A stretch of 48,415 bases of DNA from a virus. Made by a program: the position numbers and the translations under genes. This document shows positions 1 to 48,415 of the stretch, piece after piece (positions within the stretch are counted from its first letter, which is position 1; each line of letters starts with the position of its first letter). The stretch covers positions 1 to 48,415 of IMG/VR virus record IMGVR_UViG_3300017779_005865; one strand, 5' to 3'. The notes beneath the pieces were generated by a model. The model saw only the letters and a list, made by a program, of their open reading frames with translations, searched no databases and was not told where the DNA came from.

Positions 1-323
1 ACATACATTAAAGTATCTTGGCAAGAATTACTAATCATAAACCAACCATCAGTTCCTCCAAAAGGAGCTGAACTTAAGCCATCACCAAATTGGTCATATA
101 TACTTGCAATGATTGTACCACCAAGTTGAACAATAGTATCATACATTGTATTAGGTAACATATTGCTATCATTTTCTATAATAATAGGTGAACCACCAGG
201 AGGTGTAATGTTCCAACTTGTTTCAGATGGATAATCGTCTGTCATTAATTGTATATGAATCCAACTACCTTGACTAAATAGTAATGTTGGTATTAGTGTA
301 AATAATAGTATTAGTTTTTTCAT
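1..323 (-). CDS. Secreted Bacteroidetes-like protein, 3' end outside the window
   Basis: The frame is open from an ATG at 323 to the window edge, giving about 107 residues with no stop. The N-terminus is a classic export signal: MKK, then a hydrophobic run (LILLFTLIPTLLF), then SQ, a cleavage context typical of Flavobacteriia. The mature part has TDDYPSETSW, followed by a Gly/Pro-rich segment and YDQFGDG. This resembles a small beta-sandwich repeat common in secreted Bacteroidetes proteins (YPxETSW ... DxxGDG). The start overlaps the stop of the upstream gene (ATGA). A secreted or virion-exposed carbohydrate-binding role is inference. It points to a Bacteroidetes host. Confidence 0.75.
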   Translation of the reverse strand, partial: MKKLILLFTLIPTLLFSQGSWIHIQLMTDDYPSETSWNITPPGGSPIIIENDSNMLPNTMYDTIVQLGGTIIASIYDQFGDGLSSAPFGGTDGWFMISNSCQDTLMY

Positions 324-484
324 AATTCAAACCCTAAATTCAATATCATAAATCTAAATTTTGTACAGCCATCGTCGCAAGGACACCATTTTATTTCTAA
401 TGCTGTAAATGTTCCAATTCTTAATGTTAGACTATATTTTTCTTTTTTATTTCCCGCTTTAAATCCGTTTATCCAATTTACCAT
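320..484 (-). CDS. Small Cys-containing protein, unknown function
   Basis: A 54-residue protein starting MVNWINGFKAG. I chose the ATG at 484 because an AAGGGG ribosome-binding site lies seven bases before it; longer upstream starts would run into the nuclease gene. The centre holds a CPCDDGC cluster (three Cys, two Asp), which might bind a metal or form disulfides. The C-terminus is hydrophobic. The stop overlaps the start of the secreted protein downstream by ATGA, so the two are probably translationally coupled. I do not recognise the family. Confidence 0.6.
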   Translation of the reverse strand: MVNWINGFKAGNKKEKYSLTLRIGTFTALEIKWCPCDDGCTKFRFMILNLGFEL

Positions 485-488
485 GAGT

Positions 489-878
489 TTACCCCTTAAA
501 TATTTGCTTTTTACCTCCGAAGTATTCATATGCATGACCTTCGATCTTTAATTGTTCATTTATATTGTATTGTTTTCCTTTTTCATCTTGTATAAAGATT
601 TCTCCTAATACTCTTCCATATTTTCCAACGCCATGACTTTTTAATCTAAAATAACCAGGCTTTGAAGATGTTTCTTGTAGTAGCTCGATTACTCTTGCTT
701 TTGCAGCAAGTCCTTTTTTCTTTTCTTCTAAATCTCTAGTTCTAGATTCCCATGCGTCAACTCCCATAAAACGGATTCTTTTCTTAACCCATATATCGAA
801 ACCGACATCGATAAGAGCGTCAACAGTATCACCATCAACTACTCTTTCTAATTTTGCTCTGTAAATATACTTTTCCAT
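489..878 (-). CDS. Thermonuclease-like (SNase) nuclease
   Basis: A 129-residue staphylococcal-nuclease fold protein, close to the size of the catalytic domain. The calcium and catalytic residues are visible: VDGDT (D15, D17, T18), R36 in RIRFMGVDAWESR with D41 and E44, and R89 in YGRVLG. These match Arg35, Asp40, Glu43 and Arg87 of the S. aureus enzyme. It would cut DNA or RNA to 3'-phosphate ends. The ATG at 878 shares its A with the TAA of the upstream tagged gene (TAATG). It lacks both a secretion signal and the N-terminal tag of its neighbours. It may act on host DNA, or be part of the virion. Confidence 0.85.
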   Translation of the reverse strand: MEKYIYRAKLERVVDGDTVDALIDVGFDIWVKKRIRFMGVDAWESRTRDLEEKKKGLAAKARVIELLQETSSKPGYFRLKSHGVGKYGRVLGEIFIQDEKGKQYNINEQLKIEGHAYEYFGGKKQIFKG

Positions 879-1306
879 TATTTTTTCATTCCAGGCATCC
901 AACCAAAAGCGTCCATTGCATATGCCATTGCAGCGTCTGGTCTTTTTTCTTTTAGTTTTTTTATTAAAGCAATAATACCTTTTCTATTAAAATATTTTTC
1001 AGGCATAACGTCCAATGCATTCTTAAATTTATTTGAAACATCTTTATACTGATTAGCTTCATTAACTGTTTCATACATTAAATCAAACATTAAATTTTGA
1101 GTTTTTGAAGATGTAGCTCCATGCTTTTCTACTGCTCTTCTAGCTTTCATTGCATTTTTCTTAAGTACTAAATGGTATCCTTTTCTAGGCCCACCCATTT
1201 TCTTAACATATTGTGCACCTTGTATTTTCATGCCAACAGGTTTTGCATTACCTTTTGGGTCTATTACTACAAATTCTCTTTCAGTTAATATATTTTTTAA
1301 GTTCAT
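878..1306 (-). CDS. Tagged putative capsid-cargo protein, unknown function
   Basis: A 142-residue basic protein starting MNLKNILTE-REF, one of the seven shared N-terminal tags in this region. A GGGAGAG ribosome-binding site precedes the ATG by six bases. After the tag comes a short beta-like segment (FVVIDPKGNAKPVG), then mostly helical Lys-rich sequence with MKARRAVEKHG and a C-terminal AYAMDAFGWMPGMKK. I see no catalytic motif. The T4 precedent (internal proteins whose N-terminus is cut by gp21 after L/I-x-x-E) suggests packaging inside the capsid. That role is inference. Confidence 0.75.
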   Translation of the reverse strand: MNLKNILTEREFVVIDPKGNAKPVGMKIQGAQYVKKMGGPRKGYHLVLKKNAMKARRAVEKHGATSSKTQNLMFDLMYETVNEANQYKDVSNKFKNALDVMPEKYFNRKGIIALIKKLKEKRPDAAMAYAMDAFGWMPGMKK

Positions 1307-1352
1307 TTTATTCTCTCCCTATACTATAAATATCAAATTTATCGTATAAATA

Positions 1353-1880
1353 CTATTTGGCTTTAACTAATTTAGTAACCAGTTTCACTTCTGGATACTT
1401 CTTTTTTAATTTATTTACTGCATCTATATTTTTCTTGCTATCATCCATAAAATATATTGGACTATAGCCTTTCTTTATTTCTGCTTCGATATAATCTGCC
1501 TTTTTCTGAGGATCTGCATCACCAAGAGGTATTATGTATGGTCGTATGCCTATCGTTTTAAAAAAATGATTTATCGGTGCACCAAGTCTTCTGGCAGTCA
1601 ATATAGTCACTTTTCGGCCACCTTTACTTAGTTGTTTGCGTAACAAATCAACATTTCTTTTTATCAATTTTGGATTTCTAAGTTTTCTATCAAAGTCTCT
1701 AAAATCAAAAGTTTCACCTTTTTTTGGAGTATAAACTGCAAATTCAGCTGCGTCAAGTTGCATTTCTGTACCGTCTGGTCTTTTTACATAAACCCAGGAG
1801 TCAGAGGTAACTAGAGTATCGTCAAAATCAAATATACTCAACATTCCTCTTTCTAGTAATAGGTCTTTTAATTTAATCAT
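1353..1880 (-). CDS. Tagged HAD-superfamily phosphatase
   Basis: A 175-residue protein starting MIKLKDLLLE-RG, a capsid-type tag fused directly to a HAD domain. Motif I is DFDDT (nucleophile D18, acid D20), motif II is TILTAR near residue 100, a Lys-rich stretch (QKKAD) supplies motif III, and motif IV is FMDDSKKN near 152. It probably hydrolyses a phosphate, perhaps on a polynucleotide end like Pnkp phosphatase; the substrate cannot be read. I start it at 1880, not 1904, because the tag begins there and the ATG sits at the end of the upstream gene. The cap region is small. Confidence 0.85.
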   Translation of the reverse strand: MIKLKDLLLERGMLSIFDFDDTLVTSDSWVYVKRPDGTEMQLDAAEFAVYTPKKGETFDFRDFDRKLRNPKLIKRNVDLLRKQLSKGGRKVTILTARRLGAPINHFFKTIGIRPYIIPLGDADPQKKADYIEAEIKKGYSPIYFMDDSKKNIDAVNKLKKKYPEVKLVTKLVKAK

Positions 1881-2155
1881 GATACATCCATTGAGTCGTC
1901 CCAAGTTAATTTAATTCCTTGTTTTTTTAATTGTTTAGCAGCTTTTTCTAATTGTCTTTCTTCCATACTTCTTAAACCAATATTCCAACCTAATAATTTA
2001 GATAATGATTCTTCTGCATTTCTCCAGCTATCCCATCCTTTAACCCTTTTTTTACCATCAACTACTGTTCTGTAAAATCTTCCTCTGCTTTCTTCAAACC
2101 ATATATCTATATTTTTTATTTTGCCTTCGTTTAATATGTTTGTCAGTTTAATCAT
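1877..2155 (-). CDS. Tagged small putative cargo protein
   Basis: A 92-residue protein starting MIKLTNILNE-GK. The ATG at 2155 is preceded by GGAG at a normal distance (GGAGATAAAA-ATG), which decides it over the ATG at 2167. After the tag it reads as a compact alpha/beta domain (NIDIWFEESRGRFYRTVVDGKKRVKGWDSW), followed by a charged helix (MEERQLEKAAKQLKKQG). I recognise no enzyme motif. Its stop overlaps the start of the HAD gene by four bases. Function unknown; co-packaging with its neighbours is inferred from the tag. Confidence 0.7.
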   Translation of the reverse strand: MIKLTNILNEGKIKNIDIWFEESRGRFYRTVVDGKKRVKGWDSWRNAEESLSKLLGWNIGLRSMEERQLEKAAKQLKKQGIKLTWDDSMDVS

Positions 2156-2157
2156 TT

Positions 2158-2394
2158 TTATCTCCATGGCAACATTGTCATGCCTATTTTATTTAATATG
2201 AATTCCATTATAATTACAAATGATATTCCACCTACTATTTGCCAAGTCCAAAACTTCCATCCTGTTAATCCTTCTTGCCATTTACGAAATCTACTTTTTT
2301 TAGCCCATTCATATAATCCTAGTTTAGTGTTTATTTTGTCTGCCCACCAACTCATGTCGACTATATTTCCTAACATTTTATAGAATTTAATCAT
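2158..2394 (-). CDS. Small single-span membrane protein
   Basis: A 78-residue protein starting MIKFYKMLGNIVDMSWW. The C-terminal third is a transmembrane helix (WQIVGGISFVIIMEFIL) after an aromatic, positively charged segment (RFRKWQEGLTGWKFWTW). The start resembles the neighbouring tags (M-I-K-F-x-K-M-L) but has no Glu at the expected cleavage position, so I do not count it as tagged. The ATG at 2394 overlaps the end of the upstream tagged gene by eight bases; the alternative start at 2463 would overlap that gene by 77 bases. Function unknown; an inner-membrane role during entry or lysis is possible. Confidence 0.65.
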   Translation of the reverse strand: MIKFYKMLGNIVDMSWWADKINTKLGLYEWAKKSRFRKWQEGLTGWKFWTWQIVGGISFVIIMEFILNKIGMTMLPWR

Positions 2395-2683
2395 TCCAAC
2401 GATCTCCAAATATAGCTTTACCTGTTTTCTCGTATTCAGTCCATTCGGTATAAAACTTACCATTGATAAACCTATCAGCTTCTCTTCTCATTCCTTTTAC
2501 ATGATTTGAAAAGATATCATTGTTCTGCTTGCCCTTATTTTTTGCATCTAATTTTTCTAAAGCCTTTACTGCCTTGTCTAATGCGACTAGTGCCTTCATA
2601 CTTTTTTCAGCAGTCTTTCTCATTGTGATGCCATCTTTGACTATCCAATTCTTAACTTCTTTTAACATGTTCTTTAATTTCAT
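2387..2683 (-). CDS. Tagged helical putative cargo protein
   Basis: A 98-residue protein starting MKLKNMLKE-VK. The ATG at 2683 has GGAGG eight bases upstream and overlaps the zinc-peptidase stop by ATGA, which rules out the start at 2698. The body is almost entirely helical and charged, with an Ala/Leu/Lys heptad-like stretch (MKALVALDKAVKALEKLDAK) that could form a coiled coil, and ends in GDRWND. No enzyme motif is visible. Small, highly charged and helical matches the style of T4 internal proteins. Function unknown. Confidence 0.7.
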   Translation of the reverse strand: MKLKNMLKEVKNWIVKDGITMRKTAEKSMKALVALDKAVKALEKLDAKNKGKQNNDIFSNHVKGMRREADRFINGKFYTEWTEYEKTGKAIFGDRWND

Positions 2684-3078
2684 ACGTACTTCCTCCAATT
2701 CTTTTCTGCTTTATGGGCTGCTTTTTCATATGGATTATTTGCGTATCCTTTTTCTCGATATATTTCAAACTTTTTTCGGTCCTGTGTAGCATGAGTATAT
2801 TCATGAAGTAAGGCTTTAATTATTTCCTCTTCATTAACCATCCTAGGTGTATACAAATATATTTTATTTTTATCCCAATCATATTCAGCATGTGGATTTG
2901 CCTCTCCTGTCATTTGCTGATCTCCGCTAAGTCTAGCATAAATATTTGTATGGAATTCAACCTTTGGTGTACCTCTTTTAGCTCTGCCTAAGTTTTTGGC
3001 TATCAATGGATATACTCTATCAACAACAGATTGCTTATTGAACCGCTCTAATAATATGTTTTTTAGTTTTATTCCCAT
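2680..3078 (-). CDS. Tagged HExxH zinc metallopeptidase-like protein
   Basis: A 132-residue protein starting MGIKLKNILLE-RF. It has a zincin motif LLHEYTHATQ (H92, E93, H96), and a plausible third zinc ligand E118 in NPYEKAAH, which follows the arrangement of minimal gluzincins. The core before it (NKIYLYTPRMVNEEEIIKALL) is the expected strand-helix. It probably cuts protein; the target is unknown. A peptidase carrying a capsid-entry tag suggests delivery into the host at infection, though a role in virion maturation is also possible. The start overlaps the zinc-ribbon gene stop by ten bases, and no strong ribosome-binding site is visible. Confidence 0.8.
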   Translation of the reverse strand: MGIKLKNILLERFNKQSVVDRVYPLIAKNLGRAKRGTPKVEFHTNIYARLSGDQQMTGEANPHAEYDWDKNKIYLYTPRMVNEEEIIKALLHEYTHATQDRKKFEIYREKGYANNPYEKAAHKAEKNWRKYV

Positions 3079-3257
3079 TTCCTATTATATTTTTCTCTTT
3101 GGTCGACCATTACATATTCTACAGCGTCATGTTCACCACAATGAGGGCATCTTAACTTTTCTATGTGGGCAGCCTCATTAATTTTCCATTCGCCTTTGCA
3201 CTTTTTATTACTACATTTATAGATATACGTGTGGCGTATGAAAACCTTATGACCCAT
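3069..3257 (-). CDS. Zinc-ribbon protein
   Basis: A 62-residue protein with two Cys pairs, CSNKKC near residue 15 and CPHC near residue 37, which would form one zinc ribbon. The rest is basic and aromatic. It overlaps both neighbours (11 bases with the phosphatase, 10 with the peptidase), so it belongs to the same transcript. It carries no tag. Small zinc ribbons in phages often bind RNA polymerase or nucleic acid, but nothing here shows which. Confidence 0.7.
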   Translation of the reverse strand: MGHKVFIRHTYIYKCSNKKCKGEWKINEAAHIEKLRCPHCGEHDAVEYVMVDQREKYNRKWE

Positions 3258-4080
3258 TACTTTTGCCTGTATCTTTAATTATTCTATATTTTAAAAGCGG
3301 TCGACCATTTATAGTTATATCGCCTTTTTCATTTCTTCCTATATCTTTTACAACTATTCTCTTATTTTTAAATTTTCCACCAAGAATAGTATCTCCTACT
3401 TCTATTGGAATAGTTATTGCCTCTGATAGCTTATCCATTTTTAATTCTGCTGTATTTGTTATGTGTTTAAATAGAGCTAATCCTACATTTAATCCAAACT
3501 TAGAATCACTAGGAAAGTGTACTTTTGCAATTAAACGGCTATTAGATATATCATCAGCTAACTTCATTATTTCTGTTGAATATTTTGGGTAAACTGTTGC
3601 AAGATATTTTCCAATTAATATTCCTTGTGCAGAATGGCCCGACGGATATGACGGAGTCTTTGAAGATGCTAATGGTTGTTCGTGGAATTTTAATCCAAGA
3701 GCATCTGCCACTTGAATTGGTCTTGGCCTGTTATAATGATACTTGATTTTGTATAATATTGGACGACTGTCATGCAATAAGGTAGATACCTCTTCGTTTG
3801 GAAATCGCAAACCTTTTGTTGCTAAAAAATCTTTAAAATATGTTTTTATGTTATCTGCCCTTTTAGCAAAAGGATTGTCATCTGGAATCTGTTCTATTGA
3901 TAGCATTTCACGAAGTGTTTCATCACTATCGTTACTTGGTGGAGGCGTAGATAAAAATTGATTGGTTTGGAAATCATTAAATATACCAAGATCTTTCCTA
4001 TCCATGTGTTTTTGGTGTTTTGGATTTACTTCTTCAGAATATTTTAATTCTTCTACGTATAGCTTATCAAATAGTTTCAT
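3247..4080 (-). CDS. PAP2-family phosphatase with divergent capsid-type tag
   Basis: A 277-residue protein with the complete PAP2 signature: K111-x6-R118-P119, PSGH at 146-149, and SR at 181-182 with H188 and D192. H149 and H188 are the expected catalytic pair. There are no clear membrane helices, so it resembles soluble acid phosphatases rather than lipid phosphatases. The N-terminus MKLFDKLYVE-EL keeps the M-K-L and L-x-x-E of the neighbouring tags. The last 55 residues form a separate beta-rich module (VGDTILGGKFKNKRIVVKDIG ... ING-P), of a kind I recall at the ends of marine phage virion proteins. Substrate unknown. Confidence 0.85.
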   Translation of the reverse strand: MKLFDKLYVEELKYSEEVNPKHQKHMDRKDLGIFNDFQTNQFLSTPPPSNDSDETLREMLSIEQIPDDNPFAKRADNIKTYFKDFLATKGLRFPNEEVSTLLHDSRPILYKIKYHYNRPRPIQVADALGLKFHEQPLASSKTPSYPSGHSAQGILIGKYLATVYPKYSTEIMKLADDISNSRLIAKVHFPSDSKFGLNVGLALFKHITNTAELKMDKLSEAITIPIEVGDTILGGKFKNKRIVVKDIGRNEKGDITINGRPLLKYRIIKDTGKSNGS

Positions 4081-4084
4081 GATC

Positions 4085-4594
4085 TTATTTTTTTAACATA
4101 TTTTTAACTGCGTCTGGTCCAGACCACATTCTACATGACCAATAGCCTGCAGAGGTTTTATCTTTCTTTTGATCACACTTATGTCTTGCCCTAAATGATG
4201 CTCTAGCTTTTGGATCTTTTGTTTTAATACTTAATCCGCTAGTATCTCCAAATGAAACCTTTTTAATATTTCCTGTTTTTGGATTTTTAGCATAGACATA
4301 AAATTTCTTATCACCTCCACGTTTTACCTTACCTAATTCTACTTTTTTACCATTATATTCGGCTTCAGTTATAGTTTTAGAGTATTCTGATAACCATTCA
4401 AAAAAACATGCCTGGTCTTGTTCTCTAACTATTATTTCTTCTATTCCTTCTCCTCTATTTAATTTTTCACCTGCCTTTTTTGCAGCCTTATAAGATTTTG
4501 ATCTAGGATCTGACTTTTCGCCGCGTTTCTTTTTTGCACGTATATTTGCCCAAAGGCCTTTGTTTTTTTCTGATAGTATATCTTTAAGTTTCAT
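4085..4594 (-). CDS. Tagged basic protein with marine-phage Cys module
   Basis: A 169-residue, very basic protein starting MKLKDILSE-KN. After the tag comes GLWANIRAKKKRGEKSDPRSKSYKAA, a short basic segment, then a module of about 95 residues: GKKVELGKVKRGGDKKFYVY..NPKTGNIKKVSFG..., ending RARHKCDQKKDKTSAGYWSCRMW. I recognise this module as widespread in marine T4-like phage proteins, function unknown. The two Cys (KCD, SCR) are its conserved ones. One base separates it from the upstream gene. It is probably virion-associated and DNA-binding by charge (inference). Confidence 0.75.
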   Translation of the reverse strand: MKLKDILSEKNKGLWANIRAKKKRGEKSDPRSKSYKAAKKAGEKLNRGEGIEEIIVREQDQACFFEWLSEYSKTITEAEYNGKKVELGKVKRGGDKKFYVYAKNPKTGNIKKVSFGDTSGLSIKTKDPKARASFRARHKCDQKKDKTSAGYWSCRMWSGPDAVKNMLKK

Positions 4595-4595
4595 A

Positions 4596-5249
4596 TTATT
4601 TCTTCTTTTTTGCTTTTCTTGCTTTTGCTGCTAAATCTTTATCAGCCTTTCCCCATGTTCCTTTGCCTTTTGTTGCAAAACTATTTACTCTAGCCATTCC
4701 CCATGCTGCTTGTGGAGCTCCTGGTTTATGTCCTGTTTTCCATGCAGCTAATCCTCTATTGTATACCTGTCTAAGTATGCCTTTAGGAATTCCTGTTTTT
4801 TTCGCTTTATTTGCTAATGCTTTATCTGCAGGAGCCTCTTTTAATGTTTTAGTTTCTTTCCAAACTTCTTTTAAGGCTTTCCAACCAGATTCTCCAAACA
4901 TTTTTTTAAACTTTTTTGTGTGCGAAGAAGGTTTTGTTTTTTTGCCTTTATCTGTTCTAAAATCTTTGTATGCGTCAGGATCGTTATCATCCATTTTACT
5001 TCTTCTAGCTATTACTCTTTCCCTTTCTTCTTTTTCTTTTTTAGAAAGTCCTTTGAAATATCCTGGAGAATTTTCAGGTGTTGCAGCTTCTCTAGGTCCT
5101 TCTATTGCAGCAATTTGTCCTTGGGCTTTCTTTTTAGAGGTATGGCAATTAGTTACATTTTTACCTTTTTTGGTTTTATATTGTAATACATATGTACCTT
5201 TGTCTCCATCAGATTGAGTGCAACTACGTTTTCTAACATTATATGGCAT
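4596..5249 (-). CDS. Mosaic of three basic phage modules
   Basis: A 217-residue Lys-rich protein that reads as three joined modules. The first (1-55) is CTQSDGDKGTYVLQYKTK ... CHTSKKKAQGQIAAIEG. The second (60-120) is SPGYFKGLSKKEKEERERVI ... KTKPSSHTKKFKKMFGE. The third (135-217) is a DUF5824-like end, GIPKGILRQVYNRGLAAWKTGH ... GTWGKADKDLAAKARK. I recall each of these, in other combinations, from cyanophage and other marine phage proteins; the family number is from memory. It has no N-terminal tag. Strong positive charge and its position suggest a DNA-associated virion protein (inference). Confidence 0.7.
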   Translation of the reverse strand: MPYNVRKRSCTQSDGDKGTYVLQYKTKKGKNVTNCHTSKKKAQGQIAAIEGPREAATPENSPGYFKGLSKKEKEERERVIARRSKMDDNDPDAYKDFRTDKGKKTKPSSHTKKFKKMFGESGWKALKEVWKETKTLKEAPADKALANKAKKTGIPKGILRQVYNRGLAAWKTGHKPGAPQAAWGMARVNSFATKGKGTWGKADKDLAAKARKAKKKK

Positions 5250-5863
5250 TATATTATCTCCTTACTTTCAATTAGTGTATATGAAAAAGAATTACCATGT
5301 ATTTCTCTTGCAGTTTGGCATATATCTAAAAACTGATGCCAATCATCATTGTCAGCAATTACTTGACATCCTGCAGACCATTTATCTACTCTTGTAGATT
5401 TACCGCCTGATCTTCCAGTTGCTCTATGAATATTGATTCCAAATATTCCTGTTTCAGTTTTTGACTCATCTAAATCATAGTTGCCGTCTAAATTATTATC
5501 TCTATATACTGTTACAGGTTTCTTTTGTCCTAGTGCTAGGTATTTACCTTGATGTAATCTTAGTTTATGTGAACCTCTATATTGGTTTGGTTTTAATATA
5601 GCAACACCTTTTTCGCTTAAGATGTTTTTAACCCAATGAGATCCTGGATCAGTTGTACATGGAAAGACATGGAATTGCCATTCACCATCTACTTTATAAG
5701 ATACTGTAATTGCATCATCAAAAGCATTCGTTACCCTACCTTTAGTTTTTGAATTTCGGATTCCAACTATATTTACATCGTATCCTTTATTGTTTTGGTC
5801 CTCAAACCATTTATAACCTTTTGAAATTAAAGTATCTTTAATTCTTTGTAGTGTTAAATCCAT
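5249..5863 (-). CDS. L,D-transpeptidase-like (YkuD-type) protein
   Basis: A 204-residue protein whose C-terminal half carries a YkuD-like catalytic pattern: GINIHRATG (catalytic-type His), then about 20 residues later VDKWSAGCQVIA (Ser-x-Gly-Cys). A segment before it (VYRDNNLDGNYDLD) resembles a calcium-loop strand. YkuD enzymes act on peptidoglycan stem peptides through this Cys. In a phage this fits a cell-wall enzyme used in lysis or entry, so it is a candidate lysin. No signal peptide or tag is present. It overlaps the next gene by one base. The family call rests on the motif only. Confidence 0.6.
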   Translation of the reverse strand: MDLTLQRIKDTLISKGYKWFEDQNNKGYDVNIVGIRNSKTKGRVTNAFDDAITVSYKVDGEWQFHVFPCTTDPGSHWVKNILSEKGVAILKPNQYRGSHKLRLHQGKYLALGQKKPVTVYRDNNLDGNYDLDESKTETGIFGINIHRATGRSGGKSTRVDKWSAGCQVIADNDDWHQFLDICQTAREIHGNSFSYTLIESKEII

Positions 5864-5937
5864 TTATAGCTCCCATTGCTTTTATGACACATGTATTCTT
5901 ATATAAATATAGATAAACCTGTATAAAATATAATGGG
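5864..5937 (-). promoter_or_regulatory. Gap with TATTTATA motif upstream of the YkuD-like gene
   Basis: A 74-base AT-rich gap. On the minus strand it contains TCTATATTTATATAAG about 40 bases before the ATG at 5863. No hairpin or further gene is visible. Confidence 0.35.
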
Positions 5938-6117
5938 CTACGTAATTTTAATTGTGTCTGGAGAAACAAAGTATATTTTTCCAGTCATGGTTTCAATCTT
6001 TATTTTTTCTGATTTTATTTCTTTTACTATCACCTTATCCCCAGCGTAAATTGCTCCGTTATGGCCATAATAATTTTTTGTAATTTTAGCGTATTTAAGA
6101 TTTGGAATGCTTTTCAT
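5938..6117 (-). CDS. Small basic protein, unknown function
   Basis: A 59-residue reading frame starting MKSIPNLKYAKITKNYYGHN and ending SPDTIKIT, with a TAG stop at 5938-5940. It reads like a small SH3-like beta barrel (GAIYAGDKVIVKEIKSEKIK / IETMTGKIYFVSPDTIKI). The ATG lies inside the end of the upstream gene (23-base overlap). No clear ribosome-binding site is present, which lowers confidence, but the coding character and fit between genes support it. Confidence 0.6.
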   Translation of the reverse strand: MKSIPNLKYAKITKNYYGHNGAIYAGDKVIVKEIKSEKIKIETMTGKIYFVSPDTIKIT

Positions 6118-6331
6118 ATTTGATATTATCTATAACCATTTGTTTTGCTAAAGCTTTGGCTTTTGGAAACGTATTTATTTTTTCTGATATAATGTGTTTT
6201 GCATGGACTAACCTGTATGAGGATTCAGTTGCTTTTTTATTTTTATCCAAAATAAATTTTTGGTAAATGTTTATATATCCAATTTTACAAACATAGTTTC
6301 CTAATGTTTCTTTTTTATTTTTTCTAGCCAA
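6095..6331 (-). CDS. Small basic protein with TTG start, unknown function
   Basis: A 78-residue protein. The frame has no ATG near its beginning; a TTG at 6331 is preceded by GGAG with seven bases of spacing, so I take it as the start, giving (M)ARKNKKETLGNYVCKIGYIN. The middle has VHAKHIISEKINTFPKAKALAKQM, probably a helix. It is basic and cytoplasmic, with no motif I recognise. An AT-rich TATTTATA-containing gap lies directly upstream, so it may be the first gene after a promoter. Confidence 0.6.
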   Translation of the reverse strand: MARKNKKETLGNYVCKIGYINIYQKFILDKNKKATESSYRLVHAKHIISEKINTFPKAKALAKQMVIDNIKYEKHSKS

Positions 6332-6369
6332 TTTTTTTCTCCATATATATAAATATATAGTTTGGCTCC

Positions 6370-6492
6370 TTATTTTTGTTTTTTAACCTTAACTTGTTCA
6401 GATTCTTCTTTATTTTTTCGCCTAATTATTTTTTCTTTTCTCGGCTCAGGTAAATCTTCTAAATTAATATTTCTAATATCTATTTTAGGCAT
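6370..6492 (-). CDS. Very small charged protein
   Basis: A 40-residue frame starting MPKIDIRNINLEDLPEPRKE and ending KVKKQK. Its ATG shares a base with the TAA of the gene upstream (TAATG), the same junction used elsewhere in the window, which is the main reason to accept it. The composition is mixed acidic then strongly basic, probably disordered or a single helix. Function unknown. Confidence 0.55.
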   Translation of the reverse strand: MPKIDIRNINLEDLPEPRKEKIIRRKNKEESEQVKVKKQK

Positions 6493-6722
6493 TATTTCAT
6501 TCTCACCTTTAGTTTATCAATTTTTTTTAAAAATTCTGAAATACTCATTATATGATTATGTTCATTTTTTATTTGCACTTTTGTTAATTTTTCTGGATCT
6601 TTGTCTACTATATTCATAAGCGCCTTCAGGCCCTGATCGGCCCAAAAGACTCCAAAACCGTTATCCGTACCTATCGTTAGGTATGCATCTTTTTGGTCTC
6701 CATGTATTAAAAAATAATCCAC
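6492..6722 (-). CDS. Small protein, unknown function
   Basis: A 76-residue protein starting MDYFLIHGDQKDAYLTIGTDN. The first half looks like a small beta sheet (YFLIHGDQKDAYLTIGTDNGFGVFWAD) and the second a helical pair ending LKKIDKLKVRMK. It shares one base with the end of the sugar dehydrogenase and is coupled by TAATG to the 40-residue gene below. It marks the border between the cargo region and the sugar island. I do not recognise it. Confidence 0.6.
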   Translation of the reverse strand: MDYFLIHGDQKDAYLTIGTDNGFGVFWADQGLKALMNIVDKDPEKLTKVQIKNEHNHIMSISEFLKKIDKLKVRMK

Positions 6723-7582
6723 TATAAATCTTTTTTTACAATTGCTCTACCTTCAAGTTTTTCCCAATCTCTTTCTGGTCTTACCTCTAGATTAGTATTC
6801 CAAGCTCCATTTAATGTATGCATTTCTATATCTAGTCCTTTACCAAAATCTATCATTGCTTGAACATCTTTAGGAAAACAACTTCCACCAAAACCCCATC
6901 TGCCGTCTGGTCCTGGAACGCTTAAATGAGAATGACCAACTCTACCGTCTCTTACAAAACCTTCAACTGCCATATCCCAATCTACACCGCATTCATCTGA
7001 AACCTGTTTCATTTCATTTAAAAAAGAAACTTTTGTTGCAAAAAAACAATTATTCATATATTTTACCATTTCTGCAGTTGCAAAATTAGTTTCTATACAT
7101 GGAATAGAATCACCAAATCTCCATCTAAATAGTTCAGCTACTCTGGCAGTATTTCTTTTTCTTCCTCCCAATACAAATCTAGACTGGTTAATAAAATCAA
7201 ATTTAGCAGACCGTTCAGTTAAAAATTCCGGATTAAATACTATATTTAGTTTGGTAAACTTTTTGGCTAGCATTTCAGTGGTACCTGGTGTTATTGTAGA
7301 GCGTATTAAAATTATATTACCACTTCTTTTATTTACACTTTCAATATCTTTTAACGCTGATTCAAGTATTCCCAAATGCATACTACCGTCTGGGTTAGAT
7401 GGAGTAGGTACAGACAAAAAGATAAAGTCTGATTCGTTTACAGTTTCTTCTAATGTATGAATACTTTTTGCTGGGTTTTTATCATAAGCCCTTACTTCTG
7501 CATCACAGCCGGTCTGAGCTGAAAAACCAAATTCTACTGCAGAACCTACAAATCCTCTACCAATAATACCTATTTTTTTCAT
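6722..7582 (-). CDS. UDP-sugar 6-dehydrogenase, short form
   Basis: A 286-residue member of the UDP-glucose/GDP-mannose dehydrogenase family, which oxidises a UDP-hexose to its uronic acid with NAD. Visible are the Rossmann start (GIIGRGFVGSA), VPTP, the NPEFLTE segment, the central-helix Lys/Asn (EMVKYMNN) and the catalytic Cys in GFGGSCFPKD near residue 230. Usual members have 390-450 residues; this one stops soon after the Cys motif, so it lacks most of the C-terminal UDP-binding domain. It overlaps the epimerase by four bases. In context it may act like WbpA, making a UDP-GlcNAc-type uronic acid. Confidence 0.88.
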   Translation of the reverse strand: MKKIGIIGRGFVGSAVEFGFSAQTGCDAEVRAYDKNPAKSIHTLEETVNESDFIFLSVPTPSNPDGSMHLGILESALKDIESVNKRSGNIILIRSTITPGTTEMLAKKFTKLNIVFNPEFLTERSAKFDFINQSRFVLGGRKRNTARVAELFRWRFGDSIPCIETNFATAEMVKYMNNCFFATKVSFLNEMKQVSDECGVDWDMAVEGFVRDGRVGHSHLSVPGPDGRWGFGGSCFPKDVQAMIDFGKGLDIEMHTLNGAWNTNLEVRPERDWEKLEGRAIVKKDL

Positions 7583-8499
7583 ATTCTTAAATCCTTTTTA
7601 TATTTCTTAATCCAAGTCGGTAAATCTCCTTTAGGTTCCCAATCAAGCATTAAAGAAGCCTTTGAATTATCTGCTAATGTTTGAAATGGTTCCTTTACCT
7701 CTTTACCATAGGTTTTTTTACCTCCAAGCATATCTGCAACTTCATTCACAGAATAATTTTTTCCGTTACCGATGTTAAATACATCTCCGTTAAATCTTCC
7801 TTCTTTTGTTGCTACTAAAATATTAGCATCAACTGCATCTCCTACATAAGTAAAATCTCTTCTTTGGTTTCCATCGTTGGTTATTGTTAAATCTTTTTCT
7901 TCTAACATCTGTTTAGCAAATATACCTAAAACTAGACAATAAGCTCCTTCAAGATTCATTCTTTCACCGTAAATATTAAAATATCTAAGAGATACTGTAT
8001 CTAAACCGTATACTTCTGAAAACATTTTACAGTACTGTTCACCAATATATTTCTGTAAACCATATGGGGATAGTGGATTTGTTGAATGCTCTTCTGGAGT
8101 TGGAAACTTTGTTGCATTTCCATAGGCAGAGCTACTGGCGCTGTAAACAACTCTTTTTACTTTTGCATTATGAGAAGCTAAAAGAATATTTAGTGTTCCT
8201 TCAACATTTATTTTATTAAATGAAACTGGATCAACTATTGATGGTTGAACTCTAGCTTTTGCAGCCAAATGAAAGACTACATCTATTCCTTCAAATAACC
8301 TCCAAACATTTCTTCTAGGATTTTCTAAGTCTGTCATTGTAGAAATATCAACTCTATATAGCTTTGCGTTAGCATTTACATTTTCTTTTTTACCAGTAGA
8401 TAAATCGTCTAATATAATTACTCCCCACCCTTTTTCAAGTAGTTTATCAACTAAATTTGAACCAATAAAACCTGCTCCACCTGTTACTATTGCTCTCAT
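7579..8499 (-). CDS. NAD-dependent sugar-nucleotide epimerase/dehydratase
   Basis: A 306-residue extended short-chain dehydrogenase of the GalE/WbpP type. Features are TGGAGFIGSNLV at the start (NAD binding), the SASSSAYG strand, and the catalytic YGLQK (Tyr-x3-Lys) near residue 150. The C-terminal part (GNGKNYSVNEVADML) is the usual substrate-binding end. It probably inverts C4 of a UDP-hexose or uronate. It is coupled to the dehydrogenase next door, and to the small gene upstream by TAATG, which suggests a dehydrogenase-epimerase pair giving a galacturonate-type sugar. Confidence 0.9.
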   Translation of the reverse strand: MRAIVTGGAGFIGSNLVDKLLEKGWGVIILDDLSTGKKENVNANAKLYRVDISTMTDLENPRRNVWRLFEGIDVVFHLAAKARVQPSIVDPVSFNKINVEGTLNILLASHNAKVKRVVYSASSSAYGNATKFPTPEEHSTNPLSPYGLQKYIGEQYCKMFSEVYGLDTVSLRYFNIYGERMNLEGAYCLVLGIFAKQMLEEKDLTITNDGNQRRDFTYVGDAVDANILVATKEGRFNGDVFNIGNGKNYSVNEVADMLGGKKTYGKEVKEPFQTLADNSKASLMLDWEPKGDLPTWIKKYKKDLRI

Positions 8500-8678
8500 T
8501 ATTTATCCGTTTTTTCCCAATCCGTATCAATTTTTCTTAGTTCTTCAAAAACCATTTCAAACATTGGCTGAACGTATTTAAACTGGCCTTTTTCTTGTAG
8601 AATCTGTGCTACAGTTTCTAATGGTTTTTTAATTTTAATTTCTACTGATTTTTGTCCTTTTTTGTTAATTTTTGACAT
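8499..8678 (-). CDS. Small helical protein, unknown function
   Basis: A 59-residue frame starting MSKINKKGQKSVEIKIKKPL and ending EKTDK. An AGGAG ribosome-binding site lies at normal distance inside the end of the upstream glycosyltransferase, and the stop overlaps the epimerase start (TAATG). Both support a real gene. The sequence is one short strand and two helices (ETVAQILQEK, VQPMFEMVFEELRKI). Function unknown. Confidence 0.65.
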   Translation of the reverse strand: MSKINKKGQKSVEIKIKKPLETVAQILQEKGQFKYVQPMFEMVFEELRKIDTDWEKTDK

Positions 8679-8679
8679 T

Positions 8680-9888
8680 TTAATTTCTCCTATTTATTGT
8701 TATTAATTCTTGTTCAAAAGATTTGAGGCTGTTTACCTCTATCTCTAGATTTTCTATTTCAAAACTACCTATCTCTCCTGATTCATTTAATATTTGAGAA
8801 AGGTTTCTAATTATTTCATAATCTCGGTTACTAAACCTAGACCCATCTATTCTTACTTCTATACCATCTTCTACTTTTGAATGTATACTAAATATTCTGT
8901 TGTTTAAATCAAATTTAGTATTATTTTTTTCTCTATTTATATAGTCTTTGTAATCTATATCAATATATAATTTTGTGCACCATGGCTCTAATGTTTCTAG
9001 TATTTGATTTGTACAATTTTTTACGACTATTCCTACTTTATACTTTGGAGGAATGATAGGCTTCATTAGAGAATCATGCATTACAAAATGTCCCCATTTA
9101 CGAATAAAGTTTTTGGTGCTTTTTTCATTTTGTTTTAACCATTCATCAGTTTCTCTATTTTTCATAAATACCTGGCCGTCAGGATTTCTAGTTGCTCCAT
9201 CAGCAAACCTACTACCTCTGCACGTCATATGATAAACACAACCTTCCCAAGTCTGTATAAATTTAATTCCATTTAATTGAAACCTATTAAATATATCTGA
9301 ATCTTCTTTTGATTGAGGTGCATATAGTTCATCGTGTCCTCCTATATCTTGGAAATCTTTTTTATAAAATGCCCATGGAGCAAATATTCCTTCAGTTGTT
9401 TTATTTAATCTTTCTCCTTTAGATTTAATTAAATAATCAAGTAAATTATTTTCTCTAAACTCTTCAGGTTCTATGCCAAAATCTTGCAATATTTTTTCTG
9501 GTCCTGGTGGGTGTAACGGCGGTTCTATTCTTGTAAGAGACACAATTGTTTTATCCTTTAAATTCCACTCAATAGAATCTAGAGCTCCAGGACAAAGATA
9601 CATATCTGCATGGTATATCATACAGATGTCGTGACTAGCTACTTCATTAACTAGTCTGTCATATAGTATTGTATGGCCTAATCTTTTTGGGCCTTCATTT
9701 CTTATTGCCTTAAAATTAGAATCAATGTTCATCATTTCTTGACACCAATCCCAAGTTCCATCATTTGAAAAATCATCTGCTACACAGATTTCTACATCAT
9801 GATTTCCTTGATTTTTTCTGATTGAGTCATAAGACCATTTAAGATATTTTAGGTTATTTCTACCTGGCTGTATAAAACTTATTTTCAT
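8680..9888 (-). CDS. Family 2-type glycosyltransferase
   Basis: A 402-residue protein with an N-terminal GT-A domain: ISFIQPGRNN, EICVADDFSNDGTWDW, and the metal site HADMYL near residue 95. A later EDSD near 195 (PQSKEDSDIF) fits the usual ED motif, and a wide downstream region contains YHMTCRGSRFADG. About 130 C-terminal residues beyond the GT domain have no clear family. It would transfer a sugar from a nucleotide donor; neither donor nor acceptor can be read. It is preceded by an intergenic gap containing a TATTTATA motif, so it may head a transcript. Confidence 0.85.
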   Translation of the reverse strand: MKISFIQPGRNNLKYLKWSYDSIRKNQGNHDVEICVADDFSNDGTWDWCQEMMNIDSNFKAIRNEGPKRLGHTILYDRLVNEVASHDICMIYHADMYLCPGALDSIEWNLKDKTIVSLTRIEPPLHPPGPEKILQDFGIEPEEFRENNLLDYLIKSKGERLNKTTEGIFAPWAFYKKDFQDIGGHDELYAPQSKEDSDIFNRFQLNGIKFIQTWEGCVYHMTCRGSRFADGATRNPDGQVFMKNRETDEWLKQNEKSTKNFIRKWGHFVMHDSLMKPIIPPKYKVGIVVKNCTNQILETLEPWCTKLYIDIDYKDYINREKNNTKFDLNNRIFSIHSKVEDGIEVRIDGSRFSNRDYEIIRNLSQILNESGEIGSFEIENLEIEVNSLKSFEQELITINRRN

Positions 9889-9924
9889 TTTTCTTTCCGT
9901 AACTATTTAATATAAATATCATTC

Positions 9925-10554
9925 TTAAACTAATTCTACACAAACTCCAGGACCATTTTTATGTTTTGCTTGTTTTGGTACTGTTTTTATTACTTTATCG
10001 TTTAAATAAGAATATTTTTCTGTTATAAAATCTATTTCATGTGTAATAAAAGAATTATCAAATTCTCCTATGTCAATCCTATTTTGCTTAGAATAGTCAT
10101 GGTAACCAAAACATAATATATTATTAAACTGAGACAAATTATTTCTAAAGTTTTTGGCTCCTGTGCCTTTTGGTCCGTCTATAAATACTCCAACATTTAC
10201 ACCGTCTCCATCTTTTAATATTTCAGGTATAATTTCTAGACTATTTCCTTTTACCATTGATAGGTTTTTATGGTGTTGAAGTCTAGCTTTTGTATTTTCA
10301 AATGTTCCATATTGGTCTATATCTACGCTAATAATATCAAAATCAAAATATGATGCAAATATATCAGTAGAACAACCATAAGCTACACCTGATTCTATTA
10401 TTGCGTCTACTTTTAATAAGTCGCATATAGAGCAAAACAAAAACGCTTCTGTATACCATATACCTTTAGGCTGGTATTCAACAGATTCTACAATACTTAA
10501 AAATTTATCTATATTGTTATCCCAATATTTTTTTAGTTCATTTATTTTGACCAT
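9925..10554 (-). CDS. Class I methyltransferase-like protein
   Basis: A 209-residue Rossmann-type protein. The SAM-site strand and loop read AIIESGVAYGCSTDIFA near residue 53, followed by the acidic strand end DIISVDIDQYG, and later GVFIDGPKG, a pattern seen in methyltransferase-24-like proteins acting in polysaccharide clusters. It could methylate a sugar or be a catalytically inactive relative. It overlaps the upstream gene by 13 bases. Confidence 0.7.
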   Translation of the reverse strand: MVKINELKKYWDNNIDKFLSIVESVEYQPKGIWYTEAFLFCSICDLLKVDAIIESGVAYGCSTDIFASYFDFDIISVDIDQYGTFENTKARLQHHKNLSMVKGNSLEIIPEILKDGDGVNVGVFIDGPKGTGAKNFRNNLSQFNNILCFGYHDYSKQNRIDIGEFDNSFITHEIDFITEKYSYLNDKVIKTVPKQAKHKNGPGVCVELV

Positions 10555-11459
10555 TCTTTAAACCTCTCTAACCATTTTTCTTCCGTGTAGTAATTATTAT
10601 ACCTTTTTTTAGTAGTTTCTGAACATAGCTTGTAGAAGTTAGGTACTGATTTTAGCTTTTTAGCCAACTCTCTTGCATGTTGTAAATCGCCTATTTTAAC
10701 CGTAGTTAATGGATGGCAAATTTCTTGAGTATCTAGTCCTTTATAGCCAATACAAGGTATACCTAAATATGCACAATTAAGAGCAAATGTGCCGGCTGCA
10801 TGTGTTCTCATCAAATGTACTCCGTATTTAGATTCATTTAGTTTTTCAATCCAATTTTTCCATTCCATATATGGTAAGTGTTCAATGTCTGGCATTTGAT
10901 CTTCTCCCTTTGCCATTCTTCCCATAGTAGGCGCAATTATATTGCAATCAAATTCTTGTGCTATAATATATGAATCAAATCCTCCATACCATGAACAAAA
11001 ATTACCTCCAATCATTACAGATTTTCTTTCTACAGTTGGTAAATCTTTTATGGTATCTTCAATCATTAAACTTTGCATTACTATGCAACGTTTATTTGTT
11101 AATCCTTGAAAGTATTCTTTATCTAATTCATTATGCACAAACAAAAAATCCATTTCTTGTAAAGTATTGTAAAACCAAATTTGTTTGTCTAGTGAATAGT
11201 CTTGAAAATACCAATGAGGGCCTTCTTGCATATATGCTACTTTTTTACAGTGTTTTTTCACATTATCTAAATTGAATTCAGGATCTTTTTTTGGTATAAT
11301 ACATACCCCTAAATCATATTCTTCTGATATTTTAAAGGAGTTAATATTGTAATGGTCTGCATTAGAGGCACACATCCACGCCATTTCAGTTCTCATTATT
11401 GTGAGATCTCTAGGTATTTTAGCCTGATATTGTCCTTCTGTAAAAAATGCTATTTTCAT
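10542..11459 (-). CDS. Putative GT-B glycosyltransferase
   Basis: A 305-residue protein with two Rossmann-like halves. The N-terminal half begins MKIAFFTEGQYQ; the C-terminal half contains KSVMIGGNFCSWYGGFDSY, a segment similar to donor-domain starts, then YGVHLMRTHAAGTFALNCAYLGIPCIGY, which matches the donor-site helix of GT-B enzymes. It ends ERFKEWSK like many family 4 members. Assignment is by pattern only. A class I promoter-like motif lies directly upstream of its ATG. Confidence 0.65.
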   Translation of the reverse strand: MKIAFFTEGQYQAKIPRDLTIMRTEMAWMCASNADHYNINSFKISEEYDLGVCIIPKKDPEFNLDNVKKHCKKVAYMQEGPHWYFQDYSLDKQIWFYNTLQEMDFLFVHNELDKEYFQGLTNKRCIVMQSLMIEDTIKDLPTVERKSVMIGGNFCSWYGGFDSYIIAQEFDCNIIAPTMGRMAKGEDQMPDIEHLPYMEWKNWIEKLNESKYGVHLMRTHAAGTFALNCAYLGIPCIGYKGLDTQEICHPLTTVKIGDLQHARELAKKLKSVPNFYKLCSETTKKRYNNYYTEEKWLERFKEWSK

Positions 11460-11501
11460 ATATATTAATATAATAAATTTTATTGACGTATAAAAATAAT
11501 T
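11460..11501 (-). promoter_or_regulatory. Class I AT-rich promoter-like element
   Basis: On the minus strand the gap contains TTTTTATACGTCA, then an A/T spacer, then TTTATTATATTA ending seven bases before the ATG at 11459. The TTATATTA core recurs in seven other gaps in this window. Confidence 0.5.
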
Positions 11502-12506
11502 TTAGTAGTATTTAACATCTGATTGTTTGTATATTTGATCTATTAACTCTATTGCCGGTAAACTTTCAAGTATATTATACTTGTCAATATTTTTATATAG
11601 ATCTGGGTGGTTTGGGCAAGAGCCTTGATATGATCCATAAGAGTTTGGTTTATTTGGAATCTTTGAGTTATCAACTAAATTTTGATATTGTACTCGAGCT
11701 CCATTACTTAAAAAATTAGCTGACTCGATTATGTTCATGGCTTTACCTCCTATTTTTAAAAATCCATTAGAACCTAATATTGAAAGAGAACACTCTAAAT
11801 TTGTTGGTTCAGACGCAATCGTTATTTCTAAAGTTCCACCATAATCTTTAAAATCTAAGATAGAATACACTGTATCCTCTATGTCTACGTCTTTGTGTTT
11901 AATACTATACACTTTAGATGATATTGACTTTGGTTTTTTATTTAATAAATAACACATAATATCTATGTAGTGAATTCCACATTCGTATAGGGTTCCTCCC
12001 CCAACGTGTGGTATGGCTCTCCATCCTGTAAAATATTCTAATGGTCTTTGCCACCTTTGAACTAAACTTATACCTCTAATATTTCCAAGTAATCCCAGCT
12101 CTAAAACTTTTTTACATAGTTGAATAGAAGGATTTTCTCTAACTTGAAGAACGCAGTATGCTTTTTGATTAAATTTTTCTGCAGTAGTTGTTAATTTATA
12201 TACGTCTTTATAGTCAAGGCTAATAGGTTTTTCTACAAGTACATCGCAACCATTCATCAATGCATATTCTGCCTGCTTAACATGTAAAGAATTTGGAGTT
12301 GCAATTACTATGAAATTTACATCTTCATTAATTATTAGTTTCTTAAAATCTTGATAATAATTAACAGAGTATTTTTTTCCAGAGTTTTTGCTTATCAAAG
12401 GATCAATATCACAAAGTGCTTGTAATTTATAATTACTATTTTTTTCTATAGATTCTATGTGCCTTTTGAGTATTGCTCCACAACCTATTATCCCTACTTT
12501 TTTCAT
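11502..12506 (-). CDS. Gfo/Idh/MocA sugar oxidoreductase (WlbA/WbpB-like)
   Basis: A 334-residue NAD(P)-dependent oxidoreductase. It shows GIIGCGAILKRH at the nucleotide site, the EKPISL motif with its catalytic-region Lys near residue 93, and GGGTLYECGIHYIDIM near residue 170, where the second His/Asp pair usually lies. The next gene is a hexapeptide acetyltransferase, the arrangement of WlbA/WlbB (WbpB/WbpD), which oxidise C3 of UDP-GlcNAc-uronate and later acetylate the 3-amine. I infer the same role here. Three bases separate the two genes. Confidence 0.85.
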   Translation of the reverse strand: MKKVGIIGCGAILKRHIESIEKNSNYKLQALCDIDPLISKNSGKKYSVNYYQDFKKLIINEDVNFIVIATPNSLHVKQAEYALMNGCDVLVEKPISLDYKDVYKLTTTAEKFNQKAYCVLQVRENPSIQLCKKVLELGLLGNIRGISLVQRWQRPLEYFTGWRAIPHVGGGTLYECGIHYIDIMCYLLNKKPKSISSKVYSIKHKDVDIEDTVYSILDFKDYGGTLEITIASEPTNLECSLSILGSNGFLKIGGKAMNIIESANFLSNGARVQYQNLVDNSKIPNKPNSYGSYQGSCPNHPDLYKNIDKYNILESLPAIELIDQIYKQSDVKYY

Positions 12507-12509
12507 AAT

Positions 12510-12956
12510 TTACCTTGCTGGGTTGCCATAGACTGTTTTTCCTTTATAAACATTTTTAGTCACTACTGAACCTGCTCCAACTAAAGAATCTTGGCCGATT
12601 GTAACGCCACAAATTATTGTAGAATTTGCGCCTATACTACAACCATCTTCAAAATATGTCTTTCTATATCTATTTGATTCTTTCCAGTCTCCTTTTACAC
12701 TTGGTCTAAAGTCGTTTGTTGTAACGACATTTGGCCCAATAAAAACATTATTACCCAATTGTACACCTTCATATAGTATGCTGTGGTTTTGAATTTTACA
12801 ATTGTTTCCGATAACTACATTTGGTCCTATGTGTACTCCTTCTCCAATTACGCAATTATTGCCAATTACTGCTCCGGATGATATATGCGAAAAAGCCCAT
12901 ATTTTTGTTCCTTCACCTATTGTACAATCATCAATTATAGCTGTTTCATGTATCAT
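12510..12956 (-). CDS. Left-handed beta-helix acetyltransferase (WlbB/WbpD-like)
   Basis: A 148-residue protein made of hexapeptide repeats (IGEGTK, IGNNCV, IGEGVH, IGPNVV, IGNNCK and so on) that fold as a left-handed beta helix. The insert TTNDFRPSVKGDWKESNRYRKT is typical of the WbpD/WlbB branch that acetylates the 3-amino group of UDP-sugar uronates. The ATG at 12956 overlaps the upstream stop as ATGA, so I prefer it to 12965. It ends at YGNPAR, shorter than the usual family. It works with the oxidoreductase next door. Confidence 0.88.
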   Translation of the reverse strand: MIHETAIIDDCTIGEGTKIWAFSHISSGAVIGNNCVIGEGVHIGPNVVIGNNCKIQNHSILYEGVQLGNNVFIGPNVVTTNDFRPSVKGDWKESNRYRKTYFEDGCSIGANSTIICGVTIGQDSLVGAGSVVTKNVYKGKTVYGNPAR

Positions 12957-14251
12957 AATTCCCATTCTCTCATTAACTCTAAAGCAAAGCTACTATTTTT
13001 ACCTAAATCATCTGGTGTAAAAGTTTTAGGAAAGCTTAGTCCTATATTATTTGCATAAAATATAGCTGTTTGCTTAAAAAAACTATCAAATTTATCATAT
13101 TTAGCAGAGAATCTTGAATTTATCATTAGTGTTCCTCTTCCCCATGCATAATCCAAAATGTATTTAAAGCTGTCTGATGACATCTCTATATGGGGTTGTT
13201 CTTTAGATATATTTAATTTAGCTTCTGTTATGTCAAAAGATATTGTTTTATCAATATCTGTTAATCTTACTATTGCTGACTGAAAATTATCATATTTTTT
13301 AAACTTATTTATTTCGTCCCAGTCATTTAAACCTTTTATTTTATTTATCATTTTATCAAACGACTGTTGTAAATCTAATAGGCTATAAGACTTTGAAACA
13401 TTTAAAATTTCTTTACTTCTTTTTACCTTGTCTAATTCATAAAGAGCGATATTACTATCATTATTTTTCCATTCTTCTCCAACAATCCAATTGTCTCCAG
13501 GATAAAATATTGCTACTTTTTTTGTTATTGATTTTAAGAAATCATAAGATTCTTTTATACCAATTGAAAGTTCGTTCCAAAAGCTATTTTCTTCATGGCA
13601 AAACCACACAAAACTTGCAAAGGGTATAACTAAATTAGGGCTTAATACTTCTATTTGATTCTTAAGCTGAGATTTTACAATTTTTCTACCTATTATTGGC
13701 CCTTTATTGTCATTAGGATTACCTGCCCAATTAGCATATCCAAATTGAGTATATAAAGCATCTATATTTCCTATTTGATTTTTTACAGATGTTAGTATTT
13801 CAATATCATCTAGTCTACAATCGTTTAAATTAAGTATTGTTTTTTCTGGTGTTTTAACGCATAACCAAGAGTCAAAACCGTCTGTTCCATTTATTATTTC
13901 TAAGTCTTTAGATAATTTTGTAGGTACTGATGGTTTAAGCTCTAGAACTTTAAAGCCATTATTGGTACAAAAATCTTTTACCTTATTATCTATTGTTTCT
14001 TGAAAAAGTATTGTTATATCTTTTCTTTTTTCTTTGCTTATTTTTTTAATGTCAGAAACACTAAAATGGTCTGGATGTTCGTGAGAATACCATATATGAT
14101 TAAAGTCTAAATCATTTATGTCTACATTTGAGTCAACTAAAAGTTTCCAACCATCATTAAATGCTGTTCCCGTATACCACGGATCACATAATATTTTAAT
14201 ATCTCCTGATTCAATTAGTATTGAAGAATGTCCTATAAATTTTGTTTTCAT
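12953..14251 (-). CDS. Metallo-beta-lactamase-fold hydrolase in the sugar island
   Basis: A 432-residue protein with an N-terminal MBL fold: FIGHSSILIESGDIKILCDPW, then the metal motif YSHEHPDHFS (His-x-His-x-Asp-His) near residue 76, and NLNDCR near 145 as a later metal ligand. The long C-terminal part has no motif I know. The core is UlaG-like and somewhat reminiscent of the CMP-Neu5Ac hydroxylase hydrolase-like domain, but a Rieske site is absent. Setting suggests a reaction on an activated sugar; the reaction cannot be read. It lies ATGA-coupled before the acetyltransferase. Confidence 0.75.
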   Translation of the reverse strand: MKTKFIGHSSILIESGDIKILCDPWYTGTAFNDGWKLLVDSNVDINDLDFNHIWYSHEHPDHFSVSDIKKISKEKRKDITILFQETIDNKVKDFCTNNGFKVLELKPSVPTKLSKDLEIINGTDGFDSWLCVKTPEKTILNLNDCRLDDIEILTSVKNQIGNIDALYTQFGYANWAGNPNDNKGPIIGRKIVKSQLKNQIEVLSPNLVIPFASFVWFCHEENSFWNELSIGIKESYDFLKSITKKVAIFYPGDNWIVGEEWKNNDSNIALYELDKVKRSKEILNVSKSYSLLDLQQSFDKMINKIKGLNDWDEINKFKKYDNFQSAIVRLTDIDKTISFDITEAKLNISKEQPHIEMSSDSFKYILDYAWGRGTLMINSRFSAKYDKFDSFFKQTAIFYANNIGLSFPKTFTPDDLGKNSSFALELMREWEL

Positions 14252-14284
14252 TGTATTTTCTTTTATATAGTTAATATAATAAAA
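14252..14284 (-). promoter_or_regulatory. Class I AT-rich promoter-like element
   Basis: On the minus strand the sequence before the ATG at 14251 reads TTTTATTATATTA, preceded (inside the end of the upstream gene) by TTTTTACATGTCA. It matches the other class I sites in both parts. Confidence 0.5.
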
Positions 14285-15112
14285 TTATTTGACATGTAAA
14301 AATTTTTTTAAATGTTTGTGGTATTGGGGATTCTTACTTTCTACCTGCAATGCACCCTTTGCAAACCATACAGGATTACCAACTATTTGATTTGTACAAC
14401 AAAGTCTGGTTTTATCCCTATTTATTCCATCCTCAGTATAACATTTTATCCATTCACCTTTATCTTTTGAAACCTGTATTATTGATTTTACAAACATCAT
14501 CATGTCTGATCCGTATTGGCTCACTTCCCATCCCTTGGTTGTTTCTATATTATACTTCCATTTTTTCAATACATCTAATGTTAATTTGTCGTTTTTAAAT
14601 CCATGAGTACCTAATAGAACTGGCCTGCAATGGTAGAGTTCTTCGTCTATGTTAAGTTTATTTGAATCTATGTAGTGGCTAAATTCTTTAATAGTTTTAA
14701 CAGTTGTTCCTTTTCTAGTTGTTTTTTTCCTCTCTAGAAATGAAAAGTAATTATTTTTTAATATATCTTCAAAATAATCTATACTTGAAAAAACTAGTGA
14801 GTTTGAACCGAATAATAAAATATCTTCTTCCTGCTCTTCCATGAGTTCTATTAAATAAGAAACCCTATTGTTTTGATACAATGGATTTGCAACTCCTCCA
14901 TGAAGGTTTACTTTATACATATCTACAGTTTTTCTCTTATATACTATTTCCTTGTCTTCTTTAAACTTTTTACAGAATTTATTAAACTGAACGTCACTAA
15001 AATTCATCATATAATAATAAATCTTATAGTTATTTCCGTGGTGTCTTAGACTTTTAATTAGCCCCTCTGTTAAAGTAGAATACTTAGGATCTGAAAATAA
15101 GAACAATACCAT
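14285..15112 (-). CDS. GT-A-like glycosyltransferase without DxD
   Basis: A 275-residue protein resembling nucleotide-sugar transferases of the GT8/capsule type: MVLFLFSDPKYSTLTEGLIKSLRHHG, then a mid-strand LLFGSNSLVFSSID at the place where such enzymes have DADxxxF. The Asp pair is replaced by GSNS, so metal binding must differ or activity may be lost. Later parts (GTHGF, QYGSDMMMF) include a possible acceptor-side Asp. The family is judged by overall pattern only. The stop meets the promoter-like element downstream. Confidence 0.5.
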   Translation of the reverse strand: MVLFLFSDPKYSTLTEGLIKSLRHHGNNYKIYYYMMNFSDVQFNKFCKKFKEDKEIVYKRKTVDMYKVNLHGGVANPLYQNNRVSYLIELMEEQEEDILLFGSNSLVFSSIDYFEDILKNNYFSFLERKKTTRKGTTVKTIKEFSHYIDSNKLNIDEELYHCRPVLLGTHGFKNDKLTLDVLKKWKYNIETTKGWEVSQYGSDMMMFVKSIIQVSKDKGEWIKCYTEDGINRDKTRLCCTNQIVGNPVWFAKGALQVESKNPQYHKHLKKFLHVK

Positions 15113-15113
15113 A

Positions 15114-15977
15114 TTAGTCTCTTGCTATCATAAAACTTCTAACAATTTTCTTACTAACTTTCCTACCTGAATCTTCTATATTTTCTTTGCATGCAAATTC
15201 TATTAAATCTTCTGCAGAAATATTATCATATATACCTCTGACTACTCCGTCTGTATGTACCTGTTGGAATGGTTCATAACCTTTTTCCTTAAATAATTTT
15301 GGCTGACCAACTGGAGTGGTTATAACATATTTAGGTTTAAATCCAATTTTAAAGTATTCATTTAATATTTTTGCAAAGTCATTATCTTTTCCATAAAATT
15401 GTGGGTGAACCTCTAGTAATATATTAGTTTCTCCCTCATTATTATTTTTAAAGTATTCTAGTCCTCCTTCAAAAACTTGGGTTTCATGTCCTTCTATGTC
15501 CATCTTTATAAAGTTTGGATATTTTTTATTTGCCAAAAAAGTGTTTAGTGTGTAGCATGGTACTTTTATTTCTACAGTACTAGACTTTGTTTTTGATACG
15601 CTACTACAATTTGGCCTAGAAGATTGCCAAAAGCTTAGTTCTCCGTCATAATTAGACATGGCACATTCAGTTAATTGGCAAGTTTCTTGAAAACTATTTT
15701 CTTTTATATTATCTTTAAGTAGGCCTAAATTATTTGGATCAGGTTCTATTGCATAAACAGTTCCATTCTTTCCTACATTCTTTAACATTAATAGGGTTGC
15801 ATAACCTATATTTGCTCCTAAATCTATACAAGTCATTTCTTCTGTTACTGTTTCGTTCATTATTGCCATGAACGCTGCTTCTCTAATTCCATCATTATAT
15901 AACGGTAATGATATTCCTCCATCAGATAAGTTTAAATGCATTACCATTCCGTTTATTTCTTTTTTAACTCTAGACAT
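15114..15977 (-). CDS. FkbM-family methyltransferase
   Basis: A 287-residue SAM-dependent methyltransferase. It shows the SAM site CIDLGANIGYATL near residue 50, the acidic strand YAIEPDPNN, and the FkbM signature FIKMDIEGHETQVFEGG near residue 155. FkbM enzymes O-methylate sugars or polyketides; in this setting, probably a hydroxyl on a surface glycan. One base separates it from the gene below. The N-terminal 25 residues (MVMHLNLSDGGIS) are a short beta segment common in the family. Confidence 0.88.
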   Translation of the reverse strand: MSRVKKEINGMVMHLNLSDGGISLPLYNDGIREAAFMAIMNETVTEEMTCIDLGANIGYATLLMLKNVGKNGTVYAIEPDPNNLGLLKDNIKENSFQETCQLTECAMSNYDGELSFWQSSRPNCSSVSKTKSSTVEIKVPCYTLNTFLANKKYPNFIKMDIEGHETQVFEGGLEYFKNNNEGETNILLEVHPQFYGKDNDFAKILNEYFKIGFKPKYVITTPVGQPKLFKEKGYEPFQQVHTDGVVRGIYDNISAEDLIEFACKENIEDSGRKVSKKIVRSFMIARD

Positions 15978-15987
15978 GTTTTCTCCT

Positions 15988-16605
15988 CTATTTTATAACT
16001 GTTATATTTTTTAAATTAGGATTAAAATCAGAATTAGTATAAAATGTATAGTTTACATCTTTGTGTTTTCTGATAAACTCAATAATAAATTTCTTTAAAG
16101 CTTTTCCTTTTTCTTTTTGATAGTCTTTTGCAGGCATACTGTTAAAGTAATCTGTTTCGTAAAAATCCATTCCAGCAATATGAATATCTTTTTTTCCCAA
16201 TACAATTGTTGAATATAGTATGGCAATACTACCAGTTGTTGGAAAACCTCCTCCTTCTTTTTGAAAAGGCTTAAGTAAAGATGATAAATAAGAAGGTTTC
16301 AAACCAAAGCTTTCAATAAGTTTTTTCATACCAAAACATTCTGAAGCTTCTTCTGTAAACCTGTTTAGTATTACTTCGGTAATTCCGTATTTTTTATAAT
16401 ATTCTTTGTTTAAATTACTTAAACCAGTATCTTTACTAATTAAATGAATTACATTTTTATTATCAAATAATCTATGAACAAAATCATGTTTAAGCTCAAC
16501 ATTAAACTCATTTACAGCTATCATATCGCCGTTAATTCCATGGAAATATTTATCAGCTTTTTCCATAGAAGAACCTCTACATAAAATACAAATTTGATTA
16601 CCCAT
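15988..16605 (-). CDS. Sialyltransferase-like (GT42/DUF115-type) protein
   Basis: A 205-residue protein with a nucleotide-site start ICILCRGSSMEKADK, then MIAVNEFNVEL, and the region TTGSIAILYSTIVLGKKDIHIAGMDFYETDYF. This last pattern (small-residue helix, then I-x-G-x-D-F-Y) is typical of CstI-type sialyltransferases and DUF115 proteins. It directly follows a NeuB gene, so transfer of a CMP-nonulosonate is a natural guess. Family assignment is by pattern. No membrane segment. Confidence 0.6.
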   Translation of the reverse strand: MGNQICILCRGSSMEKADKYFHGINGDMIAVNEFNVELKHDFVHRLFDNKNVIHLISKDTGLSNLNKEYYKKYGITEVILNRFTEEASECFGMKKLIESFGLKPSYLSSLLKPFQKEGGGFPTTGSIAILYSTIVLGKKDIHIAGMDFYETDYFNSMPAKDYQKEKGKALKKFIIEFIRKHKDVNYTFYTNSDFNPNLKNITVIK

Positions 16606-17454
16606 TTATTTTCTTAATTTTTTTCTTATTGGCAATTCACTAGGAGTTACGACTTTATCATAAGAACCAAGCATGTCTTCTACTTCCATACATCTCTTTC
16701 TCAACATATCCATAGCTATAACTTCTAAACTAGATTTTTGATCCGTACCCCACATATCATGAGATATTGTTATATGCCTTTCAATTAACTTTGCGCCAAG
16801 AGAAACTGCAATAACGGTTGGCTCTAAATCTTCTTCATGTCCGGAGTAACCTATTTCTGTACCATATCTTTTTTTAAGTGTTTCAATTACCCTTAAGTTT
16901 AATTCTTTTTTAGGGGTTGGGTAGCTAGAATTGCAATGCATAATTATAGGGTTTACACCGTTTTTAATTATCAAGTTTACTGCACTATCTATTTCTTCTA
17001 AAGTTGACATTCCAGTAGATATTACCAATGGTATTTTTGTTTTGGCTGTTTCTACCAATAATTCTGTATTTGTTATTAAAGCTGATGGTATTTTTAAAAA
17101 TGGAACATCATACTGACTCATAAAATCTAAACTATCTAAGTCCCATACTGATGCTGTCCAATCTATTGGCTTTTCTTTTGAATATTTATCTATCATATCA
17201 TATTCTTTTTTGCCAAACTCAACTTTATATTTGTAGTCTAGATAAGACATTCTACCCCATGGGGTATCTCTCATTATAGACTTTTGATGTTCTGGAACGC
17301 ATACGTCAGGGTTACGCTTTTGAAATTTTACACAATCCCATTGACAGGCATTTGCAGCATCTATAAGTCTTTTTGTTATTTGAGTATCACCATTATGGTT
17401 AATACCTATTTCACCAATAAAATATGGTTTTTTTAAATTATTAAAATCTACCAT
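16606..17454 (-). CDS. NeuB-type nonulosonate synthase, copy 1
   Basis: A 282-residue PEP-dependent synthase of the NeuB family, which condenses phosphoenolpyruvate with an N-acetyl-hexosamine to give a nine-carbon acid. It shows GEIGINHNGD, VKFQKRNPD, STGMSTLEE, HCNSSYPTP and GYSGHEEDLEPT in order, all in the TIM-barrel domain. The usual C-terminal SAF antifreeze-like domain of about 70 residues is missing. I start at 17454 because GGAGG lies nine bases before this ATG; the ATG at 17463 abuts it directly. It overlaps the SDR gene by seven bases. Confidence 0.9.
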   Translation of the reverse strand: MVDFNNLKKPYFIGEIGINHNGDTQITKRLIDAANACQWDCVKFQKRNPDVCVPEHQKSIMRDTPWGRMSYLDYKYKVEFGKKEYDMIDKYSKEKPIDWTASVWDLDSLDFMSQYDVPFLKIPSALITNTELLVETAKTKIPLVISTGMSTLEEIDSAVNLIIKNGVNPIIMHCNSSYPTPKKELNLRVIETLKKRYGTEIGYSGHEEDLEPTVIAVSLGAKLIERHITISHDMWGTDQKSSLEVIAMDMLRKRCMEVEDMLGSYDKVVTPSELPIRKKLRK

Positions 17455-18125
17455 TTTGTCCATCCTCCGTCTACGCTTATTGTTTCTCCAGTTAAATAAG
17501 AAGATTTATTTGAACACAGATATTCTAATAGACCATTTAATTCTGTAGGGTTCATCATTCTTCCCATAGGAGTTTTATTACTATACTTTTCTATAAAATT
17601 TTTATCTTGTTTGTGTTTAACTCCTCCAGGAGCAACACAATTTACTGTAAAATTTGGAGCTAGGTGGATTGCTAAGTGCCTAGTTAATTGTATAACGGCA
17701 GCTTTTGAAACACCATAGCCTATATGCTTTTCATTTTTTCCAGGATATAAATTTGGCATGGGAGATGTTATTCCATAAGTAGAAGAAAAATTAACAATTG
17801 TTCCTCTATTATTATTTCTCGCAAACTCTCTACAAACAGAAAACAGGCTTAAAACATTTACGTTTAAGTATCTATCAAATGATCTTAAAGATATTTCAAA
17901 TAAATTATCAGCCTTTTTATTTGAGTCTACATGGTCATTCATAGCAAATAAATTTATTAAGTGATCTGCTTTATTCTTTGCAAAAAAATCTTTTACAAAA
18001 CTTTCACTTGATAAATCATGGCCTAAACTTAAGTCGCATCTAATTACCTCATTTCCATTTTTTTCAAAAAATTTAGAAACTTCTTTTCCTATTAAACCTT
18101 CTGAACCAGCAATAATTACCTTCAT
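17448..18125 (-). CDS. Short-chain dehydrogenase, copy 1
   Basis: A 225-residue SDR with IIAGSEGLIGKEV at the cofactor site, NFSSTYG on the catalytic-Ser strand, and the Tyr-x3-Lys pair in GYGVSKAAV. It ends TGETISVDGGWTKW, a usual SDR terminus. The ATG at 18125 follows GGGGG at five bases and is preferred to 18137. SDRs beside NeuB genes often oxidise or reduce a keto-sugar intermediate; substrate unknown. It sits between a DegT aminotransferase and NeuB, overlapping NeuB. Confidence 0.85.
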   Translation of the reverse strand: MKVIIAGSEGLIGKEVSKFFEKNGNEVIRCDLSLGHDLSSESFVKDFFAKNKADHLINLFAMNDHVDSNKKADNLFEISLRSFDRYLNVNVLSLFSVCREFARNNNRGTIVNFSSTYGITSPMPNLYPGKNEKHIGYGVSKAAVIQLTRHLAIHLAPNFTVNCVAPGGVKHKQDKNFIEKYSNKTPMGRMMNPTELNGLLEYLCSNKSSYLTGETISVDGGWTKW

Positions 18126-18127
18126 TT

Positions 18128-19387
18128 TTACCCCCATAAACAGTTATCCCACCCATCTGCATCTTGATTTTTTAAGTGTTCTTTGTTAAAATATTCTATA
18201 GTTTCTTTTAGTATCCTTGCTTTTTTTCTTGCAAGATCTAAATCTCTATAGTTTGTTTTAAATACCATTAACCTTTTTTGTACTTCCTCTGCAACTGGGC
18301 AAAGGCCTTTATTATAACTAATACTATTATATATATCAGGAAGACGTTTAACAAAGTTTCTTTCTGCCATAACAGGTTCTAAATAAGGTACAGACCAGGC
18401 TCCATATATTCCATCTCCACCTCTCATCATATATTGTTTTCTAAAGTCTTCCCAAGAAACTCCAATTTTATCGTCTCCATAATATTTAGCTCCAACGGCC
18501 CAATATGAATTATCACTGTATTCTGGAGTAAACTGAGGAGTAATATAATCACAACCTCTAATTGCATCTAAAAATATTTCTGCAGATTTTTTTCTCAGGT
18601 CAACTAACTCTTCTAATCTTTCAAGTTGTGCAAGAGCAATAGCTGATAAAAACTCAGATAGTCTATAGTTCCACCCTATTTCACTATGCCTTTTGTAATT
18701 TGGGTTTTGAAATACATCTAAATTTGCTTTAACCTTGCCTTCATCAGCTTTTAAATTTTTAAATCCATGACCTCCAGACTTTCTACATTTTTCTGCTAGG
18801 ATTGTATCATTTGTTATTATCATACCACCTTCGCCGCACGACATATGTTTTGAATTTTCAAAACTATAGCTAGCAAAAGATCCAAATGTACCAACCATTT
18901 TACCCTTATATCTACTCAAAAAGCATTCAGCATTGTCTTCTATAATTGGTATATTATATTTTTCAGATATAGCCATTAGCTCATCCATTTCGCATGGTAA
19001 TCCATATACGCTGACAATCATTATAGCTTTAGTTTTTGGGGTTATTTTTCTTTCAACGTCTTTAGGGTCAATAGTAAATGTATCTGGTAAAATATCTGCG
19101 TAAACTGGTATTGCGTTTGCATGTATTGTTGTTGAAGTATTCATAATCACAGACAAAGCCGGAGATATTACTTCATCTCCTGGTCCTACACCTAAAGCCT
19201 CTAGAGCTGAATGCATTGTTGATGTACCGGAATTAAATGCAATACCATGCTTTGATTCAAATTTATTTGCAAATTCTTTTTCTAATCTTCCCGTCCAACT
19301 TCCTTCTGTTGAGCTCCATTTCTCTGAATTTAGAACTTTATTAACATACAATTCCTCATTACCTAAATATTTTGATTTGTTTTTCAT
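18128..19387 (-). CDS. DegT/DnrJ/EryC1-type aminotransferase, copy 1
   Basis: A 419-residue PLP-dependent sugar aminotransferase. Motifs: AFNSGTSTMHSALEALGVGPGDEVISP, IEDNAECF and the PLP Lys in SFENSKHMSCGEGGMI near residue 188, then NYRLSEFLSAIALAQLE. These enzymes add an amino group to a keto-sugar nucleotide using glutamate. Full length for the family. It follows a class I promoter-like gap and heads a small set with the SDR and NeuB, so it could supply the amino sugar that NeuB uses. Confidence 0.9.
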   Translation of the reverse strand: MKNKSKYLGNEELYVNKVLNSEKWSSTEGSWTGRLEKEFANKFESKHGIAFNSGTSTMHSALEALGVGPGDEVISPALSVIMNTSTTIHANAIPVYADILPDTFTIDPKDVERKITPKTKAIMIVSVYGLPCEMDELMAISEKYNIPIIEDNAECFLSRYKGKMVGTFGSFASYSFENSKHMSCGEGGMIITNDTILAEKCRKSGGHGFKNLKADEGKVKANLDVFQNPNYKRHSEIGWNYRLSEFLSAIALAQLERLEELVDLRKKSAEIFLDAIRGCDYITPQFTPEYSDNSYWAVGAKYYGDDKIGVSWEDFRKQYMMRGGDGIYGAWSVPYLEPVMAERNFVKRLPDIYNSISYNKGLCPVAEEVQKRLMVFKTNYRDLDLARKKARILKETIEYFNKEHLKNQDADGWDNCLWG

Positions 19388-19440
19388 ACTTTATCTCATT
19401 TATATAAACTAATATAATAAATTTTCATGACATGGTAAAA
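19388..19440 (-). promoter_or_regulatory. Class I AT-rich promoter-like element
   Basis: On the minus strand, TTTTACCATGTCA, a short A-rich spacer, then TTTATTATATTA, ending about 23 bases before the ATG at 19387. It lies between the tRNA-like locus and the aminotransferase gene. Confidence 0.5.
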
Positions 19441-19459
19441 TTATTTAATTATAAATTTG

Positions 19460-19608
19460 TGGAGGAAGAGGGACTCGAACCCCCATCCATTGACTGCGAT
19501 AAATACGTATTTCCAATTATACCATAAATCGTACAATTTAATTGGACTCGAACCAATATTTTATTTATCATAGCAGTCAATTGTTTTAGCCATTTAAACT
19601 AAACCCCC
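19460..19608 (-). tRNA. Two interleaved tRNA-like cloverleaves (one permuted and nested in the other)
   Basis: Minus-strand order: 5' half of A (19608-19573), 3' half of B (19569-19534), a two-base gap, 5' half of B (19531-19498), 3' half of A (19497-19460). Read straight, neither pair of neighbouring halves forms acceptor or anticodon stems. Swapped, they do. B has CGATTTA/TAAATTG (7 pairs, one G-U), D stem GTAT/ATAC, T stem ATTGG/CCAAT and anticodon stem TATTT/AAATA. A has anticodon stem ATTGA/TCAAT, D stem GTTT/AAAC, T stem GGGGG/CCCTC and acceptor GGGGGTT/TTCCTCC (5 of 7, including G3-U70, with A73). Both keep T8, A14, G18G19, A21, A15-T48 and the TTCGAGT loop. The two anticodon arms fuse into one 17-pair helix with a TAT bulge. 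Mature anticodons cannot be assigned. The 5' end overlaps the next CDS by 15 bases. Confidence 0.6.
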
Positions 19609-20418
19609 TATTTTTTCTGAGAATAAATTTACTGGTTCAAATAGCATTCTTTTTTTCCAAGATACCAGTCCACTTTTCTCCAAATTACTTAAACTCCAGT
19701 ATTGCAAACATCTAGGACCATTTTCTGATTCTAGTAACCGTTTAATTATATTGATTAAAAGATAAAACATTACTCCATCCTTTAAATAATTATTATGGCC
19801 GAAAATAAAAGTTACGCATGAAAGATCTCCATCTCTAGCTATTCCACTGTAAGCAATTAGTTTTCTATTTGTTTTTATATTTCCTTGTTTATAACTCTTT
19901 AAGTACCTGAAAACCCCAAACCACCTTGTATGATGTAAAGGATAATTTGGTTCTTCAATTTTAAGTTCATCTTTAGGGTAGCCTCCCATTTCTTCAACGC
20001 TCCTTAAATAATACTTATTTAACTTATTTTTTCTATTTAATGTAGACTTATGTATTTCATGAATATCTGGAGTATAATTTTCGTATCTAAACTCTTCAAA
20101 CATATATCTTTTATTTTTTGAAATATCATAATCTCTAATAACATTACTTGGTAATCTATTAAAGTAGTCGTCAAAAGTATTGTATTTTTCAAAATCTATA
20201 ACAGCAGAAGGATGTCTAGGATTAGATGAGTTAAATGAAATAAAATGTCCTGGAAATTCTGAAAGTCCGCAAAATTCATTGTATTTTTCATTGTAAAAAT
20301 TTTCATTTTTATCATCTGTAAATAGATAATTATGCATCATAAATAGTAAAGCAAAATGCCTACACCTATTTTCCTTTGTGCAATGTTCATCATATAAATT
20401 AAGTTTAATACTATTCAT
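19594..20418 (-). CDS. Putative acyltransferase-like (GNAT/FemAB-type) protein
   Basis: A 274-residue protein. The middle holds HKSTLNRKNKLNKYYL and LIAYSGIARDGDLSCVTFIFGHNNYLKDGVMFYLLINII, a strand-loop-helix that resembles GNAT-fold acetyl-CoA binding, though the classic Q/R-x-x-G-x-G/A loop is not clear. In this setting it could acylate an amino sugar. The last five codons and the stop lie inside the 5' half of the tRNA-like element. It overlaps the cytidylyltransferase by four bases. Confidence 0.45.
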   Translation of the reverse strand: MNSIKLNLYDEHCTKENRCRHFALLFMMHNYLFTDDKNENFYNEKYNEFCGLSEFPGHFISFNSSNPRHPSAVIDFEKYNTFDDYFNRLPSNVIRDYDISKNKRYMFEEFRYENYTPDIHEIHKSTLNRKNKLNKYYLRSVEEMGGYPKDELKIEEPNYPLHHTRWFGVFRYLKSYKQGNIKTNRKLIAYSGIARDGDLSCVTFIFGHNNYLKDGVMFYLLINIIKRLLESENGPRCLQYWSLSNLEKSGLVSWKKRMLFEPVNLFSEKIGGLV

Positions 20419-21164
20419 TTTATTTTTAATTCTATTTTAGATTCTTGATTTTTTTTCCATTCTTCTTCTAGATAAAGGTTTATTTTTCCTATTTCAGGTT
20501 TTTTATCTATTAAATTAACTATATCTTTTAGGTTAAAATATTTTTTACCAAAATTATTAATTATAGTTTCAAAAAATATTAAATCGTCTGGATAGTCTAA
20601 TGTCATCCGTATATCCTTTCTAAGATATTCTTTAGGAATATTTTTTAGCTGGCTTATGCTGAATAATCCAGTTTCTTTGAAATATACCCACATCATTTCG
20701 GTATTGTCAGAGTCTTTTATTTCACAGACTTTAGACAAAGCTGTTGTACTTATTCCATATGTAAATGCTCCACAAATTGTTTTTTCGGACTCTATAAAAT
20801 CTTCCTGGGATATTTTTTGCTGTTTGAACGCTAGATCAATTAGTTCTGGCTCGCAAAATAAATCGTCTCCGTCTGCAGTTACAAAGAAATCAACATTAAA
20901 TTTTTTGCAGGCACCGTTCCATCTTTCTAATTTATCACTTTCGCTACCTCTAAAATATTCTATATTATTTTGTTTTGCTATTTTACACAAGATATCGTCT
21001 TCTTTATTTTTTGTTGTACAAAGTATTATTTTGTCAGCCAATTTTGATTTTTTTACCCTATCTATTAAATAGACAATAGTCTCTTTTCCCATTATCTTTA
21101 ATAAAGCTTTATTGGGTAATCTAGTAGAGTTTGTTCTAACAGTTATTAAAATTGCAGTTACCAT
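20415..21164 (-). CDS. SpsF-like cytidylyltransferase
   Basis: A 249-residue nucleotidyltransferase with the activation loop ILITVRTNSTRLPNKALLKIMGKE (pattern RxxSxRLPxK) and the metal site TADGDDLF near residue 97. This is the SpsF/acylneuraminate cytidylyltransferase family, which makes CMP-sugars. It is distinct from the NeuA-type enzyme elsewhere in the window, so two activated sugars may be produced. Overlaps both neighbours by a few bases. Confidence 0.82.
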   Translation of the reverse strand: MVTAILITVRTNSTRLPNKALLKIMGKETIVYLIDRVKKSKLADKIILCTTKNKEDDILCKIAKQNNIEYFRGSESDKLERWNGACKKFNVDFFVTADGDDLFCEPELIDLAFKQQKISQEDFIESEKTICGAFTYGISTTALSKVCEIKDSDNTEMMWVYFKETGLFSISQLKNIPKEYLRKDIRMTLDYPDDLIFFETIINNFGKKYFNLKDIVNLIDKKPEIGKINLYLEEEWKKNQESKIELKIK

Positions 21165-21880
21165 AGTTTTTCAGTCGTTATAAAATCTTTTAATAAACTC
21201 TTTTCTGATAGGTTTATTGCTTCTACGTTATTATACTCTGTAAATTCCTTGATATATTTAGCTATATTTCTTTCTTGCGTTGGGTGTACAGATTCAGCAC
21301 TTCTTTCGTCTGGTTTAGATGTGACCATTAGTGGAGCCTCTGAATTTAAGTTTAAGTGTGCATATGCATTATTATTTGTCCAAAAATATTCACTAGAGTA
21401 TAGATCACACCCTAAAAAATATATCTTTTTATATTCCATTCTAACAAGAGTTTCTAAAAGCAAGCTTAAACTGGCATAACACCTAACCTGTAATCTATCT
21501 CCGCTGGGTTTATAATTTCCATTTTGAGAAAGCTTATTGTTTATGTCTTTATTATACTTATAAACATTATTGTATGATCTTAGCATGTCTGATAAATATT
21601 GTCTGGTTCCGTCAATTACCCAATTTACATTTTTATATTCTTTAAATTTATTCTTAAACATTTTTCTCATTATAGGACCGTCCCTATGTTCTTTAATTTC
21701 AGGGTGGTAAAAGTCAGGAACAATAAAATTATGAAATATAAAATTATTAACCGTCCAAATATCAAAATTTAATATTGAAGATACTGTGGTTGGGTTTAAT
21801 TCATTTATTGAAGGACCACATCCCAAATATATTGCAGTATCGCTTTTTTTCTTTTTTAGTAGCTCATCTATAAAAATCAT
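21158..21880 (-). CDS. Second sialyltransferase-like (GT42/DUF115-type) protein
   Basis: A 240-residue protein starting with a GPS motif: TAIYLGCGPSINELNPTTVSS, then IWTVNNFIFH, and LLLETLVRMEYKKIYFLGCDLYSSEYF, the same layout as the GT42-like gene near 16,000 but with clearer GxGPSxN. A late His in SVHPTQERNIAKYI may be the catalytic-type His of this group. Direct overlap with the SpsF-like gene suggests that it uses the CMP-sugar made by that enzyme (inference). Confidence 0.65.
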   Translation of the reverse strand: MIFIDELLKKKKSDTAIYLGCGPSINELNPTTVSSILNFDIWTVNNFIFHNFIVPDFYHPEIKEHRDGPIMRKMFKNKFKEYKNVNWVIDGTRQYLSDMLRSYNNVYKYNKDINNKLSQNGNYKPSGDRLQVRCYASLSLLLETLVRMEYKKIYFLGCDLYSSEYFWTNNNAYAHLNLNSEAPLMVTSKPDERSAESVHPTQERNIAKYIKEFTEYNNVEAINLSEKSLLKDFITTEKLW

Positions 21881-22242
21881 TATTGAGAGTCTCCTCTTCT
21901 AACCCTATAACTGTCTGGGTCGAAGTGCTGGGTTGATACCTCAAATATTTCAGAGTTATCTTCTAAGGCAACGAGTTGGTGAGGTTGTCCTCTTTCTATT
22001 GTAATACATGTACCAATTTCTATGATTGTCGAATGTTCTTCTGCAGTCTCTGTGTCAATCCATTTATATTCAAAGCTTCCATTTCCTACATACCAAGATT
22101 CTTTTTTAATTACGTGATAGTGCATTGAAAATTTGTTTCCTTTTTTGTTAAATCTTAAAAGCTTTCCACAATACTCTTCATCATTATGAATCCATATCTC
22201 TTGTCCCCAAGCTTTGTCTACAATTTTTGGCTTTACTATCAT
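21880..22242 (-). CDS. Cupin, mannose-6-phosphate-isomerase type
   Basis: A 120-residue single cupin with the metal motif MHYHVIKKESWYV (His-x-His, Glu) and a second His in GQPHQLVA. It would bind a metal and act on a small sugar phosphate, or only bind it. It shares one base with each neighbour. Stand-alone cupins of this type are frequent beside HAD phosphatases in capsule clusters, as here. Confidence 0.75.
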   Translation of the reverse strand: MIVKPKIVDKAWGQEIWIHNDEEYCGKLLRFNKKGNKFSMHYHVIKKESWYVGNGSFEYKWIDTETAEEHSTIIEIGTCITIERGQPHQLVALEDNSEIFEVSTQHFDPDSYRVRRGDSQ

Positions 22243-22550
22243 TATATTTCTTCTATTCTCTTAGACTTATCGTCTATAAATAAATCAAAAACTGGTTTCT
22301 TTTGTGTTTCTATTCTATTGTAGCAACAGCCCCAATTATCTATTTGTTTTTTGGTATGCTTACTCCAGTCTTTACCTGTTCCACTTCCTCTAGCTGTCCA
22401 ATAGACTATTTCGTGTCCTTCATTATATAATTTATTTATTTTTAATATCTGCTCGTTTCTTGGTTTTGCGAGTGTGTAATCCCACTCTCCATTTTCATTT
22501 TTTGCAGAATGACTACAAATTGTTCCATCTATATCTACGTATATTATCAT
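22242..22550 (-). CDS. Small HAD-type capsular-biosynthesis phosphatase
   Basis: A 102-residue HAD protein: IYVDIDGTICS (D5, D7), YWTARGSGTGKDWSKHTKKQ, and DLFIDDKSKR. It is a minimal type without a cap domain, similar to phosphatases in polysaccharide clusters that act on sugar or heptose phosphates. It overlaps the cupin by one base, and the two may work on the same sugar phosphate. Confidence 0.78.
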   Translation of the reverse strand: MIIYVDIDGTICSHSAKNENGEWDYTLAKPRNEQILKINKLYNEGHEIVYWTARGSGTGKDWSKHTKKQIDNWGCCYNRIETQKKPVFDLFIDDKSKRIEEI

Positions 22551-22564
22551 ATTGCTTTATCCTA

Positions 22565-23233
22565 TTAAAATAAACTATTTGATTTTCCACCATCAAAGTT
22601 TATTGTTACGCCTGTTAAATATTTTATTTTGTTTTCAACTATTGACTTTACAAAATCGCCTATTTCTTTAGTTTTACCTAATCTTCCAAGTGGTAATTTT
22701 TCTTCTAGAGCTGGAATATCATTGACTAATCCTCTAATTCTATCTGTATCTACTGGGCCAGGCGCTATGTTAATTGTTGTTATGTTTCTTTTAGCAAACT
22801 CTTTACTTAGACACTTTAATACACTTGTAAAAGCTACTCTGTATGCATTTGATAGCATCAATTTTTCACTAGGTTCTTTTATGTTAAATGAAGAAACTAA
22901 AAATACATAGCCACCATCATTTATTTTTATATTTTGAAGTATATTAAAAAAACTATAAAATAATTGGTTGTGATATTTTTCGCAGTCTTGTCTAGTAATA
23001 TCATTGAATTTTTGGGCTGGTGGTCCTCCTGTGTTTAGTACTAGAATGTCTGTATATGGATTTTTATCTATAAATCTTTTCACAGTATTTAGGTTTGAAG
23101 TATCTACATCATTAGTAGATGTTCTAATTACCTCCCACTTTGGCCACTTTAGACCATTATTCATAGATTCTATTGAATCGGCTATACCTTTACCTATTCC
23201 TCTGCTTCCTGCTAATACTATTGCTTTATTCAT
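22565..23233 (-). CDS. SDR-like protein lacking the catalytic Lys
   Basis: A 222-residue short-chain dehydrogenase relative. The cofactor site (VLAGSRGIGKGIADS), LNTGG and the terminus (TGVTINFDGG) are normal, but at the active site the expected Tyr-x3-Lys reads NAYRVAFTS (Tyr-x3-Phe). Unless an Arg or Lys nearby substitutes, oxidoreductase activity should be weak or changed. The Ser strand VFLVSSFN is retained. It lies just before a NeuB-like gene that also has altered residues. Confidence 0.78.
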   Translation of the reverse strand: MNKAIVLAGSRGIGKGIADSIESMNNGLKWPKWEVIRTSTNDVDTSNLNTVKRFIDKNPYTDILVLNTGGPPAQKFNDITRQDCEKYHNQLFYSFFNILQNIKINDGGYVFLVSSFNIKEPSEKLMLSNAYRVAFTSVLKCLSKEFAKRNITTINIAPGPVDTDRIRGLVNDIPALEEKLPLGRLGKTKEIGDFVKSIVENKIKYLTGVTINFDGGKSNSLF

Positions 23234-23234
23234 T

Positions 23235-24005
23235 TTAATGTTTTCTAATCTTTAATTTATTATTAAAACTTTTCTTTATTCCTGAACCAATTGCTTTTTC
23301 TAAGTTTTTTATGTTATCAACTATTTCTGGTACATCTTCTAATAGAATTGCGTGCTTCTCGTCTGGGTATGGATATCCGGTTTTTTCCCATTCTTTCTTG
23401 GCTTTTGATTCATTTTTAACATAAAATAATATATCAGAAGGTTCAAAGCATAGAGACATATATAAAATGTTGTGATTACTACAGTGACTACCAAAAGAAA
23501 CCGGTACTTTGTGTGTATCTCTTAAATGTTTAATTGCCTTTAAATTACTATCGGACGCTTCATTAGATAACTGTGTATGATTTAGTACTATGTTTCTACA
23601 ATATGCCCAACTTAATAACTCCTCAATATCTTCATTTGAACTAAGGCCTGTAGATATAAAAACCTTTTTTCCAGTTTTGCATAAAGCTTCAACAAGTTCT
23701 TTGTTTTTAATATCATTTATTATTACTTTATAGAAATCTGTTCCTATTGATTCAAAAAAATCTAATTTAGTAATATCTGTGAGTGCTACTCCAAAGTTTT
23801 TTCCAGAATCTTTTATCTGTTGGCATATATCTATATACTCTTGCTGGTTTAGCTCTAAATCTTTTTTTTCCGGTCTAGCATAGAATATTGAATCTCTAAC
23901 TTGAAATTCTATTCCTTCAACCTTTGTATTTAATAAAGTATTCAGATATGATTTTACTTCTTTGTAGTCTCCTAAATGGTTTAAACCTATTTCAGCTATT
24001 ACCAT
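23235..24005 (-). CDS. Divergent NeuB-like protein, copy 3
   Basis: A 256-residue TIM-barrel protein. It starts VIAEIGLNHLGDYKEV like NeuB, and keeps ISTGLSSNED and SFGSHCSNHN, but the usual VKFQKR segment reads IEFQVRD, so a substrate-binding Lys is lost, and the SYP motif becomes NHTQLSNE. It is shorter than the other two copies and also lacks the SAF domain. It may have changed its substrate or be inactive. It overlaps the SDR above by seven bases. Confidence 0.75.
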   Translation of the reverse strand: MVIAEIGLNHLGDYKEVKSYLNTLLNTKVEGIEFQVRDSIFYARPEKKDLELNQQEYIDICQQIKDSGKNFGVALTDITKLDFFESIGTDFYKVIINDIKNKELVEALCKTGKKVFISTGLSSNEDIEELLSWAYCRNIVLNHTQLSNEASDSNLKAIKHLRDTHKVPVSFGSHCSNHNILYMSLCFEPSDILFYVKNESKAKKEWEKTGYPYPDEKHAILLEDVPEIVDNIKNLEKAIGSGIKKSFNNKLKIRKH

Positions 24006-24814
24006 ACAGTTTTTCCTCCATCCATAACAACGTTTTCACCTGTCATGTATGAGCTTGCATCTGAACACATAAACACAACGGCTCCTTTGTATTCATTTCT
24101 GTCTGCCATTCTTCCAATAGGAATAATGTTTGTCAATTTTTTAACAAAATCTTCAGGATAGCCATTTTCAACTCCAGTAGGACTTAAGCAATTAACCCTA
24201 ATTCCTCTTTTTGCAAAATAAACAGATAAATACTTAGTCATTCCTACAATTGCCCACTTTGCAGCTGAATAAGTTATGGGTTTAACATTTTGCATATCTT
24301 CAGAGAGTCCTTCTTGTCTATATATTCTTTGGTCTGGAGCTATCACACCTAAATCAGAAGCTATATTTAATATTACCCCTCCTCCAGTTTCTAGCATTTT
24401 ATTAGAGAAGACTTGAGAACATATAAAAGTACCATTCATTGCGGCATCAATTCCGTCTTTCCAAAAAGTTTCACTCATTACTTCAAATCTAGATATTGGA
24501 GACAAGGAATCTCCTTTCTTAGGTTTAGGATCTTTTGCTGCATTATTTATTAAAATGTCTACTCTTTCTAGTTTATCAGCAACTCCTTGTACCATTTCTT
24601 TATTGGTAACGTCCATACAATAAAAACTAGTCCTACCTTTTCCATATTTATCATTTAGATCTGCACTTACCTTTTCAACTTTGTCTTCGTGCCAGTCTGT
24701 CAATACAACATTTGCTCCATACTCTAATAGTGCTTCTGCATGTTTTGGTCCTAATAATCCTCCTGCTCCTGTTACTAAGGCAGTTTTTCCTGTTAAATCA
24801 AATAAATTTTCCAT
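23999..24814 (-). CDS. Short-chain dehydrogenase, copy 3
   Basis: A 271-residue classical SDR: TGKTALVTGAGGLLGPKHA, INNAA near residue 90, ILNIASDLG on the Ser strand, and the catalytic ITYSAAKWAI (Tyr-x3-Lys). It ends TGENVVMDGGKTVW. Unlike its neighbour near 23,000 the active site is intact. It sits two bases from the full-length NeuB-like gene upstream, so it may modify that enzyme's sugar precursor or product. Confidence 0.88.
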   Translation of the reverse strand: MENLFDLTGKTALVTGAGGLLGPKHAEALLEYGANVVLTDWHEDKVEKVSADLNDKYGKGRTSFYCMDVTNKEMVQGVADKLERVDILINNAAKDPKPKKGDSLSPISRFEVMSETFWKDGIDAAMNGTFICSQVFSNKMLETGGGVILNIASDLGVIAPDQRIYRQEGLSEDMQNVKPITYSAAKWAIVGMTKYLSVYFAKRGIRVNCLSPTGVENGYPEDFVKKLTNIIPIGRMADRNEYKGAVVFMCSDASSYMTGENVVMDGGKTVW

Positions 24815-24816
24815 AA

Positions 24817-25650
24817 CTATTCTACTATATTGTTAACTTTTCTAAGTTTTGCTGCAATTGGTTTTTCTGTTTCATATACAACTTTTCTTCCATCACCAAG
24901 CATTTGTTCCATGTTTCTTATTGATTGTACCATTCCACCAATATTTTCTATAGATGCTGCCTGGTCTGAACCATAGTCTGTTCTATCATGTGTTACGTGA
25001 AATTCTATACATTCTGCTCCAAGAGCTGTAGCACCTACACAGGCATCTAATCCGTTATAGTGATTAGAAAAACCAATCTTTTTATTGTCATAACTTATTT
25101 TTAAAGTTTTTATATGGCTTAAATTCATTTCTTCAGCTTTTGTTGGATATGTACTTGTACAAGCTAAGATATATTCTAAACTATCTCCTAGAATATGTAC
25201 TGCTGCGTCAATTTCAGCTGTTGTCATCATTCCAGTGGATAGTATTACAGGTTTTTCAGTAGCTACTAATTGCTCTAAAAATTCTTTGTCTGTTGCCAAT
25301 GCAGATGCAACTTTATGGTAAGATACATTACATGTATTTTCTATGTCTTTAATACTTTTAGTATCCCAGCACGAAACAATAAAATCTAGTCCAAGAGTAT
25401 TTGTATATGATTCTAATTCTTTGTATTGTTCTAAGCTAAACTCTAAACCTTCTTTTTGTTCTCTATTTGTAGTTCCCCATGGTGATTCTCTATGGGCTGC
25501 TAGTTCTTCTTTTGTATAAACTAAGTCTATTGTTCTTTTTTGAAACTTTACTGCATTGCAGCCAGCTTCTGCTGAAGACTTAATTAAAGATTTTGCTAAA
25601 CTTAAGTCACCGTTATGGTTGATTCCTATTTCTGCTATGATGTACGTCAT
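24817..25650 (-). CDS. NeuB-type nonulosonate synthase, copy 2
   Basis: A 277-residue synthase domain with all core motifs: IIAEIGINHNGDL, AVKFQKRTIDLVY, SCWDTKS, ILSTGMMTTAE, ACTSTYPTK and GFSNHYNGLDACVGA. It lacks the C-terminal SAF domain, as copy 1 does. It likely condenses PEP with a hexosamine derivative. A class I promoter-like element and an AGGAG ribosome-binding site lie just upstream, so it heads the SDR/NeuB-like/SDR series. Confidence 0.9.
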   Translation of the reverse strand: MTYIIAEIGINHNGDLSLAKSLIKSSAEAGCNAVKFQKRTIDLVYTKEELAAHRESPWGTTNREQKEGLEFSLEQYKELESYTNTLGLDFIVSCWDTKSIKDIENTCNVSYHKVASALATDKEFLEQLVATEKPVILSTGMMTTAEIDAAVHILGDSLEYILACTSTYPTKAEEMNLSHIKTLKISYDNKKIGFSNHYNGLDACVGATALGAECIEFHVTHDRTDYGSDQAASIENIGGMVQSIRNMEQMLGDGRKVVYETEKPIAAKLRKVNNIVE

Positions 25651-25712
25651 TTTTTTTCTCCTATTTTGTTATTGTATATGTTAATATAATAAATTTTTTT
25701 TAATCGGTAAAA
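25651..25712 (-). promoter_or_regulatory. Class I AT-rich promoter-like element
   Basis: On the minus strand, TTTTACCGATTAAAAAAAAT followed by TTATTATATTA, then AGGAG before the ATG at 25650. The upstream gene's last codons and TAA are inside the element. Nearly identical to those at 30,600 and 46,740. Confidence 0.55.
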
Positions 25713-26461
25713 CTTTTAAAGAAGTTTTTATGAGAAACTATTGTGTCAACCTCATTTCCTGATTCTCCTCTATCTGTTTGAATAGTATAATTTATATCTT
25801 TCTTCATTGATAAATAGTCAAGTATAAACTTAAAATCTGTTTTTCCTTTTCCTGGTCCTACTGTCATTGCATCAAATGTTCTATCCTTTAAGTGGACTGT
25901 ATCTATTTTTCCAATAAATTTATCTAAATAATATTCGTGTGAAATTCCTAGTGAGGTCATATTTCCAGTGTCATATGTTAGTCTAAAGTTATCATTACTG
26001 TTTATTACGTCTGATATTGCTTCTTCGTAAGATTCTATTTCAAATGAAAATATTAGTTCTGGATAATATGTTATTGCAAAACTATTCATATTACTAATAA
26101 ATGCCTTTCTAGTGGTCACATCGGATACATCTGATTCCTCTAATAACGGTATTGTTATTGTATCTATGCGATTTTTAATTGCATTTTTACAAATAGGATG
26201 TAAATTATTAAATAGAAAAGATGGATCTGTTATCTTTTTATCTATTAGATTATCTGCACAAATACTACCTATTGGAAGACCGCGTAAGGTACAATTAAAT
26301 AGTGCATTAGATTCTATTGTACAATTCTTTGTCACCAACCAATCAATGTGGCTTAGGCCTAATTCATCGGCTATTCTAAACTCTCTTTCCCAATCTTTTG
26401 GAAATTCCTGAAATCCTCCAACTGGAGGAGATAATCTTCCTTGTAATATTCCTAGTTTCAT
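25700..26461 (-). CDS. AP-endonuclease-2-like sugar isomerase/epimerase
   Basis: A 253-residue TIM-barrel protein starting MKLGILQGRLSPP, then FPKDWEREFRIADELGLSHIDW. Likely metal ligands appear as Glu in FSFEIESYE, Asp in YDTGN, His in TVHLKDR and a late Asp (TIQTDRGES). Relatives occur beside NeuB and DegT genes in surface glycan clusters and isomerise keto-sugars. The exact substrate is unknown. Overlaps the class IV aminotransferase by four bases. Confidence 0.82.
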   Translation of the reverse strand: MKLGILQGRLSPPVGGFQEFPKDWEREFRIADELGLSHIDWLVTKNCTIESNALFNCTLRGLPIGSICADNLIDKKITDPSFLFNNLHPICKNAIKNRIDTITIPLLEESDVSDVTTRKAFISNMNSFAITYYPELIFSFEIESYEEAISDVINSNDNFRLTYDTGNMTSLGISHEYYLDKFIGKIDTVHLKDRTFDAMTVGPGKGKTDFKFILDYLSMKKDINYTIQTDRGESGNEVDTIVSHKNFFKSFTD

Positions 26462-27423
26462 TTTTTAAATTCGTATGGCGTTGGTGAGTTTGAATCTGCA
26501 TCTTTTGCGTATGATTTTATTTGTCCTGCAATATCAACCCCTACGTTATCACTCCATGTATCTAGTAATAAATTAGTTATCTCTCCCATTTTGCCATCTG
26601 CTATAGGATTATGGTTAAATCTTGTAACTGGTAAGATACAAAATGGCGTTGCAGTCATAAATGCTTCATCTGCAAACATTACATCATATGGCTCTATGTT
26701 TCTTTCTACACATGGTATATCAAGCTGGTCTGCTAATTCAAATATGTAATCTCTACTTATTCCCCTTAATATATTTCTTCCTTCTGGAGTTATTATTACT
26801 CCGTCTTTAACTATAAAGAAATTGTCGTCTGTTCCTTCAGATATATACCCGTCCGGATCTAATAGTAAAGCCCAATTATCTTTTCCTTTCATTTTAGATA
26901 CTTCTATATTTGCCATTAAATAGTGTATTCTACTTCTATTTTTAACCTTTGGTTCTAATAAATCTGCTGGAATATTTCTTTGAGAGGGTATTACAGCATT
27001 TATTCCTGAATCAAAAAGGTGGGCCATTGCTGAAACTGTCCATCGTAAGGGAAAGTCAGCTATAATCACATTAGGACCAGGTTTAACTCCTCTAACATTT
27101 GCTTCATATATTCCAAGTAATCCTCTAGAAATATCAATCATTATTCTATGTTCGTCATCATCACCAAATAGATGCTCGTTTGCTTCTATTGTATCATAGA
27201 CTGCCTGTTCCATTTCATCTATAGTTATTGGTATGTCTAGATGTATGTGCTTTGCTGATTGATATAATCTTTCAAGATGTTCTCTCAACTTAAACTGCTT
27301 TTTGTTAAACGACCTTGTCATTTCAAAAATCATATCGCCAAACATTAGCGCTGAATCATATATTGATATTTTAGCTTCGCTTTCTTTAACGAATTCTCCA
27401 TTCCACCAAACTAGTCTTTCCAT
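26458..27423 (-). CDS. Class IV (branched-chain/D-amino-acid type) aminotransferase
   Basis: A 321-residue PLP enzyme. It has the N-terminal WWNGEFVKESEAKISIYDSALMFGD, the PLP Lys in LEPKVKNRSRIHYL near residue 158, EGTDDNFFIVKDG, and a phosphate-binding T-A-T-P near residue 272 (FMTATPF). Such enzymes move an amino group between keto acids. Its place between NeuA and a sugar isomerase is unusual; it could provide an amino acid used to decorate the sugar, or aminate a keto-sugar. Overlaps NeuA by 13 bases. Confidence 0.88.
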   Translation of the reverse strand: MERLVWWNGEFVKESEAKISIYDSALMFGDMIFEMTRSFNKKQFKLREHLERLYQSAKHIHLDIPITIDEMEQAVYDTIEANEHLFGDDDEHRIMIDISRGLLGIYEANVRGVKPGPNVIIADFPLRWTVSAMAHLFDSGINAVIPSQRNIPADLLEPKVKNRSRIHYLMANIEVSKMKGKDNWALLLDPDGYISEGTDDNFFIVKDGVIITPEGRNILRGISRDYIFELADQLDIPCVERNIEPYDVMFADEAFMTATPFCILPVTRFNHNPIADGKMGEITNLLLDTWSDNVGVDIAGQIKSYAKDADSNSPTPYEFKK

Positions 27424-28088
27424 ATTCCTGTCTCCAAATAATATTTACAAAGAAGATAATCTTCCATGTCATCAATTTCTAAAAGTTTATTTTTACCCAT
27501 AACATATTTTCCTATGTTTCCTCCAATCCTATTATTGTATTTTAGTAGAACACTAGGCTTAAATACATATATTGAGCCGTTTTCTATAAAATATTCTTCT
27601 TTAATATCTTGTCTTCTTTTTCTATTGTCGTGGTCATAATTTATTGAAGTTAACCCGTTTTCTTTTTGATGCCAAACAAACATATCTCCTAATTCAACTG
27701 CTGAAAATACTGAGTCATATTCTCCAAGAAGAGTCGTTGAAATGGATTGGTCAATATCAATAACTTCTCTTAATGGAGAAGTTGGTTGTAAATATACAAC
27801 ATAATCGACATCTCCAATATCATTTAGTGCGTGTTTGAGAGCTTCTTCCGGTGAAGCTTTGTCTCCAGATATTTCGATTGGTCTCTTTATACCTAATGCT
27901 CCGCAATTAATAGATGTTTCTAATATTTCATCACTATCAGAAGAAACGTATACATCTGAAATCCATTCTGAGGCAAGCGCTTGTTTTATTGAATGACAAA
28001 CTAAAGGTAATCCATCTAATTCAATTAAATTTTTATTTGGAATTCCTTTACTTCCTCCTCTTGCCGGTATGATACAAATAATTTTCAT
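27411..28088 (-). CDS. neuA: CMP-N-acylneuraminate cytidylyltransferase
   Basis: A 225-residue NeuA-type enzyme that activates a nonulosonic acid as its CMP form using CTP. It shows IIPARGGSKGIPNKNL (nucleotide loop), SSDSDEIL, and YLQPTSPLRE with the usual downstream Asp near residue 212 (LEIDDMED). Length is normal for the catalytic domain alone. With the NeuB genes it completes the core of a nonulosonate pathway. It overlaps the DegT gene by four bases. Confidence 0.92.
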   Translation of the reverse strand: MKIICIIPARGGSKGIPNKNLIELDGLPLVCHSIKQALASEWISDVYVSSDSDEILETSINCGALGIKRPIEISGDKASPEEALKHALNDIGDVDYVVYLQPTSPLREVIDIDQSISTTLLGEYDSVFSAVELGDMFVWHQKENGLTSINYDHDNRKRRQDIKEEYFIENGSIYVFKPSVLLKYNNRIGGNIGKYVMGKNKLLEIDDMEDYLLCKYYLETGIWKD

Positions 28089-28888
28089 TTTCTATCCCTT
28101 ATTTTTTTTGCAATTTTTTCAGCTTTTGGGCAATTGCCAGATATACCTAACTTTTTATATATTGGTTGTTCATATACAACATTAGGATAGTGGCCTTGAT
28201 CTGGCCCACGTAAACCTAGTTCTGCTTTTATTCCTGTCATATGTAATTTCATTTGTTCTAGCGCCATCAAGCACAAAGGCTCAGCCAATCTAAAATTAAA
28301 TCCTACGTATTCATGGTTATATTTACCAACTTGACCCTGATTGCATATTGAACGTATTGCTTTTGAATTTAACTTTGAATTTTTAGGTATACACACCATA
28401 CCTCCTTCAAAAGTTGATATGTTTTTAGTTTTATAAAATGAAAAAGTTCCACAGTCTGAAACCATTCCAGCATACTTATTTTCCTTGTATACTCTACCAA
28501 AAGCTTGAGCAGTATCTTCTATGACTGCTACATTATACTTTTTACCAAGTTGGTTTATTTTATCCATTGAACATACTCTACCGTACAAATGAACCGGTAT
28601 TATTGCTTTAGTTTTTTCAGTTATAGCATCTTCTATTTTCCATACATCAATTAAATAATCTTCTTCTTTAATATCAACAAACACTGGAGTTGCTCCTGAT
28701 ATTAATATGGCATTTGTGGTTGCTATAAAAGTAAATGGAGTAGTAATTACTTCGTCTCCAGGTTTAAAATCCATTGACCATAGAGTAGCTATTAAAGCGC
28801 TTGTTCCACTATTTACAGCAATACAATCCTCTAAATCAAACCTGTCTTTGACATAGTCTTCAAATATATTTCTAACTATTTCGGGCAT
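28085..28888 (-). CDS. DegT-type aminotransferase, shortened
   Basis: A 267-residue PLP aminotransferase. Core motifs remain: AVNSGTSALIATLWSMDFKPGDEVITTPFTF, IEDTAQAFG, and the PLP Lys in SFYKTKNISTFEGGM near residue 160, then NFRLAEPLCLMALEQ. Normal enzymes have 360-400 residues. Here the C-terminal domain is reduced to about 55 residues (LGLRGPDQGHYPNVVYEQPIYK ...), consistent with an internal deletion that kept the reading frame. The N-terminus may also be a little short. Activity is uncertain. Confidence 0.82.
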   Translation of the reverse strand: MPEIVRNIFEDYVKDRFDLEDCIAVNSGTSALIATLWSMDFKPGDEVITTPFTFIATTNAILISGATPVFVDIKEEDYLIDVWKIEDAITEKTKAIIPVHLYGRVCSMDKINQLGKKYNVAVIEDTAQAFGRVYKENKYAGMVSDCGTFSFYKTKNISTFEGGMVCIPKNSKLNSKAIRSICNQGQVGKYNHEYVGFNFRLAEPLCLMALEQMKLHMTGIKAELGLRGPDQGHYPNVVYEQPIYKKLGISGNCPKAEKIAKKIRDRK

Positions 28889-29840
28889 AATTTTTTATTT
28901 TATCTACAAACCTTTCAGCATACTTTTCTTGGGTATATTCTTTACTCCAATTTAGTCCGGTTGTTATCATATTATTTAACTTTTCAGAATCATCAAGATA
29001 GCCAGTTATTTTAGATATTATTTGTTCGTCTAACATATCATTATCTATTTCTATAACAAAATTTCTAAAGTTGTCAGAATCATCGTTTGGTATATCTCCA
29101 GCAATAACCGTACCGCACATCGGTATCTCTACATATTTTCCAAATCTAGACTTTGGTGCACCACTGTCTGTTATGCATATTTTGGTAGAATTTATTACTT
29201 TAGCAAATTCAATTGCTGAATGATTTTTATATGCGTCATCTGACCTGCCAGGAGGTCTACTATATCTACTAACTTTATATTTTTTAGGAAATTTATTTAG
29301 TAAAGTTGCCATTCTATCTCTTATTGGATAGTGTTGGCCAACTTTAGAAGTATATCCTAAGGCTCCTACTAGTAGTATATCCCAGTCTTTTTTAACTTCA
29401 GGATACTCTTTAAAAACTGTATTTTCGGCTGAGTGAGGTACATATTCAAATTGTACATTTGGTAACATTTTTTTATAATCTTCTATATTACCAAATAAAT
29501 CATTTTCATGGTGAAAAATTACTAACGATGCATTTGAATCTACAATTTCTTTTTTTGTCCATTCTTGATCGTATGTTTCGTTATATCTAAGGCATATTGG
29601 AATAGTTATATCTTTCCAGTCGTTTCCCATTTCTAAAGGTTTATATACAACTATTAAATCTATGTCCATATCTAAATTTTTTATATTTTTAGATATTCCA
29701 CCTTCTTGCCATCCTTCCCAATTTGGGCCCCACCAAGTTACGTTTGTTAATCTAGAAACTGCTTCCATAGAATGAAACCTTACTCTTGACATTTTTTGAA
29801 GATAATAATACTTGTCACAAAGATATAATATATTAGTCAT
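28872..29840 (-). CDS. CgeB-like GT-B glycosyltransferase
   Basis: A 322-residue protein resembling the CgeB/spore-maturation glycosyltransferase group: ILYLCDKYYYLQKMSRVRFHSM at the start, YVPHSAENTVF, DILLVGALGY at the donor-domain start, and SAIEFAKVINSTKICITDSGAPKSRFGKYVEIPMCGTVIAGD, the donor-binding helix with Glu. It ends YTQEKYAERFVDKI. Donor and acceptor unknown. Overlaps the DegT gene by 17 bases and the next gene by eight. Confidence 0.72.
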   Translation of the reverse strand: MTNILYLCDKYYYLQKMSRVRFHSMEAVSRLTNVTWWGPNWEGWQEGGISKNIKNLDMDIDLIVVYKPLEMGNDWKDITIPICLRYNETYDQEWTKKEIVDSNASLVIFHHENDLFGNIEDYKKMLPNVQFEYVPHSAENTVFKEYPEVKKDWDILLVGALGYTSKVGQHYPIRDRMATLLNKFPKKYKVSRYSRPPGRSDDAYKNHSAIEFAKVINSTKICITDSGAPKSRFGKYVEIPMCGTVIAGDIPNDDSDNFRNFVIEIDNDMLDEQIISKITGYLDDSEKLNNMITTGLNWSKEYTQEKYAERFVDKIKNYARNS

Positions 29841-30585
29841 TTAGATACTCCTCTACATAAGGTCCAAAACCTCTGTCATATATTCTTGTTTTTATTAGTT
29901 CTTCTTGACTAAACGAATGTGTTTTTCCTTTAAAATGTACTATAGTACAATCGTTTATGTTTTCATAATTAAACTCGGATACTTCAGAGAGACTAAAATC
30001 AGCTATGTTTATTTTTCTACTATTTTTAGTTGCTACTTTGCCAATCGATAGACTTTCCTTAGGCCATAGTTTACCATCTAACCATCTATCAGCCAAATTT
30101 TCCATTTCAAAAACACAATCGTCTATAAACAATTTACCAAGTTTATTATTTACAATACAAACATAAGATCCTAGATAAGGATTATCGGGGTTTGTTTTAC
30201 CTCTGTAGCATAGTTGTATATCTCCACCTTTATCTATTAAATTTACTAGGTCTTTCATTACCATGCAATCTCCATCAATCATCATGACTGGATCATTTAC
30301 TTGTTCAACTATACTTCCAAGTACTCTTAATTTTAAAGATATATTTGTATGCCAATCTTCTCCCCAACTTCCGTTTGAAAAATTAGTATCTAATCCAGAA
30401 TTTAATACTTCTACTTTATCAAAGCCATTTAAAAATGATAGCTCAGATTCAGATAATCCAGTATTTAAGATATAAATTTTTTTAATATTGTGTTGTTTGC
30501 AATTTTTATAAATTGATTTAAGTAGTATTTTGCCAAAAGTAAAATACGGACTATTCAATATAAAGAATATGTTGTACGTTTTCAT
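29833..30585 (-). CDS. GT8-like glycosyltransferase
   Basis: A 250-residue GT-A enzyme: IFFILNSPYFTFGKILLKSIYKN at the start, the metal motif MMIDGDCMV (Asp-x-Asp) near residue 100, and a late HFKGKTHSF, the usual C-terminal His/Lys of family 8. It would transfer a hexose with retention. It follows a class I promoter-like element, whose TATA-like run ends just before the ATG. Confidence 0.75.
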   Translation of the reverse strand: MKTYNIFFILNSPYFTFGKILLKSIYKNCKQHNIKKIYILNTGLSESELSFLNGFDKVEVLNSGLDTNFSNGSWGEDWHTNISLKLRVLGSIVEQVNDPVMMIDGDCMVMKDLVNLIDKGGDIQLCYRGKTNPDNPYLGSYVCIVNNKLGKLFIDDCVFEMENLADRWLDGKLWPKESLSIGKVATKNSRKINIADFSLSEVSEFNYENINDCTIVHFKGKTHSFSQEELIKTRIYDRGFGPYVEEYLND

Positions 30586-30623
30586 ATAACTAATATAATA
30601 ATTTTTTTTTAATCGGAAAAATC
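30586..30623 (-). promoter_or_regulatory. Class I AT-rich promoter-like element
   Basis: On the minus strand, TTTTTCCGATT, a run of A, then TTATTATATTA, ending six bases before the ATG at 30585. It shares the CCGATT box with the sites near 25,700 and 46,740. Confidence 0.55.
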
Positions 30624-31424
30624 CTAGTAAAGTTCTTTATAAATTCTTTCCATCCAATATTTTCTATCCCTTCCCATACTATTTTCTCCTATAGATGTAA
30701 ATTGATATATCCACCCAGAATTAAATAGATTTGTTAAATCGTCTGGCCACCATTGATGAGGCTCAAAGTATAATAAATTTTTTCGTGTAACGTCCATTAT
30801 ACTAAATTCTCTTGGTAAAATATTTAATTCTACTCCAAATTCTTTTCTTAAACAATTTAAAAGGGAAATATCACTACCTGTTCTGTGTGTATCATATGAA
30901 GAAATAATATCATCCTTATGCTTATTATAAAATTCAAATACTTTATTAAAAAATTTTCTATGTGTTTTATTTACAATTACAAAACCGGTTTGGAAAAATT
31001 CATAAGGTTTTAAACATGCTTCTTTATTAAAAAATGTATTTGAATACCCTTTAATTGCTCTATTGACCCATTCATAACAACCATCAGTTAATTGTGAAGT
31101 AAATTTACCACCTGTTAATTCAAAAAAGTTTGGGCAATCTGGGTGAACTATACTATCTGCGTCTACAATTAATACTTGATCGTATTTTATTTCATTACTT
31201 TCTAGTATTTCTAAAACATTCCATCTTTGCCAAGTTATTAACATTTCTGATTCTGGTAACATGGGTTCGTCCATTATAAAAAGTTGGCAATTATTTTTAT
31301 TGCACCAATTTTCCCAAGAAGATATTCCATAGTCATATCCGCCATCCCACCTAGGCTTTGCAACACCAGAGTTTCCTAAAGACTCTTGCCTTTTTATATA
31401 CGGTATGAATACTATATTTTTCAC
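30624..31424 (-). CDS. GT-A-type glycosyltransferase
   Basis: A 266-residue protein with IVFIPYIKRQ at the start and the metal site QVLIVDADSIVHPDCPNFFE near residue 90 (Asp-Ala-Asp), followed by FQTGFVIVNKTHRKFF and SDISLLNCL, whose Asp fits the acceptor side. It resembles hexosyltransferases of phage and algal-virus type. One base is shared with the GT2 gene below it. Confidence 0.72.
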   Translation of the reverse strand: MKNIVFIPYIKRQESLGNSGVAKPRWDGGYDYGISSWENWCNKNNCQLFIMDEPMLPESEMLITWQRWNVLEILESNEIKYDQVLIVDADSIVHPDCPNFFELTGGKFTSQLTDGCYEWVNRAIKGYSNTFFNKEACLKPYEFFQTGFVIVNKTHRKFFNKVFEFYNKHKDDIISSYDTHRTGSDISLLNCLRKEFGVELNILPREFSIMDVTRKNLLYFEPHQWWPDDLTNLFNSGWIYQFTSIGENSMGRDRKYWMERIYKELY

Positions 31425-32053
31425 TATATTTCCTCGTAAAATTTATTTTGTCTTTCTTGTCTATCAATTTGTTTAGGGTGGTGTAAACAATACTCTTCGT
31501 TTCCAGGTAATGATGCATATTTAGTATATCCTACTAATTGTTCGTGTACAGGTTTAGTCCATTTAATTCTTTCTGGATCGTTTTTATATATTCTTAATTG
31601 TTTATCTGGAAAGTTTACCCATCCGTTTTTATTAACAACCCAACGCCATTTTGTAACGTGTTCTTTAGTTAACCCACTAACTGTATTTATCCTAGATACC
31701 CAATAGGCTTCTACGTCAGGATTTTGTTCTATAAATGAATGTAGAGCAAAACATAAATATTCATCTGGGTATTCATCTGCATCTATTAAGAATATCCAAT
31801 CTCCTGTGCACATTTTTGTTAGGTAATTTTTTTGTTGTGCAAAATCTTTATTTAACGGATTAGAATACCATTGAAAGTCTGGATTGTTTACTGATTTTGC
31901 TCGTAAAAATTCTTCTACTTCTTTAGATCCGTTTTCCGAGTCAAACAATATAACAATTTCATCTTCTTGTTTTTTTGTTTTTACTAAAAAATTTAATAAC
32001 CGTTTTAATTCAACCAGCTCATTCCAAACTGGTATAGCATAACTTATTTTCAT
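31424..32053 (-). CDS. Family 2 glycosyltransferase, short form
   Basis: A 209-residue GT2 enzyme: ISYAIPVWNELVELKRLL, EDEIVILFDSENG, and WIFLIDADEYPDEYL near residue 95 (Asp-Ala-Asp-Glu), then KQLRIYKNDPERIKWTKPVHEQLVG and CLHHPK. This layout is that of WaaE/KdtX-like enzymes that add a sugar to a core or lipid-linked glycan. It stops soon after the His motif and has no membrane anchor. Confidence 0.85.
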   Translation of the reverse strand: MKISYAIPVWNELVELKRLLNFLVKTKKQEDEIVILFDSENGSKEVEEFLRAKSVNNPDFQWYSNPLNKDFAQQKNYLTKMCTGDWIFLIDADEYPDEYLCFALHSFIEQNPDVEAYWVSRINTVSGLTKEHVTKWRWVVNKNGWVNFPDKQLRIYKNDPERIKWTKPVHEQLVGYTKYASLPGNEEYCLHHPKQIDRQERQNKFYEEI

Positions 32054-32056
32054 GTT

Positions 32057-32548
32057 TTATTCCTCGCCTAAAAATTTTTTTATGATTGACCTGTTAAATT
32101 TATAATCGACAAGTCTAATCTGAGAAAAATTCTTTGGTAAAAGTGTTCTATAACTATTTTCATATTTTGTTTTTATTTCTCTCCTAATTTTTTGACTATA
32201 AAACCTACGGCTACTTTGCTCCATAATTAATTTTGGTACGTCTAATCCTATTGTTTTTTGAAACTTGGGTATATATCTAACACCAATATCTTCAGCCATT
32301 TTATTTAAAACTTGAGGGGAAAACGAATCCATACTTAAAGCATGTACCTTTGGCAGCAAAGTACCAGGTGTTTTGTAGCTAGAGTTAAGTATTAAAAACA
32401 TATAAATATTTGGTTTTCCTTTTTTACCTTCATTTGTCATTGATGCGTATTTAGCTTCAATAATCATTCCTTTTTGCAGGTCAGCCAACCGTAAGCTTAC
32501 AGATCTTTTTCTATCTTGATTAACCCTATGTTGAGATAAAAAACCCAT
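32057..32548 (-). CDS. Phage protein of unknown function
   Basis: A 163-residue basic protein. After a disordered basic start (MGFLSQHRVNQDRKRSVSLR) it has GMIIEAKYASMTN ... KPNIYMFLILNSSY ... VHALSMDSFSP, a beta-rich segment I recall in conserved T4-like phage proteins near structural genes, then a helical, basic end. It is out of place within a run of glycosyltransferases. No enzymatic residues are visible. It overlaps the next gene by one base. Confidence 0.6.
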   Translation of the reverse strand: MGFLSQHRVNQDRKRSVSLRLADLQKGMIIEAKYASMTNEGKKGKPNIYMFLILNSSYKTPGTLLPKVHALSMDSFSPQVLNKMAEDIGVRYIPKFQKTIGLDVPKLIMEQSSRRFYSQKIRREIKTKYENSYRTLLPKNFSQIRLVDYKFNRSIIKKFLGEE

Positions 32549-33015
32549 TATGCATTAGCCACGTCTTTTGCCAACCCAACCCTTTTACAAACAGCCCTAA
32601 AGTCAGAAGAAGGATAATTTTCAGCAAGTTCTGTTGCTAGTCTTGTTTCATAATATTTACCTTTCTGACCAGGAATAGGATAATCTTTTTGTTCTTCTTT
32701 CGAAAGTTCTACTATTGGCGCATAACTCCATTCCCATTCTTCTTCTGAACCTACTGGATATATTATTCCAGTAGAAAACATGACTGTTGTGGGGTACCAA
32801 TATTGTTGTAAGTCTTCGTCAACGTGTCTTAGCTTTCTAATTATTTCTGCCGTAGATTGTTCAAATTTTTCTACTGCATCTGATCCTAATTTATATTCTG
32901 AATTTGTAGTAAATCCAGTGTCTATGCATATTCTAGTTTCTATACCATTTACTTCTTCAACAACTACAGATGTTTTACCAGTAAAAGGACTTTTTTCAGT
33001 TGTATCTATATTCAT
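32548..33015 (-). CDS. Phage protein of unknown function
   Basis: A 155-residue acidic protein with SPFTGKTSVVVEEVNG and a helical middle, then WYPTTVMFSTGIIYPVGSEEEWEWSYAPIVELSKEEQKDYPIPG, and a C-terminal helix VCKRVGLAKDVANA. It reads as a conserved phage protein paired with the one before, as the two genes share one base. No known domain. It overlaps the family 4 glycosyltransferase by four bases. Confidence 0.6.
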   Translation of the reverse strand: MNIDTTEKSPFTGKTSVVVEEVNGIETRICIDTGFTTNSEYKLGSDAVEKFEQSTAEIIRKLRHVDEDLQQYWYPTTVMFSTGIIYPVGSEEEWEWSYAPIVELSKEEQKDYPIPGQKGKYYETRLATELAENYPSSDFRAVCKRVGLAKDVANA

Positions 33016-34307
33016 GAGTTTACCTTTTTTAATTTTGGAAGTTTTAATTCCGGTTTTTTAAGCTGGGGAAGTTTTAATTCAACTTCTTCAGTAATGTGTT
33101 TATTAATTATTTCAATAAATTTTTCTTTCATTAATTCTATTGAAAAATTGTCTTTGGAAAATTTAGATTGTTTTTTTGCCTCTGTTGTGTAATTTTTATA
33201 ATTTTTAAATACGTCTTTCAATACCTTTGAAGCATATATGTAATTAACAGTAAACCATTTTGACTCTGGTATAATTACGTCTTTCCAGCAAGCTGATTTG
33301 TCTACATTTATTAGCTGTCCTGGTAAAAGAGTTGAATGTTTTAAAAAGTCAATGTGTCCTGACCAGTTTGAAGCAATAACAGGCTTTCCACTTAAACTGG
33401 CTTCTAATAATGGTCGACCAAATCCTTCTCCTTTTGTAAAACTAACATGAGCCTTTACTTTTTTGTGATTGTATAAATAGTTTAGTTCTTCCTGTGTTAA
33501 GTCTCCGTGAAGTAGGTATATGTTTGGTGTATTTGTTAAACCTGCTTTTGATTTTGCTTTTTTGATTTTTTTAATCATTTCAAGTTTATCAATAACACTA
33601 AATGTAGCACTACTAGTTTTTAATATTAGAGCTGGCCTAGTAGAGGAAGGATTATTTTTAAATGTAGTAATAAATGTTTCAATAAGCTTTCCAAGATCTT
33701 TTCTATCGTGACCATGTCCGCCTTGTAGCCAGTGACCTACAAACAAAAAGCAAAAATCTTCCTTTATAGATTTCAATTGATTATCTACTTCAATAGATTT
33801 TATAGGTGTATCATTAAATATTGAAATATCTGCTCCTTCAAATAATACTTCTACTGGTTTTTGAACTTGAAGAGTACCGGTTTTTTGATTTGTTCGTTTA
33901 TCTACTGTATCATACAAAGAGTTTATTAACGTTTCCTTTGAGTGTTCTGAAGGAACTATTATTAAATCCATAACATTTGATCCTTGAACCCATTTAGGAG
34001 AAACTGCCGTTGTTTCCATTCCTGCGGTTATTCCAATGTTGTATTTTCCTCTTCTCATAAATTCATTTGGAACAGAAACTTGAATAAATACGTCTGGCTG
34101 TCTTGTTAAGTTTGCAGTTAAAAAATATTTTTTTAAGTGTTCATCATTTTTACTAATTCCATTTCTAGGGCAATCTCCCCATCTAAGATCGACAACTTTT
34201 ATTTCAAATTTGTCCATAGCAATTAATGACTTTAATATATCTCTTGTGTGATCTCCATAACCTGATCTAGAACTTGCTGGTCCTTGTAGTACTAATAATT
34301 TTTTCAT
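33012..34307 (-). CDS. Family 4 glycosyltransferase with KLPKLKK tail
   Basis: A 431-residue GT-B enzyme. The N-terminal half begins LLVLQGPASSRSGYGDHTRD; the donor domain has FLFVGHWLQGGHGHDRKDLGKLIETF, VHGDL-like LLHGDLTQEE, and FTKGEGFGRPLLEASLSGKPVIASNWSGH, the E-x7-E motif. The last 25 residues (KLPQLKKPELKLPKLKKVNS) repeat a K/E-L-K-L-P-x-L-K-K unit that also starts the neighbouring enzyme. It probably transfers hexoses in tandem with that enzyme. Confidence 0.88.
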   Translation of the reverse strand: MKKLLVLQGPASSRSGYGDHTRDILKSLIAMDKFEIKVVDLRWGDCPRNGISKNDEHLKKYFLTANLTRQPDVFIQVSVPNEFMRRGKYNIGITAGMETTAVSPKWVQGSNVMDLIIVPSEHSKETLINSLYDTVDKRTNQKTGTLQVQKPVEVLFEGADISIFNDTPIKSIEVDNQLKSIKEDFCFLFVGHWLQGGHGHDRKDLGKLIETFITTFKNNPSSTRPALILKTSSATFSVIDKLEMIKKIKKAKSKAGLTNTPNIYLLHGDLTQEELNYLYNHKKVKAHVSFTKGEGFGRPLLEASLSGKPVIASNWSGHIDFLKHSTLLPGQLINVDKSACWKDVIIPESKWFTVNYIYASKVLKDVFKNYKNYTTEAKKQSKFSKDNFSIELMKEKFIEIINKHITEEVELKLPQLKKPELKLPKLKKVNS

Positions 34308-34318
34308 AATATAACCCC

Positions 34319-35788
34319 TTAAATTTTTTCTAAAATTATACCCTGTGGGTAAGTTAATTCTGGTTCATCTGTTTCAAATAGTTCAAACCTTTTTCTAGGC
34401 TTAAAGTTTTCAAATAGTTTTTCAATTGATGATATAACATTTTTACCCATCCATTCTGCAGTCATCATCGAATCTTCTGACGTTACAAATTCTCTACCTA
34501 GTAAGCCTCTCTTATTTAGCTCATCTTCACCTAGAGAATATGCATCTTTCATTACATTTGCAATATCTTTAATATTTGGTATAGAATCATAAATATATGG
34601 AGTAGCCGGAGAACCTTGTAAAGTTAATTGTGGCCAGAGTGGAAATGCCCATTCTCCATGTTTTGTATACTTACAATTACTATTAGATGGAAATTCATCA
34701 CTATAATCTTTAACAGTTAAATATGTTCCATCATCTTTCATAAAACCCATTTGATCTTGTAAGCCACCTATTACTGTAGCCATTATTGGAGTACCTGACA
34801 TTAAAGATTCACACACACTTAAACCAAATCCTTCTGCAGAACTTGGTTGGCACGTTAAACTTGATATATTATACAAGAAGTTTAAATGTTTAGTATCAAA
34901 TTTTCCAGAAGTAAATTTAACACTGTAATCTGGGCAAAGAGCATTTTTTACTGCTGGTAAATCTGTTCCGTTGTTATCTACTCTATCGGTGTGTAGTAAA
35001 AGGCAAACATTTTTTGCTTCTTCACCTATTGAATCACAAAACAGTCTATATGCTAATAATAAATTTGCAGGACCTTTTCTTCTAATATTTCTACTATTAA
35101 AAAATAATATAAACTCTGGATCTTCCCCTTTCATTATTTCTTGCTTAAATTTGCAAAGCTCTGTAAATTGTGGATGGTTTATATCAATTGGATAAAATTC
35201 TTTATGGTCTATTCCATGAGGAACATATGTTAGGTCTAAACCTTCAATTCTAGGTTTTCTTTGGCAAACTTGATTATTTATATTGTAAGTTTGTTTTGAT
35301 ATTGCCATTAAAAGATCGCAAGATTCATAAAATGGTTCATTCCAATGAGGATAAGGTAAATCATCCCATATGTTTAAATATATCAAAGGCATTTCTTGTC
35401 TAATTTCATGTTCCATTTGATATAGCCAACCCCAAAATCTAGGATCTGTGAAATGCATAATTGCATCTGGTTTTTCGGTTTGTATTAGGTGTCTTAGTAT
35501 TTCTGCATTTCCATATCCATCAAATGGATAAACTACAACACTAGCATCAGAAACTTTAGTCTTAGATCTTACCTCTTCACTTACATCAATTCTTTTACCT
35601 TTATCTGGGTGTTTTATTGCTCCTCCAATTTGAACCCAGTCATATTTGTGACATGTATTGTATACAATTTCTCTACTCATTGTACCTACACCAGAATGTA
35701 ATCTTAAATCGTCTGATAACAATAAGATTTTTTTCTTTTTTTCTCTATTAAAATCTACTTTTTTTAGCTTTGGTAATTTAATGCTCAT
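34319..35788 (-). CDS. Family 4 glycosyltransferase with KLPKLKK head
   Basis: A 489-residue GT-B enzyme starting MSIKLPKLKKVDFNREKKK, the same short motif that ends the adjacent glycosyltransferase. Then come KILLLSDDLRLHSGVGTMSREI, LTYVPHGIDHKEFYP between domains, FILFFNSRNIRRKGPANLLLAY, and LTCQPSSAEGFGLSVCESLMSGTPIMATVIGGLQD with the E-x7-E motif. It is the largest glycosyltransferase in the window. An 11-base gap separates it from its partner, so they are probably co-translated. Confidence 0.88.
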   Translation of the reverse strand: MSIKLPKLKKVDFNREKKKKILLLSDDLRLHSGVGTMSREIVYNTCHKYDWVQIGGAIKHPDKGKRIDVSEEVRSKTKVSDASVVVYPFDGYGNAEILRHLIQTEKPDAIMHFTDPRFWGWLYQMEHEIRQEMPLIYLNIWDDLPYPHWNEPFYESCDLLMAISKQTYNINNQVCQRKPRIEGLDLTYVPHGIDHKEFYPIDINHPQFTELCKFKQEIMKGEDPEFILFFNSRNIRRKGPANLLLAYRLFCDSIGEEAKNVCLLLHTDRVDNNGTDLPAVKNALCPDYSVKFTSGKFDTKHLNFLYNISSLTCQPSSAEGFGLSVCESLMSGTPIMATVIGGLQDQMGFMKDDGTYLTVKDYSDEFPSNSNCKYTKHGEWAFPLWPQLTLQGSPATPYIYDSIPNIKDIANVMKDAYSLGEDELNKRGLLGREFVTSEDSMMTAEWMGKNVISSIEKLFENFKPRKRFELFETDEPELTYPQGIILEKI

Positions 35789-35802
35789 AACCTTTTTCTC
35801 CT

Positions 35803-35985
35803 TTAGTATTTTTCAGTAATAACCGTTTTTTCTATTTTTTCTTTAAATTTACTATTGCTGTTATATAAGTAAAGTGCTCTATTTACCAACTTTTGAAAAT
35901 TCATTCCATTTTCTAGACAAATTTTCTTAAACTTATATTGTTCATTTATGTTAACCTTAACAGACGTCAATTTTACTTTTTCCAT
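35803..35985 (-). CDS. Ribbon-helix-helix-like regulator
   Basis: A 60-residue protein with the order strand (LTSVKVNIN), helix (EQYKFKKICLENG), turn, helix (NFQKLVNRALYLYNSN), as in small Arc/MetJ-type DNA-binding dimers. The start is supported by AGGAG at a normal distance. It lies at the boundary between the sugar island and the replication genes, directly below a TATTTATA-containing gap, so it could control either side (inference). Confidence 0.65.
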   Translation of the reverse strand: MEKVKLTSVKVNINEQYKFKKICLENGMNFQKLVNRALYLYNSNSKFKEKIEKTVITEKY

Positions 35986-36033
35986 AACTATTCTCCTTTT
36001 GTATATATAAATATATGTATATACATAAAAAAA

Positions 36034-36435
36034 CTAAGTTATCACAACAACTTTTTTATTAAGTTTTAATGCATACTTAACTACACTAGCGGTTGATGTT
36101 GGATTATCTCCTTCTGCCACAAAAGCTATTAGTTTATCAACAGACTTAGCTAAAATTTTATTTCTAGTATGGTAGTGCTTTACTGAATAATCTTTTCCAT
36201 ACCATTCTTTTCTCATGTATGAGTATAGATTTTTTTGAGTGTGCGCTGGATTGACTTCAATGTATTTACAACCTAATTCTAATGCATATTTTTTTACGTA
36301 TTTTTCAGCTCCATTAGAATCACCACCACTAAATATAATTAAATCTTCATTAAATCGCTTGCTAAGATTAAAAATTGTTTCTTTTATTTTTCTTTTATTT
36401 TCATAGATACTACTTCCAATTATACCTATTTTCAT
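36034..36435 (-). CDS. SLOG/YspA-like Rossmann protein
   Basis: A 133-residue alpha/beta protein: KIGIIGSSIYENKRKIKETI, LIIFSGGDSNGAEKYVKKYALELGCKYIEV near residue 40, a basic middle, and KLIAFVAEGDNPTSTASVVKYALKLNKKVVVI at the end. The S-G-G-x-x-x-G-A-x-x-x loop and the final strand match DUF2493/SLOG proteins that bind nucleotide ligands. The ATG at 36435 overlaps the upstream stop (ATGA), preferred to 36447. Role in the phage is unknown. Confidence 0.7.
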   Translation of the reverse strand: MKIGIIGSSIYENKRKIKETIFNLSKRFNEDLIIFSGGDSNGAEKYVKKYALELGCKYIEVNPAHTQKNLYSYMRKEWYGKDYSVKHYHTRNKILAKSVDKLIAFVAEGDNPTSTASVVKYALKLNKKVVVIT

Positions 36436-36827
36436 ATTTTTTCCCATTTACCATTATTTAATAACTTAAATGTAGCAATATATTTTTGTTTCCATTGGTC
36501 TGGTTCTATAAGGCTTAAGAATATTTGTTTATCTGGTCCTGCGTAAAGATAATATGGTTTACCGACTATTGGTTGAAAACTATATTTTGCAGCATATACT
36601 AAACTTGTCCAATTATATTCATCAATAAGCTTTTTATACTCTTCCTTTAACTCATTTAATTTAGATTCAAAATAGTGATTTGCGTCGGCTACAGAACTCT
36701 TATCTACCTTTAGTGGTTCAAACTTTTGGCCATTTACAGAAGTAGGATAAGCTTTTTTATGTGCATCAAACTCACCTGTTTCATAATTATAGACTATATT
36801 GTCTGGATATTTCTTTTTTATAGACAA
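36432..36827 (-). CDS. DUF2452-like protein
   Basis: A 131-residue protein with YETGEFDAHKKAYPTSVNGQKFEPLKVDK, a helix, then YNWTSLVYAAKYSFQPIVGKPYYLY and QIFLSLIEPDQWKQKYIATFKLLNNGKW. This pattern (VYxAxxxFxPxxGxxYxLY ... FLSLIxPxxW) matches DUF2452, a family common in Bacteroidetes, which supports the host inference. The function of the family is not known to me. Overlaps the cysteine synthase by ten bases. Confidence 0.68.
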   Translation of the reverse strand: MSIKKKYPDNIVYNYETGEFDAHKKAYPTSVNGQKFEPLKVDKSSVADANHYFESKLNELKEEYKKLIDEYNWTSLVYAAKYSFQPIVGKPYYLYAGPDKQIFLSLIEPDQWKQKYIATFKLLNNGKWEKI

Positions 36828-37708
36828 CTAAAATACCTTTCACCTCTATCACAAAGTATTGTAATAGCATTTTGTTTATTATTCTTTTTTAACCATTGAT
36901 CTGCAGCCATAACATTAGCGCCAGCACTTACTCCTACAAATATACCTTTATGAGCTAAATTCCTAGCGTATTTTTTTGCATTTTCTGTTGGTATGGTTAC
37001 TATCTCGTCTATGAAATCAAGATTTACTAAAAATTTACTTCCATCTCCTATGCCTTGTATTCCGTGAAGTCCTGGTTCTCCACCACTCATTACTGGAGAT
37101 TCTGCAGGTTCAACTGCTACAATTTTAAGTTTAGGCCACATTTCTTTTAAGAATTTACCAACACCCATTATAGTTCCTCCTGTTCCTGTTCCCATTATAA
37201 GTACATCTGGCTGTTTATCTTCACCATTTTCTTCTTTATATTGATTATAAATTTCTGGACCAGTACCTATATAGTGAGCATCTATATTTAGTTGATTATG
37301 AAATTGATTACAATTAAACCAACCATTTTCTTTACAAAGTTTATCTCTTAGTTCTATTGCACCATCAAAATCTCCGTCTGAAGCTAGGTATAATTCTGCT
37401 CCGTAAAAACGGAACATTTGCTTGCGTTCAATGCTCATGTTTCTAGGCATAATAATTACCATCTTATATCCTCTTTCGGCTGCTAACATTGCAAAAGATA
37501 TTCCAGTATTACCAGAGGTTGCTTCACAAAGATAATCGCCTTTCTTAATTAAACCTCTCATTTCAGCATCATTAAGAATAAATGTTGCCATTCTATCCTT
37601 TACACTTCCGCCTGGATTCATTAGCTCGGCTTTTCCCCAAATAGTTTTATCTTCTAATTTTATTGGAATAAGAGGTGTATTTCCTACGTAGTCTGATAAT
37701 CTTTTCAT
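36818..37708 (-). CDS. Cysteine synthase (O-acetylserine sulfhydrylase-like)
   Basis: A 296-residue fold-type II PLP enzyme: GNTPLIPI at the start, the PLP Lys in NPGGSVKDRMA near residue 37, the substrate loop ATSGNTGISFAM, and the phosphate loop GTGTGGTIMGVGKF near residue 175. It replaces the acetyl group of O-acetylserine with sulfide to make cysteine. Length is normal. A phage copy could act as an auxiliary metabolic gene during infection. It overlaps the nuclease gene by four bases. Confidence 0.92.
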   Translation of the reverse strand: MKRLSDYVGNTPLIPIKLEDKTIWGKAELMNPGGSVKDRMATFILNDAEMRGLIKKGDYLCEATSGNTGISFAMLAAERGYKMVIIMPRNMSIERKQMFRFYGAELYLASDGDFDGAIELRDKLCKENGWFNCNQFHNQLNIDAHYIGTGPEIYNQYKEENGEDKQPDVLIMGTGTGGTIMGVGKFLKEMWPKLKIVAVEPAESPVMSGGEPGLHGIQGIGDGSKFLVNLDFIDEIVTIPTENAKKYARNLAHKGIFVGVSAGANVMAADQWLKKNNKQNAITILCDRGERYFSCL

Positions 37709-38631
37709 GCTAGTTCCTTTATCTTTCTATTTTTAGGTGGACATAAGTCATGTTCTTTTTTGAACGGACAATATGTGCAATCATTTTTATATGCTGGATA
37801 TTCTGCTTCTTTATTATAAGAACCGTCTTTATTAAACACGTGTTCTACAAACTCTTTTAGTAATTTGTCAACTTTATTTATTGATGGTTTTCCTGAAGAA
37901 GGATTATATTTTTGTATTCTTTTTTGTGGAAAATCACAGTTTTCATATAATTTTCTTTTAACAATAAAATATTCTACATCTATGTTTTTAATATCTGTGC
38001 CATACTGTTCTGAAAAATATTTTTTATATAGTCTAAGTTGGTTTCCTTCTTTCTTTTTCTTTTTATCTTTCCAACCCATGAATGAAGTTTTAATATCTAT
38101 AATTTTTATGGTGTCATGTTCTTTCATTACTAAGTCCATAAAGCCCATAAACATTACTTTATCATTATATTCTACTTCACTAAATATTGGCATCTCAATA
38201 CCAACTAATTCAGTATACTTTTTTGAAAAATATTGGCCTCTTCTCTTTTTAAACCAGTCTAATATTGCAATACCGTCAGAATAAAAATCTTGCATTTCTT
38301 CTGGGTTACTAAAGTGTTGGCCATCTAATTCAGCAACTCTTTCAGAATAATCTTTTGACATTTTATCTTTTAATATATTATTTAAGTCTAATTTATCGGC
38401 CGCTGTTGCTGTTTCGTTATACATTGTATCTAAGTATAATTGAAAAGTTTCGTGAAATGCTGTTCCAAATACTAAAAACATATTTGGCTCAAATCTTTGA
38501 TGTTTATCTATCTTATCAAGTTTCCAAGAAAGAGGGCAATTTGTATATTTGCTTATCTGAGAGTAAGAAATTGTCTTCTTACCCATCTTTCTTGCTTTAA
38601 CTGCATAGTCATATGGTGTTTTTAATTGCAT
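37705..38631 (-). CDS. RecB/Cas4-like PD-(D/E)XK nuclease with Fe-S-type cysteines
   Basis: A 308-residue protein with the PDDEXK_1 order: ISYSQISKYTNCPLSWKLDKI near residue 25, FGTAFHETFQLYLD (catalytic His region), GIEMPI, the core IKIIDIKTSFMGW near residue 187 (Asp, Lys), QLRLYKKYF, and a C-terminal DCTYCPFKKEHDLCPP. The early Cys (NCPL) plus three late Cys form the four-Cys iron-sulfur set of Cas4/AddB-type nucleases. It probably acts as an exonuclease in replication or recombination. A duplicated leader precedes it (see 38,632). Confidence 0.88.
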   Translation of the reverse strand: MQLKTPYDYAVKARKMGKKTISYSQISKYTNCPLSWKLDKIDKHQRFEPNMFLVFGTAFHETFQLYLDTMYNETATAADKLDLNNILKDKMSKDYSERVAELDGQHFSNPEEMQDFYSDGIAILDWFKKRRGQYFSKKYTELVGIEMPIFSEVEYNDKVMFMGFMDLVMKEHDTIKIIDIKTSFMGWKDKKKKKEGNQLRLYKKYFSEQYGTDIKNIDVEYFIVKRKLYENCDFPQKRIQKYNPSSGKPSINKVDKLLKEFVEHVFNKDGSYNKEAEYPAYKNDCTYCPFKKEHDLCPPKNRKIKELA

Positions 38632-38675
38632 ATAGTTTAATTTTTATATAGGTAATATAATCATTTTTTACCACA
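38632..38675 (-). promoter_or_regulatory. Class I promoter-like element with leader shared with the DNA polymerase
   Basis: On the minus strand, a TTATATTA core, then CCTATATAAAAATTAAACTA before the ATG at 38631. The same leader precedes the DNA polymerase gene. The element starts right after the terminator U-tract. Confidence 0.55.
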
Positions 38676-38711
38676 TAAAAAAATTCTGGTGAATTTATTT
38701 TTCACCAGAAT
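38676..38711 (-). terminator. Intrinsic terminator
   Basis: On the minus strand a perfect 11-pair hairpin (ATTCTGGTGAA / TTCACCAGAAT) with a seven-base loop is followed at once by seven T. The stop codon of the MazG-like gene lies in the loop, so coding and terminator overlap. It ends the GroES/GroEL transcript branch. Confidence 0.85.
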
Positions 38712-38889
38712 CTTTATTGTTAATAACTTTTTCTATATAGACTATTGCGTCCATGAGCTCTTCTTGTAGATGGGTCATCCACTGTGTAAAGTTTAGATCG
38801 TCACGCTCCATTGTGACTCCATATTTTTCTTTGCCAACTTTTGCCCTATCAAGAATTTTTTTACAAACTGAATCTTCTATTTTAGACAT
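38695..38889 (-). CDS. Small MazG-like protein
   Basis: A 64-residue protein: KYGVTMERDDLNFTQWMTHLQEELMDAIVYIEKVI. The pattern K-Y-G-x-x-x-x-R-x-D-L-x-x-x-x-W-x-x-x-x-x-E-E-x-x-D-A-x-x-Y matches short phage proteins of the all-alpha NTP pyrophosphohydrolase type, in which the E-E-x-x-D binds magnesium. It may hydrolyse non-standard dNTPs, or be only a binding half. Its last codons form part of the terminator. Confidence 0.62.
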   Translation of the reverse strand: MSKIEDSVCKKILDRAKVGKEKYGVTMERDDLNFTQWMTHLQEELMDAIVYIEKVINNKDSGEK

Positions 38890-39139
38890 CTGTTTTAGGC
38901 ATTAGTTCTTCATTAATATGACCACACTTAGCACACTGATAAATAGGTATAGGTAAAAATCCTGCCTTACCAGTTGGGTTCATTACTGGTGATATTTTTC
39001 GCAATAAAGTAACCTGTTGAAATGTTGGATTACCACAATTTTCACATTCTACAGCGTCTAAATCTTTTAATTGTAATCCAGCTAGATTTTTAGCTAATTC
39101 TTCCTTTAAGTTACCGTTTCCTCCTGTTAAAGATTCCAT
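38882..39139 (-). CDS. Zinc-ribbon protein
   Basis: An 85-residue protein with two Cys pairs, CENCG near residue 35 and CAKCG near residue 72, spaced by a beta-rich segment (VTLLRKISPVMNPTGKAGFLPIPIYQ). This spacing is common in conserved T4-like marine phage proteins. It likely binds one zinc; its partner is not evident. It lies between GroEL and the MazG-like gene and overlaps the latter by eight bases. Confidence 0.68.
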   Translation of the reverse strand: MESLTGGNGNLKEELAKNLAGLQLKDLDAVECENCGNPTFQQVTLLRKISPVMNPTGKAGFLPIPIYQCAKCGHINEELMPKTDV

Positions 39140-39149
39140 ATTTTTCTCC

Positions 39150-40769
39150 TTACATCATTCCAAAGCCACCGCCAGCCATTGGAGGTTCTTTGCCTTCCTC
39201 TCCAGGAAGATTTGTTATTACACATTCAGTAGTTAATAGTGTTCCAGCAACAGAAGCTGCTTTTTCAAGGGCAGTTCTAGTTACCTTACAAGGGTCAATG
39301 ATTCCAGCTTCAAACATATTTACAACTTTCTCTGTTCTAGCGTCAAAACCTTGATTTTCTCCTGCATTTTCTATTTTACTCCATATTAATTCTGGATTAA
39401 GTCCACAATTTTCCATTATTCTTTGAAAAGGTGCGCTACACGCCTTAGCTACTATGTTTGCTCCGGTTTGTTGATGCTCATTATCAAAATTAGAATTTGG
39501 CTCATAGCATGACATTAGAGCTATACCACCACCAGAAACTATTCCTTCATCTAGAGCAGCTCTTGTTGCATTAAGGGCATCTTCAACTCTATCTTTCTTT
39601 TCTTTCATTTCTATTTCAGATTGAGCTCCAATTCTTAAAATTGCAACTCCACCAGCAAGCTTTGCTAATCTTTCTTGGTTTTGTTCTTTATCATAATTAG
39701 AAGATGAATTATCAATATCGTGTTTTATTAAATTTATTCTTTCTTCAATTGCCTCAACTGTTCCAGCTCCATCTACAATAGTTGTTTTCTTATTATCAAT
39801 AGTGATTGTTGCCGCGGTGCCGAAAACTTCCGGGGTAATTTTATCAAGTCTCATACCTCTTTGATAAGATACAACCGTACCACCTGTTAAAGCTGCAATG
39901 TCTTCTAAGTATTGATTTCTCTTTTCACCAAAGCCTGGTGCTTTTACAGCTGCAACCTTTAACGTGCCTCTAATTTTATTTACAATAAGTCCAGCTAAAG
40001 CTTCACCATCTATATCTTCAGCTACTATAAGTAATGGCTTATTTTGTTGTATCGCTGCCTCTAATACCTTTACAATATCTTTAATGGATGTAATTTTTTT
40101 ATCATATAATAAAATCCAAGGATTTTCTAATTCTACCCTCATATCAGTATTATTTGTAATAAAATATGGCGATAAGTATTTACTTTCAAACTGCATACCT
40201 TCAACCATTTCTAGTCTAGTATCTCCTGTTTGGGACTCTTCAACGGTAACAACTCCTTCTCTACCAACCTTTGAAATTGCCTCTGAAATTAAATTACCAA
40301 CCTCTGTATCATTATTTGCACTAACTGTTGCGACGTTTTTAATATCGTCCTCAGAACTAATTTCTTTACTACTGTTTTTTAAAGACTTTACAATATCCTT
40401 TACAGCTTTATCTATTCCTCGCTTTAGTTCTATGGGATGAGATCCTTGTTCAATTGCTGCAAAACTTTGATCGATTATAGATGCTGCTAGTACTGTTGCA
40501 GTGGTTGTTCCATCTCCTGCCTCATCATTTGTTTGTTGAGAAACTTCCTTTACAATTTGAGCACCTGCATTTTCTAGTGCGTCTTCAAGTTCAATTGATT
40601 TTGCAACAGTAACTCCGTCTTTTGTAGAGTGGTATTCTCCATATTCTTTCTCTATTACAACATTTCTACCTCTAGGTCCAAGTGTTGTTTCTACGGCTTT
40701 AGATAATTTATCTACACCATTTTTTAGCGATTTTCTAGCGCTTGAATCAAAAGTTAACTCTTTAGCCAT
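39150..40769 (-). CDS. groL: GroEL-type chaperonin
   Basis: A 539-residue group I chaperonin of full length. ATP-site motifs are present: TLGPRGRNVVIEK, DGVTVAKSIEL, NDEAGDGTTTATVLA (catalytic Asp region) and a late GGGIALM. The end PPMAGGGFGMM is the usual Gly/Met tail. No truncation is seen. It should assemble with the GroES encoded just upstream, perhaps for folding capsid proteins. The ribosome-binding site (AGAGGAG) lies in the GroES gene, which it overlaps by eight bases. Confidence 0.95.
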   Translation of the reverse strand: MAKELTFDSSARKSLKNGVDKLSKAVETTLGPRGRNVVIEKEYGEYHSTKDGVTVAKSIELEDALENAGAQIVKEVSQQTNDEAGDGTTTATVLAASIIDQSFAAIEQGSHPIELKRGIDKAVKDIVKSLKNSSKEISSEDDIKNVATVSANNDTEVGNLISEAISKVGREGVVTVEESQTGDTRLEMVEGMQFESKYLSPYFITNNTDMRVELENPWILLYDKKITSIKDIVKVLEAAIQQNKPLLIVAEDIDGEALAGLIVNKIRGTLKVAAVKAPGFGEKRNQYLEDIAALTGGTVVSYQRGMRLDKITPEVFGTAATITIDNKKTTIVDGAGTVEAIEERINLIKHDIDNSSSNYDKEQNQERLAKLAGGVAILRIGAQSEIEMKEKKDRVEDALNATRAALDEGIVSGGGIALMSCYEPNSNFDNEHQQTGANIVAKACSAPFQRIMENCGLNPELIWSKIENAGENQGFDARTEKVVNMFEAGIIDPCKVTRTALEKAASVAGTLLTTECVITNLPGEEGKEPPMAGGGFGMM

Positions 40770-41061
40770 TATTTTCTCCTCTTTTAATTATACAAAATAA
40801 ATCTATTTCACTGATTATTAAGATGTCACCTTCTTCCATTTCTACAGTATATGCTCCTCTTTTAGGATATGCTACAATATCTCCAACCTTTACCATTGGT
40901 TCTATTAGCGTTCCAAAATTATATGCTGCAGGGCCTACTGCCTTTACAACTCCTCTACTTATACCTTCTTGTGAAATATCTGGTAAGATAACTCCTCCAG
41001 AAGTCATTTCTTCCGGATCTAATTGTTTAATAGCCACTTTTCCTCTGATTGGTTCTACCAT
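40762..41061 (-). CDS. groS: GroES-type co-chaperonin
   Basis: A 99-residue co-chaperonin: IRGKVAIKQLDPEEMTSGGVILPD, a GroEL-contacting loop with the hydrophobic GVIL, then GRVxAVGPG-like RGVVKAVGPAAYNFG, VKVGDIVAYPKRGAYTVEMEEGDILIISEIDL. I start it at 41061 because GGAGG lies seven bases before that ATG; the ATG at 41091 has none. It is closer to bacterial GroES than to T4 gp31. It is translationally coupled to GroEL. Confidence 0.93.
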   Translation of the reverse strand: MVEPIRGKVAIKQLDPEEMTSGGVILPDISQEGISRGVVKAVGPAAYNFGTLIEPMVKVGDIVAYPKRGAYTVEMEEGDILIISEIDLFCIIKRGENNG

Positions 41062-41091
41062 ATCATAACCTCCATTATTGTTTTTATTCAT

Positions 41092-41130
41092 AACTGTTTA
41101 ATTTACTAATATAAATATAATTTTAAAACA
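41092..41130 (-). promoter_or_regulatory. AT-rich promoter-like gap upstream of groS
   Basis: On the minus strand it contains ATATTTATATTAGTAAATTA. This includes the TATTTATA octamer and a TATATTA core, so it combines class I- and class II-like features before the chaperonin genes. Confidence 0.4.
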
Positions 41131-43587
41131 TTATATTGTTGCTTTTTCTTTTATTATTTCGTTATATTCTTCTAATATATTTTTAACATTATCTATTTTA
41201 TTAAATTCTTTAAGCTGGTCTAATACCTGTTTCTTAAAAAATATTTCATAGTCTAATTCAAATATATCTTTTCTTTTTCCTATTAAATCTAGGTCTTCTT
41301 CATTGAGACATATTGCCGTTTGCCTATCTCTGGGTTTAGTATCTTCTTCACAGTTACTTTTAATATAGAATAGGTATGGGTTATCAGTATTTTTAATTGT
41401 AGTTTCTAATCTATCATTTGCCCATACTGAAGCTTTTACATGTTGTGGCATTGTTTTTACATACTCGTTAAATCTTCTAGTAAATGATTTTGATATACCT
41501 ATTTCTTTATATCCAACAGATTCTACTTTTTTTCTTAATGCTAATAAGTGTCTAATATCTAAACCATCTCTAACTGCTAATTCTGCAATTTTATTCATTG
41601 CTCCTTTCATAAATTCTGGCGTATCTTTACGAATAATATTCATACCTCTAATATACTTGTATCCAGTATCTCTTACTATTCCATAATATCTTTTCTTTGA
41701 ATTACCAAAGTATATTTTTTCCATGTCATATTCAAATTTTAAATCCATTAGCATGTATTCGTCTTGAAGTTTAGGATTATATTTTTTAACATATTCTTCC
41801 TTTAATGCTTCATTAAATACTTCTAATTGACTTTCCATTTGTTTTGCAGTATTGCCAGCTGATTTTACAAATATTGAATCCGTATCTCCGTAAAGAGTTT
41901 TGTGTCCATATTCATTAAATTTTAATACTGCAAATTTAAGAGCCTGTCTTGCAAAATATGTAATAGCATCTGCTACTTCTGGCTTGTATAATCTAAACTG
42001 ATTAAAGCCCATAGCACCATAAGCAGAGTTTAATATAATTTTATAAGCCCATTGTCTTTTTTCCATTGCTACAACATCATCACCAGTGTATTCACCAGCC
42101 TTTAATGCTCTATTTATTTCAACCCTCTTTAAGAATAGCTTTTTTAATACATAAGGTAATAATCCTAATTTATGTTCTTGCGAATAGAATAAGTATCTAC
42201 CGCCAAAAAGAGTATCATCGTGGCCAGTATCGATAAATGGAATGTTATCATTATTTAATTGGTCAATTATTTCTTCAATGTTTATACCAAGCTTTTTACA
42301 ATCTTTTTCAGATGCTATAAATGTTTCTGGACTTAAATTAAATGCCATCATAGCTGTTGGATAAAGTGAAGTATAATCCATAACGGTTACGTCATCATGT
42401 TTACCTGGTTCAGTTGGATTAAAGACTATGGCACCTGCATATTGTTGTTTTCTTCCATGTCTTCTTGTTGGGAATATTAGTTTTTGGTGAAACTCTTTTA
42501 AAATATAGTTATCAACAATCATAGATTTATAAAAAACTAAACCTAAAGAATCTAAATTTGCAATACTTTGTATTGTTGTATATAGGCCAAAAATGTTTAT
42601 TTTATCATTTATTTCCTTAAGTATTTCAACATCACGTATACCATACTTTATAAATCCTTTATAATTAGTATTCCAATCTTTCCAAGTAACGTCTGTTAAT
42701 TTGTCTAACCCTTTTTCACCAACAATTTCTTTAACTGCTGTTGCTAGTTTATAGTTTGGTAGATTGTAACCCATATCTTGTACACCTTCCATCATATCAA
42801 TATGATCTAGTCCTTTGATATTTACTTTCCAATATTCTCCACGCTTTCTAATGTAGACATCCTTTATAGGAGATAAATTTTCATATGGTAAACCTAATAC
42901 CCTGCACCTATTTACTATATATGGAAGGTCATAACCTGCAGAATACCATCCAGAAATTACGTCTACTTTTAGCATATTTAATGTATTAATAAAACCTAAT
43001 ATTGCAGTTTCTTCTTTTTTGCAAAGCATAATTACGTGAGTTCCATCATCAACTATCTTAGGTTCATCGTAATCTTTTGTATATTCAGGATGCCAAGAAA
43101 ATACAAAGTACTTTCCAACTTGAGGAACGTAGCATTGTATTGAAGTAATAGGCTGTTTTGCTTTTTCAGGCATATTATCTTTTGGATTTTCAGGATCAAA
43201 CCAAGTTTCAATATCAAAATACATAATATTTCTTTTATCAGACCATTCCAATCCTTTATCTAATATAAAATTAAACTCTGGGCTTTTATCTGACTCGTAT
43301 ATTCTTCCTGGATAATCTTTTCCTACTTGATTTCTCATTTTTATAGAGGTATAACTAACTTTATATACCTCTTCTTCGTGTAAGGATTTGTATATAGTAG
43401 TATCACTACAATCAAATTGCTTGATGTCTAATATATCTTCAATGTGTTTTGCAGAATAATAAAAATAATCTTTAAAATTATCAACCTTAGTTGTAAAATT
43501 TCCGTTTTCGTCATAGCCAAATTGGTAAATTTTATAAATTCCTTTGTCAAATTTTGACGTTATTCTTGATAGTTTGAATGTGCTCAT
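41131..43587 (-). CDS. Family B DNA polymerase (T4 gp43-like)
   Basis: An 818-residue replicative polymerase. The 3'-5' exonuclease has motif I MYFDIETW (D125, E127), motif II WYSAGYD (D220) and motif III YGIRD (D319). The polymerase has motif A TVMDYTSLYP (D404), motif B KIILNSAYG (K516, N520) and motif C YGDTDS (D568, D570). All catalytic residues are present. It is somewhat shorter than T4 gp43 (898 residues). It likely replicates the phage genome. It has the same leader as the RecB-like gene. Confidence 0.95.
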   Translation of the reverse strand: MSTFKLSRITSKFDKGIYKIYQFGYDENGNFTTKVDNFKDYFYYSAKHIEDILDIKQFDCSDTTIYKSLHEEEVYKVSYTSIKMRNQVGKDYPGRIYESDKSPEFNFILDKGLEWSDKRNIMYFDIETWFDPENPKDNMPEKAKQPITSIQCYVPQVGKYFVFSWHPEYTKDYDEPKIVDDGTHVIMLCKKEETAILGFINTLNMLKVDVISGWYSAGYDLPYIVNRCRVLGLPYENLSPIKDVYIRKRGEYWKVNIKGLDHIDMMEGVQDMGYNLPNYKLATAVKEIVGEKGLDKLTDVTWKDWNTNYKGFIKYGIRDVEILKEINDKINIFGLYTTIQSIANLDSLGLVFYKSMIVDNYILKEFHQKLIFPTRRHGRKQQYAGAIVFNPTEPGKHDDVTVMDYTSLYPTAMMAFNLSPETFIASEKDCKKLGINIEEIIDQLNNDNIPFIDTGHDDTLFGGRYLFYSQEHKLGLLPYVLKKLFLKRVEINRALKAGEYTGDDVVAMEKRQWAYKIILNSAYGAMGFNQFRLYKPEVADAITYFARQALKFAVLKFNEYGHKTLYGDTDSIFVKSAGNTAKQMESQLEVFNEALKEEYVKKYNPKLQDEYMLMDLKFEYDMEKIYFGNSKKRYYGIVRDTGYKYIRGMNIIRKDTPEFMKGAMNKIAELAVRDGLDIRHLLALRKKVESVGYKEIGISKSFTRRFNEYVKTMPQHVKASVWANDRLETTIKNTDNPYLFYIKSNCEEDTKPRDRQTAICLNEEDLDLIGKRKDIFELDYEIFFKKQVLDQLKEFNKIDNVKNILEEYNEIIKEKATI

Positions 43588-43654
43588 AGTTTAATTTTTA
43601 TATAGGTAATATAAACAATTTATTTGAAATAAAAAAATATTTGGTTAAAAGTTA
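43588..43654 (-). promoter_or_regulatory. Class I promoter-like element with shared leader
   Basis: On the minus strand, TTATATTACCTATATAAAAA and then TTAAACTATG at the polymerase start. About 28 bases match the leader of the RecB-like gene at 38,632. The TTATATTA core is 24 bases from the ATG. Confidence 0.55.
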
Positions 43655-45118
43655 TTAACAATTTAGATCGTAGTATTGTCCAGTTTTAATTAGCATGTTT
43701 GCTTTAACCATTTCTTGCATTATTGCCCAGCTCTCTTTCCAATTGCTGTCAAGTCTTAATCCGTGGCCACCTTCAGATATAATAACCTTTAACACTTGAT
43801 CGTGTCTTATAGAAGTATTACCTAATGAAGACATTATTCTTTTTATTAAATCTATATTTGGTTGGTTTAAGGTTATTTTTTTAGTTTTAGCAGTTTTTAT
43901 TTTTGAAACAATTATAGAAGATGGTTCTTCTTTAATCATTTTAACTTTACAAGTTTCTCCTACTAATACCTCTTCCATTTCTGTTTTTTCAAATAGTAGT
44001 TGAGGTTTTGCTTTTGGAGCAACTCTAGCAACTTTCCTCTTTTTTATTAAGTGAGGATTATTTTTAAGCCTGCAGTAAACAGAGTACTGGCAAAGACTTA
44101 CTTCAGTACCGTATGATTTTAATTCATTTTGCTCATCTTCAAATATTTTAATACCATTTTCTGTTGTATAGTTCCACAATTCTTTATGAAACTGTATATC
44201 TAAAATTTCTTTTTGGTTTTCTCGTATCCAAACAACTCTTTCGCCTAAAGGTACTTCTTTTTTAGATAAACCTGGAAACATTAATTCTAGAGTTTCACAT
44301 GCTCCTGGACCTGGAGCTACGAACTTTGAATCATGGCTAAAGTTTAATTTTGGATTAACAGAGTTTGATGTTGAGCAATGGTAACCGTAATAGTCTCCAA
44401 TCATATTTTCGCCTGTTAAGTATAAAAATCCTTCATAAAGGTCTTTTGCTTCTCTCATGCCTGTCATAACTGTTTTTTTAGGATTATGTCCAGAAGGTCT
44501 ATGTGTCCAAGATGCTATCCATTCTGAAACATTTGACCATGTTCCTTTGTCGTCGTGTCTAGCATTTCCTAGATACCATTCATTAACAAATCTTCTACCG
44601 GCAGTTTGTATGCTTGTATGAAGTTCAGTTGTACCCCATATTTTTTGTTTATTTTCTTTAGCTGCAACTGCAATTTTTCTAAGTTTTTTAGTGTATTCTC
44701 CTACCTCACCAGTTTCTTTAAACTGTTGTTGCTCTTTTCCTAGTAGAATAAAATCAATATGGGCTTTTTTATCATCATCAATGCCAGTTAAAACATTATG
44801 AACGCCTCTTGCTCCATAAAAGTGAGATATAATAGTGTTACCAATAACGTTTTGCCATTTTAGTCCTGGCACAGTAACAATATTTTCCATAATGTACACC
44901 ATTCTATCATCTGCAGTTATTGAAGGGTGAAAATATTCTACTTCTAATCCCAAAGCTGGGTCTGTTGGAGTGTATGACTCTAATATTCCTTTTTGAAATA
45001 GTGTTCGTTTATTAACCATCTTAACAAAATGCTCATAATCTTTTAGTACATCCCAATCAATAGAATTTCTGAGTGATTGGTCTTTTGTGCTTCCAGCTGG
45101 TATTAAAATATTAGGCAT
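43655..45118 (-). CDS. Possible thymine-hypermodification protein (HhH glycosylase-like)
   Basis: A 487-residue protein. The first 300 residues resemble the alpha-glutamyl/putrescinyl thymine pyrophosphorylase or 5-hmdU kinase group in phages: FHPSITADDRMVYIMENI, WQNVIGNTIISHFYGARG, GFLYLTGENMIGDYYGYHCSTSNS, then FVAPGPGACETLELMFPG (pattern G-x-G-P-G-A). The C-terminal 130 residues are Lys-rich, with a winged-helix-like end. If correct, the phage DNA carries modified thymine. The neighbouring HAD gene overlaps its start by eight bases. The call rests on motif layout only. Confidence 0.45.
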   Translation of the reverse strand: MPNILIPAGSTKDQSLRNSIDWDVLKDYEHFVKMVNKRTLFQKGILESYTPTDPALGLEVEYFHPSITADDRMVYIMENIVTVPGLKWQNVIGNTIISHFYGARGVHNVLTGIDDDKKAHIDFILLGKEQQQFKETGEVGEYTKKLRKIAVAAKENKQKIWGTTELHTSIQTAGRRFVNEWYLGNARHDDKGTWSNVSEWIASWTHRPSGHNPKKTVMTGMREAKDLYEGFLYLTGENMIGDYYGYHCSTSNSVNPKLNFSHDSKFVAPGPGACETLELMFPGLSKKEVPLGERVVWIRENQKEILDIQFHKELWNYTTENGIKIFEDEQNELKSYGTEVSLCQYSVYCRLKNNPHLIKKRKVARVAPKAKPQLLFEKTEMEEVLVGETCKVKMIKEEPSSIIVSKIKTAKTKKITLNQPNIDLIKRIMSSLGNTSIRHDQVLKVIISEGGHGLRLDSNWKESWAIMQEMVKANMLIKTGQYYDLNC

Positions 45119-45506
45119 GCAAATCCTCTAAGTGTCTTACATTTTCTTTTTCAGTAAAATCGTGTGAAACGTGTATTACTTTACCGTTCCAGCTTTTTTC
45201 TATTTCTGCTTTTTGTACCTCATCGTCTTCAAAGAAAAATTGAACATCTATAGTTTTTACTTCTTTTAACCACTGTAAAGTTCTAGCTTTATGGGTACCA
45301 GAAGATTCTCTAGATTTTACCTTAAACGGTAAAGGATTAAAATAAACTTCATTTTTTATACCATGTTTGTGTAAGAAAGCTTTTGTTTCTGGCTCTTCTT
45401 CATGGCTTCTGCCAGTTATTATTACATCGTTTGGGCCTGGTCTTACGCCGCATATTCCATTTCCTAAATGGATTACTCCATCAATATCAAATCCGTTTAC
45501 TTTCAT
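45111..45506 (-). CDS. Small HAD-superfamily hydrolase
   Basis: A 131-residue HAD protein: NGFDIDGVIHLG (D7, D9), VIITGRS near residue 30, a Lys-containing turn (GTHKARTLQWL) and FFFEDDEVQ near residue 92. It is minimal and has no cap. It is coupled to the possible thymine-modification gene by an eight-base overlap, which suggests that it acts on the same nucleotide pathway; it could also be a general phosphatase. Confidence 0.8.
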   Translation of the reverse strand: MKVNGFDIDGVIHLGNGICGVRPGPNDVIITGRSHEEEPETKAFLHKHGIKNEVYFNPLPFKVKSRESSGTHKARTLQWLKEVKTIDVQFFFEDDEVQKAEIEKSWNGKVIHVSHDFTEKENVRHLEDLHA

Positions 45507-45508
45507 AA

Positions 45509-46696
45509 TTATTTATTCATTTGTTTTGAAGTAGATTCAGTTAACCTTCTGTTTGCTAGTTCAGTACATTCATAAACAGCGTCTGAAAACATCATTTGAT
45601 CTGGTGGAGTTTTTTGAGTAAAAGCAGATGGACCTCTTAGTGCTCCTACTACTCCTAATTCTCTTGCAACTTTTAAGTATCTTATTGCATCTATTACTAC
45701 TCCTGCAGAATTTGGACTGTCTTGAACACTTAATTGGGCATCAAACAATACTGGAGAACCGCCAAAACCTTCAAGCTCTAATCTAAAGTTTGCAACTTTA
45801 TTATCTCCGTAAAAATGAATATATTCAGAAGGTCCTGCATGGAGGAATGAATCTTCAGTAGAAATACCTCTAATTTCATTTTGAGCTCTAATAACATTTT
45901 CTTTAGAAATCTTTTTTGAAGCTAATCTGGTTTTGTCTTCCATATTTAAAAAGTCAGTATTACCACCAACATTTCTTTGGATGTGTGCTTTTACATGGTG
46001 ACCTCTTTCAAATGCTAATTCTTGTAGCATCTGAGATAAAATACTTGCCCCAAATTGAGAACGCATATCGTCTCCAATTAATGGTATACCAGCATCAATA
46101 AATCTTTGTTCCCAAGCTGGGTCAGATGCAATAAATACTGGGATACAATTTACAAAAGAAATTCCAGTTTCTAAACAAATTTCAGCCCAAAATTCTGTAG
46201 TTTTTTGTGAACCAACGGGTAAATAGTTAACAAGTACTTCTACTTTTTTTGATTTTAATTCTTTAATTATGGTATCTTTCCATTTTCTTTCTAATTTATT
46301 GGTCCAAGATACTCTATTCATATCTGTAGAATTTCTTAGCTTTTCAGAAACTAAGAATCTATTTTCTTCAGGATAATTATCCATTAAACCAGCATAACCA
46401 TCGATAACAGGTGCTTCAAATACTGGTGCTTTAGATTCAATATTATCTACAATATTCCATGCACAGTTTGGTCGTTGTTGTAATGCTTCACCTAATGGTA
46501 AACCAGTTTTACGTTCGTCAATATCAAACCCTACTACAAATTCAACATCTCCTGCTAAATAACCTCCAATATCTGTTTTCATTACTCCTGTTTCTGCTTT
46601 AATATTTTCAGCATAATATTGTACGCCTTCTACAAGCGACTTTGCACAGTTTCCTGTTCCTATGATTCCTACTTTAATTTTACTATTTTTTGCCAT
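45509..46696 (-). CDS. Myo-inositol-1-phosphate synthase
   Basis: A 395-residue enzyme of the short prokaryotic type, which turns glucose-6-phosphate into inositol phosphate. It has VGIIGTGNCAKSLVEGVQYY (NAD site), EFVVGFDIDERKTG, VLVNYLPVGSQKTTEFWAE, NCIPVFIASDPAWEQRF, GDDMRSQFGASILSQML (catalytic-domain Lys/Asp region) and NVGGNTDFLNM. The family is unusual in phages. Bacteroidetes make inositol lipids, so a host-linked lipid or capsule role is possible. A class I promoter-like gap precedes it. Confidence 0.92.
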   Translation of the reverse strand: MAKNSKIKVGIIGTGNCAKSLVEGVQYYAENIKAETGVMKTDIGGYLAGDVEFVVGFDIDERKTGLPLGEALQQRPNCAWNIVDNIESKAPVFEAPVIDGYAGLMDNYPEENRFLVSEKLRNSTDMNRVSWTNKLERKWKDTIIKELKSKKVEVLVNYLPVGSQKTTEFWAEICLETGISFVNCIPVFIASDPAWEQRFIDAGIPLIGDDMRSQFGASILSQMLQELAFERGHHVKAHIQRNVGGNTDFLNMEDKTRLASKKISKENVIRAQNEIRGISTEDSFLHAGPSEYIHFYGDNKVANFRLELEGFGGSPVLFDAQLSVQDSPNSAGVVIDAIRYLKVARELGVVGALRGPSAFTQKTPPDQMMFSDAVYECTELANRRLTESTSKQMNK

Positions 46697-46793
46697 TTTG
46701 ATTCCTCTTTAATTGTTATTTTATATAATATAATAAATTTTTTTTAATCGGAAAAATTATTTCACTTTTATTTTCCCCAATATAAATACTAAG
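46697..46793 (-). promoter_or_regulatory. Class I element plus TATTTATA motif
   Basis: On the minus strand the gap reads, in order, a TATTTATA site, TTTTTCCGATT followed by eight A, TTTATTATATTA, and GAGG before the ATG at 46696. It is the longest clean example of the class I motif. Confidence 0.55.
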
Positions 46794-47864
46794 TTAGAAC
46801 GAAAAAACTACACTTTTGTGGTATTTATTTTCGCAATTATTTTCCATATCCCATCTATAATATTCTCTGCTTAAGTGAACACTTTTAGGTTTTTCCATTG
46901 CGTCAAACGATAATTGTTTTTTATCATTTAATATATTAGACGGCCATGATTTAGCTGTCCAACCATATAGTTCACAAACAGTATCTATAGTTTTATTAAA
47001 TGTTTTTACAACTTCTGATCTTTGTTCCCATGTTCCGTAAAATGGAGTATCTTTATAATATCCTGTTTTAGGTAATTTTCTACTTTCATCTTCAATTGGT
47101 AGAGCATGCACTAATTCTACATTTTTTATATTTAAACAATTTATTTGATCTGCCAAATATAATACCATAACCTCAGTAGCTTTAGAATAGTCTTCTCTTC
47201 TACATAAGTGGTGTCTAATATCTATATTACCTGCGTAAAATGTTAAATGGGTTAAGTCTTCAGTATTTATTCCAGATTTTTCTAGTATTTTATCCTTTAA
47301 ACCGTCTCTTAATACAGAATAAAGGGTTAATCCGTCGTTACGACTAGTCATATATCCTGGTTGATACATTGAAAAAGAGTGGCTATCACCAAAACATAAT
47401 TTTGTGGTTTTTTCTACTATATCAAATTTTTCTGTTTTGTTAACTGCTTTTTGTAATTCTTCTAAATCTATTATATGGGCTAAAGGAGATGTTGAACTAT
47501 TTTTAAGTCTTTTTGAAACCATATCTACCAAATCTGGCATTTCATGTTGTAAGGATAATAGTTTTCCTGGAAAGCTTTCTAGTTGAATAAGTTTTTTACA
47601 AAAGTCATCGCCTAGGCCTCCAAAAAGATTAAGTGTTCCTTCATAACTTATACCCATATAGAGTATAATTACGTCGTAACTATTTAGTTTTTCTGATTTA
47701 TCTAAAATTGTTACGTCAGTATATCCTGCATTTATACATTGGTTCATTACCTTGTGAGCCCATGCCCCGTTATGGTTTGATATTCTTTTTGATATTGCAC
47801 CGGAAAGTCCGTCAATACCTATTTTAATACCTTTATCTTTAATTTTATCTACTAATGTTATCAT
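46794..47864 (-). CDS. SGNH/GDSL-like protein
   Basis: A 356-residue protein. Near residue 158 it has LCFGDSHSFSMYQPG, a GDSH-S nucleophile block, followed by FYAGNIDIRHHLCRR (Gly/Asn block) and a late SVHLSREYY that could hold the catalytic His. The first 120 residues are a Rossmann-like domain (DVTILDKSEKLNSYDVIILYMGIS). It may be an esterase or acyltransferase acting on a glycan or lipid. No membrane segment. I recall relatives in marine phages, function unknown. Confidence 0.6.
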   Translation of the reverse strand: MITLVDKIKDKGIKIGIDGLSGAISKRISNHNGAWAHKVMNQCINAGYTDVTILDKSEKLNSYDVIILYMGISYEGTLNLFGGLGDDFCKKLIQLESFPGKLLSLQHEMPDLVDMVSKRLKNSSTSPLAHIIDLEELQKAVNKTEKFDIVEKTTKLCFGDSHSFSMYQPGYMTSRNDGLTLYSVLRDGLKDKILEKSGINTEDLTHLTFYAGNIDIRHHLCRREDYSKATEVMVLYLADQINCLNIKNVELVHALPIEDESRKLPKTGYYKDTPFYGTWEQRSEVVKTFNKTIDTVCELYGWTAKSWPSNILNDKKQLSFDAMEKPKSVHLSREYYRWDMENNCENKYHKSVVFSF

Positions 47865-47867
47865 ATT

Positions 47868-48308
47868 TTACTTTGTTCCTGATGAACCAAATCCTCCTTC
47901 TCCTCTTGTGGATATTGATTCATATAAATTATTTTCTTCTACTAATTCTATGGTTGGATCACCTAGTGGTAATAGTACAAACTGAACTATTTTATCTCCT
48001 GCTGCAATTGTTTGGTATTCTGCACTTACATTGGTTAAGTTTATATGTAGTTCTCCTTGATAACCGCAATCAACTACACAAGCTCCTACATGTAATCCTT
48101 TTTTAGTGGCAACTCCAGATTTATTAAATGCTATTAAAGCATATCCTTCAGGTACATTTACCTTGATTCCACTTGGAATAAAACAAGATTCTCCAGGTGA
48201 TAGGTCAGTTTTACCATTGTAATCATTTGGTATAAAAAAATCTACACCTGCATCTGTTGTGTTTGCTCTGGTTGGAGTTTTTACATCTTTAATTTTTGTT
48301 ATTTTCAT
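47868..48308 (-). CDS. dut: dUTP diphosphatase
   Basis: A 146-residue trimeric-type dUTPase with all five motifs: DAGVDFFIP, NKSGVATKKGL (uracil side), VVDCGYQGELHI, AGDKIVQFVLLP and the flexible tail RGEGGFGSSG. It converts dUTP to dUMP and pyrophosphate, keeping uracil out of DNA. Its ATG overlaps the stop of the partial gene upstream (ATGA). It fits with the other nucleotide genes. Confidence 0.95.
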   Translation of the reverse strand: MKITKIKDVKTPTRANTTDAGVDFFIPNDYNGKTDLSPGESCFIPSGIKVNVPEGYALIAFNKSGVATKKGLHVGACVVDCGYQGELHINLTNVSAEYQTIAAGDKIVQFVLLPLGDPTIELVEENNLYESISTRGEGGFGSSGTK

Positions 48309-48415
48309 TTCTTTTTCTCCTTAATATAGTTATCTAAACCGCCTAAATAAGCTACGCAGTCTAATAAATTGTCTTCTCTATAGTTATAAGAATGCCTAGA
48401 TAGTTTTAGAGCTAC
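48305..48415 (-). CDS. C-terminal fragment of a small helical protein
   Basis: Only the last 36 residues lie in the window: VALKLSRHSYNYREDNLLDCVAYLGGLDNYIKEKKK and a TGA at 48305-48307. The pattern (K-L-x-R ... D-x-x-x-D-x-x-x-Y) recalls short phage DUF6378/MazG-like proteins, but too little is present for a firm call. The N-terminus is beyond the window edge. AGGAG for the dUTPase lies in its last codons. Confidence 0.55.
   Translation of the reverse strand, partial: VALKLSRHSYNYREDNLLDCVAYLGGLDNYIKEKKK

Follow-up and report, generated by a model that had tools for sequence, protein, structure and literature searches.

Introduction

The internal proteins IPI, IPII and IPIII and the Alt protein of phage T4 are unrelated to each other in their bodies, and they share a capsid-targeting sequence (CTS) of about ten N-terminal residues, which is paired with the prohead protease gp21 (Pfam Peptidase_S77). 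In T4 IPIII, the change E10D is reported to leave packaging intact while preventing cleavage. Mutagenesis of the T4 CTS has assigned targeting mainly to residues 4 and 7, and processing to residues 8 and 10, and gp21 cleaves after L/I-X-E (PMC9026906). The first 10 residues of the T4 vertex protein gp24 are also removed (PMC9958956). In systems of the phiKZ/SPN3US type, a prohead protease removes N-terminal propeptides from packaged and ejected proteins, and two SPN3US proteins, gp53 and gp54, have identical N-termini (PMC5694885). Outside T4, P1 and the giant phages, the CTS literature yielded nothing on the clade of the phage described here, and a literature search for the tag strings reported below found no paper. 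To our knowledge, the set of injected proteins has been established only in a small number of model phages.

Results

The window, meaning the whole 48,415-nucleotide stretch of IMG/VR record IMGVR_UViG_3300017779_005865, contains a cluster at 878-4594 of minus-strand genes that begin with a common N-terminal tag, present in six good copies and one degenerate copy. The preliminary description had reported seven neighbouring proteins with such a tag in front of unrelated bodies; all seven N-termini are present, and Pfam and PHROGs indicate that the bodies are indeed unrelated. Because two genes inside the interval (2158-2463 and 3069-3257) are untagged, the tagged share is seven of nine genes, rather than all. 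The six good tags fit the pattern M-x(0,2)-[KN]-L-[KT]-[DN]-[ILM]-L-x-E. Reading along the coordinates, MNLKNILTE (1280-1306) opens a 142-aa protein (878-1306; sequence and Pfam search), and MIKLKDLLLE (1851-1880) opens a 175-aa HAD-superfamily phosphatase, for which the true ATG is at 1880 and the gene is therefore 1353-1880. A 92-aa protein (1877-2155) has the tag MIKLTNILNE (2126-2155), which in relative G017 (8304-8582) reads MIKLKDILSE, and a 98-aa protein (2387-2683; sequence and Pfam search) has MKLKNMLKE (2657-2683), which in G017 (7990-8307) reads MIKLKNMLNE. The remaining tagged genes encode a probable HEYTH zincin metallopeptidase of 132 aa (2680-3078; tag MGIKLKNILLE, 3046-3078), a 277-aa PAP2-superfamily phosphatase (3247-4080; degenerate tag MKLFDKLYVE, 4051-4080), and a 169-aa protein with a phrog_7595-like C-terminal domain (4085-4594; tag MKLKDILSE, 4568-4594; PHROGs and homologs), which is homologous to HTVC008M gp131 and to a protein of immuto.

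Among the enzyme identities proposed previously, the HAD and PAP2 phosphatases are upheld, and the HExxH peptidase is weakly so. The HAD protein matches Pfam DUF2608 (E=2.3e-6) and a PHROG polynucleotide kinase (E=1.7e-7), with the MDP-1 HAD phosphatase 1u7p as its best Foldseek match (E=2.3e-4), and the PAP2 protein matches PF01569 (E=3.5e-11). For the zincin-like protein, the Pfam matches (DUF3920, SprT-like) are weak and a PDB fold search gave no significant match; its HExxH motif is retained in relatives. The HAD domain begins 2-3 residues past the tag Glu. In the AF2 models of these two proteins predicted disorder is confined to the tag, with pLDDT <50 for residues 1-9 only in the HAD protein, and only in segments 1-3 and 6-10 in the zincin-like protein. 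The tag copy on the window's PAP2 protein has no convincing cleavage site; PAP2 homologs mostly begin MKLSDILSLK, without Glu, and canonical tags are found on PAP2 proteins of relatives G014 (MGIKLKDILSE) and G018 (MIKLQNILFE).

To quantify chance matches, we shuffled the proteins of the window. Whole-protein shuffles gave an expectation of 0.023 matching genes per window, shuffles of residues 2-14 gave 0.037, and the most in any of 2000 shuffles was 2; the window itself has 5 matching genes by the strictest regex, and 6 with N allowed for K. Among the first loci fetched, the pattern occurred at 94 of 3768 gene starts, compared to 20 of 13763 internal Met. The pattern search of relatives suggested in the preliminary description was productive, in that the tag DNA pattern matched at least 120 stretches in IMG/VR and the tagged proteins formed 140 families. 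Among the matches listed, 124 of 132 lay at ORF starts. A permuted pattern matched 8 IMG/VR stretches, making it at least 15 times rarer, and only 60 stretches matched in 257 Gb of bacterial and archaeal genomes, where 19 of 63 matches were ORF-start-like. The tag is virus-specific and located at ORF starts. HTVC008M, which has the best DNA match among isolated relatives, had no strict tag.

A conserved gene start might be kept for translation or expression rather than targeting, through an AT-rich start or initiation-aiding codons in Bacteroidota-like hosts, and the start regions are AT-rich, with few clear Shine-Dalgarno sites (44 of the 124 ORF-start matches). However, the residues are kept while synonymous codons differ between tags (Leu TTA/CTA/CTT/CTG, Lys AAA/AAG, Asp GAT/GAC), so it is the protein sequence, rather than the DNA, that is retained. 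Moreover, the conserved pattern stops at Glu, the next residue is biased to A, G or S, most genes of the same genomes have no tag, and the permuted codon order is rare, as noted above. Codon variation and the P1' bias led us to reject a translation signal, which we regard as extremely unlikely.

The 315 distinct tagged proteins were assigned to the 140 families by BLAST of their bodies, and 137 family representatives had nothing in common after MIKLKDILxE. The claim that the tag ends near the gp21 cleavage preference agrees with these families: 129 of the 140 have L or I at P3, and 55 (39%) have A, G or S at P1', a position that the tag regex leaves free, versus a background of 19.5% (p=8e-8). 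In several tags P1' is K, R, V or I, which departs from the Ala of the T4 sites. In relatives, LVTE/A, LVSE/A, LIDE/N and IVSE/A align with the gp23 maturation site FLTE/A (the slash marking the cut). T4 MKTYQEFIAE and MIKLKDILNE have the same residue class at positions 4, 7 and 8 (hydrophobic) and 10 (Glu); the MIKLKDILxE forms fit the T4 CTS positionally, and the nine-residue MKLKDILxE forms hold the spacing one residue earlier. The first 10 residues of T4 gp24, MAKINELLRE, are also a close match. Thus, the earlier statement that the tag differs from that of T4 holds for the consensus, but not for the register and residue classes, which are common to both over ten residues, too few to show descent.

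Neither head genes nor a prohead protease were found in the window record, which is 48 kb in its entirety, and the gp21-like protease for which the preliminary description had suggested looking elsewhere in the genome is not in this partial record. Because the record has no head genes, we infer the protease of this phage from its relatives, in which gp20, gp21 and gp23 of T4 type occur. An S77 prohead protease is annotated in the Flavobacterium phage immuto, and the Pfam family of this protease, PF03420, occurs in 12 of 24 related records, for the most part the large ones, and in 9 of 10 related IMG/VR records above 150 kb. Downstream of gp21 lies a head-core gene, the 'WFD' family, of which 22 copies were compared: 18 carry the tag, and 16 are no more than 3 kb away from the S77 protease. 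The major capsid proteins of relatives begin MNTNSLLNES, MSLHSILNES and MSNIGNLLNEA. Among contigs of at least 70 kb, a T4 head marker was present in 8 of 12 with the tag pattern and 2 of 6 with the permuted-pattern control, a difference in the expected direction, but not significant with so few contigs. A relative's capsid protein, searched against headless contigs without a positive control, gave no match. Upstream of tagged genes there was no enrichment of the late-promoter motifs TATAAATA and TATTTATA, and a late-promoter link was set aside.

These head genes bear on two further explanations. The tag could have another destination, for example the tail, an infection compartment or the host membrane, its CTS likeness being convergent; a few tagged proteins match lysozyme, M23 peptidase or tape-measure-type profiles, and the T4 head markers looked for in one 207-kb tagged record were not found. 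We consider such a destination highly unlikely, given that a head-core gene adjacent to the protease carries the tag, that the major capsid proteins of relatives have similar N-termini, and that the Glu and P1' pattern fits a prohead protease. The tag could also be an anchor that binds scaffold or core, with most tagged proteins acting as assembly helpers or degraded core components instead of delivered cargo. The tagged protein with the clearest head link is the core gene beside the protease, and in T4 the fate of the core proteins gp22, gp67 and gp68 is fragmentation, not delivery (PMC9026906). Yet many of the tagged enzymes, including Nudix, Fe/Mn superoxide dismutase, RimK, PAP2 and zeta-like kinase proteins, have no assembly role, the tagged proteins differ from one phage to another, like the T4 internal proteins, and a clean domain begins right after the Glu, so that an anchor without delivery seems unlikely.

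Comparison of homologous domains indicates that the tags are modular and are swapped among the enzymes of different phages. In homolog L117 of the 4085-4594 protein, the KNKGLWANIHAKKKRGEKS body is retained but the tag before it is another one, MRITENQLRGLIRKKLQE, and in other phages the HAD and 4085-type domains have other N-termini, most ending L/I-x-E. An ART identity for the YHFT proteins was set aside, as four of them had no Pfam match; one other protein, not among these four, had a weak ART-PolyVal match.

Discussion

We conclude that the tag is very probably a capsid-targeting sequence of a T4-superfamily phage, a reading that encompasses loading, gp21-type cleavage and ejection with the DNA. 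Its first ~10 residues would form a short amphipathic helix, hydrophobic at positions 4, 7 and 8, which would bind the prohead scaffold or core during head assembly, and so load unrelated proteins into the prohead. Next, a gp21-type serine protease (Peptidase_S77) would cleave at (L/I)-x-E, just behind the Glu, so that the tag would be lost and the mature protein released within the head; this cargo would be ejected together with the DNA and act early in the host. We infer this binding, cleavage, packaging and delivery from sequence. Independent lines of sequence evidence give good support to the part of the proposal that concerns a CTS-like prohead tag with a gp21-type L/I-x-E site at its end: the head-core gene next to the protease is tagged, P1' is biased, the T4 CTS positions are matched, homologous domains have swapped tags, and relatives encode the S77 protease. 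Because the tag occurs on more than 100 unrelated families and on a head-core protein, it is most likely an address label that loads enzymes into the head and is afterwards cleaved away.

We also lean, with less assurance, toward a broader conjecture, in which T4-superfamily phages of uncultured aquatic bacteria use a few interchangeable N-terminal labels (MIKLKDILxE, MKKSQLRxIIKEE, DLKKFLVENKLTxNS and MKLLLENWRKFIxE) to package a large and rapidly exchanging enzyme arsenal that is injected with the DNA, including ADP-ribosyltransferase-like proteins, superoxide dismutase, Nudix hydrolases, kinases, phosphatases and peptidases. If so, the label alone would predict injected proteins from sequence. 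If the tag is a mark of head cargo, it would become possible to read from their genomes which proteins many uncultured T4-type phages inject, with at least 140 candidate cargo families, some having clear enzyme activities. The T4 CTS, a feature of a few internal proteins, would then be one case of a broad means of delivery, and the tag, as a further CTS independent of that of T4, could help to identify the binding partner in the prohead core.

Compared to the SPN3US propeptides, which are mostly longer (several exceed 100 residues) and which a diverged protease cleaves behind A-x-E or S-x-E, the tag is short and common to dozens of families, a feature that phiKZ/SPN3US-type systems do not have. 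The gp24 propeptide resembles the tag pattern, one form of which is MAIKLKDILLE, and is removed by gp21 after residue 10; however, gp24 is a shell protein, unlike the cargo of the tag. The T4 CTS is similar in its length and its sharing by unrelated proteins, in its hydrophobic residues 4, 7 and 8, Glu 10 and L/I-x-E site, in the variability of its cargo, and in the T4-type head genes of tag-bearing relatives. It differs in consensus (MKTYQEFIAE, versus MIKLKDILxE for the tag), and the cargo of the tag is far wider and mostly enzymatic, with around eight copies in some genomes and one tagged family in the head core. The hosts are probably aquatic bacteria, perhaps Bacteroidota. Overall, we class the tag as probably a variant form of the T4 pairing of CTS and prohead protease, one whose range of cargo is very broad.

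The tagged cluster

The window spans the entire 48,415-base virus record. Nearly all of its genes lie on the minus strand, and the seven similar N-termini that the preliminary description reported at 878-4594 are present as claimed. Gene starts were picked by a simple script, and three were reassigned to inner ATGs (1880, 2155 and 2683), supported by the tag itself and by short overlaps with upstream genes; two genes within the stretch (2158-2463 and 3069-3257) lack the tag. The bodies behind the seven tags are indeed unrelated: Pfam and PHROGs confirmed the HAD and PAP2 proteins, the proposed HExxH peptidase gave a weak zincin match only, and the rest had no assigned function. The HAD body (1353-1880) matches DUF2608, and its PHROG match is a polynucleotide kinase. 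Shuffles predicted 0.02-0.04 tag matches per window, compared with 5-6 observed, and identical tag residues use different codons, indicating that selection acts on the peptide. From sequence comparison, we consider it very probable that the tag is a head-targeting sequence resembling the T4 capsid-targeting sequence (CTS).

The HAD domain begins two to three residues past the tag Glu, and in the structures predicted by AlphaFold for the HAD and zincin (2680-3078) proteins, pLDDT below 50 was confined to the first ~10 residues; the HAD model is similar to the MDP-1 phosphatase. In other phages this domain follows N-termini ending in L/I-x-E or similar (MKNFKNLIREFVRDVLSEG, MKLLLENWRRYLKEVE and SRLTEA), and in the related record L117 the body found at window 4085-4594 is preceded by another N-terminus, MRITENQLRGLIRKKLQE. 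The tag of the window PAP2 protein (3247-4080) is degenerate, and most PAP2 homologs begin MKLSDILSLK, without the Glu; close relatives have tagged PAP2 proteins (MGIKLKDILSE in G014, MIKLQNILFE in G018). The domain EVGDTIL.GKFKNK..VVK, C-terminal in the window PAP2, is N-terminal behind the tag in G014 (L222 17716-18552), a domain permutation within tagged proteins. Several proteins (L300 185-544, L304 11071-11670, L314 10410-10799 and L301) carry a second module behind the tag, (E)NMRRFGTKNLxE, again ending in L-x-E; others common to tagged proteins are GELPSSKLMKMKWNP(L/V)TE and WDRxFGEPLPTL. Such modules may be tandem propeptides.

Distribution among viruses

Related contigs, obtained by IMG/VR scans with three of the window's tagged proteins, have about 4-9 strict tags each, borne by largely different proteins. 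Among the loci fetched, the pattern occurred at 94 of 3768 gene starts versus 20 of 13763 internal Met. A degenerate DNA pattern encoding MIKLK[DN][ILF][LF]xE matched at least 120 IMG/VR stretches, whereas a permuted order of the same codons matched 8; 124 of the 132 IMG/VR matches listed lay at ORF starts. Bacterial and archaeal genomes (257 Gb) contained 60 such stretches, with 19 of 63 matches ORF-start-like, several of them in Flavobacteriaceae bins resembling phage contigs. Grouped by BLAST of their bodies, the 315 distinct tagged proteins form 140 families. The tag consensus is partly by construction, because many loci were fetched using the tag; the zero conservation across families beyond it is not a product of such fetching, and the residue after the tag Glu is likewise independent of it.

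Head genes and prohead protease

The gp21-like protease to which the tag had been linked was found in relatives: PF03420 is encoded in 12 of 24 related records, and large relatives also carry T4-type portal and capsid genes. Downstream of the protease, the WFD head-core family is tagged in 18 of 22 copies (MKNLKELLNES in G003, MIKLKDLLNEE in L296), and lies no more than 3 kb from it in 16 of 22. The relatives' major capsid proteins start MNTNSLLNES, MSLHSILNES and MSNIGNLLNEA. The T4 gp23 maturation site FLTE/A (slash, cut) aligns with LVTE/A, LVSE/A, LIDE/N and IVSE/A of relatives, suggesting that their prohead protease probably keeps a T4-like site preference. A/G/S directly follows the tag Glu in 39% of families, versus 19.5% further downstream (p=8e-8). 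A T4 head marker occurred in 8 of 12 tag-pattern contigs versus 2 of 6 control contigs, samples too small for this comparison. A late-promoter signal was looked for upstream of tagged genes, and none was found. The 207-kb contig L454 (G026) has a tagged gene and gave no gp20, gp21 or gp23 match; it is either an incomplete record or a non-T4 tag user.

Candidate cargo

That the tagged proteins are delivered into the host is fairly likely, though somewhat less so than head targeting. Pfam matches among representatives of the tagged families include Nudix, RimK, Fe/Mn superoxide dismutase, PAP2, zeta-toxin-like kinase, SprT-like peptidase, RNase T-type exonuclease, M23 peptidase, lysozymes, phosphoribosyltransferase and NT5C. 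The superoxide dismutase (L088 10844-11512, L094 11334-12002 and L120 9100-9777; tags MIRLKNILTEA and MMKLKSLLFEQ) is a candidate phage-packaged antioxidant enzyme. Several tagged proteins with YHFT/YHYT motifs resemble ADP-ribosyltransferases, the class to which T4 Alt belongs; Pfam searches of four of them did not support this identity, and one other tagged protein gave a weak ART-PolyVal match.

Elsewhere in the window, a 5-hydroxymethyl-dU DNA kinase-like protein (43655-45118; HMUDK_hel, E=1.7e-9) suggests that the phage DNA is hypermodified, a context where T4 IPI acts against restriction.

Comparison with T4, HTVC008M and immuto

T4 IPII and IPIII begin MKTYQEFIAEA. In the T4 CTS, residues 4 and 7 weigh most in targeting and 8 and 10 in processing, and gp21 cuts after L/I-X-E (PMC9026906, a review of Black's work). 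In MIKLKDILNE these positions are occupied by hydrophobic residues (L4, I7 and L8) and, at 10, by Glu. The first 10 residues of T4 gp24, which are removed (PMC9958956), are MAKINELLRE and closely resemble the tag.

HTVC008M, which of the isolated relatives matches best at the DNA level, lacks the strict tag; its homologous cluster has looser forms, such as a kinase with MIPFILKEGLYDPG, which in the window's relatives has MIKLKDILNEGVYDPG.

The isolated Flavobacterium phage immuto encodes gp20, gp21 and gp23, and has the tag-like N-termini MIKLIDLLTES and MRLLELLREA, plus two more recurrent N-termini (L436 22295-24355, 33189-38932): MKKSQLRxIIKEEL, shared by about 4 genes of which one is located between gp20 and gp21, and (F)DLKKFLVENKLTxNS, shared by 4-5 genes. 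These are probably further tag families. Like the window, immuto has a long sugar/glycosyl gene block, which in the window (7579-36000) comprises glycosyltransferases (one confirmed with Pfam), an epimerase, aminotransferases and NeuB-like synthases, read mostly from sequence. GroES/GroEL also occur in both, the window's GroEL (Pfam Cpn60) and GroES-like gene (39150-41091) adjoining a family B DNA polymerase (41131-43587).

What the first reader, a model, noticed from the sequence alone, without database searches (positions are those of the whole stretch)
43655..45506. Possible thymine hypermodification module
A protein with the layout of thymine pyrophosphorylase/5-hmdU kinase proteins is coupled to a HAD phosphatase and lies near dUTPase and DNA polymerase. 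If right, the phage DNA carries a modified thymine, which would protect against restriction.
Basis: inference. Interest (0 to 1): 0.6.

Follow-up and report, generated by a model that had tools for sequence, protein, structure and literature searches.

The report
Phage cassette likely decorating cytosines with inositol
This virus carries a small, widely shared set of genes that most likely attaches inositol, a sugar-like ring molecule, to hydroxymethylated cytosines in its own DNA (not to thymines, as first guessed), a kind of DNA armour that I did not find described.

Summary
43655-45118 encodes a protein matching the Pfam helical domain of 5-hmdU DNA kinases (1.7e-9). It overlaps a HAD phosphatase by 8 bases and lies between dUTPase and DNA polymerase. 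The thymine reading is not supported. The protein has no P-loop, and no kinase lies in the cassette. The operon continues upstream with a myo-inositol-1-phosphate synthase (MIPS) and an SGNH-fold protein (X). In a near-identical contig, X is preceded by a thymidylate-synthase homologue with the Asp that marks dCMP hydroxymethylases. X-MIPS-HAD-HEL is nearly invariant in IMG/VR: of 43 HEL clusters, 42 have MIPS, 42 have X and 40 have HAD. Many add an FkbM methyltransferase. The single exception, Aeromonas phage 44RR, fuses X to HEL and has an SGLT-type symporter instead of MIPS and HAD. 44RR, 31 and 25 encode dCMP hydroxymethylase but no glucosyltransferase; their modification was an open question in 2010. 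In annotated phages MIPS and this HAD occur in exactly the same 18 of 50,697 records. Best reading: 5-hydroxymethylcytosine is made, MIPS plus HAD make inositol, and X plus HEL couple it to the base. Base identity is strongly supported and inositol well supported. The coupling chemistry is inferred.

The parts
43655..45118 (-). HEL: 487-aa helical protein, PF18723 HMUDK_hel family, with a C-terminal winged-helix domain (about residues 415-487); proposed base-flipping transferase or partner
   Evidence: Pfam 1.7e-9; AF2 pLDDT 82; best VIA-align hit 8z2n 5-PmdU glycinyltransferase Z 10.0, 223 residues, 3.9 A; winged-helix hits at 412-487
45111..45506 (-). HAD-type phosphatase, 131 aa; proposed inositol-1-phosphate phosphatase
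   Evidence: HAD motifs invariant; found in exactly the same 18 phage records as MIPS
45509..46696 (-). myo-inositol-1-phosphate synthase (MIPS/INO1), 395 aa
   Evidence: PF01658 1.5e-22; PDB 1gr0 M. tuberculosis INO1 2.2e-79; TIGR03450 3.2e-88, below its equivalog cut-off
46794..47864 (-). X: 356-aa protein with an SGNH/GDSL fold from about residue 150 and an alpha/beta N-terminal part; partner of HEL (fused to it in Aeromonas phage 44RR)
   Evidence: AF2 pLDDT 92; SGNH hydrolases/acetylesterases Z about 13; GDSH 159-162 and Asn213 invariant, His330 in 98% of 57 sequences
47868..48308 (-). dUTPase-family protein, first complete gene of the operon in the window; nucleotide-pool role inferred
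   Evidence: PF00692 2.6e-17
48309..48415 (-). 3' end of a DUF6378 gene; in the near-identical contig L001 it is preceded by the dCMP-type hydroxymethylase gene, which lies just beyond the end of the window
   Evidence: translated tail matches L001 DUF6378; hydroxymethylase at L001:5682-6530
41131..43587 (-). DNA polymerase family B, next gene downstream (67-base gap)
   Evidence: PF00136 8.4e-45

Best explanation
The window carries most of a cytosine-hypermodification operon. Step 1: a phage dCMP hydroxymethylase, encoded just past the window end, makes 5-hydroxymethyl-dCMP, which is polymerised into phage DNA (enzyme identified from sequence; activity inferred). Step 2: MIPS turns host glucose-6-phosphate into inositol-1-phosphate and the HAD enzyme removes the phosphate to give free inositol. 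In many relatives an FkbM methyltransferase may then O-methylate the ring (inferred from family). Step 3: X and HEL act on the hydroxymethylcytosine in DNA and couple an inositol hydroxyl to the 5-methylene carbon. HEL, which is related to the helical domain of 5-hmdU kinases and resembles amino acid:DNA transferases in predicted structure, binds DNA and flips the base. X, an SGNH-fold enzyme, takes the place of the P-loop kinase, for instance by acylating or otherwise activating the hydroxymethyl group (chemistry inferred and uncertain). The product would be 5-(inositolyl-oxymethyl)cytosine, shielding the genome from nucleases. Estimated likelihoods: hypermodification of a base 0.85; cytosine rather than thymine 0.9; inositol as the added group about 0.65; the stated roles of X and HEL about 0.35.
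For: (a) Linkage: at 90% clustering, 43 HEL clusters have MIPS in 42, X in 42, HAD in 40 and FkbM in 26; 30 phage MIPS clusters have HEL in 26 (examples). (b) Base: the linked TS homologue is best matched by MilA CMP hydroxymethylase and T4 dCMP hydroxymethylase, with Asp at the ThyA Asn177 position. Nine of nine cassette contigs of 139 kb or more encode such an enzyme; 57 of 69 aligned sequences, counting the references, are D-type and the 9 N-type are E. coli ThyA and separate thymidylate synthases. (c) Independent support: Aeromonas phage 44RR has X fused to HEL and encodes a dCMP hydroxymethylase without glucosyltransferases (PMC2993671). (d) Free inositol: the 44RR group replaces MIPS and HAD by an SGLT-like Na+ symporter directly upstream of X-HEL, also found in UP87. 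(e) MIPS-HAD pair: the same 18 of 50,697 phage records, next to ADDT and a TAGT-like gene in Cr30 and to QueC/QueE genes in Menderavirus. (f) HEL fold: top neighbour is the 5-PmdU glycinyltransferase, the same family as M6 gp51. (g) Parallel class: X with another protein (HEL2) plus a PALP enzyme of the phrog_7093 'threonine dehydratase' family, as M6 gp52 is annotated, and a hydroxymethylase; never together with HEL.
Against: No DNA chemistry has been measured. X has no assayed relative, and SGNH enzymes are mostly hydrolases. X also occurs without HEL next to UDP-galactopyranose mutase (Tulanevirus) and next to ribonucleotide reductase genes (Tenacibaculum PTm1), so its role is not specific to inositol. 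The 44RR symporter is closest to vSGLT, a sugar transporter, so its substrate is not shown to be inositol. The MIPS score is below the NCBIfam equivalog cut-off, and a five-membered-cyclitol synthase belongs to the same superfamily. The structural match of HEL is middling for a helical protein.
Confidence: 0.62

Rival explanations
1. Cytosine is hypermodified by this cassette, but the added group is not free inositol: it could be inositol phosphate joined as a phosphodiester, another cyclitol, or a further processed derivative, and the HAD enzyme could act on a phosphorylated base rather than on inositol phosphate.
For: The HAD resembles the phosphatase part of polynucleotide kinases. FkbM methyltransferases in many relatives show further processing. 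MIPS is only a superfamily-level call against a cyclitol synthase paralogue.
Against: The HAD tracks MIPS rather than HEL or X: in annotated phages MIPS and HAD co-occur in 18 of 18 records without HEL, and the HAD is missing where a symporter replaces MIPS. MIPS is far closer to INO1 than to the cyclitol synthase (270 against 154 bits).
Confidence: 0.2
2. Thymine hypermodification of the M6/SP10/PhiW-14 kind: HEL is a 5-hmdU kinase subunit and the HAD trims an intermediate.
For: PF18723 match; a detectable, weak profile alignment to M6 gp55 with shared GPGA and E...C motifs; a dUTPase nearby.
Against: No P-loop kinase in the cassette, while M6 has one next to its PF18723 gene; the linked hydroxymethylase is of the cytosine type in all long contigs; ADDT (PF18724) did not match the window protein or 44RR.
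Confidence: 0.05
3. MIPS and HAD are auxiliary metabolism (osmolyte, inositol lipid or host-takeover function) that merely travels with a separate DNA-acting pair X-HEL, which could be a base-excision weapon against host DNA.
For: HEL's fold resembles DNA glycosylase-like proteins weakly (MutYX, queuine salvage glycosylase); phages do carry metabolic genes.
Against: 42 of 43 HEL clusters have MIPS, MIPS-HAD sits beside other DNA base modification genes in two unrelated phage groups, and the 44RR group keeps X-HEL with a transporter instead.
Confidence: 0.08

Closest known systems
Thymidine hypermodification pathways of phages M6, ViI, SP10, PhiW-14 (5-hmdU kinase, ADDT/PUGT, PALP enzyme)
   Same: PF18723-type helical protein; a transferase of DNA-glycosylase-like fold is the closest structure; hydroxymethylpyrimidine as the starting base; the sister class X-HEL2 carries a PALP enzyme of the same kind
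   Different: Cytosine-type hydroxymethylase; no P-loop kinase but an SGNH-fold protein; inositol-making genes instead of amino-acid chemistry; no ADDT detected
T4 glucosyl-hmC and RB69 arabinosyl-hmC
   Same: dCMP hydroxymethylase makes hmC, which is then decorated; counter-restriction role presumed
   Different: No DNA glucosyltransferase in the cassette; a cyclitol instead of a nucleotide sugar; X-HEL instead of a sugar transferase
Aeromonas phages 44RR2.8t and 31 (Biquartavirus)
   Same: X-HEL in one protein (ORF233c) plus dCMP hydroxymethylase; homologues confirmed here
   Different: SGLT-type symporter instead of MIPS and HAD; modification not determined in the source read (PMC2993671 leaves it open)
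Caulobacter phage Cr30 and Stenotrophomonas Menderavirus MIPS-HAD pairs
   Same: Homologous MIPS and HAD next to DNA base modification genes
   Different: Paired with ADDT and a TAGT-like gene (Cr30) or QueC/TGT-like/QueE (Menderavirus); no HEL detected

Membership tests
5-hmdU DNA kinase (PF18723 system) | helical domain profile match | tested here: met
   37.9 bits against cut-off 25 in the window protein; relatives 35-48 bits, one at 23.3
5-hmdU DNA kinase (PF18723 system) | P-loop kinase domain fused or adjacent | tested here: not met
   No P-loop in X, HAD, MIPS, hydroxymethylase; the chance GxxxxGKS hits in 9 of 74 HEL sequences lie in a variable stretch and the window protein lacks them; M6 gp54 positive control has GCNGSGKT
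5-hmdU DNA kinase (PF18723 system) | dUMP/uracil-type hydroxymethylase in the genome | tested here: not met
   Linked enzyme is D-type, i.e. cytosine-type; the window itself is a fragment without any TS gene
Amino acid:DNA transferase (ADDT/PUGT) | PF18724 sequence match | tested here: not met
   No match for the window protein at E<=1
Amino acid:DNA transferase (ADDT/PUGT) | same fold | tested here: inconclusive
   8z2n is the top VIA-align row at Z 10.0 over 223 residues, below the caution level for helical proteins
dCMP hydroxymethylase | TS-family enzyme with catalytic Cys and Asp at the Asn177 position | tested here: met
   on the near-identical contig L001 and relatives; not inside the window
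myo-inositol-1-phosphate synthase | INO1 family match over both domains | tested here: met
   PF01658, PDB 1gr0 2.2e-79, TIGR03450 below equivalog cut-off
myo-inositol-1-phosphate synthase | catalytic activity on glucose-6-phosphate | not testable with these tools
   needs assay
HAD phosphatase | motifs DxD, T/S, K, DD | tested here: met
   Invariant FDIDGV, IITGRS, K, EDD
SGNH/GDSL hydrolase superfamily (protein X) | fold with Ser (GDS), Asn and His blocks | tested here: met
   Fold Z 13.0 with 2hsj; Ser161 and Asn213 invariant, His330 98%
SGNH/GDSL hydrolase superfamily (protein X) | Asp three residues before the catalytic His | tested here: not met
   Lys/variable at position 327, so hydrolase chemistry is not assured

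The most novel reading that the evidence does not exclude
A large, previously unrecognised group of phages carries genomes whose cytosines bear myo-inositol or O-methyl-inositol ethers, installed by a kinase-free hypermodification platform (X plus HEL or HEL2) in which the attached group is swapped between inositol, amino-acid-derived and possibly galactofuranose versions.
Probability: 0.45. Interest if true: 0.9.

Novelty: new variant of a known kind. Interest (0 to 1): 0.78.

Why it matters
Inositol has not, to my knowledge, been reported as a DNA base decoration. My searches of the open-licence PMC library found none, though key papers (Iyer 2013, Lee 2022) were not held. If right, it explains why so many environmental phages carry an inositol synthase, gives a concrete answer to the open question of what 44RR, 31 and relatives do to their hydroxymethylcytosine, and suggests a cytosine counterpart, without a kinase, of the known thymidine hypermodification pathways. 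It is directly testable in cultured Aeromonas phages. The predicted nucleoside has the same formula as glucosyl-hmC (C16H25N3O10, 419.154 Da by my arithmetic), so a simple mass measurement could mistake it for glucosylation.

Tried and rejected
Near-identity search of phage records with the window region: no match. TS family search inside the window: none; the window ends just before the gene. Direct profile links of HEL to HEL2 and to M6 gp51 ADDT: none above noise; HEL2 to ADDT: none. PDB sequence searches with the X, HEL and HAD profiles: no meaningful match. Foldseek with the HEL model: nothing at E<=0.001. Apparent P-loops in some HEL proteins were checked and set aside as chance matches. 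The first X profile drifted into HEL and HEL2 because of the 44RR fusion and was rebuilt from GDSH-bearing sequences. HEL and HEL2 were not found in phage 25, PTm1, Cr30 or Mendera; the HEL2 search there had no positive control. Some 'HM' labels in the neighbourhood counts are ordinary thymidylate synthases, separated by the Asp/Asn test. Counts rest on the best 80 loci per scan, so they describe the closer relatives.

Full report
What was checked. The 487-aa protein (43655-45118, here called HEL) matches Pfam PF18723, the helical domain of 5-hmdU DNA kinases, above the curated cut-off. The 131-aa protein (45111-45506) has a complete set of HAD phosphatase motifs. Gene spacing is that of an operon: dUTPase to X 3 bases, X to MIPS 97, MIPS to HAD 2, HAD to HEL an 8-base overlap. 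DNA polymerase B and GroES/GroEL follow.

What else is in the operon. Between dUTPase and the HAD gene lie a myo-inositol-1-phosphate synthase (45509-46696; PF01658; nearest solved relative M. tuberculosis INO1, 2.2e-79) and a 356-aa protein, X (46794-47864), without Pfam match. AlphaFold2 gave X a confident model (pLDDT 92). Its part from about residue 150 has the SGNH/GDSL fold (Z 13 to 2hsj, Z 12.7 to sialate O-acetylesterases, Z 11.2 to the O-acetyltransferase PatB). GDSH (159-162) and Asn213 are invariant and His330 is near-invariant over 57 sequences, but the usual Asp three residues before the His is missing.

Which base. The window stops 107 bases beyond the dUTPase gene, inside a DUF6378 gene, and holds no TS-family gene. 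A contig identical over HEL (L001) continues with DUF6378 and then a 282-aa TS-family enzyme. All seven close relatives tested encode it. Its best solved relatives are CMP and dCMP hydroxymethylases, not thymidylate synthases, and it has Asp at the position that is Asn177 in E. coli ThyA. Asp there is the mark of cytosine-specific hydroxymethylases (established knowledge of T4 gp42 and MilA). Among 16 longer cassette-bearing contigs, every one of 139 kb or more (nine) encodes a D-type enzyme; the seven without are 116 kb or shorter. So the base is most likely 5-hydroxymethylcytosine.

Why not a 5-hmdU kinase. Phage M6, a known thymidine hypermodifier, has its PF18723 protein (gp55) next to a separate P-loop kinase (gp54), with ADDT at gp51 and a PALP-type enzyme annotated as threonine dehydratase at gp52. 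The window cassette has no P-loop protein. HEL keeps the helical-domain motifs (GPGA, and the E...C stretch). Its AlphaFold2 model (pLDDT 82) has as top VIA-align neighbour 8z2n, the 5-PmdU glycinyltransferase of phage PaMx11 (Z 10.0, 223 residues), which belongs to the same family as M6 gp51. The C-terminal 70 residues form a winged helix. I read HEL as a base-flipping, DNA-bound transferase or transferase partner. Z 10 is only suggestive for a helical protein.

How general the cassette is. Scans of IMG/VR with HEL, X and MIPS gave well over a hundred loci. After clustering at 90% identity, 43 HEL clusters have MIPS within 8 kb in 42 cases, X in 42, HAD in 40 and an FkbM-type methyltransferase in 26. 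FkbM enzymes typically O-methylate sugars (family knowledge), which fits O-methylation of inositol. The one exception is the Aeromonas 44RR group, where X and HEL are one protein (ORF233c) and the gene directly upstream encodes an SSF symporter related to vSGLT/SGLT, also conserved in UP87. Those phages lack MIPS. If the transporter imports inositol, it replaces MIPS plus HAD, which implies that free inositol is what X-HEL use. That transporter specificity is inferred.

MIPS and HAD as a pair. In 50,697 annotated phage records, MIPS and this HAD occur in exactly the same 18: Stenotrophomonas Menderavirus-type phages and Caulobacter Cr30. There they sit beside other base-modification genes: ADDT and a TAGT-like gene in Cr30, and QueC, a TGT-like protein and QueE in Mendera. 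This suggests the HAD is the inositol phosphate phosphatase and that inositol feeds DNA modification in more than one chemistry.

A sister class. Of 74 X clusters, 49 go with HEL and 18 with another 300-400-aa protein, HEL2, never both. Most HEL2 loci carry a PALP enzyme next to it, of the phrog family described as threonine dehydratase, and many carry a hydroxymethylase. This looks like an amino-acid version of the same cytosine platform; HEL2 had no detectable link to HEL or ADDT. Tulanevirus phages have X with UDP-galactopyranose mutase and a 358-aa unknown protein. X therefore seems to be the common element, consistent with a role in activating hydroxymethylcytosine; what X does chemically is unknown.

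What is known. Petrov et al. 2010 (PMC2993671) record that 44RR, 31 and 25 encode dCMP hydroxymethylase, denB and alc, list them among phages lacking glucosyltransferase genes, and treat it as unknown whether such phages carry another modification. The literature library held no report of inositol in phage DNA; the main computational and biochemical papers on hypermodification were not available, so prior mention cannot be excluded.

Verdict. Shown: gene content, linkage, hydroxymethylase type, folds. Inferred: enzyme activities, inositol as the attached group, order of steps, and protection against nucleases.

Noticed in passing
window 6722-35788: Long glycan-type gene island on the minus strand: two NeuB-family genes, a cytidylyltransferase, class IV aminotransferase, FkbM methyltransferase, several glycosyltransferases, UDP-glucose dehydrogenase- and epimerase-like genes.
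   Followed up: partly
window 36818-37708: PALP-fold gene resembling cysteine synthase in a phage (PF00291 1.2e-66).
   Followed up: no
window 39150-41091: Phage-encoded GroES and GroEL immediately downstream of DNA polymerase B.
   Followed up: no
L088, L092, L065 and relatives: Sister system X - HEL2 - PALP enzyme with a hydroxymethylase nearby in many, no MIPS; HEL2 has no Pfam or PHROG match. Possible amino-acid modification of cytosine.
   Followed up: partly
L028 5755-9026 (Aeromonas phage 25), L276 (IME13): X sits with UDP-galactopyranose mutase and a 358-aa unknown protein in hmC phages without HEL; possible galactofuranose decoration.
   Followed up: partly
L026 11998-16627 (Stenotrophomonas phage Mendera): MIPS-HAD pair directly next to QueC, a TGT-like gene and QueE, hinting at an inositol-linked deazaguanine modification.
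   Followed up: no
L121 4421-5668, L173 10553-11770: C-5 cytosine methylase-like gene directly after X in some loci (PF00145 2.7e-17 for L121; L173 by sequence likeness only).
   Followed up: no
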